Origin: Alphaproteobacteria bacterium
Lineage (GTDB): Bacteria > Pseudomonadota > Alphaproteobacteria > Thalassobaculales > Thalassobaculaceae
Reading direction: 5' to 3'
NCBI GenBank assembly: GCA_024742275.1
Contig: JANSYS010000003.1
Location: forward strand, 1-64,000
DNA length: 64,000 bases
Shown piece after piece: positions 1 to 64,000 of the stretch. Both the position numbers and the translations under genes were made by a program. Within the stretch, counting starts at the first letter, position 1, and every line of letters begins with the position of its first letter. Under the pieces are notes generated by a model. The model saw only the letters and a program-made list of their open reading frames with translations, ran no database searches and was not told the DNA's origin.

Positions 1-206
1 GAAACCAACCCAAACCCAAGGAACGCTAGCTTCTCGAAACAGACGATCGCTCGCCCGCTCCGGATACGGTCCAGCAAAAACCAAAGCCGAACCGCCGCCC
101 GCGCATCCCTTCCATTTTCCAACTATGTCAAAAAACTAGGGCCGATCTGAGACGCGGCGAACCGCCCCGCTGGCCGTCCCGCCGAAGGGTGTGCCCTGCG
201 GCGAGG
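1..206 (-). other. rRNA operon leader (5' part of a precursor rRNA transcript)
   Basis: No protein gene is credible here. Read leftward, the DNA follows a near-perfect promoter and contains a TTTTTTGACATAGTTGG stretch followed by GGAAGGGATGCGCGGGCGG. This order (TTTGACAT, then AAGGGAT-GCG-GGCGGC) is the pattern I know from the region just before 16S rRNA in many Alphaproteobacteria. I infer that the window begins within the leader of an rRNA operon transcribed off the left edge. The 16S gene is not present, so this rests on leader resemblance and promoter strength. Confidence 0.65.
121..139 (-). promoter_or_regulatory. boxA-like antitermination site in the rRNA leader
   Basis: On the minus strand this reads CTAGTTTTTTGACATAGTT. 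Its TTTTTTGACAT core resembles the boxA element (TGCTCTTTAACA in Escherichia coli, CTTTGACAT in alphaproteobacterial leaders) that NusB/NusE bind to protect rRNA transcription from termination. It lies about 70 bases after the predicted start of transcription, a normal place for boxA. Confidence 0.5.
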
Positions 207-212
207 AGGCGG

Positions 213-263
213 TTTATAGGGACCGCCCTTGGACCTGTCAAACACCTTTTTGGATTTTTTTAA
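213..263 (-). promoter_or_regulatory. Strong leftward sigma-70 promoter with UP element (rrn P1-like)
   Basis: Minus strand: TTGACA (236-241), a 17-base spacer, then TATAAA (213-218). Immediately upstream are two A-tracts (247-251 and 255-261) that look like an UP element for the RNA polymerase alpha subunits. The bases after the -10 box are CCGCCTCC, a GC-rich discriminator typical of stringently controlled stable-RNA promoters. This is by far the best consensus promoter I see in the window, which fits an rRNA operon. Transcription should start near 206 and run off the left edge. Confidence 0.75.
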
Positions 264-422
264 CGGTGCGCGGAGCCCGCTCTCCTGACCCCGTCCCGCA
301 CGGTATGCGTCGCCGGTTTTCAAACCGCGCCGCCGCTCGTATAAAGAGCATCGAAAGAAGGGGACAGGATTGATAGAAAGCACGAAGAACAGGTTCGAAT
401 GACCTGAATTTCTTCTCTTTTC

Positions 423-451
423 TTGACACACAGACCACCCGCAGACATGAT
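423..451 (+). promoter_or_regulatory. Promoter for the M23 peptidase gene
   Basis: TTGACA at 423-428, a 17-base spacer, and CATGAT at 446-451 (4 of 6 matches to the -10 consensus). This would start transcription near 458 and leave an untranslated leader of about 85 bases before the ATG at 543. The TTG inside this -35 box is also the first possible start codon of the longer open frame, so the longer protein start is unlikely. Bases 267-422 between the two divergent promoters hold no other feature I can recognise. Confidence 0.5.
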
Positions 452-542
452 TCGACGGTCCGCCGGGGGACGGTCGAAAACCCTATTATCCGGCCCGCCA
501 CCGCCCGGCGGGCATGTCTCAATCAACGGGAGACGGCACCGC

Positions 543-1874
543 ATGCGTTGGACGAAGGTGGCCCTGGCGGGGACCGTGGCAGTATCCGCCCTCGCGATCG
601 CCCTGATACTGGACCGCGACGCTCCTGCCCGGGCGGCCGCATCGACGCAACTTGCCATGCTGCCGTCCGCTGTCGCCGACGGCGATGCGCCGACGCCGCG
701 CCGGCCCAAGTTCGATCGCGAGATCGCCAAGGACGCGCACGGTTTCACGCCCACACCGGATCCAGAAGACCGGATCGTCACCGTGGCGCGCGGCGATACG
801 CTGATGAAACTGCTCACCGACAACGGCGTCGGACGGTCCACCGCGCACAGCGCCATCCAGCGTTTGTCAGAAGTCTACGACGTCCGCCGTCTGCAGATCG
901 GCCAGGACATCGCGCTCACATTCCAGGAACAGAGCGACGGTCTCGCCTTTCTCGGCATGACCCTGAGCCCGAGCGCCGAGCGCGACATCGAGGTCCGGGC
1001 CGACGCGTCCGCGGGCTTCGTCGCCGAGGAAGTGGTCCGGGAGTTGGAGAGACACGACGACTTCGCCGCCGCCGAGATCCAGAGCACTCTGTACGAGGCC
1101 GCCCTCGACGCCGGGATGCCGATCGACGTCCTTGTTTCCCTGGTGCGGGTGTTCAGTTTCGACGTCGACTTCCAGCGGGATGTTCAGGCCGGCGACCGAT
1201 TCGAGGTGCTGTTCGACACCTATGAGGACGAACTCGGCAACCGCGTGCGCAACGGCGACATCCAGTATGCGTCGATGACCCTGTCGGGAAAGACCGTCGC
1301 GTTCTACCGGTACACGCCGTCCAGCGGCATCACTGACTATTTCGGCCCGGACGGGCGCAGCGTCCGCAAGACCCTGATGCGCACGCCGATCGACGGCGCC
1401 CGACTGTCCTCGGGTTTCGGGAAGCGCAAGCATCCCATTCTCGGCTACACCAAGATGCACAAGGGCGTGGATTTCGCCGCCCGCACCGGCACGCCGATCA
1501 TGGCCGCAGGCGATGGCGTCATCGACGTGGCCGGCCGCAACGGCGGGTACGGCAACTACATCCGGATCCGGCACAACGGCTCGATCAAGACCGCCTATGC
1601 CCATCTCAGCAAATTCGCCAAGGGCACCCGAAAGGGCGCGCGGGTGAAGCAGGGCGATATCATCGGCTATGTGGGCAGCACCGGCCGGTCGACCGGCCCG
1701 CACCTGCATTACGAGGTCCTGGTCGACGGCCGCCAGCGGAACCCGATGAGCGTAAAGCTTCCGGCAGGCGAGAAGCTCGACGGCAAGGAACTGAAGGCTT
1801 TCCGGGCTCTGCTGCCGTCGATCGACCAGCGCGTCGCCCTGCTGCGCGGCGACACCGAGGTCGCGAGCCGATAA
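543..1874 (+). CDS. M23 family metallopeptidase (LytM-type murein hydrolase)
   Basis: Predicted cell-envelope zinc endopeptidase of 443 residues that cuts peptidoglycan cross-links. It opens with a short basic stretch and a hydrophobic segment (about residues 5-22), suggesting a signal peptide or anchor facing the periplasm. The middle has a LysM/OapA-like region (VARGDTLMKLL). The C-terminal catalytic domain carries the full metal site: HKGVDFA (H and D), the YAHL histidine, and HLHYEV. It is therefore likely active, unlike LytM-type regulators such as EnvC or NlpD that lost these residues. The ATG at 543 follows GGGAG and is preferred over in-frame codons upstream, which fall in the promoter. 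A bidirectional terminator follows the gene. Confidence 0.9.
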   Translation: MRWTKVALAGTVAVSALAIALILDRDAPARAAASTQLAMLPSAVADGDAPTPRRPKFDREIAKDAHGFTPTPDPEDRIVTVARGDTLMKLLTDNGVGRSTAHSAIQRLSEVYDVRRLQIGQDIALTFQEQSDGLAFLGMTLSPSAERDIEVRADASAGFVAEEVVRELERHDDFAAAEIQSTLYEAALDAGMPIDVLVSLVRVFSFDVDFQRDVQAGDRFEVLFDTYEDELGNRVRNGDIQYASMTLSGKTVAFYRYTPSSGITDYFGPDGRSVRKTLMRTPIDGARLSSGFGKRKHPILGYTKMHKGVDFAARTGTPIMAAGDGVIDVAGRNGGYGNYIRIRHNGSIKTAYAHLSKFAKGTRKGARVKQGDIIGYVGSTGRSTGPHLHYEVLVDGRQRNPMSVKLPAGEKLDGKELKAFRALLPSIDQRVALLRGDTEVASR

Positions 1875-1908
1875 CGGGTGGTGAGGCGCCGCCCGCGGTG
1901 CGGCGTTC

Positions 1909-1948
1909 AAACGATCAGCCCCGGCCTCCGAGCCGGGGCTTGTCGTTT
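1909..1948. terminator. Bidirectional intrinsic terminator between convergent genes
   Basis: A nearly perfect inverted repeat has arms of 17 bases (AAACGATCAGCCCCGGC and GCCGGGGCTTGTCGTTT) around a 6-base loop. The GC-rich inner stem is flanked by A/T runs at both ends. It can therefore act on transcripts from the M23 gene on the left and from the acyl-CoA synthetase gene arriving from the right. The remaining bases to 2031 hold nothing else I recognise. Confidence 0.7.
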
Positions 1949-2031
1949 GTCGGCGGCGATCCGGTCATCCGGCGGCCGGGGCAAATGGCGGCCGGGGCAA
2001 AAAGCGACTGGGCCGTCAGATAGCCCGGTCG

Positions 2032-4119
2032 TCAGGCGAACCGCACCAGCGCGTCGACCGCGACCGCGCCATCGGCCAGAACCATCACCGGATTCGCCTC
2101 GGCCTCGGCAACCCGGTGGTCGGGATCGAGCGCCAGGGTCGAGAGCGCCGACACCGCTTGGGCCAGCGCCTGCAGATCCCCCGGCTCCCTGCCGCGCCAA
2201 CCGGCCAGCGCCCGCAGCCCCCTCACCTCGGCGATCATCGCCCGCGCCTCCTGCGGATCGACCGGCGCGGTACGCACAGCGACATCCTCGTAGAGTTCGG
2301 CGAAGATGCCGCCCGGGGCGACGCTGATCACGGGGCCGACCTCCGGATCGACCCGATAGCCGACCAACGCCTCACCCAGCCCCCGCACCATGGTTTGGAC
2401 CAGCCAACCCTCGATCCGGGCGGTGGGGGCGGTGGTCGCCAGCCGGCGGCGCATGGCCTCGCGCGCCGCCTCCAGGGAGGCCCGGTCCGCCAGGCCGAGT
2501 GCGACGGCGCCCGCCTCGGTCTTGTGCGGCAGATCGGCGCTCACCGCCTTCAGCACCACAGGATAGGCAATATCCTCCGGAATCTCTGCGTCTGGGGCCA
2601 GCACGCGCCGGGCCACCGTCCCCATGCCGAGCCGGTCGAGCAGGTCCAGCCCGTCCGCCTCCCCCAATAGCACGCCGGGGCGGGACGGTCCGATTTCCGG
2701 TGGCACCTGGGTCGGCCGAGGCCGCGGCGGCGTCCACTGCATGAAGGCGCGCACCGCGTCGGCCATCGATTCGATGGTCCGGAAGCCCGCGACCTCGGCC
2801 GTCGAGAGCATGGCCAGAGCCTGGTCCGCCTGCGGTAGGGGCGCCGCCGCGATCGGCGTCGCATGTCCGGCGCAGTCGACGATCGGCTGCACCGCCCGCT
2901 CGGGCAGGAACTGGGCCGAGGAACCGATCGCGGCAACGACCGCCGCGTAGTCGCCGCTGTCCAGCAGACCGTCGAGCACCGTCTTCATGACCTCGTAGCG
3001 CGCACCGGCGAGGGTGACGTCGATCAGACGCGCCGGCTTGAGCGACAAACCGACCGTGTCCCTCACCCGCGCTCGAAGCGACTCCGAGGCGCCCGCAATA
3101 TCGATCCCCGCGGCCCCGAGACGGTCGACGGCCATGGCGCCGCCGCCGCCCGTCGTGGTGACGACGGCGACCGGCTTCGTGCGCCGGGTCGGATCGGGTA
3201 CGCGGCCCTTCAACAGGGCGGGCAGCTCAAGCAGCGCCTCAAACTGGTCGACACGCAGGATGCCGAGGTCACGGAAGAAGGCATCCGCCGCCCTGTCCGA
3301 TCCGACCAGGGCGCCCGTATGGGATACGGCGAGCGCCTGGGCCTCCGGCGAGCGGCCGAGCTTGTAGGCCACGATCGGTTTTCCGGCGGCATGGGCGGCG
3401 CGGGCGAAGGCGGCGATCCGCTCCGGTCGGCGGACCGTCTCCAGAAACAGGATGAAGGCGTCGACCCCATCGAGGCCGACAGCGGCCTCGCCGATGGCGC
3501 CGACATCCAAATCCGCCTCGTTGCCGACGGAGACGAGCGAATGAAAGCCGATGCCCCTGGCCGCCCCGCGCGAGACCAGGGTGCCGATCAGAGAGCCGGA
3601 CTGGGACAGGGCCATCAACCGACCCGGCGCGAGGCTCTCGGCTTCCCAGGCGGCGTTCGTCGTGAAGGGCACGCGGTCGGCGACGCTGGCCGCGCCCATA
3701 CTGTTCGGGCCCAGCAGTCGCATCCCGCCCGCATGGGCACGCTCGACCAGGCGGCGCTGAGCCACCGCGCCGGCGTCGCCGCTCTCGGCGAAGCCGTCGG
3801 CCAAAACGGTCGCGACCTTGACGCCGAGCCTCGCGGCCTCGATCACCTGCTCTTCGACCCGTTCGGCGGCGGTGACGATGTAGACGTGGTCCGGCACCGC
3901 CGGCAGCGCGGCGAGGCTCGGCCACGCCTTCTCCCCGAGTACGGTCTCCCGCATCGGGTTGATCGGCCAGACGGTGCCGGGGAAGCCGTGCTTGCGGAGG
4001 AACCGCAAGGGCCGGGCGCTGTCCTTCTTCGGATCGTCGGAGGCGCCGACGACGGCGACAGAGGACGGCCGGACCAGCGCGTCGATCCAGCCCGAGTCAT
4101 CGCGGCTCATCGAGGTCAC
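2032..4119 (-). CDS. Acetate--CoA ligase (ADP-forming) family acyl-CoA synthetase
   Basis: A 695-residue single-chain NDP-forming acyl-CoA synthetase. Such enzymes make or split acyl-CoA thioesters with ADP/phosphate through a phosphohistidine. The N-terminal CoA-binding Rossmann domain (SVAVVGASDDPKK) is followed by the succinyl-CoA-ligase-like domain with the phosphorylated histidine in SHTGALVG (about residue 268), and a C-terminal ATP-grasp domain (about residue 475 on: YPVVLKAVSADLPHKTEAG). The GTG start overlaps the stop of the acyl-CoA dehydrogenase gene; an ATG three codons later is also possible. The overlap implies one transcript and translational coupling. The acid substrate cannot be told from sequence; the neighbours suggest a short or branched carboxylic acid. 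Confidence 0.88.
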   Translation of the reverse strand: MTSMSRDDSGWIDALVRPSSVAVVGASDDPKKDSARPLRFLRKHGFPGTVWPINPMRETVLGEKAWPSLAALPAVPDHVYIVTAAERVEEQVIEAARLGVKVATVLADGFAESGDAGAVAQRRLVERAHAGGMRLLGPNSMGAASVADRVPFTTNAAWEAESLAPGRLMALSQSGSLIGTLVSRGAARGIGFHSLVSVGNEADLDVGAIGEAAVGLDGVDAFILFLETVRRPERIAAFARAAHAAGKPIVAYKLGRSPEAQALAVSHTGALVGSDRAADAFFRDLGILRVDQFEALLELPALLKGRVPDPTRRTKPVAVVTTTGGGGAMAVDRLGAAGIDIAGASESLRARVRDTVGLSLKPARLIDVTLAGARYEVMKTVLDGLLDSGDYAAVVAAIGSSAQFLPERAVQPIVDCAGHATPIAAAPLPQADQALAMLSTAEVAGFRTIESMADAVRAFMQWTPPRPRPTQVPPEIGPSRPGVLLGEADGLDLLDRLGMGTVARRVLAPDAEIPEDIAYPVVLKAVSADLPHKTEAGAVALGLADRASLEAAREAMRRRLATTAPTARIEGWLVQTMVRGLGEALVGYRVDPEVGPVISVAPGGIFAELYEDVAVRTAPVDPQEARAMIAEVRGLRALAGWRGREPGDLQALAQAVSALSTLALDPDHRVAEAEANPVMVLADGAVAVDALVRFA

Positions 4120-5288
4120 ACCTTCGGCTTCGGCGGGCGCTGGGAGAACCGGCGGCCGAAGACGCCCTCCGCGATCCGGTTCTTCATCATCTCAAGGCTA
4201 CCCCCGGCTATCTGCCAGCCACGGGCCCGACGCCAGCAGTATTCGACTAGGCTCTCCTCGGTATAGCCGAACCCGCCCAGCACCTGCATGGCTTCATTTG
4301 CCGCGAGGAACCCGGCCTCGTTGCAGAGAAACTTCACGAGAGCCGTCTCGTAGGCGCTCGGCAGGCCCTTATCCGCCTTGCCGGCGACCCGATAGAGCAT
4401 GAGTTGAGCGGCTTCCATACGGGCCGCCACCTCCGCGAACTTCCATTGCAGGCCCTGAAAGTCGGCGAGCGGCCGACCGAACTGCTCGCGCGTCTCGGCA
4501 TGGTCGCGGGCGATCTCGAAGGCGTGGCGTCCGAAGGCGAGCGCCCGGGCGGAGTTGCCAAGGCGCTCGATGTTGAAGGCGGCGATCTGCTTCTTGAAAC
4601 CGCCCTCCCTCAGCAGGACGTTTTCCGGCCCGACATAGACATCCTCGAAATAGAGCTGGCACCAGTCGTCGCCGCCGACGTAGCGGCTCGGCCGGCCGAG
4701 CGTGAACCCGTCGGTCCCGCGTTCGATCAGCACCGAGCCGATACCGTCGACCCCCGGTCCGTAGCGGACATAGACCAGGAACAGATTCGAATCCGGGCTG
4801 TGAGAGGAAAAAACCTTGGTGCCGTTGATCCGGAACCCATCGCCATCGGGCGTTGCGGTGGTCTTCAGGTCCGTGACCGCGGATCCGGCCTCTGGCTCGC
4901 TCATACCGACCGAAATCGTCGCCTCACCGCCGATCAGCGGGCCGAGATAGCGCTCCTTCTGGTCCGCCGTGGCGTACTCGACGAAGGTGCGGATCGGTCC
5001 GAAATTTCCGGCTTGCACGACGTCGGCCGAACGCGGGCAGACGGCGGAGACGGTCTCGATGGCAATGATCGCGTCCATCAGGGAGCCGCCCATACCGCCG
5101 TCCTCTTCGGCGAAAGTGATGCCGAGCAGCCCCTGCTCGGCCATCAGCTTGGCGACATCGAACGGAAACTCCGGCCGGTGGGCGCGGGCCAGGCGGTCGG
5201 GCGCAAGGTGTCGCTCCGCGAACCCGCGCACGGCATCGCGGAACTGAAGCTGTTCCTCGGTTAGAAGGTCATCATAGAGGGACGGCAT
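4116..5288 (-). CDS. Acyl-CoA dehydrogenase
   Basis: FAD enzyme of about 390 residues that introduces the alpha-beta double bond in acyl-CoA and passes electrons to ETF. The three-domain ACAD fold is clear: helical N-terminus, GMSEPEAGSAVTDL in the FAD-binding beta domain, and the QVLGGFGYTEE helix near the end. The usual catalytic glutamate near the C-terminus is missing (IAGGSLEMM there). Instead there is a glutamate in NIERL (about residue 241), the position used by isovaleryl- and long-chain-type enzymes. This hints at a branched or long substrate. The start at MPSLYDD is preferred; 18 extra residues upstream look non-coding. The bases from 5289 to 5465 hold no gene. Confidence 0.9.
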   Translation of the reverse strand: MPSLYDDLLTEEQLQFRDAVRGFAERHLAPDRLARAHRPEFPFDVAKLMAEQGLLGITFAEEDGGMGGSLMDAIIAIETVSAVCPRSADVVQAGNFGPIRTFVEYATADQKERYLGPLIGGEATISVGMSEPEAGSAVTDLKTTATPDGDGFRINGTKVFSSHSPDSNLFLVYVRYGPGVDGIGSVLIERGTDGFTLGRPSRYVGGDDWCQLYFEDVYVGPENVLLREGGFKKQIAAFNIERLGNSARALAFGRHAFEIARDHAETREQFGRPLADFQGLQWKFAEVAARMEAAQLMLYRVAGKADKGLPSAYETALVKFLCNEAGFLAANEAMQVLGGFGYTEESLVEYCWRRARGWQIAGGSLEMMKNRIAEGVFGRRFSQRPPKPKV

Positions 5289-5465
5289 GCGGATCTCCGG
5301 TGGGTGGGACGGTCTTGTCGTTGTTCCATTCTTCCAGGGCACTCGATGGCGTTGTGCCGGGGCCCACCGCCGACCCTGCGGGTTGCTGGGGGGACAGAGC
5401 CCCTGCGTCGGGCAAGCCCACCCGCAAGCCTCGGCTGAAGGCCGGGAGGTGCCGTGGTTTTGGCC

Positions 5466-6839
5466 CTACTCCGCGGCGCGGGGCAGGGCGACGTCGCGAA
5501 GCAGGGCGCCGACATCGCCGGCGGTGGCCAGGTCGCGCAGCCGCACGAGCAGTCCGGCGGCGGCGGTCGGGCCGAGGACCGGGTCGGTCAACTCGTGGAA
5601 CTTGTCGTCCAGCTCGCTGTCGGTCAGCGGGTTGTCGGGATCGCCTTTGCGGGTTGGGGCGAAATGCTCGAACCGCCTGCCATCGACGGTGACGATGGCG
5701 GCCCGGGCGGAGCGAACGCGCGGAAACGCCGCCTCGCAGCCGGGGTCGACCGTATGCACAACCTTGGCGGCGAGCGCCCTAATCGCCGGGTCGGCAAGCG
5801 CATCCACCTCGAAGGCCGCCCGCCGAACCGATCCGCGCGTAAGAACCGCCGCGACGCAGTAGGGAAGGCTGAACTTCGCCTCGAAGGCCGTGGTCGGCTC
5901 GGGATTGCCGCAGATCTCAAGCGACTTGGCGTAGGAAGCGGCCTCGATCCGGGCAATTCGGTCGACGGTGATCCCGTTGGCGGCGGCGATTTCCGCGACC
6001 GCGTCGACGGCGGCGTGAACGTGGCCGCAGGCGGCGTGGTTCTTGAAGGTGACGCGGGTGATCGTCCAGTCGGACCCGAGACCGTCAGTCGCCGCCCGCC
6101 AGTCCACGTCCGGCCCGCTCATCGCCGCCCCGAAGCCGCGCGGCCCTTCCAGGGCATCGAGCGCGCCGGTGACCCCAGCCTTGGCAAGACGGGCGGCAAG
6201 CACACCGGCTTCGGCCGCCCGGCCGGAGTGCAGCGGTTTGCTCATGGCGTCGGCCCGGAACGCCTGCTGCAGGCCGGCCGCCATGGTCGCCGCGGTGGCC
6301 AAAGCGTGGGCGGTCTCATCGGCGTTCAGATCCAGGACCACCGATGCCGCCGCGGCGGCACCGAAGCACCCGACCGTCGCCGTGGTATGCCAATAGTCGT
6401 AGTGGCGCGGGTTCACCGCCATGGCGATGCGGTTGGAAACCTCGTACCCGGCCACAACGCCGGCAATCAGCCGGGCCCCGTCGGCCCCGGCCAGTTCCGC
6501 GGCGGCGAGGGCGGCGGAGATGGTCGGCGTTCCAGGGTGATAGAGCCCGTCACGGAAGATATCGTCGAACTCCACCGTGTGGGACGCGGTCCCGTTGATC
6601 AATGCCGCCGTCTGCGGGGTCGCCCGGGTGCCGCCAGGGACCAGCGACGCCGCGCCGGCGCCGACCTGATCGCTCAGGGCCTCGCCCACCAGGGTCGCGG
6701 GCGCCATGACTCCGCCCGGCACGCAGGCGGCGAACCAGTCGACCACGGCGCGAACCGCGTGATGGCACACCTCGTCGTCCAGCGGGGCCGCGCGGAGACC
6801 GGCGGCAAAGCGGGCATAGGTCTCGATAACGGTCGTCAT
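5466..6839 (-). CDS. MmgE/PrpD family protein
   Basis: A 457-residue member of the family that includes 2-methylcitrate dehydratase PrpD and aconitate-decarboxylase-like enzymes. The family fold covers the whole length: N-terminal all-helical domain with HAVRAVVDWFAACVPG, then a C-terminal alpha/beta domain. Family members dehydrate or isomerise tricarboxylic acids, but many encoded beside catabolic genes are uncharacterised. The start MTTVIETYARF is chosen because the in-frame sequence upstream is a shadow of the neighbouring HAD gene. It sits 11 bases downstream of that gene in the same direction, so the two are probably cotranscribed. No prpB/prpC neighbours are present, so a methylcitrate role is not supported. 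Confidence 0.85.
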   Translation of the reverse strand: MTTVIETYARFAAGLRAAPLDDEVCHHAVRAVVDWFAACVPGGVMAPATLVGEALSDQVGAGAASLVPGGTRATPQTAALINGTASHTVEFDDIFRDGLYHPGTPTISAALAAAELAGADGARLIAGVVAGYEVSNRIAMAVNPRHYDYWHTTATVGCFGAAAAASVVLDLNADETAHALATAATMAAGLQQAFRADAMSKPLHSGRAAEAGVLAARLAKAGVTGALDALEGPRGFGAAMSGPDVDWRAATDGLGSDWTITRVTFKNHAACGHVHAAVDAVAEIAAANGITVDRIARIEAASYAKSLEICGNPEPTTAFEAKFSLPYCVAAVLTRGSVRRAAFEVDALADPAIRALAAKVVHTVDPGCEAAFPRVRSARAAIVTVDGRRFEHFAPTRKGDPDNPLTDSELDDKFHELTDPVLGPTAAAGLLVRLRDLATAGDVGALLRDVALPRAAE

Positions 6840-6850
6840 GTCATCCTCCC

Positions 6851-7564
6851 TCAGGCGCCGAGCCTGTCGGCCAGCTCTTCCATGCTGTCGACGATGTAGT
6901 CCCAGTCGCTCTCGGCCGCCGTGTCCTTGTCCTGGTTCGGACCGTACTCGGTCGGCCGGAGGATGAACGCTGTGCGGAACCCGAGACGGCGGGCGGCCTC
7001 CAGGTCGTGGTTGTGAGCCGCGGTCATGATGATTTCGCCCGGCTCCAGACCGAGCCAATCGGCGCCGGTCAGATAGACCACGGATTTCGGCTTGTAGTTT
7101 TGCGCCGGTTCCGATCCGAGAATCATGTCCCAGGGCAGACCGGCATGCTTGGCCATGTTGACCATCAGCGAGACATTGCCGTTCGACATGGTAGCCAGGA
7201 TGAACTTCCTCTTCAGCCGCTCGAGCCCCGGAATGCTGTCGGGCCAAGGGGTAAGGCGGTGCCAGACCCTGTTCAGGTGCTCGATCTCGTCCGGGTCGTC
7301 CATCGGAATCTCGAACTCATCCAGCACCGTCTTCAGACTTTCGCGATGGAGGTCGTCGAGCCGGCGATAGGGCGCTTCGCCGCGTCGGACAGGCCGCATC
7401 GAGGGCTGATAGAGCGCCCGCCAACGGTCGGCGAAGGCCGCACCGTCAACCGACCAGCCCCGTGCCGCCGCCAGTTCGTCAACCTCGCGCCCGACGCTGG
7501 TGCGCCAGTCCACCACAGTCCCGAAGACGTCGAATACGAGCGCCTTGACCTCATGGTCGGCCAT
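6851..7564 (-). CDS. HAD superfamily hydrolase, haloacid dehalogenase type II-like
   Basis: A 237-residue HAD enzyme. The nucleophile motif is FDVFGTVVDW (Asp near residue 11), the second motif is TMSNGN, the lysine is in NYKPKS, and the acidic motif region reads TAAHNHDLEAA. It matches the type II haloacid dehalogenase subfamily in length and layout. Characterised L-2-haloacid dehalogenases carry SSNxxD where this protein has AAHNHD, so true dehalogenase activity is doubtful. A phosphatase or related hydrolase role is possible. It is the first gene of the leftward catabolic group. Confidence 0.82.
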   Translation of the reverse strand: MADHEVKALVFDVFGTVVDWRTSVGREVDELAAARGWSVDGAAFADRWRALYQPSMRPVRRGEAPYRRLDDLHRESLKTVLDEFEIPMDDPDEIEHLNRVWHRLTPWPDSIPGLERLKRKFILATMSNGNVSLMVNMAKHAGLPWDMILGSEPAQNYKPKSVVYLTGADWLGLEPGEIIMTAAHNHDLEAARRLGFRTAFILRPTEYGPNQDKDTAAESDWDYIVDSMEELADRLGA

Positions 7565-7873
7565 TACTTTCCTCCTGGGCGCCGCGCCGTGTTGATTTGA
7601 GATTCCGGCGTTCCGGGTGGGGGCTTCACTTGACCCCCGGCGCGTGGCATGAAACTGTATACAAGCGTCACAAGGCGCGGCAACCGGTGGACTGAATCAC
7701 ACCGGAAAAGATGCAGGGACGGGAGGAACATCGCGGACGTGTGCCGCATCCCGACCGACATGCAAGTGGGACGGAAACGACGGTGCCAAGGCATCGCGCG
7801 ATTGAGCCCCCACATCGAACCGCTTTCGGCCTCGCGCCGGAGGTAATGTCACGTTTGGGAAGGAGACGACCCT
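7565..7873. promoter_or_regulatory. Divergent intergenic region with a GntR/FadR-like palindrome
   Basis: About 309 bases separate the leftward HAD group from the rightward transporter operon. They contain CTGTATACAAG (7655-7665), close to the TTGTATACAA-type palindromes bound by GntR/FadR-family regulators. No such regulator is encoded in the window. A TTGACC occurs at 7630 but without a well spaced -10 box. A clear ribosome binding site (AAGGAGAC) precedes the binding-protein ATG. Nothing else is visible. Confidence 0.3.
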
Positions 7874-9514
7874 ATGAAGTCACGTCTGACCCGTTTCGCG
7901 GCCTCGGTCGTGCTCGGCTCGGCCCTCGCGGTCGGGGCCGGCTCGATTTCGGCGTCCGCGCAGGAGTATGGCGGCGAGCTGCGCCTGGTCGTGGGCTCGA
8001 AGATCCCGTCCTACGACGGCCACATCGAATCTACATTCGGCATGATCCATCCGATCCGGCCGTTCTACAGCATGCTGATCCGGATCAATCCGGACAATCC
8101 GTCGTCGCCCACCGACTTCGTCTGCGACCTGTGCGTCGGCGACGTGCCGGAGCCGACCAACGACGGCAAGACCTATACCTTCAAGATCCGCCAGGGCGTC
8201 ACCTTCCAGGACGGTACGCCGCTGACCTCCGCGGACATCAAGGCCACGTTCGACAAAATGGCTTTCCCGCCGGAAGGCGTCGCGTCGAACCGCAAAGCCT
8301 ACTTCAAGATGATCGATTCGATCGAGACGCCGGACCCCGAGACGGTCGTCTTCAATCTGAAGTTCGCGTCCGGGACGTTCATCCCGTCCGTCGCCATGCC
8401 GTTCAACTTCGTCTATTCGAAGAAGGATCTCGACGAGCACGGCTACAAGTGGCACCAGACCAACATCAACGGCTCCGGCCCGTTCCATTTCGTGGAGCAC
8501 GTCCAGGGTAGCCACGTTTTGGGTAAGAAGAACCCGAACTACTACCACGAGGGCATGCCGTATCTCGACGGCTTCCGGGCGATCTCCGCGCCGAAGATGT
8601 CGGTGCGCCTGCAGGCGATCCGCGGCGGTCAGGCCGATATCGAGTTCCGCGGCTTCCCGCCGAAGGCTCGTGACGACCTCGTCAAGGCGCTGGGCGACCA
8701 GGTCACGGTCCAGGAAAGCGACTGGAACTGCGTGCTGCTGGTGACGCCGAACCACAAGGTGAAACCGTTCGACGATCCGCGCGTCCGGCAAGCGCTGTCG
8801 CTCGCCATCGATCGGGCCGGCGGCTCCAAGTACCTGTCGCAGATCGCCATCGTGAAGACGGTCGGCGGCATCGGTTTCCCGGGCCACCCGCTCTCCTCCA
8901 CGCCGGAGTATCTCGAGAAGAACATCATCGGCTATGGTAAGGACGTTGAGGCGAACCGGGCGCGGGCGAAGGAGCTTCTCAAGGAAGCCGGCCACGAGAA
9001 CCTCAAGTTCACCCTGCACAACCGCGGCGTGGACCAGCCGTACAAGGTCGTCGGGACCTGGCTGATCGACCAGTGGAAGCGCATCGGCCTGGATGTCGAG
9101 CAGTGGGTACAGCCGTCGACGCCGTTCTACGCGACCCTGCGTACGAAGAAGGACTTCGACGTCTCGCTCGACTTCAACTGCCAGGCGGTGGTGAACCCGA
9201 TCGCGGATATCTCGAAGTTCCTGCCCTCGGGCGGCGCCAACTACTCAGACTTCGAGGATCAGCAACTCGAGGACATCTACAACGAGCTCCTCCAGACCGG
9301 CGATCCGGCAAAGCAGCGCGAGCTGTTCGCGGCCTACGAGAAGCGGGTCCTCAACGATCTGGCGTCCCAGTTCATCACCCTGTGGTGGTACAAGATCAAT
9401 CCGTACCGCTCCTACGTGAAGGGCTGGAAGATCGCTCCGAGCCACTATCTGAACCAGTCGCTCGAGAACATCTGGATCGATCAGGCCGAGTACAAGAAGC
9501 AGCTCGGCGGGTAA
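7874..9514 (+). CDS. ABC transporter substrate-binding protein (peptide/nickel family, SBP_bac_5)
   Basis: A 546-residue periplasmic binding protein for a peptide/nickel/opine-type importer. It begins with a classic Sec signal peptide (basic start, hydrophobic core, cleavage near ASAQEY around residue 31). The mature part has the family 5 signatures: the core DGKTYTFKIRQGVTFQDGTP and DDPRVRQALSLAIDR. It would present the ligand to the DppB/DppC-like permeases encoded just downstream. Ligands of this family range from oligopeptides to sugars, glutathione, opines and metal chelates, so the cargo is unknown; the acid-catabolism genes next door are only a hint. Confidence 0.92.
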   Translation: MKSRLTRFAASVVLGSALAVGAGSISASAQEYGGELRLVVGSKIPSYDGHIESTFGMIHPIRPFYSMLIRINPDNPSSPTDFVCDLCVGDVPEPTNDGKTYTFKIRQGVTFQDGTPLTSADIKATFDKMAFPPEGVASNRKAYFKMIDSIETPDPETVVFNLKFASGTFIPSVAMPFNFVYSKKDLDEHGYKWHQTNINGSGPFHFVEHVQGSHVLGKKNPNYYHEGMPYLDGFRAISAPKMSVRLQAIRGGQADIEFRGFPPKARDDLVKALGDQVTVQESDWNCVLLVTPNHKVKPFDDPRVRQALSLAIDRAGGSKYLSQIAIVKTVGGIGFPGHPLSSTPEYLEKNIIGYGKDVEANRARAKELLKEAGHENLKFTLHNRGVDQPYKVVGTWLIDQWKRIGLDVEQWVQPSTPFYATLRTKKDFDVSLDFNCQAVVNPIADISKFLPSGGANYSDFEDQQLEDIYNELLQTGDPAKQRELFAAYEKRVLNDLASQFITLWWYKINPYRSYVKGWKIAPSHYLNQSLENIWIDQAEYKKQLGG

Positions 9515-9536
9515 GGCTAGATCTGCCGTCGAATTT

Positions 9537-9571
9537 GCCGCCCCGGACCCGCGCGTTCGGGGCGGCTTTTT
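9537..9571 (+). terminator. Intercistronic terminator/attenuator after the binding-protein gene
   Basis: GCCGCCCCG and CGGGGCGGC form a 9-bp stem with a 12-base loop, followed by five T residues. It sits between the binding-protein gene and the first permease gene. Such partial terminators commonly protect the upstream mRNA and let the binding protein be made in excess over membrane subunits. Confidence 0.7.
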
Positions 9572-9603
9572 AGAAATTAACCGGATAGAGAGAGACGCGG
9601 GGC

Positions 9604-10575
9604 ATGTATAGCTACATCGTCAAGCGCCTGTTGATCCTGCTGCCGACACTCATCGGCGCGGCGATCCTGGTCTTCTTGTTGCTGCGGCTTGTGCCCGGCG
9701 ACGTTTGTCTTCTGCGCTTCGGCGGAGAAGGCGGCTACGCCGATCCCGAGCAGATCCGGCTTTGCCGGGAGCGTCTCGGTTTGGATCTCCCAATTTATCT
9801 GCAGTTCTTCGACTACATGGTCGGCTTCTTCACGTTCGATCTCGGCGTGTCGATGTGGACGTCGCAGCCGGTGACGACAGAAATCGGGATCCGTTTCGGC
9901 CTGTCCCTGCAGATCGCGATCATGGCGACCCTCGTGTCGGTGGTGATCGCCCTGCCGCTCGGAGTGATATCCGCCGCCAAGCAGAACACGCCGGTCGACT
10001 ATTTCGTGCGAGCGTTCAGTATCGCCGGAATCGCCATGCCGTCGTTCTGGCTCGGCATCCTGATCATTCTCGGGTTGCTGATCGGCTCGCAGGCATGGTT
10101 CGGGCGCCCTTGGATGCCGCCGATCGACTACGTGCCGCTCTGGGTCGACCCCTGGTACAATCTCAGCGCCTTGATCTGGCCGGCGCTGGCGACCGGATAT
10201 CGCTATTCGGCCGTCGCCACCCGCATGACCCGATCCGCGATGCTCGAGGTGCTGCACGAGGACTATGTCCGCACCGCACGCGCCAAGGGTCTGATTGAGA
10301 AAGTGATCATCAACAAGCATGCGCTGAAGAATGCGATGCTGCCTGTGGTGACCATCATCGGCATTGAGTTCGCCTTCCTGATGGGCGGCCTTGTTGTGAC
10401 CGAACAGGTCTTCAACCTCAACGGCCTCGGCAAGCTTTTCGTGGAATCGGTCACCCAGTCCGACTACACGCTGACCCAGGCGCTGGTTATGCTCGTGGTG
10501 GCAATCTTCGTGCTGGTGAACTTCCTGGTCGACATCATGTACGCGTGGCTCGACCCGCGTATCCGCTACAATTGA
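9604..10575 (+). CDS. ABC transporter permease, DppB-like
   Basis: A 323-residue inner-membrane permease subunit with the family's usual six membrane segments, the first at about residues 9-29. The N-terminal TM_PBP1 region (YIVKRLLILLPTLIGAAI) and the permease loop that contacts the ATPase (EDYVRTARAKGLIEKVI) are both present. It follows the binding-protein gene after the attenuator and precedes the second permease gene by 10 bases. It should pair with the DppC-like protein to form the translocation channel. Confidence 0.92.
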   Translation: MYSYIVKRLLILLPTLIGAAILVFLLLRLVPGDVCLLRFGGEGGYADPEQIRLCRERLGLDLPIYLQFFDYMVGFFTFDLGVSMWTSQPVTTEIGIRFGLSLQIAIMATLVSVVIALPLGVISAAKQNTPVDYFVRAFSIAGIAMPSFWLGILIILGLLIGSQAWFGRPWMPPIDYVPLWVDPWYNLSALIWPALATGYRYSAVATRMTRSAMLEVLHEDYVRTARAKGLIEKVIINKHALKNAMLPVVTIIGIEFAFLMGGLVVTEQVFNLNGLGKLFVESVTQSDYTLTQALVMLVVAIFVLVNFLVDIMYAWLDPRIRYN

Positions 10576-10585
10576 GGGAGGACCG

Positions 10586-11503
10586 ATGATGGCGACCCCC
10601 GATATCAGTATCGAATCCGACGAGCTTCCGGCCCGCAAGACCATCCTGCAGCGGACCGGCCGCCTCGCCCGCAAGCAACCCCTCGGCTTCGCCGGCGGGA
10701 TCGTTGTGCTGGCAATGATAATCATGGCGATCTTCGCTCCCTGGCTCGCTCCCTTCGATCCGGAACAGGCCAATTTCGCCGACATGCTGGTGCCGCCGGG
10801 CGCCGCCAGCAATATGGGCGACGGGCTCTTCCTTCTAGGCACCGACCAGTTCGGCCGGGACCTTTTCTCCCGCATCATCTACGGCGCGCGAACGGCTCTG
10901 ACCGTTGGCTTCACGGCAGCGATCATCGGTTCCTTCGCCGGTCTCGCCCTCGGCGTCGCCAGCGCGTATTTCGGCGGCTATTTCGACCTTGTCCTGCAGC
11001 GGATCATCGACGTGTTCATGGCGTTTCCGCTGATCATCATGGCGCTGGCGATCGTAGCGATCTTCGGCACCGGAACCGACAAGGTGATCATCGCCATCAC
11101 CATCCCGTTTATCCCGCGATGCGCCCGCGTCGTTCGGTCGAGCGCGCTGGCGGTCCGCGAGATGCCCTATGTGGATGCCGCGCGGTCGATCGGATACGGC
11201 AACGCCCGGATCATCTTCCGCCATATCGCGCCGAACGTGGTGGCTCCGTTCCTGATCATGCTGACCGCGTTCCTCGGCGAGGCGATCCTGCTCGAGGCGT
11301 CTCTGTCCTACCTCGGGTTGGGCGTGCAGGAGCCGACACCGGCTTGGGGCTTGATGCTGCAGGGCGGCGCGGAGGAATATGCGGAGAGTGCGCCCTGGGT
11401 CCCGATCTTCCCTGGCCTGGCCATAACCATCGCGGTGTTCGGCTTCAACCTCTTCGGCGATGCGGTGCGGGATGCCCTCGACCCTCGGCTGCGCTCTCGC
11501 TGA
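10586..11503 (+). CDS. ABC transporter permease, DppC-like
   Basis: A 305-residue second permease subunit. The N-terminal OppC-type region (a cytoplasmic stretch, then a membrane segment at about residues 34-54) is followed by the transport domain with the ATPase-contact loop MPYVDAARSIGYGNARII. There are two adjacent ATG codons; the second sits at a better distance from GGGAGGA. It is the last gene of the rightward run. The ATPase subunits are not downstream on this strand but on the other strand at 12601-14487. Confidence 0.92.
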   Translation: MMATPDISIESDELPARKTILQRTGRLARKQPLGFAGGIVVLAMIIMAIFAPWLAPFDPEQANFADMLVPPGAASNMGDGLFLLGTDQFGRDLFSRIIYGARTALTVGFTAAIIGSFAGLALGVASAYFGGYFDLVLQRIIDVFMAFPLIIMALAIVAIFGTGTDKVIIAITIPFIPRCARVVRSSALAVREMPYVDAARSIGYGNARIIFRHIAPNVVAPFLIMLTAFLGEAILLEASLSYLGLGVQEPTPAWGLMLQGGAEEYAESAPWVPIFPGLAITIAVFGFNLFGDAVRDALDPRLRSR

Positions 11504-11528
11504 GGCAACGACATCACCGAATTGGAAT

Positions 11529-11560
11529 GGGCCCCGCTCTGGCGGGGCCCTTCGTCTTTC
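11529..11560 (+). terminator. Intrinsic terminator after the permease operon
   Basis: GGGCCCCGC and GCGGGGCCC form a 9-bp stem with a 4-base loop, followed by a T-rich tail (TTCGTCTTTCC). It lies between the permease gene and the convergent PAS_5 gene. Confidence 0.65.
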
Positions 11561-11585
11561 CGGACTTCCCGCGAGGACCCGGCCC

Positions 11586-12176
11586 CTAGACGGTCACCGG
11601 ACTGTCGCAGGAAATGCTGTAGACCCCGCGCTCGTCAGGCTGTCCAACCACGTCGCTCGCCATGAGATGGAGCTGGGCGCCGAAGAGCACGGTGGGCACT
11701 CCCGTTTCGTCGCCGAGCGCCGGCACATACAGCCGATCGCAGGCAACGAACTCCTTGCCCGGCACGGCGAACCGCATCCGGCAGAATACCGCCCGCTTCT
11801 CGTTCAGCGCCTGCGTGTACATACTCATCCTGAGATCCGACGCAATCGGCGACATGATTTCATCGACGTAGCGCCCCGTGGGTTCGAACCCCATGATCTC
11901 ACGAAGCCGGGTACCTGCAAGCCTACAGAGGAATCGGCCCGTCTCTTCCCGCTCGATAACCATCATGCCCGGCAGGAGGGCACGCGGCAGGTCGATCGGA
12001 TCGATTTCGCTACGCCTAGGCAGTCGGCCCAGCTTCTCAACAAGGCGGCGCCAGTGGTCGTAAAGGCCCGCCAGCGATGGATCGGCGATCGTGTCCCGAA
12101 ACCCCAAACCCTGATTCAAGAGACGCTCCCTTAAAGGACCCTCCCCATCGCACGCGGCAACATGGATCAGTGTCAA
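11586..12176 (-). CDS. PAS domain-containing protein (PAS_5 family)
   Basis: A 196-residue cytoplasmic protein of the PAS_5 type, common in Rhodospirillales and often present in many copies. The hallmark region runs from LPRRSEIDPIDLPRALLPGM through FLCRLAGTRLREIMGFEPTG, a PAS-like sensory fold preceded by a short helical lead-in. There is no attached kinase, cyclase or DNA-binding domain, so its output is unknown. It lies between the permease genes and the ATPase gene of one transporter and might be coregulated with either. It probably has its own promoter in the AT-richer DNA to its right. Confidence 0.75.
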   Translation of the reverse strand: MTLIHVAACDGEGPLRERLLNQGLGFRDTIADPSLAGLYDHWRRLVEKLGRLPRRSEIDPIDLPRALLPGMMVIEREETGRFLCRLAGTRLREIMGFEPTGRYVDEIMSPIASDLRMSMYTQALNEKRAVFCRMRFAVPGKEFVACDRLYVPALGDETGVPTVLFGAQLHLMASDVVGQPDERGVYSISCDSPVTV

Positions 12177-12600
12177 CTAAAAATGCCTGATCGCCGAACC
12201 AAGCACAGCAAACGGAGTCATCATCACGTAATACTTGACCGGACTCTCTTGTCTTCAAGAATTCTATATCTGAGATGCATCGAAGCATATTCTGGTCAAG
12301 CCGCTACTCAGCAAGACAAAGTCGATCCATGGAAGCACCTCCATTACCATATGGAGCGGCGCGTCTTATCCAGCATGTCCCGCGATCTGGATCCAGGCTC
12401 CCGCGAGGCGACGGGTCCAGTCGCGCCGGATCCCATCGACCCAGCCGCCGTCACGCTCTATCCGGTGACACCGGTCCCAGAAGCCGCATCCGTCGCGCGC
12501 TTGGCTGACCCGCTATGCCAGCCCAGGCGGGGCGAACGTGCAGTCAATCCGCCCCCAGTATCGCCGCCCCCAGTATCGCCGCCCCCAGTATCGTTTGCCG
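12177..12600. other. Gene-free intergenic region, partly AT-rich
   Basis: No credible gene in about 420 bases. The part from 12177 to 12360 is visibly richer in A/T than the surroundings and probably carries the promoter of the leftward PAS_5 gene, though I cannot pick one clear pair of boxes. The rest includes a 15-base tandem repeat (12549-12593) just beyond the stop of the ATPase gene. Confidence 0.5.
12549..12593. repeat. Tandem repeat, three perfect 15-base units
   Basis: The unit CCGCCCCCAGTATCG is repeated three times without mismatch or gap. It begins 8 bases downstream of the fused ATPase gene's stop. A unit of 15 bases keeps frame if it was ever translated. It could be a replication-slippage tract that differs in copy number between strains. 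Confidence 0.9.
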
Positions 12601-14487
<1,887 letters not shown>

Positions 14488-14617
14488 CCCCTAACTCCCA
14501 ATAAAGCAAAACCGTCCCGTCGCCCCTCTTTGGCGGGGGCAGATTGCATACACTAGCCGACCCGGGCCCGAATTTGCAGGTGTTTTTCGGGTTCTCGCCG
14601 GATTTAAGGCGGCTACG

Positions 14618-15334
14618 ATGACCGCCATGAAACCGCAGGATTTCAAAGGCGGGCTGCGGGCAGGGATCCGGTCGGCGCTTGGCCTGCCGACCCTTGTCCT
14701 CGTCGGCAGCATGACGGGATACGGCGCGCTCGCCCACGACACCGGTTTCGGCGCCGGCCTCGCCGTATTGTCGACGATCCTGATCTGGGGTTTGCCCGGT
14801 CAGATCGTCATGGCCGAGATGTACGCCGCCGGCGCGGACATCCTGGCGATCGCCATCGCCGTGGGCATGGCCAACATGCGGTTCTTTCCAATGGCGGTGT
14901 CGCTCATGCCGACCCTGAGCGGCGGCGGCATCCTAGCCCGCCTCGCCCAGGCTCAGCTCATGTCGGCCACGTCCTGGGCCTATGTGATGCGCAGCACCGC
15001 GCCGGAAACGCCCTCGGCCAGGCTCGGCTTCCACACCGGCTTCGCCGGCCAGTGCATGACGGTCGCGGCGATCGCGACGATGGTCGGCTATCTCGGCGCC
15101 GCCGGCCTGCCGAAGCCGCTGGCGCTGGCGCTGCTGTTCATCAACGCATGCTTCCTGCTGCTGCTGCTGCTCGACACCAAAGGCCGAGGAGCGGCCTTCG
15201 CGGTCGTCACCGGGGTCGTCGCGGGCATCCCAATCAATATGTACCTCCCCGATACCGGACTGATCGTCACCGGCATCGTCGGTGGTACCGTCGGATTTCT
15301 GGCCGACGCTACGGGTCGGAGTGCGGCCTCGTGA
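14618..15334 (+). CDS. azlC: AzlC family branched-chain amino acid exporter subunit
   Basis: A 238-residue membrane protein of the AzlC/YgaZ family, which with AzlD/YgaH forms an exporter of branched-chain amino acids. The diagnostic N-terminal half is present (FKGGLRAGIRSALGL, then GLPGQIVMAEMYAAGA and MANMRFFPMAVSLMP). Several hydrophobic segments span the length. Its stop overlaps the GTG of the azlD-like gene, which supports a two-gene operon. It is transcribed away from the transporter ATPase gene; the 130 bases between them should hold both promoters. A second ATG three codons in is an alternative start. Confidence 0.85.
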   Translation: MTAMKPQDFKGGLRAGIRSALGLPTLVLVGSMTGYGALAHDTGFGAGLAVLSTILIWGLPGQIVMAEMYAAGADILAIAIAVGMANMRFFPMAVSLMPTLSGGGILARLAQAQLMSATSWAYVMRSTAPETPSARLGFHTGFAGQCMTVAAIATMVGYLGAAGLPKPLALALLFINACFLLLLLLDTKGRGAAFAVVTGVVAGIPINMYLPDTGLIVTGIVGGTVGFLADATGRSAAS

Positions 15335-15669
15335 GCGCGTTTGGACCGACGGCGGCGGCGCTGGTCGTTGCCGCTTCGGTCGGCGCGACGTTCCTGTGGC
15401 GGGGGATCGGCGTGATTCTGGCCCGACGGCTCGACACCAAGGGCGCCGTCTTCCGCTGGTTCTCCTTCGCCTCTTTCGCCGTGCTTGCGGGACTGCTGTC
15501 GCGACTGCTGATCCTTCCGACCGGTGATTTGGCGACCATCGGCCTGGAGGTACGGTTGGGCGCGGCAGTGGTCGGCGTGGCCGCTTTCTATCTGTCGCGC
15601 CGCAACCTGCTGGTCGGGGTGGCGAGCGGCACGCTCAGCTTCGCCCTCGCCGCCGGCGCGTTGGGCTGA
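15331..15669 (+). CDS. azlD: AzlD family protein (partner of AzlC)
   Basis: A small 112-residue membrane protein with the AzlD layout: three or four hydrophobic segments and the conserved TFLWRGIGVILARR near the start. Its GTG start overlaps the azlC stop (GTGA), and GGAG lies a few bases upstream. A longer reading in this frame runs back into azlC and is not credible. It should be needed together with AzlC for amino acid export. Confidence 0.82.
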   Translation: MSAFGPTAAALVVAASVGATFLWRGIGVILARRLDTKGAVFRWFSFASFAVLAGLLSRLLILPTGDLATIGLEVRLGAAVVGVAAFYLSRRNLLVGVASGTLSFALAAGALG

Positions 15670-15673
15670 TCAC

Positions 15674-16843
15674 TCAGGCGTTGCCGCTGAGATAGTCCAG
15701 CGCCGCCTGGACGCCTCCCGTCCGGATCGGCACGCCGGCCATCCGCAGGCCCATCTCGCAACCCGACAGGGTGCCGCACAGCATCAGGTCGTTGAAGTCG
15801 CCGAGATGACCGATGCGGAACATCTTCCCCTTCACCTTACCGAGCCCGGCGCCGAGCGACATGTCGAACTTGTCCAGGATCACCTTGCGCACGGCGTCGG
15901 CGTCATGGCCGTCCGGCATGACGACGCCGGTCAGCACCGGCGAGTACTCGCGGCTGTCCTCGCACTGGATCTCCAGTCCCCACTGGCGCACGGCCCGACG
16001 AGTCGCCTCGGCGTGGCGCTCGTGCCGCGCGAACACGTTGTCCAACCCCTCGTCCATCAGCATGTCGCAGGCCTCCTTGAGGCCGTAGAGCAGGTTGGTG
16101 TTCGGGGTATAGGGGAAGTTTCCGGTCGGGTTCTGACCGATCTGCGACGACCATTCCCAATAGGACTTGGTCATCTTCGAGGACTTCGCCGCCTCCAGCG
16201 CCTTGTCGCTGACAGCGTTGAAGCTGATGCCAGGCGGCAGCATCAGGCCCTTCTGGGAACCGGAGATGGTGACGTCGATTCCCCACTCGTCATGGCGCAG
16301 ATCGGCGGAGGCCAGGCCCGAAATCGTGTCCACCATGAACAGCGCCGGGTGACCGGTAGCGTCGATCGCCTTGCGCACCTCGGGGATGCGCGACGTGACA
16401 CCGGTGGAGGTTTCGTTGTGGACGCAGCACACGGCCTTGATCTCGTGGCCCTTGTCCTTCGACAGCCGCTCCTCGACCGCCGCCGGATCGACGCCGCAGC
16501 GCCAGTCGCCCTCGATCACCTCCGGCTTCAGGCCGATGCGGGTGGCGAGTTCGACCCACAGGGTGGAGAATTGACCGGTCTCGACCATCAGCACCTTGTC
16601 GCCGGGCGAGAGCGTGTTGACCAGGGCCGCTTCCCAGGCGCCGGTCCCGGATGCCGGAAAGATGATGACCGGGTTCTTGGTCTTGAAGATCGGCTTGATC
16701 TTCTCGAGCACCTCCTTGGCCAGCGCCTGAAACTCGGGGCCGCGATGGTCGATGGTCGGCCTCTCGATAGCGCGCAGGATGCGGCCCGGCACGTTGGAGG
16801 GACCGGGGATCTGCAGGAAATGGGGGCCGGCGCGGTGGGCCAT
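15674..16843 (-). CDS. Serine--glyoxylate aminotransferase (class V)
   Basis: A 389-residue PLP enzyme of the alanine-glyoxylate/serine-glyoxylate aminotransferase family, converting serine plus glyoxylate to hydroxypyruvate plus glycine. Visible features are the N-terminal PGPSNVPGRILRAI, the substrate/PLP region FPASGTGAWEAALVNTL, the VDTISGLASADLR aspartate, and the PLP lysine in SGSQKGLMLPPG (about residue 198). Such enzymes work in photorespiration-like glyoxylate use and in the serine cycle. It lies 30 bases downstream of a 2-hydroxyacid-type FAD oxidoreductase that could supply glyoxylate or a related oxoacid. No other serine-cycle genes are present here. Confidence 0.9.
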   Translation of the reverse strand: MAHRAGPHFLQIPGPSNVPGRILRAIERPTIDHRGPEFQALAKEVLEKIKPIFKTKNPVIIFPASGTGAWEAALVNTLSPGDKVLMVETGQFSTLWVELATRIGLKPEVIEGDWRCGVDPAAVEERLSKDKGHEIKAVCCVHNETSTGVTSRIPEVRKAIDATGHPALFMVDTISGLASADLRHDEWGIDVTISGSQKGLMLPPGISFNAVSDKALEAAKSSKMTKSYWEWSSQIGQNPTGNFPYTPNTNLLYGLKEACDMLMDEGLDNVFARHERHAEATRRAVRQWGLEIQCEDSREYSPVLTGVVMPDGHDADAVRKVILDKFDMSLGAGLGKVKGKMFRIGHLGDFNDLMLCGTLSGCEMGLRMAGVPIRTGGVQAALDYLSGNA

Positions 16844-16873
16844 GGGTCGTTCCTCCTAAAGGTTCTGTCTTGG

Positions 16874-19792
16874 TCAGGCGAGGGCGCGCTCGAGGACGCG
16901 AGAGACGTGGATCGCCTCCCGTCCGGCGCCGTCTTGGATCTGGTGGCGGCACGAGGTGCCGTCGGCGACGAGGATGGTATCGGCGTCGGCGGCCCGAACC
17001 GCCGGTAGCAGGCTGAGTTCCGCCATCTTCATGGAAACCTCGTGGTGATCTTTCTCGTAGCCGAACGCGCCGGCCATGCCGCAGCAGCTCGACTCGATCA
17101 CCGAGACCTCGAGCTCCGGAATCAGTTTCAGCGCCGCCTGCACCGGCCCCATGGCGGCGAAGGCCTTCTGGTGGCAGTGACCGTGAACCAGCGCCTTGGC
17201 GCCGATCGGCTTGAGCGTGAGCCCGTCCAGTCGTCCGGCCGCCGCCTCGCGGGCAATGAACTCTTCGAACAGCATGGCCATCTCCGGGACTTTGCCCGCC
17301 CGATCGCGCAGCAGCGACGGCAGTTCGTCCTTCAGGGTGAACAGGCAGGACGGCTCAAGCCCGACGATCGGCACACCGCGCTCGGCGAAGGGAGCGAAGG
17401 CCTCCGCGAGCCGGGCCATCTCGGCCTCCGCCTTCTCGATCAGCCCCGAAGCGAGGTAGGTGCGCCCGCAGCACAGATGCCGCCTGCCCGTCGCGACCGG
17501 GTCGATCACGTGGATCGTGTAATCCGCCGCCTCCAACACGGCGACGGCGGCGCGCAGATTCTCCGGCTCGAAATAGGTGTTGAACGTATCGGCGAACAGC
17601 ACGACCTCGCGCCCGTCGACCGCCGGGCCCTCTGCCACTTCCGATCCGCGGAACGGCGTCGGACTCCACTGCGGGAGCGTCCTCTCCCTGGCGAAACCGA
17701 GCAGCTTCTCGCTCAGCCAGGCCGCACCCGGCACCGCGTCGCGCAGGTTTGCCACATAGGAGAACCGGCTCGCCGCCTCGGCATAGCGCGGCATCTCGGC
17801 GATCAGCCGATCCTTCACAGAGAGACCGTGGCGCTTGACGTACTGGCCCAGCACCTCGGTCTTCATCTTCGCCATGTCGACGCCGGTCGGACACTCGCGC
17901 TTGCAGCCCTTGCAGCCGACGCAGAGATCCAGCGTTTCCTTCAGGGCGGGATCGGTCAGCGCCTCGGGGCCGAGCTGGCCGGACAGGGCGAGGCGCAGGG
18001 TGTTGGCCCGGCCGCGCACCAGATGCTGCTCGTCGCCGGTGGCGCGGAAGCTCGGGCACATGACGCCCGGATCGCGTTTGCGGCAGGCGCCGTTGTTGTT
18101 GCACATCTCGACGGCCCCGGAGAGCCCGCCCCAGGCGGACCAGTCGAACCAAGTGTCCGGGTTCACCGCCGCGTAGCCCGGCTTGAACCGGAACAGGGAG
18201 CGGTCGTCCATCTTGGGCGGATCGACGATCCGGCCCGGATTCATCAGCCCCTTCGGGTCGAACGCCCGCTTCACCTCGCCGAACGCATCGACCACCCGGT
18301 CGCCGAACATCCGGCGATGGAACTCGGACCGCACGATGCCGTCGCCATGCTCGCCGGAATGGGAGCCCTTGTACTCCCGCACCATCTCGAAGGCCTCTTC
18401 GGCGATGGCGCGCATCTTCTTCACATCGCCGCCGTCCTTCAGGTTGAGGATCGGCCGGACATGCAGGGTTCCGACCGAGGCGTGGGCGTACCAGGTGCCC
18501 TTGGTCCCGTGTTTCGCGAACACGTCGGTCAGACGGGACGTGTAATCGGCCAGATGCTCCAGCGGCACGGCGCAGTCCTCGATGAAGGAGACCGGCTTCC
18601 CCTCGGTCTTCATCGACATCATGATGTTCAGGCCCGACTGCCGGACCTCGGTGATGCGCGCCTGCAGCCCCGGATCCTCCGCCCGCACCACCGCGTCCGG
18701 GAACCCCAGATCGGCCATCAGGGTCTCGAGATCGTCGAGATTGGCGAGCAGCGGCGCCTTCTCGTCACCGGCGAACTCGACCAGCAGCAGCGCATCCGGC
18801 TCGCCCTTCACGAACTCCCGCATTGCCGCCTGGAACATGGGAATCTCGCGGGCAAGCTCGATCATCGTCCGGTCGATCAGTTCGACGCCGAACGGTTTCA
18901 GGGTCACCAGATGCCGGGTGTTCTCCATCGCCGCGTGGAAGGTCGGAAAATGACAGACGCCGACCACCCGATGCTTCGGGATCGCATGGGTTTTCAGCTT
19001 GATCCGCCGCGACAGGGCGAGGGTCCCTTCGGAGCCGACCAGGAGCGACGCCATGTTGTGACCGCCAGCCGCGTCCCGCGCCGTCACCCGGTCGAGATTG
19101 TAGCCGCCCACCTTGCGCATAAGCTTCGGGATGCGGGTGTCGATCTCGGCCTGCTCGCGCTCGGCGATGGCCCGGATCTGCTGGACGAGGTCGCGGTATC
19201 GCGCCGGACCGGACAGTTCGCCAATGTTGCCCGGCACGCGGTCGAACCGCGCCTCCGTTCCGTCCATGAGGATGGCGTCGATGGCCTCCACGTTGTCGAC
19301 CATGATCCCGTAGTGAATGGACCGGCCGCCGCAGGAATTGTTCGCCGTCATCCCGCCGATCGTCGCCCGCGACGAGGTGGAGATGTCGACCGGATAGATC
19401 CGCCCCTTCGGTTTCAGCCAGGCATTCAGATGGTCGAGAACGATGCCCGGTTGCACAGTGACCTCGTGGGTCTCCTCGTCATAGTCGACGATCTCGCGCA
19501 GGTGCTTGGTGCAATCCAACACCAGGGCGGTGTTGACCGTTTGGCCGCATTGGGAGGTGCCGCCACCGCGCGGCAGGATCGGCACGCCCTCCATCTCGGC
19601 GATGTGAACGGCGGAACGCAGATCGTTCTCGGTCTTGGGGATCACCACGCCGATCGGCTCGACCTGATAGATCGAGGCGTCGGTGGCGTAGCGCCCGCGG
19701 GTGAAGGCGTCGAACCACACCTCACCCTCGATCTCGCGCGCCAGCCGCTCGGCTAGCGCGCTATCGCCGATCCGTGCTTTCGCATCGACCAT
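16874..19792 (-). CDS. FAD-binding and Fe-S oxidoreductase (fused GlcD-GlcF / YdiJ-like 2-hydroxyacid dehydrogenase)
   Basis: A 972-residue fusion. Residues about 40-480 are a PCMH-type FAD domain and FAD-linked oxidase C-terminal domain (ILPRGGGTSQCGQTVN; GSEGTLALSRRIKL; HSGEHGDG). Then comes a ferredoxin-like part with CVGCKGCKRECP (about 622-634), preceded by a further cysteine cluster. Two CCG cysteine-rich domains of the GlcF/HdrB type follow (CCGRTYLASG near 773, CCGMAGAFGYEKDHHE near 900). It resembles YdiJ and D-lactate/glycolate dehydrogenases, which oxidise 2-hydroxyacids and pass electrons to the quinone pool. GGAGG precedes the ATG. It probably forms an operon with the aminotransferase. 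Confidence 0.88.
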   Translation of the reverse strand: MVDAKARIGDSALAERLAREIEGEVWFDAFTRGRYATDASIYQVEPIGVVIPKTENDLRSAVHIAEMEGVPILPRGGGTSQCGQTVNTALVLDCTKHLREIVDYDEETHEVTVQPGIVLDHLNAWLKPKGRIYPVDISTSSRATIGGMTANNSCGGRSIHYGIMVDNVEAIDAILMDGTEARFDRVPGNIGELSGPARYRDLVQQIRAIAEREQAEIDTRIPKLMRKVGGYNLDRVTARDAAGGHNMASLLVGSEGTLALSRRIKLKTHAIPKHRVVGVCHFPTFHAAMENTRHLVTLKPFGVELIDRTMIELAREIPMFQAAMREFVKGEPDALLLVEFAGDEKAPLLANLDDLETLMADLGFPDAVVRAEDPGLQARITEVRQSGLNIMMSMKTEGKPVSFIEDCAVPLEHLADYTSRLTDVFAKHGTKGTWYAHASVGTLHVRPILNLKDGGDVKKMRAIAEEAFEMVREYKGSHSGEHGDGIVRSEFHRRMFGDRVVDAFGEVKRAFDPKGLMNPGRIVDPPKMDDRSLFRFKPGYAAVNPDTWFDWSAWGGLSGAVEMCNNNGACRKRDPGVMCPSFRATGDEQHLVRGRANTLRLALSGQLGPEALTDPALKETLDLCVGCKGCKRECPTGVDMAKMKTEVLGQYVKRHGLSVKDRLIAEMPRYAEAASRFSYVANLRDAVPGAAWLSEKLLGFARERTLPQWSPTPFRGSEVAEGPAVDGREVVLFADTFNTYFEPENLRAAVAVLEAADYTIHVIDPVATGRRHLCCGRTYLASGLIEKAEAEMARLAEAFAPFAERGVPIVGLEPSCLFTLKDELPSLLRDRAGKVPEMAMLFEEFIAREAAAGRLDGLTLKPIGAKALVHGHCHQKAFAAMGPVQAALKLIPELEVSVIESSCCGMAGAFGYEKDHHEVSMKMAELSLLPAVRAADADTILVADGTSCRHQIQDGAGREAIHVSRVLERALA

Positions 19793-19886
19793 CGTGACAC
19801 CCTCCGGGACAGTGCCCGTTTGCGTTTCTCCGCGTGCTAATCTAACCCCGGCACAGTGTCATAGATACCGGACGAGCGGACAGCCG

Positions 19887-20690
19887 ATGTCGCCGAGCGG
19901 ACAGGAGGGGGATCGGATCAAGGATCCGGTGAGCGGTCACGAGGAGACCGACACACCGGTGATCGGGCATGCCGCGTCCTTCGCACCGGGGGCAAGCGTG
20001 CCCTGGCACACCCACGACCGGGGCCAGCTCGCCCTGACGCTCGCCCGGGTGATGCGCGTGGAGACGCCGGAGCGCGTCTGGCTGGTGCCACGGGGCAGCG
20101 TGCTCTGGCTGCCGGCCGGCACGCCGCACCGCTCTCTCGCTCCCGAGGAACGGTCGATGCGCTCGCTGTTCGTGCGCGGCGACGGCGACGGCGCGCTGCC
20201 GGGTCGACCGAGCGCTGTGGAACAGGGCACGCCGCTGGCGGACATGGTGACGTGGCTGGCCGAGACCTACGACCGAGAGCGTCTGGATCGCGCGTGGACA
20301 ACGGTTGCGGGGGCGGCTCTCGCCCTGGTGCGGCCGGCGCCCGGCGTGAGCGTGCGGCTCCCGCGGCCGTCGGACCCGGCGGTGGCGCGGATCGCGGACG
20401 CCGTCTCGGCGGACCCGGGCGATGCCCGCTCGCTGGAGGAATGGGGCGACAGTCTGGCCGTCAGCCCACGCACCCTGCGCCGACGGGTACAGGCAGAGAC
20501 CGGCATGACCTACCGCGACTGGCGGCGCTACCTGGCGCTCACCGCGGCGGCGGAGAAACTGCTGACGGGCGCGCGGGTAACCGACGTCGCCTTCGAGGCC
20601 GGCTACGCAACGTCCAGCGCCTTCGTCGCCGCGTTCCACAGGGCTTTCCAGGTCACGCCCGGGCAGTTCCAGCGACTGGCTGGGGATTGA
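19887..20690 (+). CDS. AraC family transcriptional regulator with cupin sensor domain
   Basis: A 267-residue regulator. The N-terminal cupin-like domain shows VPWHTHDRGQL and LWLPAGTPHR. The C-terminal AraC double helix-turn-helix includes LAVSPRTLRRRVQAETGMTYRDWRRY and the end signature VAFEAGYATSSAFVAAFHRAFQ (described in pieces: DVAFEAGY, SSAFVAAFHR). It is transcribed divergently from the FAD/Fe-S oxidoreductase gene with about 94 bases between starts, so it is the natural candidate regulator of that operon. Longer in-frame starts would run antisense into the oxidoreductase gene and are rejected. Confidence 0.87.
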   Translation: MSPSGQEGDRIKDPVSGHEETDTPVIGHAASFAPGASVPWHTHDRGQLALTLARVMRVETPERVWLVPRGSVLWLPAGTPHRSLAPEERSMRSLFVRGDGDGALPGRPSAVEQGTPLADMVTWLAETYDRERLDRAWTTVAGAALALVRPAPGVSVRLPRPSDPAVARIADAVSADPGDARSLEEWGDSLAVSPRTLRRRVQAETGMTYRDWRRYLALTAAAEKLLTGARVTDVAFEAGYATSSAFVAAFHRAFQVTPGQFQRLAGD

Positions 20691-20694
20691 AGCT

Positions 20695-21723
20695 TCAGAA
20701 CCGCCAGCCGACGGTGATACCGCCAAAGACGCTCGGGCCGCCCTGGCCTTCGAATTCTGGACTGCGGATCACATGGGTATATCCGATCCGGAAGTCGTCG
20801 TAGGTCAGCACCGCGCCGGCCGACAGTTCGCCGACGAAGTATCTCTTGTCGACGCTCGGCGAGTCCTCGAACGTGTTGCCGTCGAGGAAGATGTTGCGAC
20901 CCACCGCACGCCCTTCGGCGCCGGCGAAGACGTACCAGCCAAGCCGGTCGCCGCCTACAACCTCGCCGAAAAACCCGGATCCGGGACTCGCCGGCTGGAT
21001 GCGCGGCGGACCATAGTCGCCGTCCGGCGGATCACCGAACCGCAAGGTCAGGCCCGCGGCGGCATGGGTGAACACGTTGCCGAGCGCGGCCGTGGCATGG
21101 GGAGCCGCATCGACCCGCAGCCCGCCGAAATCAGCAAGCGGCGCCCCGAACACCCAGCGACGCTGCAACATCAGCAGCACCGCCGGCTCGTTCTTGAGCT
21201 GATGGTCCCATCCCTGGGGGTCGGGCGACCCGACGATATCGTGGACGAAGTCCTGTACCTGTTCGCCCAAGGCAAGCGGTCCGACGACGCCGAGCGAAAG
21301 GATGCCCGAGGTCTGCACACGGGAGAACCGGCTGTCGCCCTCGTAGGGTTCGTCGGTGATCACGCCGACCGACGCGTAGAGCCAGGCCGCATAGGGCTGA
21401 TCGTCGGCAGGAGGGTCGGGAAGCTTGATGTCCTGCGGGGTGTAGAGGTTTTGCCCGAAGGTCGCCTGCCACCGCACCGTCTCGCCGGTACCCACAAGCG
21501 GTTCCGACCAGATCCGCACCGCTTCGGGGATGTCGTTCACCTCGCTGGTCCAGGTGAAGCGGAACCCGTTGGTGTAGTAGCGGTCGGTGTTGGCCGGGAG
21601 GTCGTTCTCAAGCGTGAAGCTGAGCACCGACTCGTCCCTGTCCGGGTCCTTCGACGATTTCTCCTCGGCCACCGCGGGAACGGCAGGCAGGGCGAGGATC
21701 AGGGCGAAGAGAGTGTTGCGCAT
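20695..21723 (-). CDS. Lipid A deacylase LpxR family protein
   Basis: A 342-residue outer-membrane beta-barrel protein of the LpxR (DUF2219) family, which removes the 3'-acyloxyacyl chain from lipid A. A signal peptide (MRNTLFALILALPAVPAVAEE) starts at the ATG at 21723. The conserved N-terminal motif SFTLENDLPANTDRYYTNG holds the Asn-Asp and Thr-Asp residues expected near the active site. The last residue of the barrel is phenylalanine (GWRF), the usual outer-membrane assembly signal. It is convergent with the AraC gene, with 4 bases between stops. Which acyl chain it would act on is unknown. Confidence 0.85.
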   Translation of the reverse strand: MRNTLFALILALPAVPAVAEEKSSKDPDRDESVLSFTLENDLPANTDRYYTNGFRFTWTSEVNDIPEAVRIWSEPLVGTGETVRWQATFGQNLYTPQDIKLPDPPADDQPYAAWLYASVGVITDEPYEGDSRFSRVQTSGILSLGVVGPLALGEQVQDFVHDIVGSPDPQGWDHQLKNEPAVLLMLQRRWVFGAPLADFGGLRVDAAPHATAALGNVFTHAAAGLTLRFGDPPDGDYGPPRIQPASPGSGFFGEVVGGDRLGWYVFAGAEGRAVGRNIFLDGNTFEDSPSVDKRYFVGELSAGAVLTYDDFRIGYTHVIRSPEFEGQGGPSVFGGITVGWRF

Positions 21724-22126
21724 CGGGCAGTCATACGGCGCGGCTCGACCGCACGCCAGTCCGGACTTGACCGCAAGCCGCGCTTGTGGCTCAACTGCCG
21801 CCATGATGATCGGAACCGCGACGCTCGGCCTGCGACTTATTTGCCCGGCTCTCTGAAGAGAGACCGGGACAGATTCGTTCGCCCCACGCGTCACCCCCAA
21901 GGTTCCATGAGGCCGACCGATGATCGGCACTGATACCCGACAGGCCCCGACAGATCCGAACGCCAGACCCGCGTTCGCGACCGTTCGTGCCTGTGGCGTG
22001 GCGGCGGCACCCTTCAGAAATCACGAGCGACGATAGTTCGGCGCCCGCCCCAGAACCCCGACCCCAGTCCCGAACACTCGGCGAGACAGGGTCCGGACAG
22101 GCGGCGCGCCCACAGGAGGAAAGACG

Positions 22127-23803
22127 ATGTTGAACCGCATGCCGATCCAGAAGTACCGCGCCTACGCCCAGGTCGACCTGCCCGCCCGGAGTTGGCCTGA
22201 CAAGGTCATCGATACCGCGCCGATCTGGTGCTCCGTCGACCTGCGGGATGGAAACCAGGCCCTGGTCGATCCGATGGACGGCCCCCGCAAGCGCCGGATG
22301 TGGGACGCCTTGATCAAGATGGGCTTCAAGCAGATCGAGGTCGGCTTCCCGTCCGCCTCGGACACCGACTTCAACTTCGTGCGCCAGCTCATCGACGAGA
22401 ACCTGATCCCCGACGACGTCACCATCCAGGTTCTGACGCAGGCCCGCGAGCATCTGGTGCAGCGGACCTTCGAGAGCGTGGTCGGCGCGAAGAACGTGAT
22501 CATTCACCTCTACAACTCGACCTCCGAACTGCAGCGCCGCGTGGTGTTCCAGGAAGACCAGGCCGGGGTGAAGAAGATCGCCACCGACGGCGCCGAGATG
22601 GTGCGGGACCGCCTGCCGATGCTGAAGGGGCAGAACGTGCAGCTCCAGTACTCGCCGGAGAGCTTCACCGGCACGGAGCTGGACTACGCGCTCGAGGTCT
22701 GCGAGGCGGTGATGGACGTCTGGGCGCCGGTGGTGGACAACCAGATCATTCTGAACCTGCCCTCGACCGTCGAGATGTCGACGCCGAACATCTACGCCGA
22801 CCAGATCGAATGGATGCACCGGAACTTCACCCGGCGCGATCGGATCTGCCTGTCGGTGCATCCCCACAACGACCGGGGCACCGGCGTCGCCGCGGCCGAA
22901 ATGGCGGTAATGGCGGGCGCCGACCGGGTAGAGGGCACCCTGTTCGGAAACGGCGAGCGCACCGGCAACGTGGACATCGTCACTTTGGGCCTGAACCTGT
23001 TCACTCAGGGCGTCGACCCGAAGCTGGACTTCTCCGACATCAACGGCCTGATGGAGACGGCGGAGTACTGCAACCAGTTGCCCATCCACCCGCGTCACCC
23101 CTATGCCGGCGAGCTGGTGCATACGGCCTTCTCCGGCTCGCACCAGGACGCCATCAACAAGGGCATGAAGGCGATCAAGGCGGCCAACAGCGGCGTCTGG
23201 GAGGTCCCCTACCTGCCGATCGACCCGCACGATATCGGCCGCGACTACGAGGCGGTAATCCGGGTGAACTCGCAGTCGGGCAAGGGCGGCATCGCCTACG
23301 TCCTCGAGACCGATCACCACATCCGGCTGCCCAAGGAGTGGCAGGCGCAGTTCAGCCAGGTGATCCAGCGACTGACCGACGCCACGTCGCGGGAAATCTC
23401 CAGCCAGGAGATCTGGAACGCCTTCGAGACCGAGTACGTCACCCAGCCCGAGGGCCGGTTCAACCTGATCTCCTTCGAATCCCGCCGCGTGCAGGGCTCG
23501 AACCAGACCGTGGAGATCACCGCCGTCGTCAGCGACAACGGCGAGGAGAAGACGGTCACCGGCCAGGGGAACGGGCCGGTCAACGCCTTCTCGCACATGA
23601 TGCGCAAGGAGTTCGGACTGAAGTTCAAGCTCAAGGACTATGTCGAGCACACCCGCTCGGTCGGCTCCGACGCCGAGGCGGCCGCCTATATCGAGATCAA
23701 GACCCCGGACGAGGCCGGGACCAGCATCTTCGGCGTGGGCATCGACACCGACATCACCCTGGCCCCGATCAAGGCGGTGGTGAGCGCCTGCAATCGGCTG
23801 TAA
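22127..23803 (+). CDS. leuA: 2-isopropylmalate synthase
   Basis: A 558-residue enzyme for the first committed step of leucine synthesis: acetyl-CoA plus 2-oxoisovalerate to 2-isopropylmalate. It belongs to the longer LeuA type. Motifs include WCSVDLRDGNQALVDPM, the metal-binding HPHNDRGTG, and VEGTLFGNGERTGN. The C-terminal LeuA dimer/allosteric domain (about residue 430 on) is complete, so leucine feedback is likely. AGGAGGA lies just before the ATG. The 200 bases upstream are gene-free; I could not identify a leader peptide. It stands alone, without leuBCD. Confidence 0.95.
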   Translation: MLNRMPIQKYRAYAQVDLPARSWPDKVIDTAPIWCSVDLRDGNQALVDPMDGPRKRRMWDALIKMGFKQIEVGFPSASDTDFNFVRQLIDENLIPDDVTIQVLTQAREHLVQRTFESVVGAKNVIIHLYNSTSELQRRVVFQEDQAGVKKIATDGAEMVRDRLPMLKGQNVQLQYSPESFTGTELDYALEVCEAVMDVWAPVVDNQIILNLPSTVEMSTPNIYADQIEWMHRNFTRRDRICLSVHPHNDRGTGVAAAEMAVMAGADRVEGTLFGNGERTGNVDIVTLGLNLFTQGVDPKLDFSDINGLMETAEYCNQLPIHPRHPYAGELVHTAFSGSHQDAINKGMKAIKAANSGVWEVPYLPIDPHDIGRDYEAVIRVNSQSGKGGIAYVLETDHHIRLPKEWQAQFSQVIQRLTDATSREISSQEIWNAFETEYVTQPEGRFNLISFESRRVQGSNQTVEITAVVSDNGEEKTVTGQGNGPVNAFSHMMRKEFGLKFKLKDYVEHTRSVGSDAEAAAYIEIKTPDEAGTSIFGVGIDTDITLAPIKAVVSACNRL

Positions 23804-23896
23804 GCGAAACGGAGAGGGCGGGCGGATGACGAGAATTTGTCCGCCCTCGCGATCCGCAGAGACTGTTGACGGAAACGCAGATCGCTGGCGGCGACG

Positions 23897-24580
23897 TCAC
23901 TGGAATTCAGCATCCACCGCAACCGGCCCGGGCCGCATCATTCTCCAGACGAAATACCCGATGTTTCGAGCAGGGACGAAGCCGACGAGCGGGTATCTAG
24001 AGTCCCTGGAATTGTCCCGGTTGTCTCCCATCACGAAGTAGTGGCCTTCAGGGACCAATGTCTCCGGCATATTGTCCCCCGGACCCTTGTCTCCCAGCAT
24101 CTCGATGATGAGGTGCCTCCGCCCATTCGGTAGGGTCTCGACATACTGAGGCACGTCGCGCGCGTTATTGTCCTGTCGCTTGACCTCGAAGCTCTCGACT
24201 GGCGCCCGCGTCACATCGCTCCCGTTGATCCGGAGGATCCCGTTCGCCATTTCAATTGTGTCGCCGGGCAACCCAACGACGCGCTTCACATAGTCGACTT
24301 GTTTGTCTCCGGGTGGCTTGAAAACAACCACGTCACCGCGGGCCACGGGGCGGTCCACCGGTATGACGAGAAAGAGCTCACCGGTGGTCATCGTCGGCAG
24401 CATCGAACTTGCTGACATCTTGAAACTTCGCAGAGTGAAGCCGAACAGAGAGAGCTCAAGGTTCCGTTCTTCGGCATAGAGTCCGCCGAACGCCTGATCG
24501 GGCGGACGGTCCTCTGCTGCGTAGGAAGTAGCGGCACCAGCCAAGGCGATCGCCATCACCACCATCCCCATATAAGTCAT
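23897..24580 (-). CDS. lepB: Signal peptidase I
   Basis: A 227-residue serine protease that cleaves Sec signal peptides at the outer face of the inner membrane. An N-terminal hydrophobic segment (MTYMGMVVMAIALAGAA) is followed by the catalytic serine in SASSMLPTM (about residue 59), the general-base lysine in DYVKRVVGLPGD (about residue 99), and MGDNRDNSRDSR. The open frame continues upstream through the tRNA-Leu gene, so the ATG at 24580 is the practical start, though no good ribosome binding site precedes it. The gene looks less GC-rich than its neighbours and stands apart from the usual lepB-rnc-era cluster, so it may be a second copy. Confidence 0.88.
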   Translation of the reverse strand: MTYMGMVVMAIALAGAATSYAAEDRPPDQAFGGLYAEERNLELSLFGFTLRSFKMSASSMLPTMTTGELFLVIPVDRPVARGDVVVFKPPGDKQVDYVKRVVGLPGDTIEMANGILRINGSDVTRAPVESFEVKRQDNNARDVPQYVETLPNGRRHLIIEMLGDKGPGDNMPETLVPEGHYFVMGDNRDNSRDSRYPLVGFVPARNIGYFVWRMMRPGPVAVDAEFQ

Positions 24581-24636
24581 CAGGAGGAACGCCGCTCCGG
24601 GGCCAGTGTTTGGCGATAAATGTTGAAAAGTTGTGA

Positions 24637-24723
24637 TGGTGCCCCCGGTCCGACTCGAACGGACACTCCCTTGCGGGAAACAGATTTTGAGTCTGTCGCG
24701 TCTACCAATTCCGCCACGGGGGC
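24637..24723 (-). tRNA. tRNA-Leu (anticodon CAA)
   Basis: An 87-base class II tRNA, including an encoded CCA end. The acceptor stem pairs GCCCCCG with CGGGGGC, the discriminator is A, and the anticodon arm ACAGA-CTCAAAA-TCTGT gives CAA, which reads the leucine codon UUG. A long variable arm (TTTCCCGCAAGGGAGT region) and the GTTCGAGTC T-loop are present. It reads leftward toward the signal peptidase gene 56 bases away. Confidence 0.95.
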
Positions 24724-24896
24724 GCCGGAACGACTGCACTATGGCGAGGGTGGGACTCCCGGTCAACGTTCTCGCGGGACGTCGTCGGCCCGGCCCCTGA
24801 AGCCCGCCTCAGCGCAGGCCGGCCTTGTCGGACCGGCGCCGCCCTGGTATCGCACCGCCAGCCGACAACCGCCCGCGTCCTTGCCGAGAGACCGCC

Positions 24897-25478
24897 ATGC
24901 TGCGCCCGTTCTACGACTGGACCCTGCGGGTCTCCGGAAATCGCCATTCGGAACGTTGGCTGGCGGCGGTCTCCTTCATCGAAAGCTCGGTCTTCCCGAT
25001 CCCGCCCGACGTGATGCTGGTGCCGATGATTTTGGCAGACCGGACGCGGGCCTGGCGACTTGCCTTCATCGCCACCGTCGCCTCCGTGCTCGGCGGCCTC
25101 GCCGGCTACGCCATCGGGCTGTTCTTCTTCGAGGCGATCGGCCAGCCGGTCCTCGAGTTCTACGGCAAGGCGGACAAGTTCGACGAATTCGCGGAGATGT
25201 ACAACGCGTGGGGCGCCTGGGTCGTCTTCGGCGCCGGCGTCACCCCGTTTCCCTACAAGGTCATCACCATCGCCAGCGGCCTTACCCAGCTCGATGTCAT
25301 GATCTTCGTCGTCGCCTCGGTTCTGTCGCGCGGACTGCGGTTCTTCGCGGTCGCCGGCCTGCTCTGGTATTTCGGACCGCCGATCCGCAAGCTTCTCGAG
25401 AAGCATTTCGGCCTGATCACCGTCGTTTTCTTCGTGCTCCTGCTGGGAGGGTTCGTGGCCCTGAAATGGCTGTTCTGA
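24897..25478 (+). CDS. DedA/YqaA family membrane protein
   Basis: A 193-residue inner-membrane protein of the DedA/VTT (SNARE-associated) superfamily, YqaA subtype. Conserved elements are FIESSVFPIPPDVMLVPM near the start and GAGVTPFPYKVITIASG in the middle, the re-entrant glycine/proline-rich segments of the family. Members act as lipid flippases or affect membrane potential and drug resistance; the exact role of the YqaA branch is unsettled. Its end overlaps the dsbB start by 13 bases, so the two are cotranscribed. Confidence 0.85.
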   Translation: MLRPFYDWTLRVSGNRHSERWLAAVSFIESSVFPIPPDVMLVPMILADRTRAWRLAFIATVASVLGGLAGYAIGLFFFEAIGQPVLEFYGKADKFDEFAEMYNAWGAWVVFGAGVTPFPYKVITIASGLTQLDVMIFVVASVLSRGLRFFAVAGLLWYFGPPIRKLLEKHFGLITVVFFVLLLGGFVALKWLF

Positions 25479-25954
25479 TCCCGATCTTCGTCGCCGCCGC
25501 CGCCGCCGCCGCACTGGCGGCAGCCTTCATCTCCGAATTCGGTTTCGGCCTGCAGCCCTGCGTGCTGTGTATCTGGCAACGCTGGCCCTACGCCGCCGCC
25601 ATCCTTCTCGGCGTCGCGGCGATCGTCCTGCGCCGCCATGCAGCCGCCCGCACCGCGTTCACCGTTCTCGCCATCGGCGCCGTCCTCGTCTCGGGCGGCA
25701 TCGGCGCCTTTCATGTCGGCGTCGAGCAGGGCTGGTGGGAGGGCACCTCGGGCTGCGGGTCCGTTTCCTCGACCAACGATCTCGCCACTTTGCGGGCGCA
25801 GATCATGAACGCGCCGATCGTGCGCTGCGACGAGGTGGCATTCTCCCTGTTCGGGATATCCATGGCCGGCTGGAATGCGCTGTTCGCACTGGGGGTTGCT
25901 GTCGTCGCCGGCCGCGCCATGATGATGCCGGCTCGACACCGCCGCGGAGACTGA
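25466..25954 (+). CDS. dsbB: Disulfide bond formation protein DsbB
   Basis: A 162-residue inner-membrane quinone reductase that reoxidises DsbA. The first periplasmic cysteine pair is CVLC (LQPCVLCIWQRWPY), and the second pair is made by the cysteines of GTSGCGS and IVRCDEVAF. Four hydrophobic segments match the family. The ATG lies inside the end of the DedA gene, implying translational coupling. The coq7-like gene follows after 2 bases. No dsbA is in the window. Confidence 0.88.
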   Translation: MAVLIPIFVAAAAAAALAAAFISEFGFGLQPCVLCIWQRWPYAAAILLGVAAIVLRRHAAARTAFTVLAIGAVLVSGGIGAFHVGVEQGWWEGTSGCGSVSSTNDLATLRAQIMNAPIVRCDEVAFSLFGISMAGWNALFALGVAVVAGRAMMMPARHRRGD

Positions 25955-25956
25955 GC

Positions 25957-26532
25957 ATGACCGCCAAGACCTTCGGCAGGGACCCGCACCCTCCGTCGCG
26001 ACGCCGTCCGGACGGCCTCTCGAAACGAGAACTGATCGACCGGATCATCCGAGTCGATCATGCCGGGGAGTTCGGCGCACAGCGCATATACGAAGGCCAA
26101 CTCGCCGTCCTCGGACGCAAACCGTGCGGGAAGACCATTCGCCACATGAAGCAGCAGGAGGAAAGGCACCTCGCCGCCTTCGAGACGCTGATGGTGGAGC
26201 GTCGGGCCCGGCCGACCCTGTTGCATCCTCTGTGGAACGTTGCCGGCTTCGCGCTGGGTGCGGGTACCGCGCTGCTGGGAGAGCGGGCGGCCATGGCCTG
26301 CACGATCGCGGTCGAGGAGGTGATCGACGACCACTACCGCCGCCAGCACGAAGCCCTCGGCGACGACGAGGCCGCGTTGAAAGAAACGATCGAGACCTTC
26401 CGCGCAGAGGAAGCGGAGCACGCCGATATCGGTCGAGCCCACGGCGGCGAAGACACGGTCGGCTATCCGGTGATGCGGGCGGCCATCGCCGCCGGTTCCC
26501 GCCTGGCAATCTGGCTGAGCGAGCGGATCTGA
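25957..26532 (+). CDS. Demethoxyubiquinone hydroxylase (COQ7 family)
   Basis: A 191-residue di-iron enzyme that hydroxylates 2-octaprenyl-3-methyl-6-methoxy-1,4-benzoquinol in ubiquinone synthesis. Iron-binding motifs of the ferritin-like fold are all visible: DHAGEFGAQRIYEGQ, KQQEERHLAAFE, EEVIDDHYRRQ and EEAEHADIG. It sits directly after dsbB, whose protein uses ubiquinone, in one rightward operon. Alphaproteobacteria usually use COQ7 or UbiF/UbiL at this step, so the assignment fits. Confidence 0.93.
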   Translation: MTAKTFGRDPHPPSRRRPDGLSKRELIDRIIRVDHAGEFGAQRIYEGQLAVLGRKPCGKTIRHMKQQEERHLAAFETLMVERRARPTLLHPLWNVAGFALGAGTALLGERAAMACTIAVEEVIDDHYRRQHEALGDDEAALKETIETFRAEEAEHADIGRAHGGEDTVGYPVMRAAIAAGSRLAIWLSERI

Positions 26533-26645
26533 CCGACGCCGGATCGTTCCATTCCCATGCGACGAGTGGCGCGGCGTGCTAGAAGGCGGCGATACGCACC
26601 CCACGTCCTGACCGACGAGCCCGCCCGAGCGCCAACCGTGATCCC

Positions 26646-27350
26646 ATGCTGAAATCCATCCTCCGGAGCAAAACGGGCACCGCGTTCGTGACGGGGGTGC
26701 TGCGAATCTATATCCGGCTGCTGCTCGCGACGATCCGGATCGAGCGCCGAATTGATCCCGCGGTCGCCGAGCTCATCGACGGCGGCAGGCCGTTTGTGAT
26801 CGTGTTCTGGCACAACCGGCTCGGCCTGATCGCGGGCGCCTGGCCGGAGGGCAAGGGCATCGCCATGGTACATTCCCCCCATGGCGACGGCCGTATGCTC
26901 GGGAATGCGCTGTCGCACGTCGTCACGCGGCCGATCGAGGGCTCGACCAGACGCAATCCCACGGGTGCGATGCGCGGTATGCTGAAAGCGATCAAGGACG
27001 GGCTTCCCGTTGCGATCACGCCCGACGGCCCCCGCGGCCCGCGCATGCGCTGCCAACCGGGCGCCATCGAGGCCGCCCGGCGCACGGGCGTACCAATCGT
27101 ACCCGCCACCTGCAGTTTCCGGCCCCGTATCGTGACCCGGTCATGGGACCGCTTCCTGGTGCCGCTACCCTTCACCCGCGGCATTGGGAAAATCGGCGCG
27201 CCGATCGATCTGAGCGATGTCTCTGAGGACCGCGAAGGCGCCCGGCGGCGGGTCGAGGACGCGCTGACGGCGCTGACCGACTCGGCCGACCGGGAACTCG
27301 GCCTGGAACCGATTCCGCCGGCGCCGGAAAGGACGGGCACCGGACCATGA
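26646..27350 (+). CDS. Lysophospholipid acyltransferase family protein (DUF374)
   Basis: A 234-residue acyltransferase-like protein of the DUF374 type often found next to waaA in Alphaproteobacteria. Motifs include FWHNRLGLIAGAWP, HSPHGDGRMLGNAL and ITPDGPRGPRM, with an N-terminal hydrophobic stretch for membrane association. It overlaps the waaA start (ATGA), so the run acyltransferase-waaA-lpxK is one lipid A/LPS operon. It could be an acyltransferase for lipid A, but no activity is proven for the subfamily. Confidence 0.8.
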   Translation: MLKSILRSKTGTAFVTGVLRIYIRLLLATIRIERRIDPAVAELIDGGRPFVIVFWHNRLGLIAGAWPEGKGIAMVHSPHGDGRMLGNALSHVVTRPIEGSTRRNPTGAMRGMLKAIKDGLPVAITPDGPRGPRMRCQPGAIEAARRTGVPIVPATCSFRPRIVTRSWDRFLVPLPFTRGIGKIGAPIDLSDVSEDREGARRRVEDALTALTDSADRELGLEPIPPAPERTGTGP

Positions 27351-28618
27351 TACTACCGCTCTACAAACGACTGGCCACGGCCCTGGGTCCGGTGATCGAC
27401 GTCTACCTCGCGCGCCGGGTGGCCCGTGGCAAGGAAGATCCCGCACGACTCGACGAGCGACGGGGCATCGCCGATCGGCCGCGTCCGGACGGAGCGCTGG
27501 TCTGGCTGCATGCCGCCAGCGTTGGCGAGGCGGTCGGGCTGTTGACCCTGATCCGCGCCTTGCGCGACGTCCGCCCCGACCTCGCGCTCTTGCTCACCAC
27601 CGGCACCGTGACATCGGCTGAGGCGATGGCCAGACGCCTGCCCGAAGGGGTGATCCACCAGTTCGTTCCGGCCGACCGCCCGGTCTGGGTGCGCCGGTTC
27701 CTGGATCACTGGAGACCGGATCTCGGCATCTGGATGGAGTCGGACCTCTGGCCGAGCCTGGTCACCGAAGCGGACGCGCGCAGGCTCCCGATGGCGATCG
27801 TCGACGCGCGTCTCTCCTTCAGCGCGTTCCAGCGCTGGCGGCGCATGGGACCGCTCGCCCGGCCGCTCTTCTCCGCGTTCGATCTCGTGCTGGCGGCGAG
27901 CGAGGATCAGGCCCGTCGGTTCGCCGCTCTCGGCTGCCCAGATGTGCGCTATGCCGGCAACCTCAAAGCGGCCGGCGATCCGCCGCCGCTCGACACGGCG
28001 GCGGCAGAGGCGCTCCGAGCCGCCATCGCTGGTCGGCCCGTCTGGCTCGCGGCGAACACCCATCCGGGCGAGGACGCGGCCGTTCTTGACGCCCATGCCC
28101 GATTGACCCTGGCGCGACCGGATTTGCTCACCGTCATCGTCCCGCGCCACGCCACACGCGGCGATGAGATCGCGGCCTTGGCGCGCGCCCGCGACCTGCC
28201 CGTGGCCCGCCGTTCAGCCGGCGAGGCCGTGACGCCGCGGACGGCGATCTATCTTGGCGACACGATGGGCGAGATGGCGGCGTTCTATTCCGCGATCCCC
28301 ATCACGTTTCTCGCCGGATCGTTCGTACCGGTCGGCGGACACAATCCGATTGAGCCGGCCCATTGCGGCACCGCGCTTCTTCTGGGTCCGCTGATGCCGA
28401 ACAACCGCGATGCCGCCGCCATGCTGATCGGCGCCGGCGGCGCCCGACCGGTCGCGGATGCCGATAGACTGGCTGACGCGGTCCTGGCGCTGCTGTCCGC
28501 ACCGCAGGAGGCAGCGACGATGGCGGAGCAGGCCAAGGCGGTCGCAAAGGACGGACGGGCAGGTCTCGCCCGCATTCTCGACGCCCTGACACCGCTGCTT
28601 CCCGGGGAACCCGGTTGA
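27347..28618 (+). CDS. waaA: 3-deoxy-D-manno-octulosonic acid (Kdo) transferase
   Basis: A 423-residue GT30 glycosyltransferase that attaches Kdo to the lipid A precursor at the inner membrane. The N-terminal domain has the catalytic-glutamate motif LHAASVGEAVGL. The C-terminal GT-B domain includes PVWLAANTHPGED and FLAGSFVPVGGHNPIEPA. Start and stop overlap the neighbours by 4 bases each side, implying tight translational coupling with the acyltransferase and lpxK genes. Confidence 0.94.
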   Translation: MILPLYKRLATALGPVIDVYLARRVARGKEDPARLDERRGIADRPRPDGALVWLHAASVGEAVGLLTLIRALRDVRPDLALLLTTGTVTSAEAMARRLPEGVIHQFVPADRPVWVRRFLDHWRPDLGIWMESDLWPSLVTEADARRLPMAIVDARLSFSAFQRWRRMGPLARPLFSAFDLVLAASEDQARRFAALGCPDVRYAGNLKAAGDPPPLDTAAAEALRAAIAGRPVWLAANTHPGEDAAVLDAHARLTLARPDLLTVIVPRHATRGDEIAALARARDLPVARRSAGEAVTPRTAIYLGDTMGEMAAFYSAIPITFLAGSFVPVGGHNPIEPAHCGTALLLGPLMPNNRDAAAMLIGAGGARPVADADRLADAVLALLSAPQEAATMAEQAKAVAKDGRAGLARILDALTPLLPGEPG

Positions 28619-29598
28619 GAGCCCCCGGCTTCTGGCAGACCGGCGGTTGGCGGGCGGCAGCGCTGACGCCCGTCAGCTGGCTGTGGCGACTGGGCGCCGG
28701 TCTTCGCCGGTCGGCGGCTTCGCCCTACGTCCCAAGAGTTCCACTGATCTGCATCGGCAACGTGACGGCGGGGGGCGCCGGGAAGACACCGACGGTTCTG
28801 GCGGTCGCGACGGAACTGATCGCACGGGGAGTCCGGGTCGGCCTGCTCTCGCGAGGCCATGGCGGCCGCCTCATGGGTCCCGTGGTCGTGGACCGGGCGA
28901 TCCACTCGGCCGCCGATGTCGGCGACGAACCGCTCCTGCTCGCCGCCCTCGCCCCTACGGTGATCGCCCGGGACAGGGCCGCCGGCGCACGCCTGCTGGA
29001 AGAGCTCGGCGCAGAGGCCATCGTCATGGATGACGGACTGCAGAACCCGTCTCTCGTCCCGACGCTCGGTCTTCTCGTCATCGACGGAGGCGCCGGCCTC
29101 GGCAACGGCCGCCTGATCCCCGCCGGCCCTTTGCGCGAGCCCCTGGATAGCGCGCTCGAGAAAGCCGCCGCCGTCGTCGTGGTCGGTGCGGACCGGGCCG
29201 GCGTCGCCGCAAAGATCGGCGGCAGACGGCCTATTCTGTCCGGTCTGCTCGAGCCCGCACCGGCAGCCTTGGCTCTTCAGGGCCGACGGGTTCTGGGCTT
29301 CGCCGGAATCGGCTGGCCGGAGAAAGTGCGCGGGACCCTGGTCGATCTTGGCGCCGAGGTGGTCGGCTTCGAGGCTTTCGACGACCATCACCCCTACACG
29401 CCGGACGAGATCATGGCGCTGATCGAGCGCGCGGCGTCAGCCGATGCCGTCCCGGTCACGACGGCGAAGGACGCGGCGCGCCTGCCGCCGGACGCACGGG
29501 CGATGGTGACGGTTCTCGATGTAACCCTCACCTGGCGCGACCCGGCGGCGCTGACCGGTCTGCTCGATCAGTTCGTGGGCATCGGCGGAACGACGTAG
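28615..29598 (+). CDS. lpxK: Tetraacyldisaccharide 4'-kinase
   Basis: A 327-residue membrane-associated kinase that phosphorylates the lipid A disaccharide at the 4' position. It shows the P-loop GGAGKTPTVLA (Walker A), LLSRGHGG, GDEPLLLA and VMDDGLQN. The start is a TTG overlapping the waaA stop (TTGA); no better start is available in this reading. Its last 31 bases overlap, tail to tail, the M23 peptidase gene on the other strand. Confidence 0.93.
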   Translation: MRAPGFWQTGGWRAAALTPVSWLWRLGAGLRRSAASPYVPRVPLICIGNVTAGGAGKTPTVLAVATELIARGVRVGLLSRGHGGRLMGPVVVDRAIHSAADVGDEPLLLAALAPTVIARDRAAGARLLEELGAEAIVMDDGLQNPSLVPTLGLLVIDGGAGLGNGRLIPAGPLREPLDSALEKAAAVVVVGADRAGVAAKIGGRRPILSGLLEPAPAALALQGRRVLGFAGIGWPEKVRGTLVDLGAEVVGFEAFDDHHPYTPDEIMALIERAASADAVPVTTAKDAARLPPDARAMVTVLDVTLTWRDPAALTGLLDQFVGIGGTT

Positions 29599-30383
29599 GC
29601 TGGGTCCAATCGCCGGTCGCGCCAGTTCATCCGCCAGTCGAGATGCGGCCCGGTCGCCCGACCGGTCGCCCCGATCGTTCCGATCACATCGCCCTGACGC
29701 ACTTGCTGGCCGACCGCCACCGCGACACTGTCCAGATGGATGAAGGTGCTGGACAGACTGTGGCCATGGTCGAGGATCAGTGTGCCGCCCGTATAGTAAT
29801 GATCGGTGGCGGCCAGCGTGACCACGCCGTCGGCGGGTGCGACTACCGGTGTTCCGGTCGGTGCGGCGATGTCGATGCCGTAGTGAGGCTGTCGCGGTTT
29901 GCCGTTGAGAATCCGCTGACTCCCATAGACTCCCGAGATCCGGCCGGTCGCCGGCCAAACGAAGCCGGAACGGAAGTCGGATTCCGGGCGGTCCGCCGAC
30001 CGCGCCGCCTTGACCTCGGCGATGTCCTTGAGGATCCGGTCCATCACCTCCTGCGGCGGCGAGACCATGTTCTCGGGCAGCCCGTCGATGCGCTGAACGT
30101 CGAACTCCCGGCTGTCGACCGTGAGTTCCCGACGCTCCACCGCGCCGTCCGGGCGGGTGATGACCAGGGTCGCGGTCGCCGGCGCGTCCCGATGGAAACC
30201 GAAAACGAACGCGCCGTCGTCGTCCACCCGGACGGTCAGGTCGTCCAGAACCAGCGTCGTTCCGGGTTCGGTCTGCCCAAATACGATTCCGCCTTGGGTC
30301 AAGGCCCCGCTCAAGGTGGTCTCGGCCAGCGCCGCGGTGGAGACGAGGACGAGACAAACGACGGCAAGAAGGCGTTCGACCAT
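29568..30383 (-). CDS. M23 family metallopeptidase, secreted
   Basis: A 271-residue periplasmic peptidase with a clear signal peptide (cleavage near AALAET, about residue 20). The C-terminal LytM domain keeps the zinc residues HYGIDIA (H, D), a FIHLDS histidine and GPHLDWRMNW. The motif HLDW replaces the usual HLHxE, so the second histidine of the HxH pair is changed to Asp. Activity is therefore uncertain, although such HxD-type variants are common in this subfamily. The start codon overlaps the xseA stop (TGATG), so it is cotranscribed with xseA. Confidence 0.87.
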   Translation of the reverse strand: MVERLLAVVCLVLVSTAALAETTLSGALTQGGIVFGQTEPGTTLVLDDLTVRVDDDGAFVFGFHRDAPATATLVITRPDGAVERRELTVDSREFDVQRIDGLPENMVSPPQEVMDRILKDIAEVKAARSADRPESDFRSGFVWPATGRISGVYGSQRILNGKPRQPHYGIDIAAPTGTPVVAPADGVVTLAATDHYYTGGTLILDHGHSLSSTFIHLDSVAVAVGQQVRQGDVIGTIGATGRATGPHLDWRMNWRDRRLDPAYVVPPMPTN

Positions 30384-31909
30384 CAGAACAGCGACTCCTG
30401 GGTTGGCGGTTCGTCTGCCGGTGCGGCCGGAGCCTTGGGGCGGGGTTTCGACCGGTTCCCGCCGGAGGACAGGCCACCGCTGCCGGACGGAACAGCCGTG
30501 CCGATCACCGCCGGCGCCTCGCCGTCGCGGAACCGCAGGGTAACGGCCTGACCCTCGCGCGTCTCGCCGGCGGACTTCACCGGCGCTCCGCTTTCATCGC
30601 GGACCAGCGCGAAGCCGCGCTCGAGCACGCGCTCGAAGGAGTTGGCGTCCAGCAGCTTGCCGATCCCGGTGAGCCTGTCGTCTTCCGCCTTCAACCGTCG
30701 TGCATAGGCGGATCCGGCGCGCCGCAGCAGGCGTTCCAGATCCCGACCGCCATCGCCGATGGATCGCTCGATCGGCGAGATGCGAAGCCCGCGCGCCACG
30801 GTGTCGAATCGGCCCCGCGTCCGTGCCAGGATCTCGGCCGGAGAGGGGATCGGCCGGTCGACGGCATATCTCAAACGGTCGAGCAGCGCGCCGATCCGGC
30901 TCTGGGCGCTGCCACTTGCGTAGTCCAGACGCTGCTGCGCCTGCTCGATACGGGCCGCCGGATCGCCCAGCCCGCGCGCCAGACCGGCAACCACGGTGCG
31001 TCCCTCGTTCAGCCGGCGGCTAATCGCTCCGGTCAACCGAGCGGTGTCCTCCGCCAACCGGGCGATCAGGTCGCTGCGCACCGGCACCGCCATCTCGGCG
31101 GCCGCGGTCGGGGTCGGCGCACGCCGATCGCTGGCGAAATCGATCAGGGTGGTATCGGTCTCGTGACCAACGGCGGAGATCAGCGGGATATCCGACGCGG
31201 CAGCGGCGCGCACCACCTCCTCCTCGTTGAAGGCCCAGAGATCCTCCAGGCTACCCCCACCCCGGGCAACGATGAGCAGGTCGGGGCGCGGCATCGGCCC
31301 GCCTTCGAACGGGATCGCGTTGAAACCCTCGATGGCGCGGGCGATCTGCGACTTCGCCATCTCGCCCTGAACCAGCACCGGCCAGACGATGACATGCACC
31401 GGAAACCGATCGGAGAGCCGGTGGAGAATGTCGCGAATCACGGCCCCGGTCGGCGATGTGACGACACCGATAACCGACGGTAGGAAAGGAATGGAGCGCT
31501 TTCGTTCGGCATCGAACAGACCTTCGGCGGCGAGTCGCTTGCGCCGATCCTCCAGCAGCTTGAGAAGCGCCCCCTCGCCCGCCAGTTCCATCTGCTCGAT
31601 GACCATCTGGTACTTCGAGCGGCCGGGATAGGTGGTCAGCTTGCCGGTGGCGATGACCTCCATGCCTTCTTCCGGCTGGATCGACAGCCGCTGCGCCGCT
31701 CCGCGCCAGCACACGGCGTCCAGCACGGCACTGTCGTCCTTGAGGGTCAGGTAGACGTGACCGGATCCGGCCCGGGTCGGCCGCGAAATCTCGCCCCGGA
31801 CCCGCACCCGGTCGAAATTGGATTCGACGGTCCGTTTCACCGCCTGGCTGATCTCCCCGACGGAGAACTCCGGCAGGTTCCCCGGATGCCCTGCGGCCAA
31901 CTCTTCCAT
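30383..31909 (-). CDS. xseA: Exodeoxyribonuclease VII large subunit
   Basis: A 508-residue nuclease subunit that, with XseB, degrades single-stranded DNA from both ends. It has the N-terminal OB-fold (SEFSVGEISQAVKR-like start, RVRGEISRPTRAGSGHVY) and the catalytic core with VVTSPTGAVIRDI, ARGGGSLEDLWAFN and SAVGHETDTTLID. The C-terminus has an extra proline/lysine-rich tail of about 50 residues. xseB is not in the window. It reads away from the methyltransferase gene. Confidence 0.95.
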   Translation of the reverse strand: MEELAAGHPGNLPEFSVGEISQAVKRTVESNFDRVRVRGEISRPTRAGSGHVYLTLKDDSAVLDAVCWRGAAQRLSIQPEEGMEVIATGKLTTYPGRSKYQMVIEQMELAGEGALLKLLEDRRKRLAAEGLFDAERKRSIPFLPSVIGVVTSPTGAVIRDILHRLSDRFPVHVIVWPVLVQGEMAKSQIARAIEGFNAIPFEGGPMPRPDLLIVARGGGSLEDLWAFNEEEVVRAAAASDIPLISAVGHETDTTLIDFASDRRAPTPTAAAEMAVPVRSDLIARLAEDTARLTGAISRRLNEGRTVVAGLARGLGDPAARIEQAQQRLDYASGSAQSRIGALLDRLRYAVDRPIPSPAEILARTRGRFDTVARGLRISPIERSIGDGGRDLERLLRRAGSAYARRLKAEDDRLTGIGKLLDANSFERVLERGFALVRDESGAPVKSAGETREGQAVTLRFRDGEAPAVIGTAVPSGSGGLSSGGNRSKPRPKAPAAPADEPPTQESLF

Positions 31910-32005
31910 GAATCCCCTTAGCAGCTTCTGCGAACACCCGAAGGGAGATCACGACAGAATTGATTTTTCTACCGCCAAAACAACCGACGCGAGGAGTTGC
32001 GCGAC

Positions 32006-33025
32006 ATGGCAGAAAACCCGAACGGCATAGTAATCAAGCACATCCTCAATGGCGACTTTCTCGCTGCGAGCGAGGTGGTCGCGGCGCACGGTCTGCCAGG
32101 CCAGACGGAACTGATTCGGACCGCGGAATTCCTTTCGGTGACCTCATGGCTGGCGGCCAATTCCGAGGCAATGGCGGTGCGCCGTGAGGCCCAGGCCGTT
32201 CTCCAGGCGGTCGCCGGCGTATCCTCGCGATGGGTGGAGAACGCGGTCCCACGACCTCCGGTAGCCTCGCAGATTCCCCGCAGCAAAGTCGAGTTCGACC
32301 GCCTCATGGTCCAGGCGCTCGGCGACAGAGGCTACTACCACCCGATTCGGCTGCCCACCGTTGACGCTCCGATTCGTCCGAATCGGGCCAACGTGCGTTC
32401 GACCAGCGTTGCCTACCATACCGCTGAGTGGACTTTGGTCCGCCGGCTCCTGGAGCGCGCCTGCGGCGGATCGCTGGCGGACAAGGTCGTCGTTGATCTC
32501 GGATGCGCGGACGGTTTCTTCAGCCTGAGTTTGGCGCAGGCGGGCGCTCGAGTGATCGCTATCGACATCGCGGTGACGATGATCCTGCGGACGGCAACTT
32601 TTGCGGCGCTGAACGGCCTGCACCGACAGGTGCAGGCCCGCCTGGGTCCGACGACCGAACTCCGGGCCATGGTCGACCGCATCGGGGCCGAGACGCCCGA
32701 TTTCGCGCCGATCGACACGATTTGCGCCCTCGGCCTGATCTATCATTTCGACGACCTGACGACGAACCTGACGGCGATGGCCGAGTTCCGCGTGCCGATC
32801 CTGTTCGAGTTCCACGCCGCTCTGGAGCCTGAAGAAGACAGCTTCGATCCCGCGCTCCACCGCAATCCTCAGCCGGTCTCGGCGGCATGGCTAACCGATT
32901 GGCTGCGGGATCGGAGGTTCGAGGTGATGCGGGAGCCCGCCTGGAACGGCACCGCGGCAAACTTGGGATCCGACGGCAAGGCCCCGCGCCAGGAGATGCT
33001 CCTGGCCCTTCCTCTCTCGCGATAG
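32006..33025 (+). CDS. Class I SAM-dependent methyltransferase (CmoB/DUF1698-like)
   Basis: A 339-residue protein with a classic SAM-binding motif VVDLGCADGFFSLSLAQ (about residue 161 on) and AIDIA as the acidic strand-2 end. The layout, with a 150-residue N-terminal extension and the AYHTAEWTLVRRLLER lead-in, recalls the CmoB/DUF1698 family. The match is loose, however, and tRNA modification is not established. It may act on a small molecule or RNA base. It lies alone between xseA and purD. Confidence 0.7.
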   Translation: MAENPNGIVIKHILNGDFLAASEVVAAHGLPGQTELIRTAEFLSVTSWLAANSEAMAVRREAQAVLQAVAGVSSRWVENAVPRPPVASQIPRSKVEFDRLMVQALGDRGYYHPIRLPTVDAPIRPNRANVRSTSVAYHTAEWTLVRRLLERACGGSLADKVVVDLGCADGFFSLSLAQAGARVIAIDIAVTMILRTATFAALNGLHRQVQARLGPTTELRAMVDRIGAETPDFAPIDTICALGLIYHFDDLTTNLTAMAEFRVPILFEFHAALEPEEDSFDPALHRNPQPVSAAWLTDWLRDRRFEVMREPAWNGTAANLGSDGKAPRQEMLLALPLSR

Positions 33026-33172
33026 CAACGGTCTGAGCGGGTAGGATGGCGAGACACCTGCGCCGCAAGACGGGAGAGTGGCAAGACGGTGAGCGGCGCA
33101 GTATGGTCCGCGCCGACCGCCGACCGGGCTCCGGCGCGGTATCTCGACGGATCGGAACTGGAGAGCTTCGAT

Positions 33173-34444
33173 ATGCGCATTCTGGTCGTGGGCTCCGGTG
33201 GGCGTGAACATGCGCTGTGCTGGGCCATCGCCGCCTCGCCCCTGGTCACGGAGTTGTTCTGCGCGCCCGGCAACGCCGGGATCGCCCGGGAAGCGACCTG
33301 CGTGCCGGTCTCCGCCGACGATCAAGAGGGGATCCTGGCTCTCTGCCGGGACCGCGCGATCGACTTCGTCGTGGTCGGTCCGGAAGCTCCGCTCGTGGCC
33401 GGGCTTGTGGATCGGTTGAACGGCGCCGGCATAAAGGCGTTCGGCCCAACGGCGGCGGCAGCCGTGCTTGAAGGCTCGAAGGCCTACACCAAGGATTTCT
33501 GCGCCCGCCATAGCATTCCGACCGCCGCCTACGGACGCTTCACCGACGCGGAAGCGGCCAAGACCTATATCCGCACGCAGGGCGCCCCCATTGTGGTGAA
33601 GGCGGACGGACTGGCCGCCGGCAAGGGCGTCATCATGGCCGAAACGGTGGAGCAGGCGCTCGACGCCGTCGACGCGATCATGGCCGATCGGGCCTTCGGC
33701 GAGGCCGGAGCCGAGGTGGTTGTGGAGGAGTGGATGATCGGCGAGGAAGCCAGCTTCTTCGCGCTCACCGACGGCGAGGCGATCCTGCCTTTGGCGGGCG
33801 CCCAGGATCATAAGCGGGTCGGCGATGGGGATACCGGGCCGAATACCGGCGGCATGGGCGCCTATTCGCCCGCTCCCGTGGTCGACGACGCCATGTCGAA
33901 GCGGATTCTGGACGAGATCATCGCCCCGACGGTCGCGGGCATGGCTGCCGAGGGACGGACATTCCGCGGCGTGCTGTTCGCCGGGCTGATGATCACAGAG
34001 ACCGGGCCGAAGCTGATCGAATACAACGTCCGCTTCGGAGATCCCGAATGCCAGGCGCTGATGCTGCGAGTGAAGGGCGACTTCCTGTCTGCCCTGATCG
34101 CCACCGCCGACGGACAGATCGGCCATTTCCAGCTGCGCTGGCACGACGAGACCGCGCTCTGCGTCGTCATGGCGGCGAACGGATATCCCGGCACCTACGA
34201 AAAGAACACCGTCGTCGCCGGTGTCGACTCGGTCGAAACTGACGACGTGGTGGTCTTCCACGCAGGGACGGCTCGCGGCACGGACGGCGACCTTCTGGCC
34301 ACGGGCGGGCGGGTGCTCGGCGTCACCGCCGTCGGCAAGGACGCCGAGGAGGCGCGTCGGCGGGCCTACGCCGCGGTGGACGCAATCGACTGGCCCGGCG
34401 GCTTTTGCCGACGCGACATCGGGGCGCGCGCCATCGGGCGATAG
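33173..34444 (+). CDS. purD: Phosphoribosylamine--glycine ligase
   Basis: A 423-residue ATP-grasp enzyme for the second step of purine synthesis. The N-terminal [15 protein letters not shown], the ATP-grasp region [18 protein letters not shown] and [23 protein letters not shown], and the metal-binding [12 protein letters not shown] are all present. The ATG at 33173 is the family's usual start and follows GGAGA. An in-frame upstream extension of 28 codons is not credible. Placement opposite xseA is common in Alphaproteobacteria. Confidence 0.96.
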
Positions 34445-34461
34445 CTGGCACATCCGCCCTT

Positions 34462-34866
34462 CTAGACGTCGCGCTTCGGCAAAACCTCCTTCTTGAGGGC
34501 TCCCCAATCCCAGCCCACCACCCGCGATCGGTGTAGACCCTCGGGAAGATTGGTGTGCGCCGTAGAGCCCGCGACCAGAACGCCGATCAAGTTCAGGTTC
34601 GCCCGTTTGGCGAACTTGATTTCCTCGTTAACGTTACGGCTGACGCCGGACATGGGGGTGACCAAAACCAGGGCGACCTTGGCCGAGCGCATGCGCTCCG
34701 TGACCACGACTTCCTTGTGTTTGGGATCTAAATCTTCACGTTTTGATGCACCGGTTATCACAATTGGCCATTTCTGTTCGGCCATCTCGTGGAGAAACCT
34801 GCGGGCCGTCAGCCGTTCCCGCTCCAAATCGAAAATTACGTGTATGCCTGTCGGAACATCTGCCAT
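34462..34866 (-). CDS. TIR-like domain protein (MTH538/ThsB-type), orphan
   Basis: A 134-residue single-domain protein. The pattern GIHVIFDLERER at the start, TERMRSAKVALVLVTPMSG in the middle, then SRNVNEEIKFAKRANLNLIG and GVLVAG matches the TIR-like fold of the MTH538/DUF1863 family. That family includes ThsB, the sensor of Thoeris anti-phage defence. The NEEIKFA glutamate occupies the place of the catalytic or signalling residue in TIR domains. No ThsA, NADase or SIR2 partner is nearby. It is divergent from the EAL-CBS-GGDEF gene across an AT-rich gap of about 71 bases and looks less GC-rich than its neighbours. Function unknown; it may be defence-related or a nucleoside-modifying enzyme. 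Confidence 0.65.
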   Translation of the reverse strand: MADVPTGIHVIFDLERERLTARRFLHEMAEQKWPIVITGASKREDLDPKHKEVVVTERMRSAKVALVLVTPMSGVSRNVNEEIKFAKRANLNLIGVLVAGSTAHTNLPEGLHRSRVVGWDWGALKKEVLPKRDV

Positions 34867-34937
34867 GTTAAAGTACAACTTTTCCGTAAATTATTGATAA
34901 CTCAACTATGGCCGTTAAGGTTTGATTAGGCTTTTCT
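34867..34937. promoter_or_regulatory. AT-rich divergent promoter region
   Basis: These 71 bases are conspicuously A/T-rich for this genome (for example TTTTCCGTAAATTATTGATA) and separate the starts of the TIR-like and EAL-CBS-GGDEF genes. Both promoters must lie here or within the ends of the genes. I do not see a consensus pair good enough to place exact boxes. Confidence 0.4.
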
Positions 34938-36800
34938 ATGTTTCATGCCGCCAGCTTACCAAGCGTTGAAAACGAGAAACACATGCATCGTGCAGACGCA
35001 GACTGCTTGGCTGGGACGCTCGACGCGCCTGCTCCCTCGGATCTCGACACGAGACGTAGAAGGCTGCTCGACGACGTCGACACAAAGCTTGTGTACGCCT
35101 TCCAGCCGATCGTCAATATCGATACCGGTATCGCCTTCGGTTACGAAGCGCTGCTGCGAGGAACGGATCAAACCGAGTTCGGATCGATTGCCGGCTTCTT
35201 CGACGCCGCCTACGAACTCGGTATTCTCGACGAGGCCGAACGTCGTCTTCAGCGCAAGGCGGTCCAGTCCTTCCTGAAACTGCCCAGCCGAACGGCAATC
35301 CTGTTCCTGAACGTAGACGCCCGGCTGCTGGCCTCGGGCCGCGTCGTGATCGACGGCATGGCGGCCGCCATCGCCGCGAGCGGTCTGAGCGCGGACCGGT
35401 TCTGCCTCGAACTGCCGGAGACCCAGGACATCGTCGCCGGCGACGAAGCGTTGGCCGTTATGCAGCAAATCTCCGGCGCGGGCGTGCGCCTTGCGCTCGA
35501 CGATTTCGGTCAGGGCTACTCCCGGCTTAAGCTGCTGCACGAGTTGCAGCCCAACTTTGTGAAGGTCGACCGATATTTCGTCCACGGCGTTGCGACCGAC
35601 CCCAAACGACGGCTGTTCCTGTCCCGACTGGTCGATATCATGCACGTCATCGGAATCGCGATGGTTGCCGAGGGCGTGGAGACCGAGGCGGACTTCCGGA
35701 CCTGCAAGGACCTCGGTTTCGACTACGTCCAAGGCTATCTCGTGCAGAAGCCGACCACCGATCTGGATCATATCCTGTCGCACTATCCCGTCGTCGCCGG
35801 CCTCAACGCTCGCGAACGTCGCGATCGGTCCACAGACAAGTCGAGACTCCAGGACCACATGGAGACGCTGCCTCCGCTGATGGTCGATCTCCCGATGGTC
35901 GAGGTTTTCGACACGTTCCGCCGAAACCGCGACCTGACGATCTTCCCGGTCGTCGACCAGGCCGGCGTACCGATCGGCGTGGTCGGCGATTCCGATCTCA
36001 AAGCCTACGCCTACTCTCCCTACGGCCGGGACCTCATGGCCAACAAAGCCTATGGCCGCACACTGCGCGACCTCGTGCGATCCTGCCCGACCGCGAGTGT
36101 CGACATGCCGATCGAGAAGGTTCTGGAGATCTTCGCCCACCGGACGGACGCGCCCGGTATCCTCATGGTGGAACGCGGGCGCTACGCCGGTTTCATGAGT
36201 TCCACCGCCTTGCTCAAGGTGCTCCACGAGAAGACGGTGGCGGCGGCTCGCGATCAGAACCCGCTGACGCGCCTGCCGGGTAATCTGTCGATCAACGACT
36301 GGGTGACCGATGCGCTGGAGGATCGTCAGACAGGAATCGTTCTCGCCTATTTCGACTTCGACAGCTTCAAGCCGTTCAACGACACGTACGGCTTTCGCAG
36401 CGGCGACCGGGCGATTCAGCTCTTCGCGGAGTTGCTGCAGAAGCACACCCAGAATCAGAACGCCTTCGTCGGCCATATCGGCGGCGACGATTTTTTCGCC
36501 GGGTTTCGGACCGACAATCCCCGCATGGTCGGCAAACTCGTCGCCGCCCTGCTTGCCCAATTCGCCCACGATGTCGAAAGTTTCTACGACGCCAAGACGC
36601 GCGAGAGCGGGTTCCTGGAGATGCGCGGACGCGACGGGCGGCTGCAACGCTATGGCCTTCTCACCGTCAGCGCCGGCCTGCTGAACCTCAGAGCGGAGCG
36701 GGACGAGGTGCCGGTCGATCAGGTCATGGAACAGATCGCACAGTTGAAAAAGAAAGCGAAGCAGGCCAGCAGCGGCATGGCGGTCAGCAGCCTCGGCTAG
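34938..36800 (+). CDS. EAL-CBS-GGDEF domain protein (c-di-GMP signalling)
   Basis: A 620-residue soluble signalling protein. The EAL phosphodiesterase domain (about residues 45-285) keeps its catalytic set: EALLRG (Glu70), LELPETQ, LALDDFGQGYSRL, FVKVDRYF, MVAEGVET, VQGYLVQKP, so c-di-GMP hydrolysis is plausible. A CBS pair follows (about 300-420; TIFPVVDQAGVPIGVVGDSD), which usually binds adenine nucleotides. The C-terminal GGDEF domain has YFDFDSFKPFNDTYG and a GGDDF signature (residues 515-519) in place of GGDEF, with no RxxD inhibitory site. Synthesis activity is therefore uncertain; it may only bind GTP. No membrane segment is seen. A start at the ATG 15 codons later is possible. Confidence 0.88.
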   Translation: MFHAASLPSVENEKHMHRADADCLAGTLDAPAPSDLDTRRRRLLDDVDTKLVYAFQPIVNIDTGIAFGYEALLRGTDQTEFGSIAGFFDAAYELGILDEAERRLQRKAVQSFLKLPSRTAILFLNVDARLLASGRVVIDGMAAAIAASGLSADRFCLELPETQDIVAGDEALAVMQQISGAGVRLALDDFGQGYSRLKLLHELQPNFVKVDRYFVHGVATDPKRRLFLSRLVDIMHVIGIAMVAEGVETEADFRTCKDLGFDYVQGYLVQKPTTDLDHILSHYPVVAGLNARERRDRSTDKSRLQDHMETLPPLMVDLPMVEVFDTFRRNRDLTIFPVVDQAGVPIGVVGDSDLKAYAYSPYGRDLMANKAYGRTLRDLVRSCPTASVDMPIEKVLEIFAHRTDAPGILMVERGRYAGFMSSTALLKVLHEKTVAAARDQNPLTRLPGNLSINDWVTDALEDRQTGIVLAYFDFDSFKPFNDTYGFRSGDRAIQLFAELLQKHTQNQNAFVGHIGGDDFFAGFRTDNPRMVGKLVAALLAQFAHDVESFYDAKTRESGFLEMRGRDGRLQRYGLLTVSAGLLNLRAERDEVPVDQVMEQIAQLKKKAKQASSGMAVSSLG

Positions 36801-36853
36801 GCCGACTTAAGCCGGCCAACCCGACGTCCGTCCGGCGCTCGCACGCCCGAGGC

Positions 36854-37939
36854 TCAGCGGACCAGTGACGGCACCCTCAGGATCTTGATCGGCCCGACGG
36901 CGAGGCGACCGTCTTGAATCGTCACAGGCGCACGGACCGCCGGTGCTCCGCCGTCACCGGTCGTGCGGGAGAATGCGGCCGTCGCCAAGCGCAACAGCGT
37001 TGCCATGTCCTCGGCCAGCAGGCCCTGAGACACCGCCCGGTCTATCATCGCCGGAAGCCCTCGGATTTCGGCGGTCGCCGCTCCTTCCGGACGCATCAGC
37101 CCGTCCAATGTGAGGGTTCCCTCGGCGGTCAGGTCCATCGGCCGCCAGCTCAACCCAAGATGGTCGACATCGATCACGCCCCCGGAATCACGCCAGAGGG
37201 CCAGTGACGCCGGGTCGAGAGAGAGCGGCAACGGCCCCCGAACCACCGCTTTGAGCCGACCGTCGGCCGGTCCTTCGAACGGCAGACGAGGGGTCAGAAT
37301 ATCCGTCGGTTCCAACGCTTCCGCCAAGAGCGACACCCGCAACGTCGTCGATACCCCGGTCTCGTCCGGAGCGGCGGCAGGCGTGGGATCCGCATCGAGG
37401 GCCAGCCGCTTCGCCCGGGCGATCACACGGCGCCCCCGATCGGCGGCCACGACCTCCCGAAGGTCGAGTTCAAGAGCGTCGATCGCCCGCGGCGTCGTCC
37501 CGACCACCCCCTCGGCACTGGTCGCCGTCAGCGACACGTCCAGCGACGGAGCCTGCCACGCGGCGGCGACCGGTCCGGGACTGCCCAGCCGAAGCCGGAA
37601 CGGTCGCCACGGACGCGCCGAGACCACAAGCCGGTCGGTGGAGGCGATCAGGCGACGGTCCCCGTCGACCCGCACCCATGCGACGTCCGCATAGGAGAAG
37701 CGGATCTGGAACGGGTATCCGTCGAGCACCCGGTCGCCATGGGTCAGCCGGTCGCCGACCGCACGCCGGAAATCCATCCAGTTGTCTATCGATGCTCTCA
37801 GATTGATTGAGAGCAGAACCCAGCCGATGCTCCAGGCGATGGCGAGAAAGGCCAAGATCGCGAAACCGATCATCACCCAGAAGCCACCGGTGCGGCGGTC
37901 GCTTTGCGGGGGATCGACGGGGTCGCTTGCGGAGCTCAT
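36854..37939 (-). CDS. DUF2125 domain-containing protein
   Basis: A 361-residue protein of the DUF2125 family, found mainly in Alphaproteobacteria. One membrane segment near the N-terminus (FWVMIGFAILAFLAIAWSIG) is followed by a large periplasmic part with the family's ...GDRVLDGYPFQIRFSYADV motif and repeated beta-strand-rich sections. Its role is unknown; the fold may resemble lipid-handling or AsmA-like proteins. It is divergent from the ChaC gene by 67 bases and convergent with the c-di-GMP gene. Confidence 0.8.
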   Translation of the reverse strand: MSSASDPVDPPQSDRRTGGFWVMIGFAILAFLAIAWSIGWVLLSINLRASIDNWMDFRRAVGDRLTHGDRVLDGYPFQIRFSYADVAWVRVDGDRRLIASTDRLVVSARPWRPFRLRLGSPGPVAAAWQAPSLDVSLTATSAEGVVGTTPRAIDALELDLREVVAADRGRRVIARAKRLALDADPTPAAAPDETGVSTTLRVSLLAEALEPTDILTPRLPFEGPADGRLKAVVRGPLPLSLDPASLALWRDSGGVIDVDHLGLSWRPMDLTAEGTLTLDGLMRPEGAATAEIRGLPAMIDRAVSQGLLAEDMATLLRLATAAFSRTTGDGGAPAVRAPVTIQDGRLAVGPIKILRVPSLVR

Positions 37940-38006
37940 AGCCAGGGCCTAGGTGCAGGGAACGACACAGGATACGGATCGAACCCGCCGGAGAAAAGGT
38001 TGCGCC

Positions 38007-38639
38007 ATGCACGACAGACGCAGGAACGACGGGAGGCCGGGCTTCGGGGCCGTGCAGACGCCCGGAACCGGCGCCGACGGGGATGTGTGGATCTTCGGCT
38101 ACGGATCGCTCATGTGGAGACCAGGCTTCGAGCATGTGGAGCGCGCGGACGCGCTGCTGCGCGGCTTTCGTCGTCGGTTGTGTGTGGTCTCCCGGCATCA
38201 TCGCGGGACGCCGGCCCGGCCCGGTCTCGTGATGGGTCTCGACCTGGGCGGCGCGTGCCGCGGCGTCGCCTATCGGGTGCCAGAAGCGGCGGTTGCGGAA
38301 ACGCTGGCATATCTCGACGACCGGGAAATCGCCCACTACCCGGTCTATCGCCGGTCAACGGTCTCGATCGATCTCGGCCGACGACATCGGTGCCGGGCGA
38401 TCACCTACACCGTGGACCGGCGCGAGGCGGACTACGCCGGCGCTCTCTCGGTGACGGAGCAGGCGGCCATCGTCGCCGGTGCGGCCGGCTTGTCCGGAAC
38501 AAATCCCGACTACCTGCGTCAGACCGTCGAGCATATCCACGCTATGGGGCTGCGGGACCGGGCGTTGGAGGCTGTTCTCGCCGCTCTTGCGCCACCCTCT
38601 TCCACTCTGGAAGAAATCGCAATGCGCGCTTTGAAATAA
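38007..38639 (+). CDS. Gamma-glutamylcyclotransferase (ChaC family)
   Basis: A 210-residue enzyme that splits glutathione to 5-oxoproline and Cys-Gly. The N-terminal substrate-binding motif WIFGYGSLMWRPGF and the glutamate-bearing region YLDDREIAHYPVYRR (catalytic Glu of the family) are intact. GGAGAAAAGG is well placed before the ATG at 38007. The reading frame continues upstream but without support. It precedes the lodA-like gene by 67 bases in the same direction. Confidence 0.87.
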   Translation: MHDRRRNDGRPGFGAVQTPGTGADGDVWIFGYGSLMWRPGFEHVERADALLRGFRRRLCVVSRHHRGTPARPGLVMGLDLGGACRGVAYRVPEAAVAETLAYLDDREIAHYPVYRRSTVSIDLGRRHRCRAITYTVDRREADYAGALSVTEQAAIVAGAAGLSGTNPDYLRQTVEHIHAMGLRDRALEAVLAALAPPSSTLEEIAMRALK

Positions 38640-38706
38640 ATTTCACTCGCGTTTAGATTGTTTTCACGATTATCCTTCCGGCCAGCTCAGGGACTGGGAG
38701 GAAGCA

Positions 38707-40695
38707 ATGACGACATCGATAGCGGCCGACGGGACGATCGTCCGTGCGGCGATTCACCCCGGAATCGGGATCGCCCGCGTCGGCAACGCGCACGACGCCT
38801 TCTATATCGGCCCGCAAGTGCCGAACCCGACACCGCTGCCGCCGGAGCATTACCGTGATGAGACCGGCGCCCTAAAACGCGAGGCGGCCCTGTTCCGCAT
38901 CTACGGGTACAATGCCGCCGGCGAGGTGGTAGCGGAGTTGACCAGCGACAACGCGGACATCACCTGGAGCGTCCACGTCGCCAATCAAAAGTCGGGCTGG
39001 TACCAGTTCCACGCCGCCCTCGACAGCGAGCAGGCCTTGAGCACCGTCGATCCGTCGCAACGGGCTCCGGCGCTCCGCAACGCCAGTGTCGCGGATCGGT
39101 CCTCCCTCATCATCGATCCGGGCGCTCGGCAGATTTCGGGCGCCTCGAAGGACGGCCCGGCCTACCGCTTCGATACCGGCAGTTTCATGGGCAAAAAGGT
39201 CTACCTCGGGGAGCTGCGAACCGACGAACAAGGACGGCTGCTCTTTCTGGGCGGCCACGGCGTGTCTGCCTCCCACGACGGACAGCCCGCCAAGGATTTC
39301 GCCAACAACGACGGCTGGCACGACGACACGTCCGACGGCCCGGTCGAGGCGACGGTGACCATCGGCGGGCGGGAGATCCCGGTCGACTCCGCCTGGGTGG
39401 TGACCGCACCACCGAACTACGGCCCGCAGCAGAAGTCGGTGCGCACCCTCCACGACCTGATGACCGATGTCGCGATCCGGGCCGGCATGCTCCCCCGCCC
39501 AGGAGCGCCGCTGTTCGGACGCGACATCCTGCCGGTGTTCGTGCGCCAGACCGATCTGCAATGGGTGAACGCCGGTTTCGCCGCCGGTTTCGGCTTCGGC
39601 ACGGCGAAGGATTTCCGGGCCTCCGACTGGATCGACACGTTGCGCAGTCCGGGATCAGATCAGAAGGAACTGCGCCAGCAGCTCGCCAATTCCTTCCGGG
39701 TGTTCGAGCGCGACGGCTGGTCGCCGATGCCCTGGCCCTGGATCTATGGCGACGCCATGGACGTTCCCCCGGCCAAGCTGCCGGAACAGCACGTGGCCCT
39801 GACCGATACTCAGCTCGACATGCTGCAGCAGTGGGCCGCCGGCGAGTTCGATCCGGGCGACGATCCGATCGAGACGGCGGCGACGCTCGACGCGCTGCCG
39901 CTGGCGGACCGGCCCCGCGCGCTCGACAAGGCGGCGATGGACTTCTGCCTCGCCGACGCCTTCCACCCCGGTTGCGAGATGACCTGGCCCATGCGGCACC
40001 CGTCGATGTACCGCGCGCCCTATCGGATTCGCGGCGGCGGCGAGGTCCCCAAGGATGGCGTCCAGCCCTATGGCAGCAAGTTGACCCCGGAGGTCGCGGT
40101 CTCGTCCACCGGGCCGCTCTACGGCCAGGCGCCGGGCAGCATCACGCGCTGGATGGCCGTTCCCTGGCAGACCGACACGGCGAGTTGCCGCTCCGCCTAC
40201 TACGCCGGCTACGGCCCGAACTACGATCCCTATGTGCCGACCTTCTGGCCCGCCCGGGTGCCGAACCACGTGCTGTCCGAGGAGGACTACCGGAAAGCCG
40301 TCGACACCGGCCTGCCGCACGAGGAGCGGGTCGCCGCCTTCAACCGACGGGCAAGCTGGTTTCAGACTCTCGGCAGCGCCGGATATCTGTCGCAGATCAA
40401 CTACATGGTCGATCATTTCGACCAGATGGGTCTGGTGGCGACCCTGCCGGGCGTGCTGGACGACCCGGACATCCCCTCCGAGATCCAGGTCGCGAAACTC
40501 GGACCCGGGGCGCCTCCCTACACGGGCACGACCGTCGGCCTGACACCCGTGCACGACGACGATGCCGCCCCGACCCTGGACAAGAACGGCGAGGCGGCCT
40601 CGACGGCCAGGATGGCGCGCCGGACCGGCCTACCCGACGATCAGATCGTCGCCGGCTACATTCGAAAGGTGGCGCCGGGCAAGCGGGTCCGGTGA
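38707..40695 (+). CDS. LodA/GoxA-type cysteine-tryptophylquinone (CTQ) dependent amino acid oxidase
   Basis: A 662-residue protein of the LodA family. Its characterised members oxidise lysine (LodA) or glycine (GoxA), releasing ammonia and hydrogen peroxide. The family start IVRAAIHPGIGIARVGN is present. The expected quinone-forming residues are Cys423 in FHPGCEMTWP and Trp487 in the WxxDxxxC motif VPWQTDTASC (Cys494). The 64-residue spacing is close to the 65 residues between Cys516 and Trp581 of Marinomonas LodA, as I recall them. No signal peptide is evident, as in other LodA proteins. GGGAGGA precedes the ATG. The stop overlaps the start of the flavoprotein gene. Substrate not predictable. 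Confidence 0.88.
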   Translation: MTTSIAADGTIVRAAIHPGIGIARVGNAHDAFYIGPQVPNPTPLPPEHYRDETGALKREAALFRIYGYNAAGEVVAELTSDNADITWSVHVANQKSGWYQFHAALDSEQALSTVDPSQRAPALRNASVADRSSLIIDPGARQISGASKDGPAYRFDTGSFMGKKVYLGELRTDEQGRLLFLGGHGVSASHDGQPAKDFANNDGWHDDTSDGPVEATVTIGGREIPVDSAWVVTAPPNYGPQQKSVRTLHDLMTDVAIRAGMLPRPGAPLFGRDILPVFVRQTDLQWVNAGFAAGFGFGTAKDFRASDWIDTLRSPGSDQKELRQQLANSFRVFERDGWSPMPWPWIYGDAMDVPPAKLPEQHVALTDTQLDMLQQWAAGEFDPGDDPIETAATLDALPLADRPRALDKAAMDFCLADAFHPGCEMTWPMRHPSMYRAPYRIRGGGEVPKDGVQPYGSKLTPEVAVSSTGPLYGQAPGSITRWMAVPWQTDTASCRSAYYAGYGPNYDPYVPTFWPARVPNHVLSEEDYRKAVDTGLPHEERVAAFNRRASWFQTLGSAGYLSQINYMVDHFDQMGLVATLPGVLDDPDIPSEIQVAKLGPGAPPYTGTTVGLTPVHDDDAAPTLDKNGEAASTARMARRTGLPDDQIVAGYIRKVAPGKRVR

Positions 40696-41801
40696 CCGGC
40701 CGTCCCTTCACCTGGGATGCGGTCGTCGTCGGTGGCGGGCCCGCCGGCGCGATCGCGGCGATGCGGCTGGCACCCAAGCACCGGGTGCTGGTTTTGGAGC
40801 GCGCGGCGGCTCCGGCGCCCCGCATCGGGGAATCGCTGCCACCGGCCTGTCGCCCCCTGCTGCGCGATCTCGGCCTGCTGGAGCGCATGGACGTCCATCG
40901 CCCCTATCTCGGCAACCGCAGCCTCTGGGGCGGCGGCCCGGCGACCCACGACTTCCTGCGCGACCCTCAGGGGCCGGGCTGGCATCTGGACCGCGCCGCC
41001 TTCGACGACATGCTCATGGCCGCCGCGACCGAGGCCGGAACGACACTGTGGCGCTGCGTGACCCTGCGGGCGGCAACCCGGCTGGCCGGCGGGTGGGGCC
41101 TCGTCACCAGTCACGGCCACCGGATCCGATGCCGCGTACTGGTCGACGCCAGCGGACGGAGCGCCGCACTCTGCCGTCGTCTCGGAGCCCAACGCCAGGT
41201 ACTGGACCGCCTGACCGCGGTCTATTGCCGGTTCCGGCCGGGGTCCGCGACATCGACAGACGGTTTCAGCCGGATCGAGGCGGCGGCCGACGGTTGGTGG
41301 TACACGGCCCCGCTACCCGCCGGCGGTCGGGTCGCCGCCTATCACACCGACAGCGATCGACCGGCCATCCGCGACCTTGGGAAGGCGAGCGGGTTCCTCT
41401 CCGCCCTCGCGCAGACCCGGATGATCGCGCCCGAACTGGGTTTGGAGCGCGCACGCATCGCCGACGGTCCGCATGTCGTTCCCGCTCACAGCGCTCGCTC
41501 CGTCCCGCCGACCGGCGATGGTTGGGTCGCGGTCGGCGATGCCGCGCTCGCACTCGATCCGCTTTCCTCCCAGGGGCTGTTCAACGCGCTGTTCACCGGT
41601 ATGGCCGGAGGCGACGCGGCGGCGGCGATCCTGGCGAACGACGGCAAGGCCGGGCACGCCTACGCCAACCGGATCGCCGAGATCCATGCCGCCTACACGT
41701 CCAACCTGGCCGATTTCTACGGAGCCGAGGCCGTTCTGCATGAGGGAGCGTTCTGGGCCCGGCGCATGCCGGCGCCGCGGCAGGCAATGGCCGGAGCCTG
41801 A
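40692..41801 (+). CDS. LodB-like FAD-dependent oxidoreductase (CTQ maturation)
   Basis: A 369-residue flavoprotein of the tryptophan-halogenase/geranylgeranyl-reductase type. The FAD fingerprint is WDAVVVGGGPAGAIAAMRLA, with PRIGESLPP and WVAVGDAALALDPLSSQG further on. LodB proteins are needed to build the CTQ cofactor in the partner LodA. The GTG start overlaps the lodA-like stop (GTGA), which ties the two genes. An upstream extension of this frame lies inside the lodA-like gene and is rejected. Confidence 0.86.
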   Translation: MTGRPFTWDAVVVGGGPAGAIAAMRLAPKHRVLVLERAAAPAPRIGESLPPACRPLLRDLGLLERMDVHRPYLGNRSLWGGGPATHDFLRDPQGPGWHLDRAAFDDMLMAAATEAGTTLWRCVTLRAATRLAGGWGLVTSHGHRIRCRVLVDASGRSAALCRRLGAQRQVLDRLTAVYCRFRPGSATSTDGFSRIEAAADGWWYTAPLPAGGRVAAYHTDSDRPAIRDLGKASGFLSALAQTRMIAPELGLERARIADGPHVVPAHSARSVPPTGDGWVAVGDAALALDPLSSQGLFNALFTGMAGGDAAAAILANDGKAGHAYANRIAEIHAAYTSNLADFYGAEAVLHEGAFWARRMPAPRQAMAGA

Positions 41802-42254
41802 TCAGCGCCGCGCTGCGAAGAACGCCTTCAGCAGGGCGCCGGCGGCGGTCTCCTCCACGCCCCCGACGACCTCCGGACGGTGATGGCAGGTGGGTTGAGT
41901 GAAGATGCGCGGGCCATGGTCGACACTGCCGCCCTTCGGATCGTAGGCACCGAACACCAAGCGGCGGATGCGCGCATGGGCGATGGCCTGGGCACACATG
42001 GCGCAGGGCTCCAGGGTGACATAGAGATCGCAGTCGCTCAGCCGCGGCGTGCCCAGCACCTCCGCCGCCGCGCGCAGGGCCAGGATCTCCGCATGCCCCG
42101 CCGGGTCCGGCGGGGACTCCACCCGATTGTGGGCGCGGGCGATCACCATCCCGGCGGCATCGACGACCACGGCGCCGACCGGAACCTCGCCGCGGTCGGC
42201 CGCGTACCGGGCAAGCTCTAGGGCGATGGCCATCGGGGTCGTCGGTGCGCTCAT
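41802..42254 (-). CDS. tadA: tRNA-specific adenosine deaminase (TadA-like)
   Basis: A 150-residue zinc deaminase. The active site is complete: GHAEILALR (His and catalytic Glu) and LEPCAMCAQAI (two zinc cysteines). Length and sequence fit TadA, which converts A34 to inosine in tRNA-Arg. The N-terminal ELARYAADRGEVPVGAVVV matches that family. Convergent with the flavoprotein gene and divergent from the pseudouridine synthase gene, a common arrangement. Confidence 0.88.
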   Translation of the reverse strand: MSAPTTPMAIALELARYAADRGEVPVGAVVVDAAGMVIARAHNRVESPPDPAGHAEILALRAAAEVLGTPRLSDCDLYVTLEPCAMCAQAIAHARIRRLVFGAYDPKGGSVDHGPRIFTQPTCHHRPEVVGGVEETAAGALLKAFFAARR

Positions 42255-42336
42255 ATCGCCTGGATAGGACGCCCGTTGCGCCCTGTCCATCGCTGCGAGA
42301 TTGCGGTCGGACGCCCGGCGCGCTACACGCAGGACG

Positions 42337-43356
42337 ATGAACGCACCCAGCAAACCCTCCGGCCGCGTTTCCCCCGGCAAACCCGCCGGCCGGGCGGCAC
42401 CGCGTCCAAGCGCCGAGCTCGACGGGCTGTTCGACGAACAGCGTGGCCCCGAACGGATCGCCAAACGCCTCGCCCGCGCCGGACTGTGCTCGCGCCGGGA
42501 CGCCGAGCGCTGGATCGCCGACGGCCGGGTGGCGGTGGACGGCAAGTTGCTCGACAGCCCGGCGGTCACCGTCACCGACGCAAGCGAGATCGTCGTCGAC
42601 GGCAAGCCCTTGCCGAAGATCGAACCGCCGCGGCTCTGGCGCTACCACAAGGACCGGGGGACGGTGACGACCGCCCGCGATCCGGAGGGGCGCAAGACGG
42701 TTTTCGACACCTTGCCCGCCGGCATGCCCCGGGTCGTGTCCGTCGGCCGTCTCGATCTGGATAGCGAGGGGTTGCTACTGCTCACCAATGACGGCGCGCT
42801 CGCGCGCTATCTGGAGCTGCCCTCCACCGGATGGACCCGGCGCTACCGCGTGCGGGTGTTCGGGCCGCTCAACGAGAAGGCGCTGGACGGACTGAAGCGC
42901 GGCGTCACCATCGACGGTGTGGCCTACGGCCAGATCGAGGTCACGATCGACAAGGCATCGCGGACCAACTCGTGGCTGACCGTCGGCCTCAAGGAAGGAA
43001 AGAACCGAGAGATCCGTCGGGTTATGGAGCATCTCGGGCTCACCGTCAGCCGGCTGCTCCGGATCTCCTACGGCCCTTTCCAGCTCGGCGACATCCCGTC
43101 CGGCGGGATCGAGGAAGTGAAAGCCCGGGTCCTGAAAAGCCAACTCGGCCTGGACGCCGGCGACGAGACCGGGCGGGCCAAGGCCAAGCCCAAACGCATC
43201 GGTACCAAGCCGCCCGGTGCCAAGTCGTCCGGTGCCAAGTCGGGGGCGAGGTCCGTGGCGAAGCCCGGCACCAAGCCGACCTCTCCGAAACCAGGGACTG
43301 CCAAGAGCAAGGACGGAAACCGTGCGGATCATCGCCGGAAAACACCGCGGAACTAA
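42337..43356 (+). CDS. Pseudouridine synthase (RluB/RsuA family)
   Basis: A 339-residue rRNA-modifying enzyme. The S4 RNA-binding domain ([20 protein letters not shown]) is followed by the catalytic domain with the aspartate in [18 protein letters not shown] and the [18 protein letters not shown] motif. The family modifies 23S U2605 or 16S U516; RluB is the best guess. The C-terminal 60 residues are a low-complexity basic Lys/Ala/Pro/Ser tail ([18 protein letters not shown]). The end overlaps rsmD by 35 bases. Confidence 0.88.
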
Positions 43357-43894
43357 GCTGACCGCGCCGGAAGGGCTGGAGACGCGGCCGACCCCGGAAC
43401 GGGTCCGCGAGGCGGTCTTCAGCATGCTGGAGAGCGGCCGGTTCGGCCCGGTCCTGCGCGACCGGCTGGTGCTGGATCTGTTCGCAGGCACCGGGGCCAT
43501 GGGTTTGGAGGCGCTCTCCCGCGGCGCCGACCGGGTTGTCCTGGTGGACACCAACCCGGTCGCCCTAGATACCCTGCGAGCCAATGTGGAGAAACTCCGG
43601 GCCGGAGGTCGGAGTCTGGTCCGCTCCGGCGACGCCACCCGCCTGCACGAGCGCGCGCCGGCAGCGGCCGGAGTGATCTTCATGGACCCGCCCTACGGCA
43701 GCGAAGCCTGGGTCCCGGCGATGGAATCGGCCCTGCGCACCGGATGGATCGGCGGCGACACCGTCATCGTGGTCGAGACCGATAAGCGCGAGCGCACCGA
43801 CCCGCCCGCCGGCTTTGAAGTTCTGGAAGACCGCGCCTACGGCCGCGCCCGGATCCTGGTGATCGGCCGGGACAACGGGGGGACTGGGATGTGA
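43322..43894 (+). CDS. rsmD: 16S rRNA (guanine(966)-N2)-methyltransferase
   Basis: A 190-residue methyltransferase with the RsmD start [20 protein letters not shown] motif [17 protein letters not shown] and the catalytic FMDPPYGS (DPPY). A GTG start at 43322 fits the family's N-terminus and follows AAGGACGG; it lies within the end of the pseudouridine synthase gene. Coupled expression of two 16S/23S rRNA-modifying enzymes is likely. Confidence 0.9.
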
Positions 43895-43917
43895 TTTCCC
43901 AGCTTGCTTCCCCACTA

Positions 43918-43994
43918 CCGTCATCCTGACGCACGTCAGGATCTGCGGTGCACAGGCGCAGGGTGCTTGATCCTGACGTGCGTCAGGATGACGG
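43918..43994. repeat. Palindromic intergenic repeat, copy 1
   Basis: A 77-base element. Its two ends read CCGTCATCCTGACGCACGTC and, inverted, GACGTGCGTCAGGATGACGG. Each arm contains its own palindrome CCTGACG(CA/TG)CGTCAGG, so the element can fold into a large cloverleaf-like hairpin. A related element lies at 48052-48127. This is the structure of REP/BIME-type extragenic repeats and may also terminate the flanking convergent genes. Confidence 0.8.
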
Positions 43995-44006
43995 CAAAAG
44001 CGCCCT

Positions 44007-45056
44007 TCAGAACCGGATCTGCACCTTCATCGCCTGACGCCGGTCGGCGGCCGTGCGGAAAGCCTGCATTGCCTCCTCCATCGCGAAACTGTGGCTGAGC
44101 AACGGGCCGGTATCGATCCGGCCCGAGGCCAGCAGCGCCACGGCCGTCGGAAACTCCCGAGCGAAGCGGAACGAGCTCTTCAGGGTCAGTTCCTTCACCA
44201 TCACGAAATCGGCCGGGATGGTGACTTTCGGATCGGCGTAGGTACCGACCTGAACCAGTGTCCCGCCCGGCGCCAGGGCGTCGAGACAGCTCCGCATAGC
44301 GTGCGGGTTGCCGGAACACTCGAAGGCCACGTCGAACCGGCCGCGCGGATGCGCCGGGTCGGTCAACCCGTCCGGCGCGGCCGCCACGTTGATCGCCTGG
44401 CTCGCGCCCAGCGCCTCGGCCGCTTTCAGCGGCTCGTCCATGACATCCGTGATCACCGTTTCGACGGCCCCGCCGAGCCGCGCGACCGTGAGGCACAAGG
44501 CACCGATCGGGCCCGCGCCGGTGACCAGCACCCTCCGCCCCAGCAGCGGCCCGGCGTGGCTCGCCGCGTGCAGGCAGACCGACAGGGGCTCGGCCAGCGC
44601 CGCCACCCCTGGATCGGTCCCCGCCGGGACGGGAACGCATTGCCGCGCCGGCGCGACATAGGTCTCGGCGAACAGGCCCTGCACATGCGGGAAGCGGCGC
44701 GACGAGCCGAGGAAAATCATGTCGGCGCAGAGGTTCTCCCGCCCGGTACGGCAGTAGTGGCAGGCGCCGCAGGGGTGGCTCGGGTTGATCGCCACCGGAT
44801 CGCCGACCGCCAGCCCCCCGAATTCAGCCTCGACGCCGGGTCCGATCTCGGCGATCCGTCCGGCCGCCTCGTGGCCCAGCACGAAGGGCTCGCGCACGGG
44901 GAAGTCGCCCATCCGCGCGTGGTGGAAATAGTGCAGATCCGACCCGCAGATACCGCCGGCCTCGACCCGCACCCGCACCTCGCCTTCCGCCAGCGGGCGT
45001 TCCTCCCGCGTTTCGACCCTCAGATCCTCGATACCGTGCAGAACGGTGGCGCGCAT
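44007..45056 (-). CDS. Zinc-dependent alcohol/polyol dehydrogenase (L-idonate 5-dehydrogenase-like)
   Basis: A 349-residue medium-chain dehydrogenase. The catalytic-zinc residues are in GGICGSDLHYFHHARMG and LGHEAAGRI (Cys, His-Glu), the structural zinc cysteines in HPCGACHYCRTGRENLC, and the nucleotide fold in VLVTGAGPIGALCL. The DLHYFHH and SSFRF elements resemble L-idonate 5-dehydrogenase and sorbitol dehydrogenase. The oxidised substrate is probably a sugar acid or polyol. It lies 10 bases after the isocitrate-lyase-family gene, in one leftward operon. Confidence 0.85.
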   Translation of the reverse strand: MRATVLHGIEDLRVETREERPLAEGEVRVRVEAGGICGSDLHYFHHARMGDFPVREPFVLGHEAAGRIAEIGPGVEAEFGGLAVGDPVAINPSHPCGACHYCRTGRENLCADMIFLGSSRRFPHVQGLFAETYVAPARQCVPVPAGTDPGVAALAEPLSVCLHAASHAGPLLGRRVLVTGAGPIGALCLTVARLGGAVETVITDVMDEPLKAAEALGASQAINVAAAPDGLTDPAHPRGRFDVAFECSGNPHAMRSCLDALAPGGTLVQVGTYADPKVTIPADFVMVKELTLKSSFRFAREFPTAVALLASGRIDTGPLLSHSFAMEEAMQAFRTAADRRQAMKVQIRF

Positions 45057-45066
45057 GGCCCGGCTC

Positions 45067-45948
45067 CTATTCGGCGGCTTCGGCGGGGGCTTCCAGGTCG
45101 GCGTGATCGCGCTCGAACTGCCAAACGTCCTCGAAACCCATGGCCTTGGAGAAGGTCATGAAGTCGGCGATCGGCACCTCGAGGTCGGTAGAGGCGCCGG
45201 TGCGCTTCAGGGTCCCGTAGACCGAGTTCAGCGCATGGCCGACGGCGAGGAACCCGGCCGCCGGATAGATCGCGATCTGGTAGCCGATCTCGGCATACTG
45301 CTCGGCGGTGAGCACCGGGGTCTTGCCGCCCTCGACCACGTTGACGAGCAGCGGCAGGTCGAAGCGCTTGCCGATGATCTCCATCTCCTCGACCGATTCC
45401 GGCGCCTCGACGAACAGGATGTCGGCCCCCGCCTCGGCAAAGGCGTCGGCCCGGCGCAGGGCCTCGTCCAGGCCGTGGGCGGTGCGGGCGTCGGTGCGTG
45501 CGATGATCAGGAAATCGGCGCTGTCCCGCGCCTCGGCCGCGACCTTGATCTTGGCCGCCGCCTGGTCGATCGGGATGACCTTGCGGTTCGGGGTGTGGCC
45601 GCATTTCTTCGGGAATTCCTGGTCCTCGAGCTGGATCGCGGCGGCGCCCGCCCGCTCGTAGCCCTTGACCGTGTGATCGACGTTGAGCAGCCCGCCATAG
45701 CCGGTGTCGCCGTCGCAGATCAGCGGGGCGGAGGACAGCTCGGAGAGCGTGCGCACCCGCTCCACCATGTCCCGGTAGGAGGCGAGGCCGGCATCCGGCA
45801 GTCCCAGGTGGGAGGCCACCGTGCCGTAGCCGGTCATGTAGAGCGCGTCGAAGCCCATGGCATCGGCGAGCCGGACCGACACCCCGTCGAACACGCCGGG
45901 CGCGGTGAGGATCTTGCCCTTCTGGAACTTGCTCTTGAGGCTGGCCAT
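45067..45948 (-). CDS. Isocitrate lyase/PEP mutase family protein
   Basis: A 293-residue enzyme of the family holding 2-methylisocitrate lyase, oxaloacetate decarboxylase and carboxyPEP mutase. The phosphate/metal region CDGDTGYGG, QLEDQEFPKKCGH (catalytic Lys-Lys-Cys-Gly-His loop) and ARTDAR are present. KKCGH is typical of lyase members, so C-C cleavage or decarboxylation is more likely than phosphonate chemistry. The ATG at 45948 follows GGGAGGA at good spacing and is preferred over an ATG nine codons upstream. Its partner dehydrogenase suggests sugar-acid catabolism. Confidence 0.85.
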   Translation of the reverse strand: MASLKSKFQKGKILTAPGVFDGVSVRLADAMGFDALYMTGYGTVASHLGLPDAGLASYRDMVERVRTLSELSSAPLICDGDTGYGGLLNVDHTVKGYERAGAAAIQLEDQEFPKKCGHTPNRKVIPIDQAAAKIKVAAEARDSADFLIIARTDARTAHGLDEALRRADAFAEAGADILFVEAPESVEEMEIIGKRFDLPLLVNVVEGGKTPVLTAEQYAEIGYQIAIYPAAGFLAVGHALNSVYGTLKRTGASTDLEVPIADFMTFSKAMGFEDVWQFERDHADLEAPAEAAE

Positions 45949-46091
45949 CCTATTCGTCCTCCCGTGGATTTTCATTGCCGGGAGGGTAATCCGAGCCGGG
46001 CCGGGATCAAAGATGCCGATTTTTTCGCAGTTTCCCAAACCCGACGGCACAACTATTCTGTGTAACGCGATTGATTTGGGAGAGAGTATCC

Positions 46092-46649
46092 ATGCGCCTT
46101 TCGGCAGTGCGCCTGTTGTCGATGCTGGTTGCCTTGCTTGTTCTCGCAGCGGCGCCCGCCAGTGCCGACATACGATGGAGCCAGGACAAGAATGGCGCGC
46201 AGACGGTTTTCATGGGTGACGGAAACCGTTGGCAGTTCAAGGAACCGGCCCACCTCCGCGTCAACCTGAACGCCAACGGCGCCGGTCGATCCGAATGGAT
46301 ACGATGGAACACCGCGGCATCGGACCAGGCCACTGTGACCATCAACAGGCAGACCGGAAGGGGTTTTCGCTATCAGAGCGTGCTCGACTATTTCGACGAA
46401 GATCCAGGGAAGCGCGGCGCGAAGCGGAAGGGCGAATTAATGTCAGTAGCGACCTCCAAGGGGATCGTGAAAGCCGTTTCCTTCGACCTCTCCTACAAAG
46501 GATATGACCGCGACTGCATTTACTTTTCAGTCGAAGGCAATAGTCGTCGAGTATTGCTGAAAGGCCATCTCTGCGAAGAGCGAGACGGTACGACACCGAT
46601 AGAAGCGGTGAGAGATTTCGTCGAGGCACTGGAGTTTCGCCCCGAGTGA
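46092..46649 (+). CDS. Hypothetical secreted protein
   Basis: A 185-residue protein with a strong signal peptide (MRLSAVRLLSMLVALLVL..., cleavage near ASADIRW). The mature part is beta-rich and has two cysteines (DRDCIYFS and GHLCEERD) that could form a disulfide in the periplasm. I recognise no family. GGGAGAG precedes the ATG, and the gene looks less GC-rich than its neighbours. It is divergent from the isocitrate-lyase-family operon and convergent with the SDHAF4-like gene. Confidence 0.7.
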   Translation: MRLSAVRLLSMLVALLVLAAAPASADIRWSQDKNGAQTVFMGDGNRWQFKEPAHLRVNLNANGAGRSEWIRWNTAASDQATVTINRQTGRGFRYQSVLDYFDEDPGKRGAKRKGELMSVATSKGIVKAVSFDLSYKGYDRDCIYFSVEGNSRRVLLKGHLCEERDGTTPIEAVRDFVEALEFRPE

Positions 46650-46686
46650 CGGCCGCAAACCGGCGCCCGTGCGATGGAACAGTGCA

Positions 46687-46705
46687 CCCCGGAATAAATC
46701 CGGGG
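46687..46705. terminator. Hairpin between convergent genes, possible terminator
   Basis: CCCCGGA-ATAAA-TCCGGGG is a perfect 7-bp stem with a 5-base loop, lying between the stops of two convergent genes. There is no long T run on either side, so termination is only inferred from position. Confidence 0.4.
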
Positions 46706-46736
46706 AGTGGTAGAGAGATATGGGGAGATACGCGGT

Positions 46737-46997
46737 TCAGAAGTCCGTCGTGCGGCCCTTGTGTTCCCAGTCGCCGAAGCGGGTCGGCTCCGGGCCGTCG
46801 TAGCCGCCGCGCTCGGGCGGCAGGTCCTTGGCGGCGGCGCGCGGGTCGAGCTGCGGCGGCACCGTCACCTCCTCGCCGGGGGCCGGGATCCGCCGGGTCG
46901 CCTTGGCGGTCTTGGCGGGATCTTTCGACGCGTCGCCCGGCGCATCCCTCGACTGGGGCACCTGGACTTCGCGGAACTGGGGGTGCTTGTCGCTCAT
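46737..46997 (-). CDS. DUF1674 / succinate dehydrogenase assembly factor 4 (SDHAF4-like)
   Basis: An 86-residue protein whose C-terminus carries the diagnostic [20 protein letters not shown] followed by RTTDF. This DUF1674 motif is shared with mitochondrial SDHAF4, which protects the flavinylated SdhA subunit during complex II assembly. The first half is variable and basic, as usual. The ATG at 46997 is chosen because longer starts in this frame read into the htpX gene. It is divergent from htpX. Confidence 0.85.
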
Positions 46998-47106
46998 ACG
47001 CTGCGATATAGACCGCCCGGCCCGCTTCGACCAGATCTTGAAGCCGCTACGCCGCCCCCACACATGCAGGTCCGGTTTCGGCACAATCGCCAAGGAGTGT
47101 GCAGGC

Positions 47107-47973
47107 ATGGTCCGGGTCAGCCTGATGATCGCCGCGCTGACGGCGCTGTTCATGGGCGTCGGCTTTCTGCTCGGCGGCAGCGGCGGCATGATGATCGCGC
47201 TGCTGCTGGCCGGCGGCATGAACCTGTTCGCCTATTGGAACTCCGACAAGATGGTCCTTCGGATGCACGGGGCGCGCGAGATCTCCCGGGCCGAGCTTCC
47301 CTGGTTCCACGACATGATCGCCCAGATGGCCGCGCGCGCCGGGCTGCCCATGCCGAAGGTCTACCTGATCGACCAGGACCAGCCGAACGCCTTCGCCACC
47401 GGCCGCAACCCGGAGAACGCCGCCGTCGCCGCCACCACCGGCCTGCTGCGCACTCTCTCCCACGAGGAGATCGCCGGGGTGATGGCGCACGAGCTGGCCC
47501 ATGTGCAGAACCGCGACACCCTGATCATGACGATCACCGCGACCATCGCCGGTGCGATATCCATGCTGGCCAACATGGCCATGTGGAGCTCGTTCCTCGG
47601 CGGCAACCGCAACAATCCGATGGGCATCGTCGGGGTGCTGGCCATGACCATCCTGGCACCTCTCGCCGCGAGCCTGGTGCAGATGGCGATCAGCCGGGTC
47701 CGGGAATACGACGCCGACCGGCTGGGTGCGGAGATCTGCGGCCGCCCGCTCTGGCTCGCCTCGGCGCTGCAGAAGCTGGAGGACGGGGCGCGGCGGATCG
47801 ACAACCACGCCGCCGAGAACAACCCGGCGACGGCGCATATGTTCATCGTGAATCCGCTGCACGCCCACGCGGTTGACGGGCTGTTCTCGACCCACCCGCC
47901 GATGCGCGAGCGGATCGCCCGGCTGCGCGCCATGGCCGGCGAGGAGACGCCCCGGCGCGGGCCGTGGGGATAG
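47107..47973 (+). CDS. htpX: Zinc metalloprotease HtpX
   Basis: A 288-residue inner-membrane M48 protease that degrades misfolded membrane proteins with FtsH. Two N-terminal membrane segments are followed by the zinc site [12 protein letters not shown] (HExxH), a second pair of membrane segments (around residues 145-195), and the third-ligand region [13 protein letters not shown]. The C-terminal [13 protein letters not shown] matches the family. The start codes for [11 protein letters not shown] and avoids the antisense SDHAF4-like gene. Confidence 0.95.
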
Positions 47974-48051
47974 GGGGAGCCCCCCCCTTCTCCGCCGTCC
48001 TCACTCTGCTCCGTCATCCTGAACCGCCACCCCTTCTGAACCACCGCCCCT

Positions 48052-48127
48052 CGTCATCCTGACGCAAGTCAGGATCAACACTCAGTCGGCGCAGGCGGCT
48101 CGGTCCTGACGTGCGTCAGGACGACGG
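48052..48127. repeat. Palindromic intergenic repeat, copy 2
   Basis: Similar to the element at 43918: CGTCATCCTGACGCAAGTCAGG on one side and CCTGACGTGCGTCAGGACGACG on the other, each arm itself a palindrome, with a diverged centre of about 27 bases. A partial arm (CCGTCATCCTGA) occurs at 48011, suggesting a decayed neighbouring copy. It lies between the convergent htpX and pcaD-like genes. Confidence 0.78.
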
Positions 48128-48134
48128 GACTTTC

Positions 48135-48920
48135 CTATTCCTTGCCCAGGAAGCCGAGCACGGCGGCGTCGAACAGGTCTGGCTGCTCGATGTTCGACAG
48201 GTGCGCCGCGTCCGGCAGGATTTCCAGCGAGGCCCCCTTGATCCGCTTCTGGATCTCGCGGGCGGCGTCGGGCGTGGTGCCGGGATCGTCGGCACCGACC
48301 ACGACCAGCGTCGGCGCCGTGATCGCCTGGATCGTCTCGCGCTGATCCATGCCCTGGATCGCCCGGCAGCAGCCCACGAAACCGGCGACCGGCGTGTTCA
48401 GGATCATTTCCCGCACCTTGTCGACGGCTTCCGGATCGCTCTTCTGAAAGGGCTCGGTGAACCAGCGCATGATGGTCGCGTCGACCACGCCCTCCATGCC
48501 GTCCGCCTGGGCCGTCTTGATCCGGCCTTCCCACATCTCCGGCGGCCCCATGTAACAGGCCGTGTCGCAGAGAACGAGCCGATCGACCCGCTGCGGATAC
48601 AGTGTGGCGAGCCGTTGGCCGACCATCCCGCCCTTGGACAGGCCGCAATAATCCGTCCGGTCGATCCCGAGATGGTCGAGCAGGCCGACCGCGTCCTCGA
48701 CCAGGGTCTCGATGCTGTAGGCGCCCGCCGGCGCCTCGGACTTGCCGTGGCCGCGGCTGTCGTAGCGGACCACCCGATACCGTGTCTCGAAGGCCGGCAT
48801 CTGCGGATCCCACATGTGGAGCGTCGAGGCCAAAGAATTGGAGAACAGGATCGGCGGGCCGTCTTCCAGGCCGGAAATCTCGTAGTACAGATCGATGCCG
48901 TTGATCTTGGCCGTCGGCAT
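48135..48920 (-). CDS. Alpha/beta hydrolase, 3-oxoadipate enol-lactonase-like
   Basis: A 261-residue alpha/beta hydrolase of the PcaD type, which opens the enol-lactone in the beta-ketoadipate pathway. The nucleophile elbow is CGLSKGGMVG, the acid is in VVGADDPGTTP, and the histidine in DAAHLSNIEQPDLF. The N-terminal FSNSLASTLHMWDPQMP gives the oxyanion region seen in 3-oxoadipate enol-lactonases. No other pca genes are nearby, so another ester or lactone substrate is possible. It is divergent from the Lon-like gene with about 150 gene-free bases between. Confidence 0.82.
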   Translation of the reverse strand: MPTAKINGIDLYYEISGLEDGPPILFSNSLASTLHMWDPQMPAFETRYRVVRYDSRGHGKSEAPAGAYSIETLVEDAVGLLDHLGIDRTDYCGLSKGGMVGQRLATLYPQRVDRLVLCDTACYMGPPEMWEGRIKTAQADGMEGVVDATIMRWFTEPFQKSDPEAVDKVREMILNTPVAGFVGCCRAIQGMDQRETIQAITAPTLVVVGADDPGTTPDAAREIQKRIKGASLEILPDAAHLSNIEQPDLFDAAVLGFLGKE

Positions 48921-49071
48921 GGCTCACTCCCCGATAAGGATGAATCGAAAGTCCCGGCTGGTCGCGTGGGCGCGCGGTCGGGTCATTACACCCGCCGGAT
49001 CAAGCGGCGTCGACCCTCGACATCGACCGCCCGGGGGTGTCGAATGTTGCGCACCCAGCACGAGGCCCGCG

Positions 49072-51492
49072 ATGCCCCCCTCCGCCCTCCCCGTCGATGC
49101 GCTCTACCGCCACAGCGACCTGTCAACGCTCGGCTTTCGGACGACGAAGGAGCTGGAACCGGTCGAAACGCTGATCGGCCAGGATCGAGCGCTGGAGGCG
49201 GTGCGCTTCGCCGCCCGCATGCGGGCCCGCGGCTACAACCTCTTCGTCATCGGACCGAAGGGATCGGGCAAGCACGCGGCGGTTCAGGGCTATCTGGGCG
49301 ACCGGGCGGAGCGGTTCCCGGCCGGCGACGACTGGGTCTATGTCAACGATTTCGACGACCCCCACCGGCCGATCGCCCTACGTCTTCCACCCGGTCGGGC
49401 GGGCGACCTGAACCGGCGGATCGAGAAGCTGATCGACGATCTCACAGCCTCGGTCGCCGCCGTGCTCGAGGGCGAGGACTACCGCACCCGGCGCGAGGCG
49501 ATCGACCGAGACTTCGCCACGCAAAACGAGAGTCTGTTCGAATCCGTCGCCTTGGCGGCGAAGAAAAAGGATCTCGTTCTGGTCCGGACCGAACAAGGCT
49601 TCGCCATCGCGCCGGAGGACGGCGGCAAACCGATGGCGCAGGAGAAGTTCAACGCCCTGCCCCAGGTGCGGCGCGAGCGCTTGCAGGAGGATATCGAGGC
49701 GATCCAGGTCCTGCTGCGCGATGCCCTGCACAAGGCGCCGCTGCTCGAACGCGACCGGCAGAAAGCCATCCGCGCCCTGAACGACTCCGTCGCCCGTTCC
49801 CTGGTCGACGAGGAGATCGCCGAGGTCCGGGAAGGGCTGGACGTATCGGCGGAACTGGATGCGTGGATCGCTTCGCTAAAGGAGGACCTTGTCGGCAACA
49901 TCCACCTGTTCGCCCAACCGGCAGACGGGCATAAACCACAGGGGCACAAACCACAGGGACAGAGCGATCCCAACGGGTCTACGGATCCATTGCGCCGGTT
50001 CCGGGTCAACGTCTTCGTCACCCACGACCCCACCGCCGGCGCCCCCGTGGTGATTGAGGATCATCCCACCCTCGGCCGGATCGTGGGACGGATCGAATAC
50101 CGGTCCCAGATGGGGTCGATGTTGACGGACTTCACCCTGATCCGCCCCGGCGCCCTGCACTGCGCCAATGGCGGCTATCTATTGATCGACGCCCTCAAAC
50201 TGCTCCAGCAACCGTTCGCCTGGGACGCCCTCAAACGGGCGCTCTACAACGCCCGGGTCTCGATCGAGAGCCCACAGGACGCGGCGACCACCGCCTTGGC
50301 GGTCTCGATCCAGCCGACTGACATCCCGCTCGCGGTCAAGGTCGTGCTGTTCGGCGACCAACGCCTGTACCACGCGCTGGCGGCGGCGGATCCGGACTTC
50401 GGCGATCTGTTCAAAGTCGCCGCCGATTTCGACGACATCATGGAGCGCGACGACGAGCACGACGCTCTGTACGCCCGACTGATCGCGACGATCCAGAAGA
50501 AGGAAACGCTGCGGCCGCTCGATCGGAAGGCGGTGGAACGGGTGATTGAGCACTGCTCCCGCATCGTCGAGGACAAGGACCGGGTCACGACACGGGTGGG
50601 GCTGGTCGCCGACCTGCTGCGCGAGGCCGACTATCAGGCCCGCGAGCGCGGCCACAAGACCGTCGTGCGCGACGACGTCGAGGCGGCACTCGAGGCCGCG
50701 CGCCGCCGCTCAGACCGGATCGAGCGCCGGATGCGCGAGCAGGTACTCCGAGAGACCATGCTGATCGACACCGAGGGCGGTGCCGTCGGCCAGGTGAACG
50801 GGTTGAGCGTGCTGCAGATCGGGACCCACGCCTTCGGCCGTCCGACCCGGATCACCGCCCGCGTGCGGACCGGCACCGGCCGGTTCGTCGATATCGAGCG
50901 CGAGGTCGAGCTGGGCGGACCGCTGCATTCGAAGGGCGTGCTGATCCTTCAAGGCTATCTCGGCGCCACCTACGCCACCGACGTGCCGGCATCGGTGCAG
51001 GCCAGCCTGGTCTTCGAGCAGTCCTACGGCGGCGTGGACGGCGACAGCGCCTCGTCGACCGAGCTCTATGCCCTGCTTTCGGCCTTGTCGGATGTACCGA
51101 TCCGCCAGGGTGTCGCGGTCACAGGGTCGGTGAACCAGATGGGCGAGGTCCAGGCAATCGGCGGGGTGAACGAGAAGATCGAGGGGTTCTTCGACATCTG
51201 CGCCGAGCGCGGCCTGACCGGCGATCAGGGTGTGCTGATCCCGGTCGCGAACACCCGGCACCTGATGCTGAAGCAGGAGGTCCGGGACGCTGTCAAGGAT
51301 GGCCGCTTCGGCATTTGGGCCGTGTCGACGATCGCCGAGGGGATCGAAATCCTTACCGGCGTCCCCGCCGGGGTGCGAGGCCCGGACGGGGACTTTCCGA
51401 AGGGCACGATCAACGCCCGGGTCGAGGCGCGCATGCGGGCCTTCGCCGAGGCCCGCCGGCGCTTCGCGGTGCATGCCGCGCCGGAGGCGTGA
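49072..51492 (+). CDS. Lon-like ATP-dependent protease (YcbZ/LonH type)
   Basis: An 806-residue AAA+ protease. The N-terminal AAA part has a P-loop FVIGPKGSGKHAAV (Lys-His instead of Lys-Ser/Thr, which this subfamily tolerates). The long helical insertion lies at about residues 110-270, followed by EDHPTLGRIVGRIEYRSQMG and GGYLLIDALKLLQ. The C-terminal Lon protease domain holds the catalytic serine in DGDSASSTEL and lysine in GGVNEKIEGFFD. A short repeat GHKPQGHKPQG (about residues 287-297) marks a flexible linker. The start at 49072 is chosen for its family match. Function: probably protein quality control or a stress role. Confidence 0.88.
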   Translation: MPPSALPVDALYRHSDLSTLGFRTTKELEPVETLIGQDRALEAVRFAARMRARGYNLFVIGPKGSGKHAAVQGYLGDRAERFPAGDDWVYVNDFDDPHRPIALRLPPGRAGDLNRRIEKLIDDLTASVAAVLEGEDYRTRREAIDRDFATQNESLFESVALAAKKKDLVLVRTEQGFAIAPEDGGKPMAQEKFNALPQVRRERLQEDIEAIQVLLRDALHKAPLLERDRQKAIRALNDSVARSLVDEEIAEVREGLDVSAELDAWIASLKEDLVGNIHLFAQPADGHKPQGHKPQGQSDPNGSTDPLRRFRVNVFVTHDPTAGAPVVIEDHPTLGRIVGRIEYRSQMGSMLTDFTLIRPGALHCANGGYLLIDALKLLQQPFAWDALKRALYNARVSIESPQDAATTALAVSIQPTDIPLAVKVVLFGDQRLYHALAAADPDFGDLFKVAADFDDIMERDDEHDALYARLIATIQKKETLRPLDRKAVERVIEHCSRIVEDKDRVTTRVGLVADLLREADYQARERGHKTVVRDDVEAALEAARRRSDRIERRMREQVLRETMLIDTEGGAVGQVNGLSVLQIGTHAFGRPTRITARVRTGTGRFVDIEREVELGGPLHSKGVLILQGYLGATYATDVPASVQASLVFEQSYGGVDGDSASSTELYALLSALSDVPIRQGVAVTGSVNQMGEVQAIGGVNEKIEGFFDICAERGLTGDQGVLIPVANTRHLMLKQEVRDAVKDGRFGIWAVSTIAEGIEILTGVPAGVRGPDGDFPKGTINARVEARMRAFAEARRRFAVHAAPEA

Positions 51493-51526
51493 GCCGCCCC
51501 GGCGCACGCGAAGGATCAGACGGAGG

Positions 51527-52147
51527 TCAAGCGGCGGGCTGGGGCCCGGTCCACTCGCTGACCACATCCTCGTAGGCAGGCCGGCCGCGCTCGGTCGGGG
51601 CTTCGGTCGGGGTGCCGATATAGATCATGCCGATGATGTCGGTCTCGGGAGTATGGCCGAGCGCCTGCTTCACCGCGGGATGGAAGGCAGGCCACTCGGT
51701 CAGCCATTGCGCGGCGAAGCCGCTGGCATGGGCCGCCACCAGGACGTTCTGGCAAAGCGCGCCGCCGGACATCCGCTGTTCGATCTCCGGGATCTTCGGG
51801 TGATGCGGGTCGAGCCGCGCGGTGACGACCAGCAGGATCGGGCTGCGCTGCGGGCGCAGGCGCTCTGCTTCGACCAAGCGGTCCTCGGCATCGGGATTGT
51901 CGGCCCGGTAGATCGATGCGAAGGCGTCTCCCAGGGCAGCCTGACCCTGCTTGTGCAGGACCTGAACACGCCACGGTCCAAGCTTCCCGTGATCGGGCAC
52001 CCGCAGGCCAGCGGCGATGATCTTCCGCAAGGTTTCGGCATCCGGACCCGGCTCGCCCAGATTCTTGGCCACCACCGACCGCCGGGTCAGCAGCAGGTCC
52101 ATCATCCCGGGAGACGCGGCGGCCGCGAAGGTTTCTGCGACAGACAT
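51527..52147 (-). CDS. Nitroreductase family protein
   Basis: A 206-residue FMN/flavin NAD(P)H oxidoreductase of the nitroreductase fold. Features are LLTRRSVVAKNLGEPGPD (FMN phosphate contact), LRVPDHGKLGPWRVQV, and the C-terminal TDIIGMIYIGTP. It resembles the YdjA-type branch (small, dimeric). Natural substrates are unknown. It is convergent with the Lon-like gene; the 205 bases to its right are a divergent gap toward the lipoprotein gene. Confidence 0.85.
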   Translation of the reverse strand: MSVAETFAAAASPGMMDLLLTRRSVVAKNLGEPGPDAETLRKIIAAGLRVPDHGKLGPWRVQVLHKQGQAALGDAFASIYRADNPDAEDRLVEAERLRPQRSPILLVVTARLDPHHPKIPEIEQRMSGGALCQNVLVAAHASGFAAQWLTEWPAFHPAVKQALGHTPETDIIGMIYIGTPTEAPTERGRPAYEDVVSEWTGPQPAA

Positions 52148-52352
52148 GTGAACTCGCTCCGATTTGGTGTGCCGCGTAGATAGGGTTCCCTACCCTCGCG
52201 GCAAAGGCCCAACCGCGCAAGACCGTTTTGCGAATGATTTGCAGTAAGGTTTTTGCGCTGGAAAAGAAAAGCATTTTATGTATTATCGCTGCAGCCGCCA
52301 GAACGGCGGTATCCGGCCCATCGGCTCCCGAAAAAAGTTCGGAGGAGAATCC

Positions 52353-52574
52353 GTGTTTCAGTCTTCACTCACGCGACTAAGCATCGCCGCCCTGCTCGTC
52401 GGCATGATGGGCGGCTGCAATCCTTATGTGTGGAGCGGCGCCGCCGTCGCGACGGTTCCCCAACTCACGACCGGGCGCAACGCCTTCTATCATATGAACA
52501 AGGCGTTCGGAAAAAGCTGCGCGGACTCGACCTACTTCGATCGGCCGCTCCACTGCGTCAACGAGCGCGACTGA
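52353..52574 (+). CDS. Small predicted lipoprotein
   Basis: A 73-residue protein starting at a GTG that follows GGAGGAG by 6 bases, a near-ideal ribosome binding site. This decides the start against an ATG 25 codons upstream. The N-terminus (SLTRLSIAALLVGMMGGC) ends in a lipobox-like GMMGGC, so the mature chain would be a lipid-anchored protein of about 50 residues (NPYVWSGAAVAT...). Two later cysteines (KSCADS and LHCVNE) could pair. No family recognised; the size recalls small outer-membrane or entericidin-like proteins. Confidence 0.65.
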   Translation: MFQSSLTRLSIAALLVGMMGGCNPYVWSGAAVATVPQLTTGRNAFYHMNKAFGKSCADSTYFDRPLHCVNERD

Positions 52575-52602
52575 TCGCCGCCCGACGCGGGTGCCACGCG
52601 GA

Positions 52603-53271
52603 TTAGAACTCCGCGTCGTCGATCACCATAGGCTCATGCTCGGCCGCCTCGGCCCATTCCTTCATGGCGTCGAGCGACCAGATTGCGTCGGCATAGGCCT
52701 TCTCCTGCTCGCCCAGTTCGACGCCGAACGTCCGAAACCGGCTGACCACCGGCGCATACATGGCGTCGGCCACCGTGAACCGTCCGAACAGGAACGGGCC
52801 GTCGCCGCCATGGCGGGATAGACACAGCCGCCAGATCGCCTTCACCCGGTCGATGTCCTCCTGCACACCCGGCTTGCGGCCCTCTTTCGGAAACGAGGAG
52901 CGGATGTTCATCGGCATGTGGGTGCGGAGCGCGCCAAACCCGCTATGCATCTCGCAGGAAACCGCCCGGGCGAGAGCGCGGGCCGACAGGTCGTCCGGCC
53001 AAAGACCGGCCTCGGGCGCCAGCTCGGCCGCGTATTCGGCGATCGCCAGACTGTCCCAGATCTTCAGGTCGCCATGCACCAGACAGGGAACGCGGCCCGA
53101 GGGCGAGTACTTGAGGATCTCGGTCTTGTAGCCGGGCTCATCGAGCGGGACGAGAATCTCCTCGGCTGAGAGATCGGCCTGGCGGACCGCCAACCAGGCC
53201 CGCAGCGACCAACTGGAATAGTTTTTGTTCCCGATAATCAGGGTAAGCGGACTGTCGGACCTGTCTGACAT
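52603..53271 (-). CDS. Glutathione S-transferase family protein
   Basis: A 222-residue GST. The N-terminal thioredoxin-like domain has IGNKNYSSWSLRAWLAVRQ (active-site Ser region), the cis-proline in GRVPCLVHGDLKI and the glutathione-contacting WDSLAIAEYAAE. The all-alpha C-terminal domain follows. It resembles the zeta/YfcF-like bacterial group. The start MSDRSDS follows a GAGGGG ribosome binding site; an upstream ATG adds 11 residues without support. Confidence 0.87.
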   Translation of the reverse strand: MSDRSDSPLTLIIGNKNYSSWSLRAWLAVRQADLSAEEILVPLDEPGYKTEILKYSPSGRVPCLVHGDLKIWDSLAIAEYAAELAPEAGLWPDDLSARALARAVSCEMHSGFGALRTHMPMNIRSSFPKEGRKPGVQEDIDRVKAIWRLCLSRHGGDGPFLFGRFTVADAMYAPVVSRFRTFGVELGEQEKAYADAIWSLDAMKEWAEAAEHEPMVIDDAEF

Positions 53272-53422
53272 GAGCCCCTCGCCTTTCTTTACGCACCCCG
53301 TCACATCGGCCGAACCATTGAGCGGGGAGCTTGCTTGTGCCTGTTAAGCCGCAGCGAGTATACCGGATAGGCGGTTCTGTCATCGCCCATTCGTCCTCAG
53401 TCACCAGTTCGGAGCATCCGCC

Positions 53423-54808
53423 GTGGCCTTCAATCTCGTCGCCCGCGCCACCGCCGGAACCATTCCGGTCACCCCGATCACCGCAGACGGCCTTGCCGAC
53501 TGGTCGGTGGAGACCGACGCCGCGACCAAGACCTGGATCGCCGCCACCGGCTTCAAGGCCAAAGCCGGCGAGACCTGCGTCGTCCCGGACAAGAACGGCG
53601 ATATCGGCCGGGTTTTGCTGGGCGTCGAAGCCGCAGACCGTATCGGCGTCTGGGAATTCGCGGGACTGCCCGCGTCGCTTCCCGCTGGACGGTACGCGAT
53701 CGATGCCGACCTGGCGCCGGAGGATGCTACCCGCGCTGCCACCGGCTGGGCCTTGGCCACATACCGCTTCACCCGCTACACCGAGATGCCCGCGATCGAG
53801 GCGGAACTGGTCTGGCCGAAGGGCGCGGACCGCCAGTATGTCGAGACCATCGCCGGATCGACCGCCCTGGCCCGCGACCTGATCAACACCCCCGGTTCGG
53901 ATCTGCGCCCGTCCGATCTGGCCGACGTCGCCAAGGCGCTTGCCAAACAGTTCAAGGCGAAAATCGCGATCACCGTCGGCGACCAGCTGCTCAAGAAGAA
54001 CTATCCGACCATCCATATGGTAGGCCGTGGAGCCGACGACGCGCCGCGTCTGATCGACATCACCTGGGGCAACCCGAAGCATCCGAAGGTGACCCTGGTG
54101 GGCAAGGGCGTTTGCTTCGATACCGGCGGCTACGATCTGAAGCCGTCGAACGGGATGTTGACCATGAAGAAGGATATGGGCGGCTCGGCCCAGGTCCTGG
54201 CGCTGGCGCGGATGGTGATGGCGGCGGGCCTGCCGGTTCGGCTCCGCGTGCTGGTGCCGGCGGTTATGAACATGGTCTCCGGCAACGCCTTCCTGCCGAT
54301 GGACATCTGCCGCACCCGCAAGGGCACCACGGTCGAGGTCGGCAACACCGATGCCGAGGGGCGGCTGGTGCTCTGCGACGCTCTGACCGAGGCCGACAGC
54401 GAGCGGCCTGAACTCCTGATCGATTTCGCCACCCTGACCGGAGCCGCCCGCGTGGCTCTCGGACCGGACCTTCCGGCGATGTTCTGCAACGACGATTCGC
54501 TGGCCGCCGAGATACTCGCAAACGGTCTGGCCGAAGAGGATCCGATGTGGCGGCTGCCGTTGCACCAGCCCTACAAGGCGATGCTGAAGACCAAGATCGC
54601 GGATCTCTCGAACACCGGTTCAGGACCCTATGGCGGAGCGATCACCGCGGCGCTGTTCCTGGAGCATTTCGTTTCCAAAACAACGCCATGGATGCATGTG
54701 GACCTGATCGCCTGGAACCTGCGCGACCGTCCGGGGCGCCCGGAAGGCGGCGAGGCGCAAGGCATCCGGGCCGTGTTCCGAACGATTCAGGCGCGTTTCC
54801 CAGGCTGA
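53423..54808 (+). CDS. Leucyl aminopeptidase family protein (M17)
   Basis: A 461-residue peptidase. The M17 signature NTDAEGRLVLCDALTEAD and the metal/catalytic region GKGVCFDTGGYDLKPS with MKKDMGGSA (Lys, Asp, Asp, Glu ligands) are complete, so it should be active. The N-terminal domain is shorter than in PepA, as in PepB-like relatives. The start is GTG following GGAG. Divergent from the GST gene by about 150 bases. Role in peptide turnover; glutathione Cys-Gly cleavage is also possible for the family. Confidence 0.92.
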   Translation: MAFNLVARATAGTIPVTPITADGLADWSVETDAATKTWIAATGFKAKAGETCVVPDKNGDIGRVLLGVEAADRIGVWEFAGLPASLPAGRYAIDADLAPEDATRAATGWALATYRFTRYTEMPAIEAELVWPKGADRQYVETIAGSTALARDLINTPGSDLRPSDLADVAKALAKQFKAKIAITVGDQLLKKNYPTIHMVGRGADDAPRLIDITWGNPKHPKVTLVGKGVCFDTGGYDLKPSNGMLTMKKDMGGSAQVLALARMVMAAGLPVRLRVLVPAVMNMVSGNAFLPMDICRTRKGTTVEVGNTDAEGRLVLCDALTEADSERPELLIDFATLTGAARVALGPDLPAMFCNDDSLAAEILANGLAEEDPMWRLPLHQPYKAMLKTKIADLSNTGSGPYGGAITAALFLEHFVSKTTPWMHVDLIAWNLRDRPGRPEGGEAQGIRAVFRTIQARFPG

Positions 54809-54901
54809 GGCGAAGATCGAGAGCGAAACGAACCCCTTTCCTTTCCCGACAGAGCACTGTATCTTCGATCCGCTACCGGAACGAATGGAAAAGATCCGTC
54901 G

Positions 54902-55291
54902 ATGCATCGATCCGACCAGCAGCACAGAGTTCTGAATCTTTGGCGGGCCGCCACCGTTCAGAGCGTCCGCCGTGACGGCCCCGACCTCACGTCGCGGCAG
55001 ATGGGGCTGCTGCTCACCGTCTATCTGACCACGCCGCCGCATACGGTACGGGGGCTGGCCCAGGCGCTGAACATCTCCAAACCGGCGGTGACCCGGGCTC
55101 TGGACCGTTTGTGCACGCTTGGTTTCCTACGCCGCAAGGTGGACGAGGAGGATCGCCGCAGCGTCCTGGTGCAGCGGACCGTAAAAGGGTCCGTCTTCCT
55201 GTCGGAATTCGCCGGGCTCATCCTCGCCGCCGAGACCGGAGACCTCGGCGAAGAGAACCAGGAAGGCGAGGCGCGGGCGATCGCTGTCTGA
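54902..55291 (+). CDS. MarR family transcriptional regulator
   Basis: A 129-residue winged-helix regulator. The DNA-binding part shows LTSRQMGLLLTVYL, VRGLAQALNISKPAVTRALD (recognition helix) and the wing LGFLRRKVDEEDRRSV. The N-terminal dimer region is short and the end is acidic. Target and ligand are unknown; it may control the aminopeptidase gene upstream or itself. It is convergent with the TPR gene (16 bases between stops). Confidence 0.82.
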   Translation: MHRSDQQHRVLNLWRAATVQSVRRDGPDLTSRQMGLLLTVYLTTPPHTVRGLAQALNISKPAVTRALDRLCTLGFLRRKVDEEDRRSVLVQRTVKGSVFLSEFAGLILAAETGDLGEENQEGEARAIAV

Positions 55292-55306
55292 CCCGGATCC
55301 CGGCCG

Positions 55307-56140
55307 CTATCGGGTGACGTCCAGCGCCTCGATCCGAGCGCGCGCAGCATCGGCCGTGGAGCTCTCCGGCGCCAAGTCCAGCACCCTGATCCAGGAACGC
55401 CGCGCCGCCGTATCGTCGCCGGCCATCTGTTCGAGGATGCCGCGTTCGAGCCAGGCGGCAGGCGCAATCGGGTTCACCGCAAGCGCCCGCTCGACATCGT
55501 CCCGGGCGAGATCGGGCACCCCGAGGTACCGGTAGGCCGACGCGCGATACAGCAACAGCTCCACGTCCCGCGGCGCCATCTGGATGGAGCGGTCGAGATC
55601 GTCGACCGCGCCCCAATAGTCTCTCAGAGACAGCCTTGCCACCGCCCTGTCGGCCAGGATCTGCGGGTCGTTCGGCTGGACGCTGATGACGCGGGACAGA
55701 AGCTGTTCGGCTCGAGCCGCGCGCCCCGACATCATCCAACCCTGCGCCGCCTGGGCCATCAGGCCGAGCCGAAGGTCGAGCCGGGCGTCCGGCACCTCGC
55801 CCGCCAGGGTCTCGAGCCGGGATGCCGCCTCGTCGTAGGCGTTGAGGCCCAGCAGCGCCACCGCCGCGCAGTGCCGCGCCGGCAACCCGCCGCCGGCCTG
55901 ATGCCAGTCGAGCGCCGCCCGATAGGCATTCTCCGGATCGGCGCGCGCCTGGTTCAGGCAGGCCCTGTAGAGCAGCTCCTGATCCGCCGCACCGTCGGCT
56001 TGCGACCAAGCGGAGCCGGGAAGTGCCAGAGCTGTCGCCAGAGCCGTCGCCAGAACCGTCCCCAGGATCGACGCAACGGAAGCCGCGCGCCAAAAAACCC
56101 TCTTTACTGAATGGTAACGGGTTGCACGGGCATAATGCAT
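55307..56140 (-). CDS. Tetratricopeptide repeat protein, secreted
   Basis: A 277-residue protein with an N-terminal hydrophobic segment (VFWRAASVASILG...) in a region of 12-base DNA repeats encoding ATALATALA. It is followed by at least four TPR-like helical pairs (for example AEQLLSRVISVQPNDPQILA, AVDDLDRSIQMAPRDVELLL, ARDDVERALAVNPIAPAAWL). This suggests a periplasmic or envelope scaffold. It is divergent from the histidine kinase gene; the possible starts overlap, and the ATG at 56140 keeps the overlap absent. No partner identified. Confidence 0.75.
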   Translation of the reverse strand: MHYARATRYHSVKRVFWRAASVASILGTVLATALATALALPGSAWSQADGAADQELLYRACLNQARADPENAYRAALDWHQAGGGLPARHCAAVALLGLNAYDEAASRLETLAGEVPDARLDLRLGLMAQAAQGWMMSGRAARAEQLLSRVISVQPNDPQILADRAVARLSLRDYWGAVDDLDRSIQMAPRDVELLLYRASAYRYLGVPDLARDDVERALAVNPIAPAAWLERGILEQMAGDDTAARRSWIRVLDLAPESSTADAARARIEALDVTR

Positions 56141-56141
56141 C

Positions 56142-56912
56142 ATGATGACGACCAAGCGTTCAACCGACTATGGCGACCAACCCGCCGCTCCCGACCAGCT
56201 CGCGCCCACCGCGGCAGAGCAGTTGCGTGAGATCGCCCACGAGCTTCGCAATCCCCTGAACGCCCTTACGGCGATCATGGAGATCATGAAGGATCAGCGC
56301 TTCGGCCCGCTGGGAGATCAGCGGTATCAGGAATACGCGGCGCTCGCCCACGACGCGACCACAAAAATGATGGATCTCTGCAACCGGTTGGTCCAAACAC
56401 CCGGTCCGGCCGACACCGTTCACCGAGTGGAAGTCGCCTCGCTCTTGGCGAACATCGCCGCGATGTATCGCCCCATGGCGGAGGCTCGTGGCCTCACGCT
56501 CGATGTGGATGTGCCCGACGATCTGCCGGATATCCAGGCGAATCCGGAAGCGCTTGGGACCGTTCTGAGCAATCTGGTGACGAACGCGATCAAGTTCACG
56601 CCTCGCGGCGGCCGCGTGTCCCTGCTGGCTCGGAAGGAACCCTTGGAGAACGTCGCGGTGTTCGTCGTGTCCGACAGTGGCGTCGGTCTCGATCCGGAGA
56701 TGGTGGCCCACACGATGCCCCCGGCCGGGGAGACGTTCGAGCCGTCGCCCACCGTGGGCGCACATGGCGACACCGGCTCCGGCCTGGGCCTGATCATTAT
56801 CCGGCGCACGGTTACGGATCTCGGCGGCACGCTGGAACTGCGCTCGGCAAAAGGCGTTGGAACCTGCGCCATCGTTCGGTTGCCGCTGGGGATGGCGGAA
56901 CCCGGCCGGTAG
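56142..56912 (+). CDS. Soluble sensor histidine kinase (HisKA-HATPase_c)
   Basis: A 256-residue cytoplasmic kinase with no membrane segment and only a short N-terminus before the dimerisation domain. The phospho-acceptor motif is AHELRNPLNALT. The ATPase domain has the N box (LGTVLSNLVTNAIKF), G1 box SDSGVGLD and G2 box TGSGLGLII. No response regulator is adjacent, so it is an orphan whose signal is unknown. The A/T-rich start region suggests its own promoter next to the divergent TPR gene. Confidence 0.88.
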   Translation: MMTTKRSTDYGDQPAAPDQLAPTAAEQLREIAHELRNPLNALTAIMEIMKDQRFGPLGDQRYQEYAALAHDATTKMMDLCNRLVQTPGPADTVHRVEVASLLANIAAMYRPMAEARGLTLDVDVPDDLPDIQANPEALGTVLSNLVTNAIKFTPRGGRVSLLARKEPLENVAVFVVSDSGVGLDPEMVAHTMPPAGETFEPSPTVGAHGDTGSGLGLIIIRRTVTDLGGTLELRSAKGVGTCAIVRLPLGMAEPGR

Positions 56913-56918
56913 AGTGCC

Positions 56919-57701
56919 TCACGCCGCCGACAATTCGGCCACGGCATCGGCAAGCAGCCTTAGATCCCGCTCCGTTGACAGGCGGTGGTCGCCATCCTTG
57001 ACGAGATGCACCTGGACATCGTCCGTCTCCAAACGCTCGGCCAACAGGACCGAGAGGCGGTGAGGAACGTCAGCATCGCGCATCCCGTGCAGCAACCGGA
57101 CCGGCGCGTGGATCGGGATCGGCCCCCGCATGATCAGGTGGTGGCGCCCGTCTTCAATCAGATCCATGGTGATCGTGTAGGGCTCATCGGAGTACTCCGA
57201 CGGTTCTAGATAAACCCGCTCGGTCTCCAGGGTCCGACGCACCTCCCCGTCGAATTCCGCCCACATCAGGTCTTCGGTGAAGTCGGGCGCGGCGGCGACG
57301 CCCACCAGTCCGGCCACTCTGTCCGGACGCGCCAGCGCCAGCAGCAGGGCGATCCACCCGCCCATGGACGAGCCGACGACGACCACGCGTCCGGTCGTCA
57401 TCCGATCGAGCACGGCCAGCGCGTCGGCCTTCCACTTTCCGATAGTGCCGTCGCGAAACGCGCCGGACGACCGGCCATGCCCCCGGTAGTCGAACCGGGT
57501 GAAAGCCTGTCCGCGATCCCGGGCGAACGCTTCGAGCGCCATCGCCTTGGTCCCGGTCATATCGGACATGAATCCGCCGCAGAACAGTATCCCGGGCTCC
57601 CCCCCGGGCAGGTGGTGGTAGGCGAGCGTCTCACCATCCTCCGTGGTCAGGGTCTCTGGATCGGGAGCGGCGGTTTCCTGATGCTGTGACGCGTGCGTCA
57701 T
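56919..57701 (-). CDS. Alpha/beta hydrolase
   Basis: A 260-residue hydrolase with the lid-less serine-hydrolase core: oxyanion region FCGGFMSDMTGTKA, nucleophile elbow VVGSSMGGWIALLLA, acid aspartate near LLHGMRDADVPH and histidine in DGDHRLSTERD. The similarity is to small esterase/peptidase-like hydrolases (FGGF lead-in). The substrate is unknown. Divergent from the glycosyltransferase gene by about 50 bases. Confidence 0.83.
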   Translation of the reverse strand: MTHASQHQETAAPDPETLTTEDGETLAYHHLPGGEPGILFCGGFMSDMTGTKAMALEAFARDRGQAFTRFDYRGHGRSSGAFRDGTIGKWKADALAVLDRMTTGRVVVVGSSMGGWIALLLALARPDRVAGLVGVAAAPDFTEDLMWAEFDGEVRRTLETERVYLEPSEYSDEPYTITMDLIEDGRHHLIMRGPIPIHAPVRLLHGMRDADVPHRLSVLLAERLETDDVQVHLVKDGDHRLSTERDLRLLADAVAELSAA

Positions 57702-57751
57702 TGTGCTAGGGTCCCTTTCGATTTGAACCGTACCGATTGCTGGATTTGCCG

Positions 57752-58993
57752 GTGACAGAACCGATGGAGGCGGACGCGACCGCCGCGCCCGATCCTAACA
57801 TCTCCGCCGAGGATTTCGAGGCGTTCCGACCCCGCAACGGCGGTCCGGGACCGACCATTCTTCAGGTGTTGCCCGCCCTGGTGTCGGGCGGCGTGGAACG
57901 GGGCACGGTCGACATGACGCGCGCCATCGTCCAGGCCGGCTGGCGTGCCATCGTCGTCTCCCGCGGCGGGCCGATGGTGCATGAGATCGAACGGGTCGGA
58001 GGCACCCATATCGAGCTGTCGGTTCACGCGAAGAATCCGCTGCTGTGGCGCGCTACCTTCGACGCCTTGGTCGACGTCATCCACCGCGAGCGGGTTGATC
58101 TTGTCCATGCCCGATCGCGGATTCCCGCCTGGCACGGCCTGAAGGCGGCAGCCCGAAACCGGGTGCCGTTCGTCACCACCTTCCACCAGCGCCCAACGGC
58201 GGCGACCGCCCTGAAACGCGCCTACAATTCCGTCATGGTTCGAGGCGAACGGGTGATCGCGATCTCGCACTACATCGCCGAGCGCCTGCTCGCCGACTAT
58301 GGGATGGACCCGGAGCGCCTGAGGGTGATCCCCCGCGGGGTCGATCTGGACATGTTCGATCCCGACCGGGTGCCGGCGGAGCGTATGATCCGGCTGGTCA
58401 ACAAGTGGCGCGTGCCCGACGGGGTGCCGGTGGTGATGATGCCGGGGCGGATCACCGCCTGGAAGGGACACGCCTTGCTGATCGATGCCCTGGCGCGGCT
58501 TGAGCGCGGCTCGTTCCATTGCCTGATGGTCGGCGACGACATCTCGCGACCGGACGCGAAGCGGCGTCTGGAAGCGCACGCCCAGGCGGCCGGTGTCGGC
58601 GCCTACGTCCACTTCGTCGGGCGAACCGACGATATGCCGGCGGCCTACAAGATGGCGGACGTGGTCGTCTCGGCGAGCCTCGACCCGGAACCGTTCGGAC
58701 GCGTGATGATCGAGGCCCAGGCCATGGGCCGACCGATCGTCGCCACGGACCACGGCGGGGCGCGGGAAACGGTTCTGGCGGGGGAGACGGGCTGGCTGGT
58801 CGCTCCGGGAGACGCCGAGGCACTGGCCGCCGGGCTCAGAACCGCGCTCTCCCTGGACGGCGAAGCGCGGGCCAAGCTGTCCGGTCTGGCCATCGCCCAT
58901 GTGAGAGAGAATTTCTCGCGCTATCAGATGTGCGCGCGGACACTGGCCGTCTACACCGAGGTCCTGTCGGAACGGGGCTGCGAACGCCTATGA
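57752..58993 (+). CDS. Glycosyltransferase family 4
   Basis: A retaining GT-B glycosyltransferase of about 413 residues. N-terminal ILQVLPALVSGGVERGTVDM is the acceptor domain signature of WbpT/WaaG-like GT4 enzymes. The C-terminal donor domain has MPGRITAWKGHALLIDA and SLDPEPFGRVMIEAQAMG, with the conserved E-x7-E region. A GTG at 57752 is chosen; TTG (57737) and ATG (57764) are other options. Its stop overlaps the family 9 gene (ATGA). The pair is probably for LPS or exopolysaccharide. Confidence 0.87.
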   Translation: MTEPMEADATAAPDPNISAEDFEAFRPRNGGPGPTILQVLPALVSGGVERGTVDMTRAIVQAGWRAIVVSRGGPMVHEIERVGGTHIELSVHAKNPLLWRATFDALVDVIHRERVDLVHARSRIPAWHGLKAAARNRVPFVTTFHQRPTAATALKRAYNSVMVRGERVIAISHYIAERLLADYGMDPERLRVIPRGVDLDMFDPDRVPAERMIRLVNKWRVPDGVPVVMMPGRITAWKGHALLIDALARLERGSFHCLMVGDDISRPDAKRRLEAHAQAAGVGAYVHFVGRTDDMPAAYKMADVVVSASLDPEPFGRVMIEAQAMGRPIVATDHGGARETVLAGETGWLVAPGDAEALAAGLRTALSLDGEARAKLSGLAIAHVRENFSRYQMCARTLAVYTEVLSERGCERL

Positions 58994-59949
58994 CGCCCAC
59001 CGGAAGCATCGACCGCGTGCTGGTCATAAAGCTCGGCGCGCTGGGGGATTTTCTGCTTGCGATCGGTCCGATGCAGGCTATCCGCCGGCGTCATCCGGAC
59101 GCCCGCATCACCCTCCTGACCCGCGAAGCCTATCGCGATCTCGCGACCGCCAGCGGCCTGTTCGACGAGATCTGGATAGACCCGGCACCGCGCTACAATC
59201 CGATCTCCTGGCTCTCCCTTCGCGCCCGTCTGCGCGGCGGTCGGTTCGACAGGGTCTACGATCTGCAGACCTCGGACCGCTCCGCCAGCTACTTCCGCCT
59301 GCTCGGCGGAGCGACGGGACCGGAATGGTCGGGCCGGGTCGTTGGCTGCAGCCACAGGCATGCCTACGAGTCCCCGTCTCCCCTGCACACCGTCGACCGT
59401 CAGCGCGAACAGCTCTCGATCGCCGGGATCGTAGACGTTGCGCTATCCGATCTCCGGTTTCTCGACTCCGATATCGCCGCCCGGCTGCCTCACCGGCCTT
59501 TCGCCCTTCTGATCCCCGGCGCGTCCGCCGGTCGGCCGGCGAAGCGTTGGCCGGCCGACCGGTTCGCCGAGCTTGCCGCGCAACTCGCCGCTCGCGGGAT
59601 CGGGAGCGTCGTTGCCGGTACTGCCGGAGAGGGCGACCTGGCGCACTCTATTCAGGCGCAGGCGCCGGAGGCGCTCGACCTGACTGGGGCGACCGATCTC
59701 GCCGAACTGGCGGCTTTCGCCCGCGCCGCGCGGCTGGTGGTCGGCAACGACACCGGCCCCACCCATCTGGCGGCCTTGGCGGGCGCGCCGACTCTGGCCC
59801 TGTTCTCCGACGACAGTGAGCCGGCCCGAACCGGCCCGCGCGGCCCCCACACGCGCTTTCTTCAACGCGCGAGCTTGACGGATCTCGAAACGGAGACCGT
59901 TCTGACGAGTATTGAGGACTGGCTCGACGCCGCCCCCCGCGGCGGCTGA
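58990..59949 (+). CDS. Glycosyltransferase family 9 (heptosyltransferase-like)
   Basis: A 319-residue GT-B enzyme of the ADP-heptose:LPS heptosyltransferase family. The start RVLVIKLGALGDFLLAIGP and the donor-site LVVGNDTGPTHLAALAGAPTLALF are diagnostic. The heptose-binding PGASAGRPAKRWPADRFAEL is also present. The start overlaps the GT4 stop by 4 bases, which implies joint action in LPS core or a related glycan. In this window, waaA and lpxK lie 30 kb away. Confidence 0.88.
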   Translation: MTPTGSIDRVLVIKLGALGDFLLAIGPMQAIRRRHPDARITLLTREAYRDLATASGLFDEIWIDPAPRYNPISWLSLRARLRGGRFDRVYDLQTSDRSASYFRLLGGATGPEWSGRVVGCSHRHAYESPSPLHTVDRQREQLSIAGIVDVALSDLRFLDSDIAARLPHRPFALLIPGASAGRPAKRWPADRFAELAAQLAARGIGSVVAGTAGEGDLAHSIQAQAPEALDLTGATDLAELAAFARAARLVVGNDTGPTHLAALAGAPTLALFSDDSEPARTGPRGPHTRFLQRASLTDLETETVLTSIEDWLDAAPRGG

Positions 59950-59957
59950 CCGACCCC

Positions 59958-60989
59958 CTACAGGAGCGGATGGGCGGGCGCCGCCAGGGCGGTCTGGAGC
60001 AGCAGCAACCCGAGCATCAGAATGACCATCCCACCGATCACAGCCACCCCTTCGCCGGCAATCGACAACCGGTTGGCGTGATCCGGCATGCGCGCCGCCA
60101 GCCGTCGGGCGGCGTCGCGGGCGAAGACCGACAGCGACGCCAACGCTCCGACGGTGATCGCGGTACCGAGCGACATGGCCAAGACTGCCGCCATTCCGGA
60201 TGAGCGCAGATCCATGGAATAGGCGACGACCAGCACCAGCACCGCCCCGCTGCACGGCCGGATGCCGATCGACAGGACCAGTGCGGCGAAACTCCTCAGG
60301 CCGAGCGGCGCCGCCAGATCCTCCCGGCTCGGACCGTGAGAATGACCGCAAGCCCCGTGATCCTGATCGTGATCGTGACGATGACCGTGCGCATGGTGAT
60401 GACCATGATTGTCGCCATGGGCGCGGCCCGGTTGCGGCCTGTCGGCGATCGCCCGAAGCAGCCGGCGCCCCCGCATGGCGATCAGACCGAAACCGAGCAG
60501 GACGACCAGTCCGTAGCTCGCCGCCTCCAGGCTCGGCACCACCCCCTGGGCCTGCCGCATGGTGAGGCCCAACAGTCTGACGGTCGCCTCGACCAGGACG
60601 ATCGCGACGAGTCCTTGCACCAGGGAGGAGACGAGCGACAGCAGGAGACCGCGTTTCAACTCGCTCTCCTGGGTCAGAAGGTAGGTCGAAATCACCACCT
60701 TGCCGTGACCCGGACCTGCCGCGTGAAAGATCCCGTACAGAAAACTGAGCCCGATCAAAGTCGACGCCGCGATGACGCCGCCGTCCCGCACGGCGACCAT
60801 GGCGGCGGACAATGCGCGGTGCAGGTCGCGCTGGATCGACTGGATCTCGAACGCCACGCGCGACCAGTACGGGATCGCAAGATCGAATTGCGGCGCCAGC
60901 GCCAGCAGGATCGCGGCGGCAACCAGCAAGACCAGACCTCCCGCCGGGAGGAGGAGGCTCGGACGGAGCCGATCAGAACTCAGCGACAT
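59958..60989 (-). CDS. Nickel/cobalt efflux protein (NicO/RcnA-like)
   Basis: A 343-residue inner-membrane protein with the NicO signatures FHAAGPGHGKVVISTYLL and RPCSGAVLVLVVAYS, and about six or seven membrane segments. A histidine-rich cytoplasmic loop at about residues 190-220 (GDNHGHHHAHGHRHDHD, then GHSHGPS) is a metal-binding region of the RcnA/HupN-type transporters. It follows the DUF1007 gene by 25 bases in one leftward operon. Direction of transport (export is most likely for RcnA type) cannot be proven. Confidence 0.88.
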   Translation of the reverse strand: MSLSSDRLRPSLLLPAGGLVLLVAAAILLALAPQFDLAIPYWSRVAFEIQSIQRDLHRALSAAMVAVRDGGVIAASTLIGLSFLYGIFHAAGPGHGKVVISTYLLTQESELKRGLLLSLVSSLVQGLVAIVLVEATVRLLGLTMRQAQGVVPSLEAASYGLVVLLGFGLIAMRGRRLLRAIADRPQPGRAHGDNHGHHHAHGHRHDHDQDHGACGHSHGPSREDLAAPLGLRSFAALVLSIGIRPCSGAVLVLVVAYSMDLRSSGMAAVLAMSLGTAITVGALASLSVFARDAARRLAARMPDHANRLSIAGEGVAVIGGMVILMLGLLLLQTALAAPAHPLL

Positions 60990-61014
60990 GGGATCCTCAA
61001 TACGGCGAGACCGG

Positions 61015-61665
61015 TCACTTGCAGGTCACGATCACGGTCTCGGCGAACTGCGCGCCGAGCGTGTCGTCGGGATTGGAGTCCTGATCCGCCGACTGGGCGG
61101 CCATGATAGCGTTCATGTCGGGCGTCGGCGCCAGGATCCGGGCAGAGCAGTTTCCGGGATTAGGCCCCCGAAACGCGACGACATCGCCTTCCAGGTGGAC
61201 CATGTCGATGTAGTAGGTCGGATCGAAGACCGCGATGTCGAGGTCCTGAGCGCGCGGATCGACCGGCTGCGCCAGCGGGACGGTGAACCTGTACTGCAAG
61301 CGGCCCTCCCGGAGGCTCGCGGAGAAGTCCCTGGGTGCTGCGAAGTCCTGCCGTGCGCCGTCGGCGCGCACCCGCATGAAGAAGTCGTAGTCGCGCAGGT
61401 TCTTCATGCTGTCGTCGATCAGATCGGCGAGCATCCGCTGCCCCGAATCGGACGCGATGTCGATGCCGACGGTCGCGTAAGCGGTATACATCGGATCGAA
61501 GAGCCATTCCTGGCCGATCGCCGCCACCCGTCCGGCATCGTCGAGCATCACGGTGGTACGCAGGTCGATCCACACATGAGGATGGGCCGCGACGGGCCGC
61601 CCGGCGACCATGGTCAGGCAGGCGAGAAACACTGCCATGAACACGGTCTTCCAACGAAGCGTCAT
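61015..61665 (-). CDS. DUF1007 family periplasmic protein
   Basis: A 216-residue secreted protein with a signal peptide (about residues 1-27, MTLRWKTVFMAVFLACL...VAAHPHVWID). DUF1007 proteins are commonly encoded next to NicO-type metal transporters and contain a histidine-rich mature N-terminus (HPHVW). A metal-binding or accessory role in nickel/cobalt efflux is the usual guess. A pair of cysteines (NPGNCSAR, VIVTCK) is near the end. The ATG at 61665 avoids an upstream extension without coding support. Confidence 0.85.
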   Translation of the reverse strand: MTLRWKTVFMAVFLACLTMVAGRPVAAHPHVWIDLRTTVMLDDAGRVAAIGQEWLFDPMYTAYATVGIDIASDSGQRMLADLIDDSMKNLRDYDFFMRVRADGARQDFAAPRDFSASLREGRLQYRFTVPLAQPVDPRAQDLDIAVFDPTYYIDMVHLEGDVVAFRGPNPGNCSARILAPTPDMNAIMAAQSADQDSNPDDTLGAQFAETVIVTCK

Positions 61666-61853
61666 TGCCGTCTCCAGAACACCCGCCCCCGGATGATAGT
61701 CGCGCGCCAATCTAACCTCATGGCACGGAATTGTGAATCGTCGCGGTGAATCCCCCGCCGACGGCTTACCGCAATGCCGGATCTGCGCTTCAATACCCGC
61801 GCCGCCGATCCGGCGTCCCGATCCCGTCACTCCGAGTAAGAGAGATCGCAACG

Positions 61854-62246
61854 ATGACCCACACTCCCCTCGACCCCGCCGGGATGGCGGCAATGGGCAC
61901 GCCGAACTACACCCACGCGATGGTCACCGAAGACGTTAGCAAGTGGCTTCACATCGCCGGCCAGGTCGGCGTGCTGCCAGACGGGAGCACCGCCTCCGGA
62001 ACCCTGGCCCAGTGCCGTCAGGCCTTCGCAAACATCGGCATGCTGCTGGACGGCGCCGGCATGACCAGGGACGATGTCGCCCATCTCCGGATCTACCTGA
62101 TCGACCGCGACGACATCCCGGCGCTGCGCGAGGCCCGCACCGAGTTCTTCGGCCCGGACAAGGTCATCCCCAGCACTCTGGTGCTGGTCTCCGGCCTGGT
62201 GAAGCCGGAATGGCGGGTCGAACTGGAAATCGTCGCCGCGCGGTGA
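61854..62246 (+). CDS. RidA family protein, copy 1
   Basis: A 130-residue YjgF/RidA fold protein. YTHAMVTEDVSKWLHIAGQVG and PSTLVLVSGLVKPEWRVELEIVAA match the family core. The canonical catalytic arginine of RidA imine deaminases (in VARLP) is replaced here (VSGLVK), so 2-aminoacrylate deaminase activity is unlikely and a Rid subfamily of unknown role is suggested. It is divergent from the DUF1007 gene and lies 54 bases from a second RidA-like gene, likely cotranscribed. Confidence 0.85.
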   Translation: MTHTPLDPAGMAAMGTPNYTHAMVTEDVSKWLHIAGQVGVLPDGSTASGTLAQCRQAFANIGMLLDGAGMTRDDVAHLRIYLIDRDDIPALREARTEFFGPDKVIPSTLVLVSGLVKPEWRVELEIVAAR

Positions 62247-62300
62247 AGCGCGCCCGGATTGGCGAGCACCCGCCCTCACCCATCAACCCAGAGGCTGCCC

Positions 62301-62696
62301 ATGACTTTCGCCACCCACGATCCCGACACCGTGCCCGATCTCGGCATTCCGACCTTCACCCAGGGATTGATGCTCGAAGGGGTGAGGGACTGGTTCATTA
62401 TGTCGGGTCAGATCGGGCTGAAGCCGGATGGGACGCTGGCCGGGCGCGATACCGAGACACAGATCCGCCAGGCGTTCGCCAATATCGCCAACCTGCTGGC
62501 CGATGCCGGACTGAGCCTCGACGACCTGGTGTTCCTGCGCTTCTACCTGACAAAAGCGGCCGACATCCCGGCGATGCGGACGCTCCGCAACGAGTTCCTG
62601 GGCACGCGGAAGGTCCCCAGCACGCTCCTGGTGATCAGCGCCTTGGCCAATCCGGACTGGACCGTCGAGATCGAGGCCGTCGCCGCCCGGCGCTGA
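62301..62696 (+). CDS. RidA family protein, copy 2
   Basis: A 131-residue second YjgF/RidA-type protein (GIPTFTQGLMLEGVRDWFIM, PSTLLVISALANPDWTVEIEAVA). It is clearly homologous to its neighbour but not a recent duplicate (moderate identity). It also lacks the VARLP arginine (ISALAN instead). Tandem Rid paralogues may form mixed trimers or act on different enamine-like intermediates. It is convergent with the 2OG oxygenase gene, 4 bases apart. Confidence 0.85.
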   Translation: MTFATHDPDTVPDLGIPTFTQGLMLEGVRDWFIMSGQIGLKPDGTLAGRDTETQIRQAFANIANLLADAGLSLDDLVFLRFYLTKAADIPAMRTLRNEFLGTRKVPSTLLVISALANPDWTVEIEAVAARR

Positions 62697-62700
62697 CGCC

Positions 62701-63786
62701 TCAGGTTTCGCCGAACAGGAAGGCGAGCAGCGCGAAGCGGCGGCCGGAGCGCATCGGCATGACCTCGTGCAGCAGCGAGCAGGAAAACACGATCGCAGCA
62801 CCCGCCGGCGGCTTGTAGAGCGCCTCCGAGAACTCGGGAAAGCGGATCTCCGCGCCCTCGTACTCGTCGCTGTTCAGGTTGATCGTCACCGCGAATCGGC
62901 GATGGGCCACCATCGGCTGGGTATTGTCGCGGTGGCCGTGCTTGGAGCCCTTCTGCGCGCCCTCGTAGCAGGCGATGCGATACCGCTCATGCCGGGTAAC
63001 GCGGTAGTTGAAGGCACGCTGGATTTCCGGAATCAGACGCGGCCCGATGCGCCCATCGATCACGTTGTTGGTCTCGGCGGAACAGACCCAGTGGTCGATC
63101 CGGTCGTCGCGGCCATAGTCGGGAATCCGCATCTTGCAGTCCGTCGTCCGGCCCTGGAGCTGGTTATGGCCCGGCTCGACGAATTCGTTGCCCTGCATGG
63201 CATAAATGTTGATCAGCCGTTTGCAGTCCGCGTCGTTGAACACGTCCGGCACGACCAGAACCGGCGGATGCATCACAGGGACCAGATCGGCCCGCCGGCG
63301 GTCGGCCAACGGCCGGATCGCGGCGAGCGCCGCCTCGGCCAGGTTCACTCCGGTCGAGCCCTCCTCCGAGCGCAGCCGTGCTGCCAAATGCTGGTTGGGG
63401 GCGACCACGAGGATGACAGGATTCCCGCCCGCGACCCTGCCGCCGAGCCCCGGCAGAGGAGTCGCCGCGAGACCGGCCATGCGCGAGGCGGCGCCGTCGG
63501 TATCCACCAGGACGGGGAACGGAAAGTCGCCGCCGGCATTGCCGGAGACGACGAGCCGAACCCGCACACCCAAGGCATCGAACGCGTCCCGCTCCGCGCT
63601 GAAGGCCTGAACCGCCGCCCGGCCCGCCTCCGCGCCCGGATCGCCGAGGAAGACGAGGACGTGGATGTTGCCGGACTCGGCGTCGGCATGGACGTCGAAG
63701 GGGTCGCCGTTGCGCCGTCTCAACGGCCATTTCGGAACGATATCGCCGACATCGAGGGACGGGAGCTGTCTCATCTGGGTCGTCAT
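62701..63786 (-). CDS. 2-oxoglutarate/Fe(II) oxygenase fused to a redoxin-like domain
   Basis: A 361-residue protein. Residues about 10-150 look like a peroxiredoxin/AhpC-TSA fold (LPSLDVGDIVPKWPLRR; VLVFLGDPGAEAGRAAVQAF; VSGNAGGDFPFPVLVDTDG), but the place of the peroxidatic cysteine is taken by other residues, so no peroxidase activity is expected. Residues about 175-361 are a prolyl 4-hydroxylase-type double-stranded beta helix with the iron triad HGHRDNTQP (His and Asp) and SLLHEVMP (His) and the 2OG arginine near GRRFALLAF. The real start is MTTQMRQLPS. The right-hand 214 bases hold no gene. Confidence 0.82.
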   Translation of the reverse strand: MTTQMRQLPSLDVGDIVPKWPLRRRNGDPFDVHADAESGNIHVLVFLGDPGAEAGRAAVQAFSAERDAFDALGVRVRLVVSGNAGGDFPFPVLVDTDGAASRMAGLAATPLPGLGGRVAGGNPVILVVAPNQHLAARLRSEEGSTGVNLAEAALAAIRPLADRRRADLVPVMHPPVLVVPDVFNDADCKRLINIYAMQGNEFVEPGHNQLQGRTTDCKMRIPDYGRDDRIDHWVCSAETNNVIDGRIGPRLIPEIQRAFNYRVTRHERYRIACYEGAQKGSKHGHRDNTQPMVAHRRFAVTINLNSDEYEGAEIRFPEFSEALYKPPAGAAIVFSCSLLHEVMPMRSGRRFALLAFLFGET

Positions 63787-64000
63787 CGCGGATCTCGGGC
63801 TATCGGTCGGGGCTGTCGTTGCAGGATGCCGACCGAGTGAACCCGTTCGCTCGCGACGACGCAAGAGTCGGGCGAGCGCGCACGGTCCCGGACCCGCACC
63901 GCCCCCCTGCCCCTTGCCTCGCGCCGTCGGGGCGCGTAAAACCCAGGCGACCGTAACGAAACCGGACGAACCCATGCGCCCGCAGGGTCTCACCATCACT
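63787..64000. other. Gene-free right-hand end
   Basis: About 214 bases upstream of the 2OG oxygenase gene, running to the window edge. The minus-strand frame of the oxygenase stays open here but reads as low-complexity Arg/Gly-rich sequence without a ribosome binding site. It should hold the oxygenase promoter; I see no clear boxes. Confidence 0.4.

Follow-up and report, generated by a model that had tools for sequence, protein, structure and literature searches.

The lodAB-like gene pair found in the window (the whole 64,000-nucleotide stretch of DNA that was analysed) is recognisable, from its domains and tree position, as a new member of a kind already known, the LodA-like group III. It is highly likely to encode an oxidase of this group together with a dedicated maturase. 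In the proposed mechanism, the partner LodB, an FAD protein, would complete the conversion of Trp514 and Cys494 into cysteine tryptophylquinone (CTQ), and the substrate, a small amino acid or amine, would be bound through its amine as a covalent adduct of the quinone, within a pocket that includes Phe198, His420 and Asp490. The oxidised product would be released by water and the CTQ re-oxidised by O2, giving H2O2 and ammonia. CTQ formation, oxidase chemistry and peroxide release are modelled here on LodA and GoxA and, like the substrate class, are put forward conditionally. The family, the partner gene, the conserved cofactor and active-site residues, the group placement and the accessory position come from the sequence comparisons described below.

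Group III is widespread, and as of 2015 none of its members had been characterised (Campillo-Brocal et al., 2015, PMC4417212). The literature found, later papers included, gives neither a substrate nor any biochemistry for a group III protein. A compact member of 662 aa that carries no fused domain, has its own maturase and has congeners without the pair would be convenient to express and to delete.

The gene pair

The lodA-like gene lies at 38707..40695 on the forward strand and encodes 662 aa without an N-terminal catalase-like domain. It is followed on the same strand by the lodB-like gene (40692..41801; 369 aa), whose GTG start overlaps the lodA stop in a shared GTGA at 40692-40695. The coordinates, both reading frames, the length of the larger product and the stop/start overlap had all been given correctly in the original prediction. 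Its assignment of the larger protein to the LodA family also stood, with Pfam LodA_N (6.4e-84; 281.7 bits against a cut-off of 26.3) and LodA_C (1e-41; 142.6 bits against 25) both found on this reading frame. Comparison with the sister species shows two intact genes that evolve under purifying selection (dN/dS 0.15 for lodA and 0.37 for lodB), and they are therefore not chance open reading frames. The open frame around lodA extends to 686 aa, and no frame that could hold a fused domain was found upstream of it. It had been suggested that a length of 662 aa, being below that of LodA (726), might point to a new substrate; however, LodA-like proteins are mostly 600-700 aa long (PMC4417212), so the protein is not unusually small and this argument does not hold.

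A structure model of the window LodA, built from 59 sequences, reached a pTM of 0.87 and a mean pLDDT of 81.7, with low confidence in loops adjoining the active site, including 418-421 and 497-512. All 50 PDB matches obtained with this model at E <= 0.001 were GoxA or LodA entries. Domains, NCBI models, the alignment to LodA, the tree and the structure matches agree on a LodA/LodB-type quinoprotein pair, as originally proposed.

The partner, correctly foreseen as a flavoprotein, belongs by Pfam to the FAD proteins of Trp_halogenase/LodB type, and its best NCBIfam models are GoxB (7.8e-63), LodB (1.1e-57) and QhpG. Its scores of 195.7 and 212.7 bits for NF038171 and NF038174 fall below the 400-bit cut-off, with homology over the full length, and it lies under the equivalog cut-offs of LodB, GoxB and QhpG alike. 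An FAD-binding motif, VVVGGGPAG, was read from the translation at 40722..40748 (forward strand), and QhpG, a peptidyl tryptophan dihydroxylase (7ctq), is amongst the PDB matches. Across phyla, lodB adjoins lodA in nearly all relatives, around which no other conserved neighbour of lodA was found. In the LodB tree, the deeper order of which is poorly resolved, the window LodB pairs with the same sister species and is separated from the GoxB encoded elsewhere in this genome, so it looks cognate to the window LodA.

Cofactor residues

The published cofactor residues of LodA are Cys516 and Trp581, and every LodA-like protein has a Cys and a Trp aligned with them (PMC4417212). When the window protein is aligned to 3weu, the numbering of which is that used for LodA in the same paper (2ymw numbering is 20 higher), Cys494 (40186..40188; this and all codons below are on the forward strand) falls on LodA Cys516, and Cys occupies this column in 104/104 rows. 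LodA Trp581, residue 601 in 2ymw, is the second W of SYWWPPQSPWDV, a motif that corresponds to TFW(514)PARVPNHV in the window protein; the LodA side of this alignment scores weakly (7.4 bits) and depends on the motif together with the exact match of the residue number. The counterpart motif of PlGoxA, SWWAANLPVHVL, is aligned by the profile of the window protein with TFWPARVPNHVL, which again gives Trp514 (40246..40248), and Trp is found in every row that reaches this column. Trp551, which is conserved downstream of Cys494, had at first been taken as the cofactor Trp and was discarded since LodA Trp581 sits in a WWPP motif that leads to Trp514.

A different pair, Cys423 and Trp487 (in WQTDTASC), had been named as the cofactor residues in the original prediction. 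In the alignment of 104 rows, position 423 (39973..39975), within the motif HPGCE[MV]TW, is Cys in all 84 group III rows and Val in the 13 rows of GoxA type; the group I-like rows have Ile or Ala there, and LodA itself has Ile. Because LodA has Ile and GoxA has Val there, Cys423 cannot be the cofactor Cys of the family; it is a Cys specific to group III. The predicted cofactor residues are Cys494 and Trp514, and the earlier pair is wrong. The correction matters in practice, as mutants of Cys423 and Trp487 would probe the wrong positions.

Placement within group III

The window protein falls in a clade of 85 rows (SH-aLRT 100) that also contains proteins assigned to group III in PMC4417212, for instance the catalase-fused protein of Oceanospirillum beijerinckii. 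In this quick tree, the details of which are tentative, it lies in the clade together with an 81% relative from a Thalassobaculaceae MAG (L022), and the two stand next to catalase-less Comamonadaceae proteins with a support of 94. Relatives of the same family that carry the fusion sit elsewhere in the tree, which suggests horizontal transfer.

An N-terminal catalase-like domain is carried by 52 of the collected relatives and is absent from the window protein. Other group III proteins also do without it (PMC4417212), the fusion being common in the group and not required. A search of this genome with the fused domain itself found no copy of it. No Pfam match to the domain was obtained, and PF00199 was rejected as a probe since it misses the domain even in G025, whose protein is fused. 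Two loci from same-family genomes, L006:1294-4302 and L007:1282-4293, encode a group III LodA fused N-terminally to a catalase-like domain, which in L006 has no Pfam match at E 0.001.

Some further arrangements were noted amongst the relatives. In Ramlibacter sp. WS9, a second pair of LodA-like and LodB-like genes (L038:11095-14099) is found within a few kb of the group III pair and on the other strand. A group I-like lodA from a bacterium of the same phylum is immediately preceded by a ferritin-like gene (PF12902; L121:78-3294); a ferritin-like neighbour has been reported for fungal genes (PMC4417212). The search of the viral collection returned one fused relative only, on a putatively viral contig (L135:3900-7991) where radical SAM and 2OG-Fe(II) oxygenase genes lie close to the fused LodA-like gene and its lodB. 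At L020/L021 (G026 contig C17:118616-120455) a LodA-like gene is divided between two overlapping reading frames, possibly through a frameshift or a sequencing error.

Active site and substrate

Phe198 (39298..39300), aligned with PlGoxA Phe316 and LodA Tyr211, is Phe in 81/84 group III rows and in all 13 GoxA rows, against Tyr in the four group I-like rows. His420 (39964..39966), aligned with PlGoxA His583, is found throughout group III (84/84) and GoxA (13/13), with Ser or Cys in the group I-like rows, and Asp490 (40174..40176), aligned with PlGoxA Asp678, is Asp in 104/104 rows. The loop bearing PlGoxA Tyr766/His767 is present in the GoxA-type sequences shown and absent from the window protein and from the group III rows shown. 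Work on PlGoxA mutants reportedly showed that glycine binding requires His583 and that turnover requires His767; structures of the corresponding mutants are included in the PDB match list of the window LodA.

The closest NCBI model is GoxA (NF038173), at 405.6 bits and below its cut-off of 750, and the LodA lysine 6-oxidase model (NF038172) gave 205.7 bits, below its cut-off of 600. A paralogue in the same genome passes the GoxA model with 1133 bits and has a twin-arginine-like start, RRDFLAGAG; unlike this GoxA, the window LodA shows no Tat-like start in its translation. No LodA equivalog over the cut-off was found among 398 genomes of the phylum, and lysine oxidases were therefore compared only through PDB alignments.

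From the failed cut-offs, the active-site columns, the separate GoxA and the group placement, the substrate is expected to be a small amine or amino acid, most likely not L-lysine and probably not glycine; it probably differs from that of the genome's separate GoxA. The original view that the substrate is not readable from the sequence fits with the active-site columns, the tree position and the score under the LodA cut-off, by which lysine is probably excluded. For the group as a whole, this pair included, we somewhat favour a CTQ oxidase acting on neither lysine nor glycine, in which the Gox-type His, Phe and Asp are kept, the Tyr-His loop is missing and an invariant Cys stands three residues after the His, with this branch lacking the catalase-like domain.

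Genomic neighbourhood

A chaC gene (37953..38639, forward strand; Pfam ChaC 3e-42) ends 67 bases before lodA on the same strand and appears to be a resident neighbour, not part of the system. In two congeners (G002 and G004) tadA comes immediately after chaC, with no lodAB, whereas in the window and in the sister genome G003 lodAB sits between the two. The position of lodAB is accessory, and these four genomes fit an acquisition in one lineage as well as a deletion in the other. The GTG start of chaC at 37953 is probably too early, as relatives align only from about residue 35-40. The other flanking genes are housekeeping-like and encode an EAL/GGDEF protein, a DUF2125 protein, a tadA-like deaminase, a pseudouridine synthase and a Cons_hypoth95 protein.

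A promoter-like site (TTGAAA, 17 nt, TAGATT) at 38631..38659 on the forward strand, which overlaps the last chaC codons, was detected only by a consensus scan, with 1 hit where 0.2 would be expected. The AT-rich stretch at this site is also present in the sister species, and lodAB may have its own promoter.

Alternative explanations

The pair could encode a second glycine oxidase, with the chemistry and substrate of GoxA and another location or regulation, as Phe198, His420 and Asp490 match PlGoxA and GoxA is the closest NCBI model. The score, however, is far under the GoxA cut-off, the Tyr766/His767 loop of the GoxA-type sequences shown is missing, and the genome already holds a GoxA over the cut-off. 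In Marinomonas mediterranea, moreover, a mutant without lod and gox no longer had either of the known activities, that on glycine included, though its group III gene was still there (PMC4417212). We consider a second glycine oxidase possible but rather unlikely. The family and the operon layout would equally suit a secreted, antimicrobial lysine epsilon-oxidase of the LodA/AlpP kind, but about 206 bits against a LodA cut-off of 600, active-site columns with Phe where the group I-like rows have Tyr and His where they have Cys or Ser, and a tree position in group III and not group I make such an enzyme very improbable. The earlier remark that LodA-type enzymes make peroxide and can be antimicrobial stands as far as the analogy with LodA/AlpP goes, by which an antimicrobial role is no more than possible.

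That the partner does not mature the oxidase, so that no CTQ forms and the protein has a non-quinone role, is in line with a partner under every maturase cut-off and with the lack of experiments on group III in the literature found. Yet neither the cofactor residues nor Asp490 vary, lodA retains lodB as its neighbour across phyla and the pair is under purifying selection, and we give this reading very little credence. A role in glutathione breakdown, in which the oxidase would act on glycine, cysteine or Cys-Gly released with the help of the upstream ChaC, is scarcely credible. The original hint at such a link was right about the gene, which lies directly upstream in one sister genome too, but gene order contradicts the link itself: in two congeners tadA comes straight after chaC and lodAB is missing, and none of the loci examined from outside the genus has chaC next to lodA. 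A promoter-like site between the chaC and lodA coding regions also stands against it.

Comparison with known systems

With LodA-like group III (PMC4417212) the window protein shares the clade, the invariant HPGC motif, the cofactor Cys and Trp and the LodB partner, and it differs from the 52 fused relatives in having no N-terminal catalase-like domain. GoxA (PlGoxA, 6byw/6eer; NF038173) is alike in fold, in cofactor residues and in the Phe198/His420/Asp490 columns, but the window protein scores 405.6 against 750 bits, has no Tyr766/His767 loop, and carries Trp427 and Cys423 where the 13 GoxA-type relatives have Tyr and Val. The LodA lysine 6-oxidase (3weu/2ymw; NF038172) resembles it in fold, cofactor residues and an operon with LodB, and is set apart by Tyr211 in place of Phe198, by Cys at the column of His420 and by the score of 205.7 against 600 bits. 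The partner matches LodB/GoxB and QhpG (7ctq) over its full length and has a like FAD-binding motif, and its gene holds the same position as that of LodB/GoxB.
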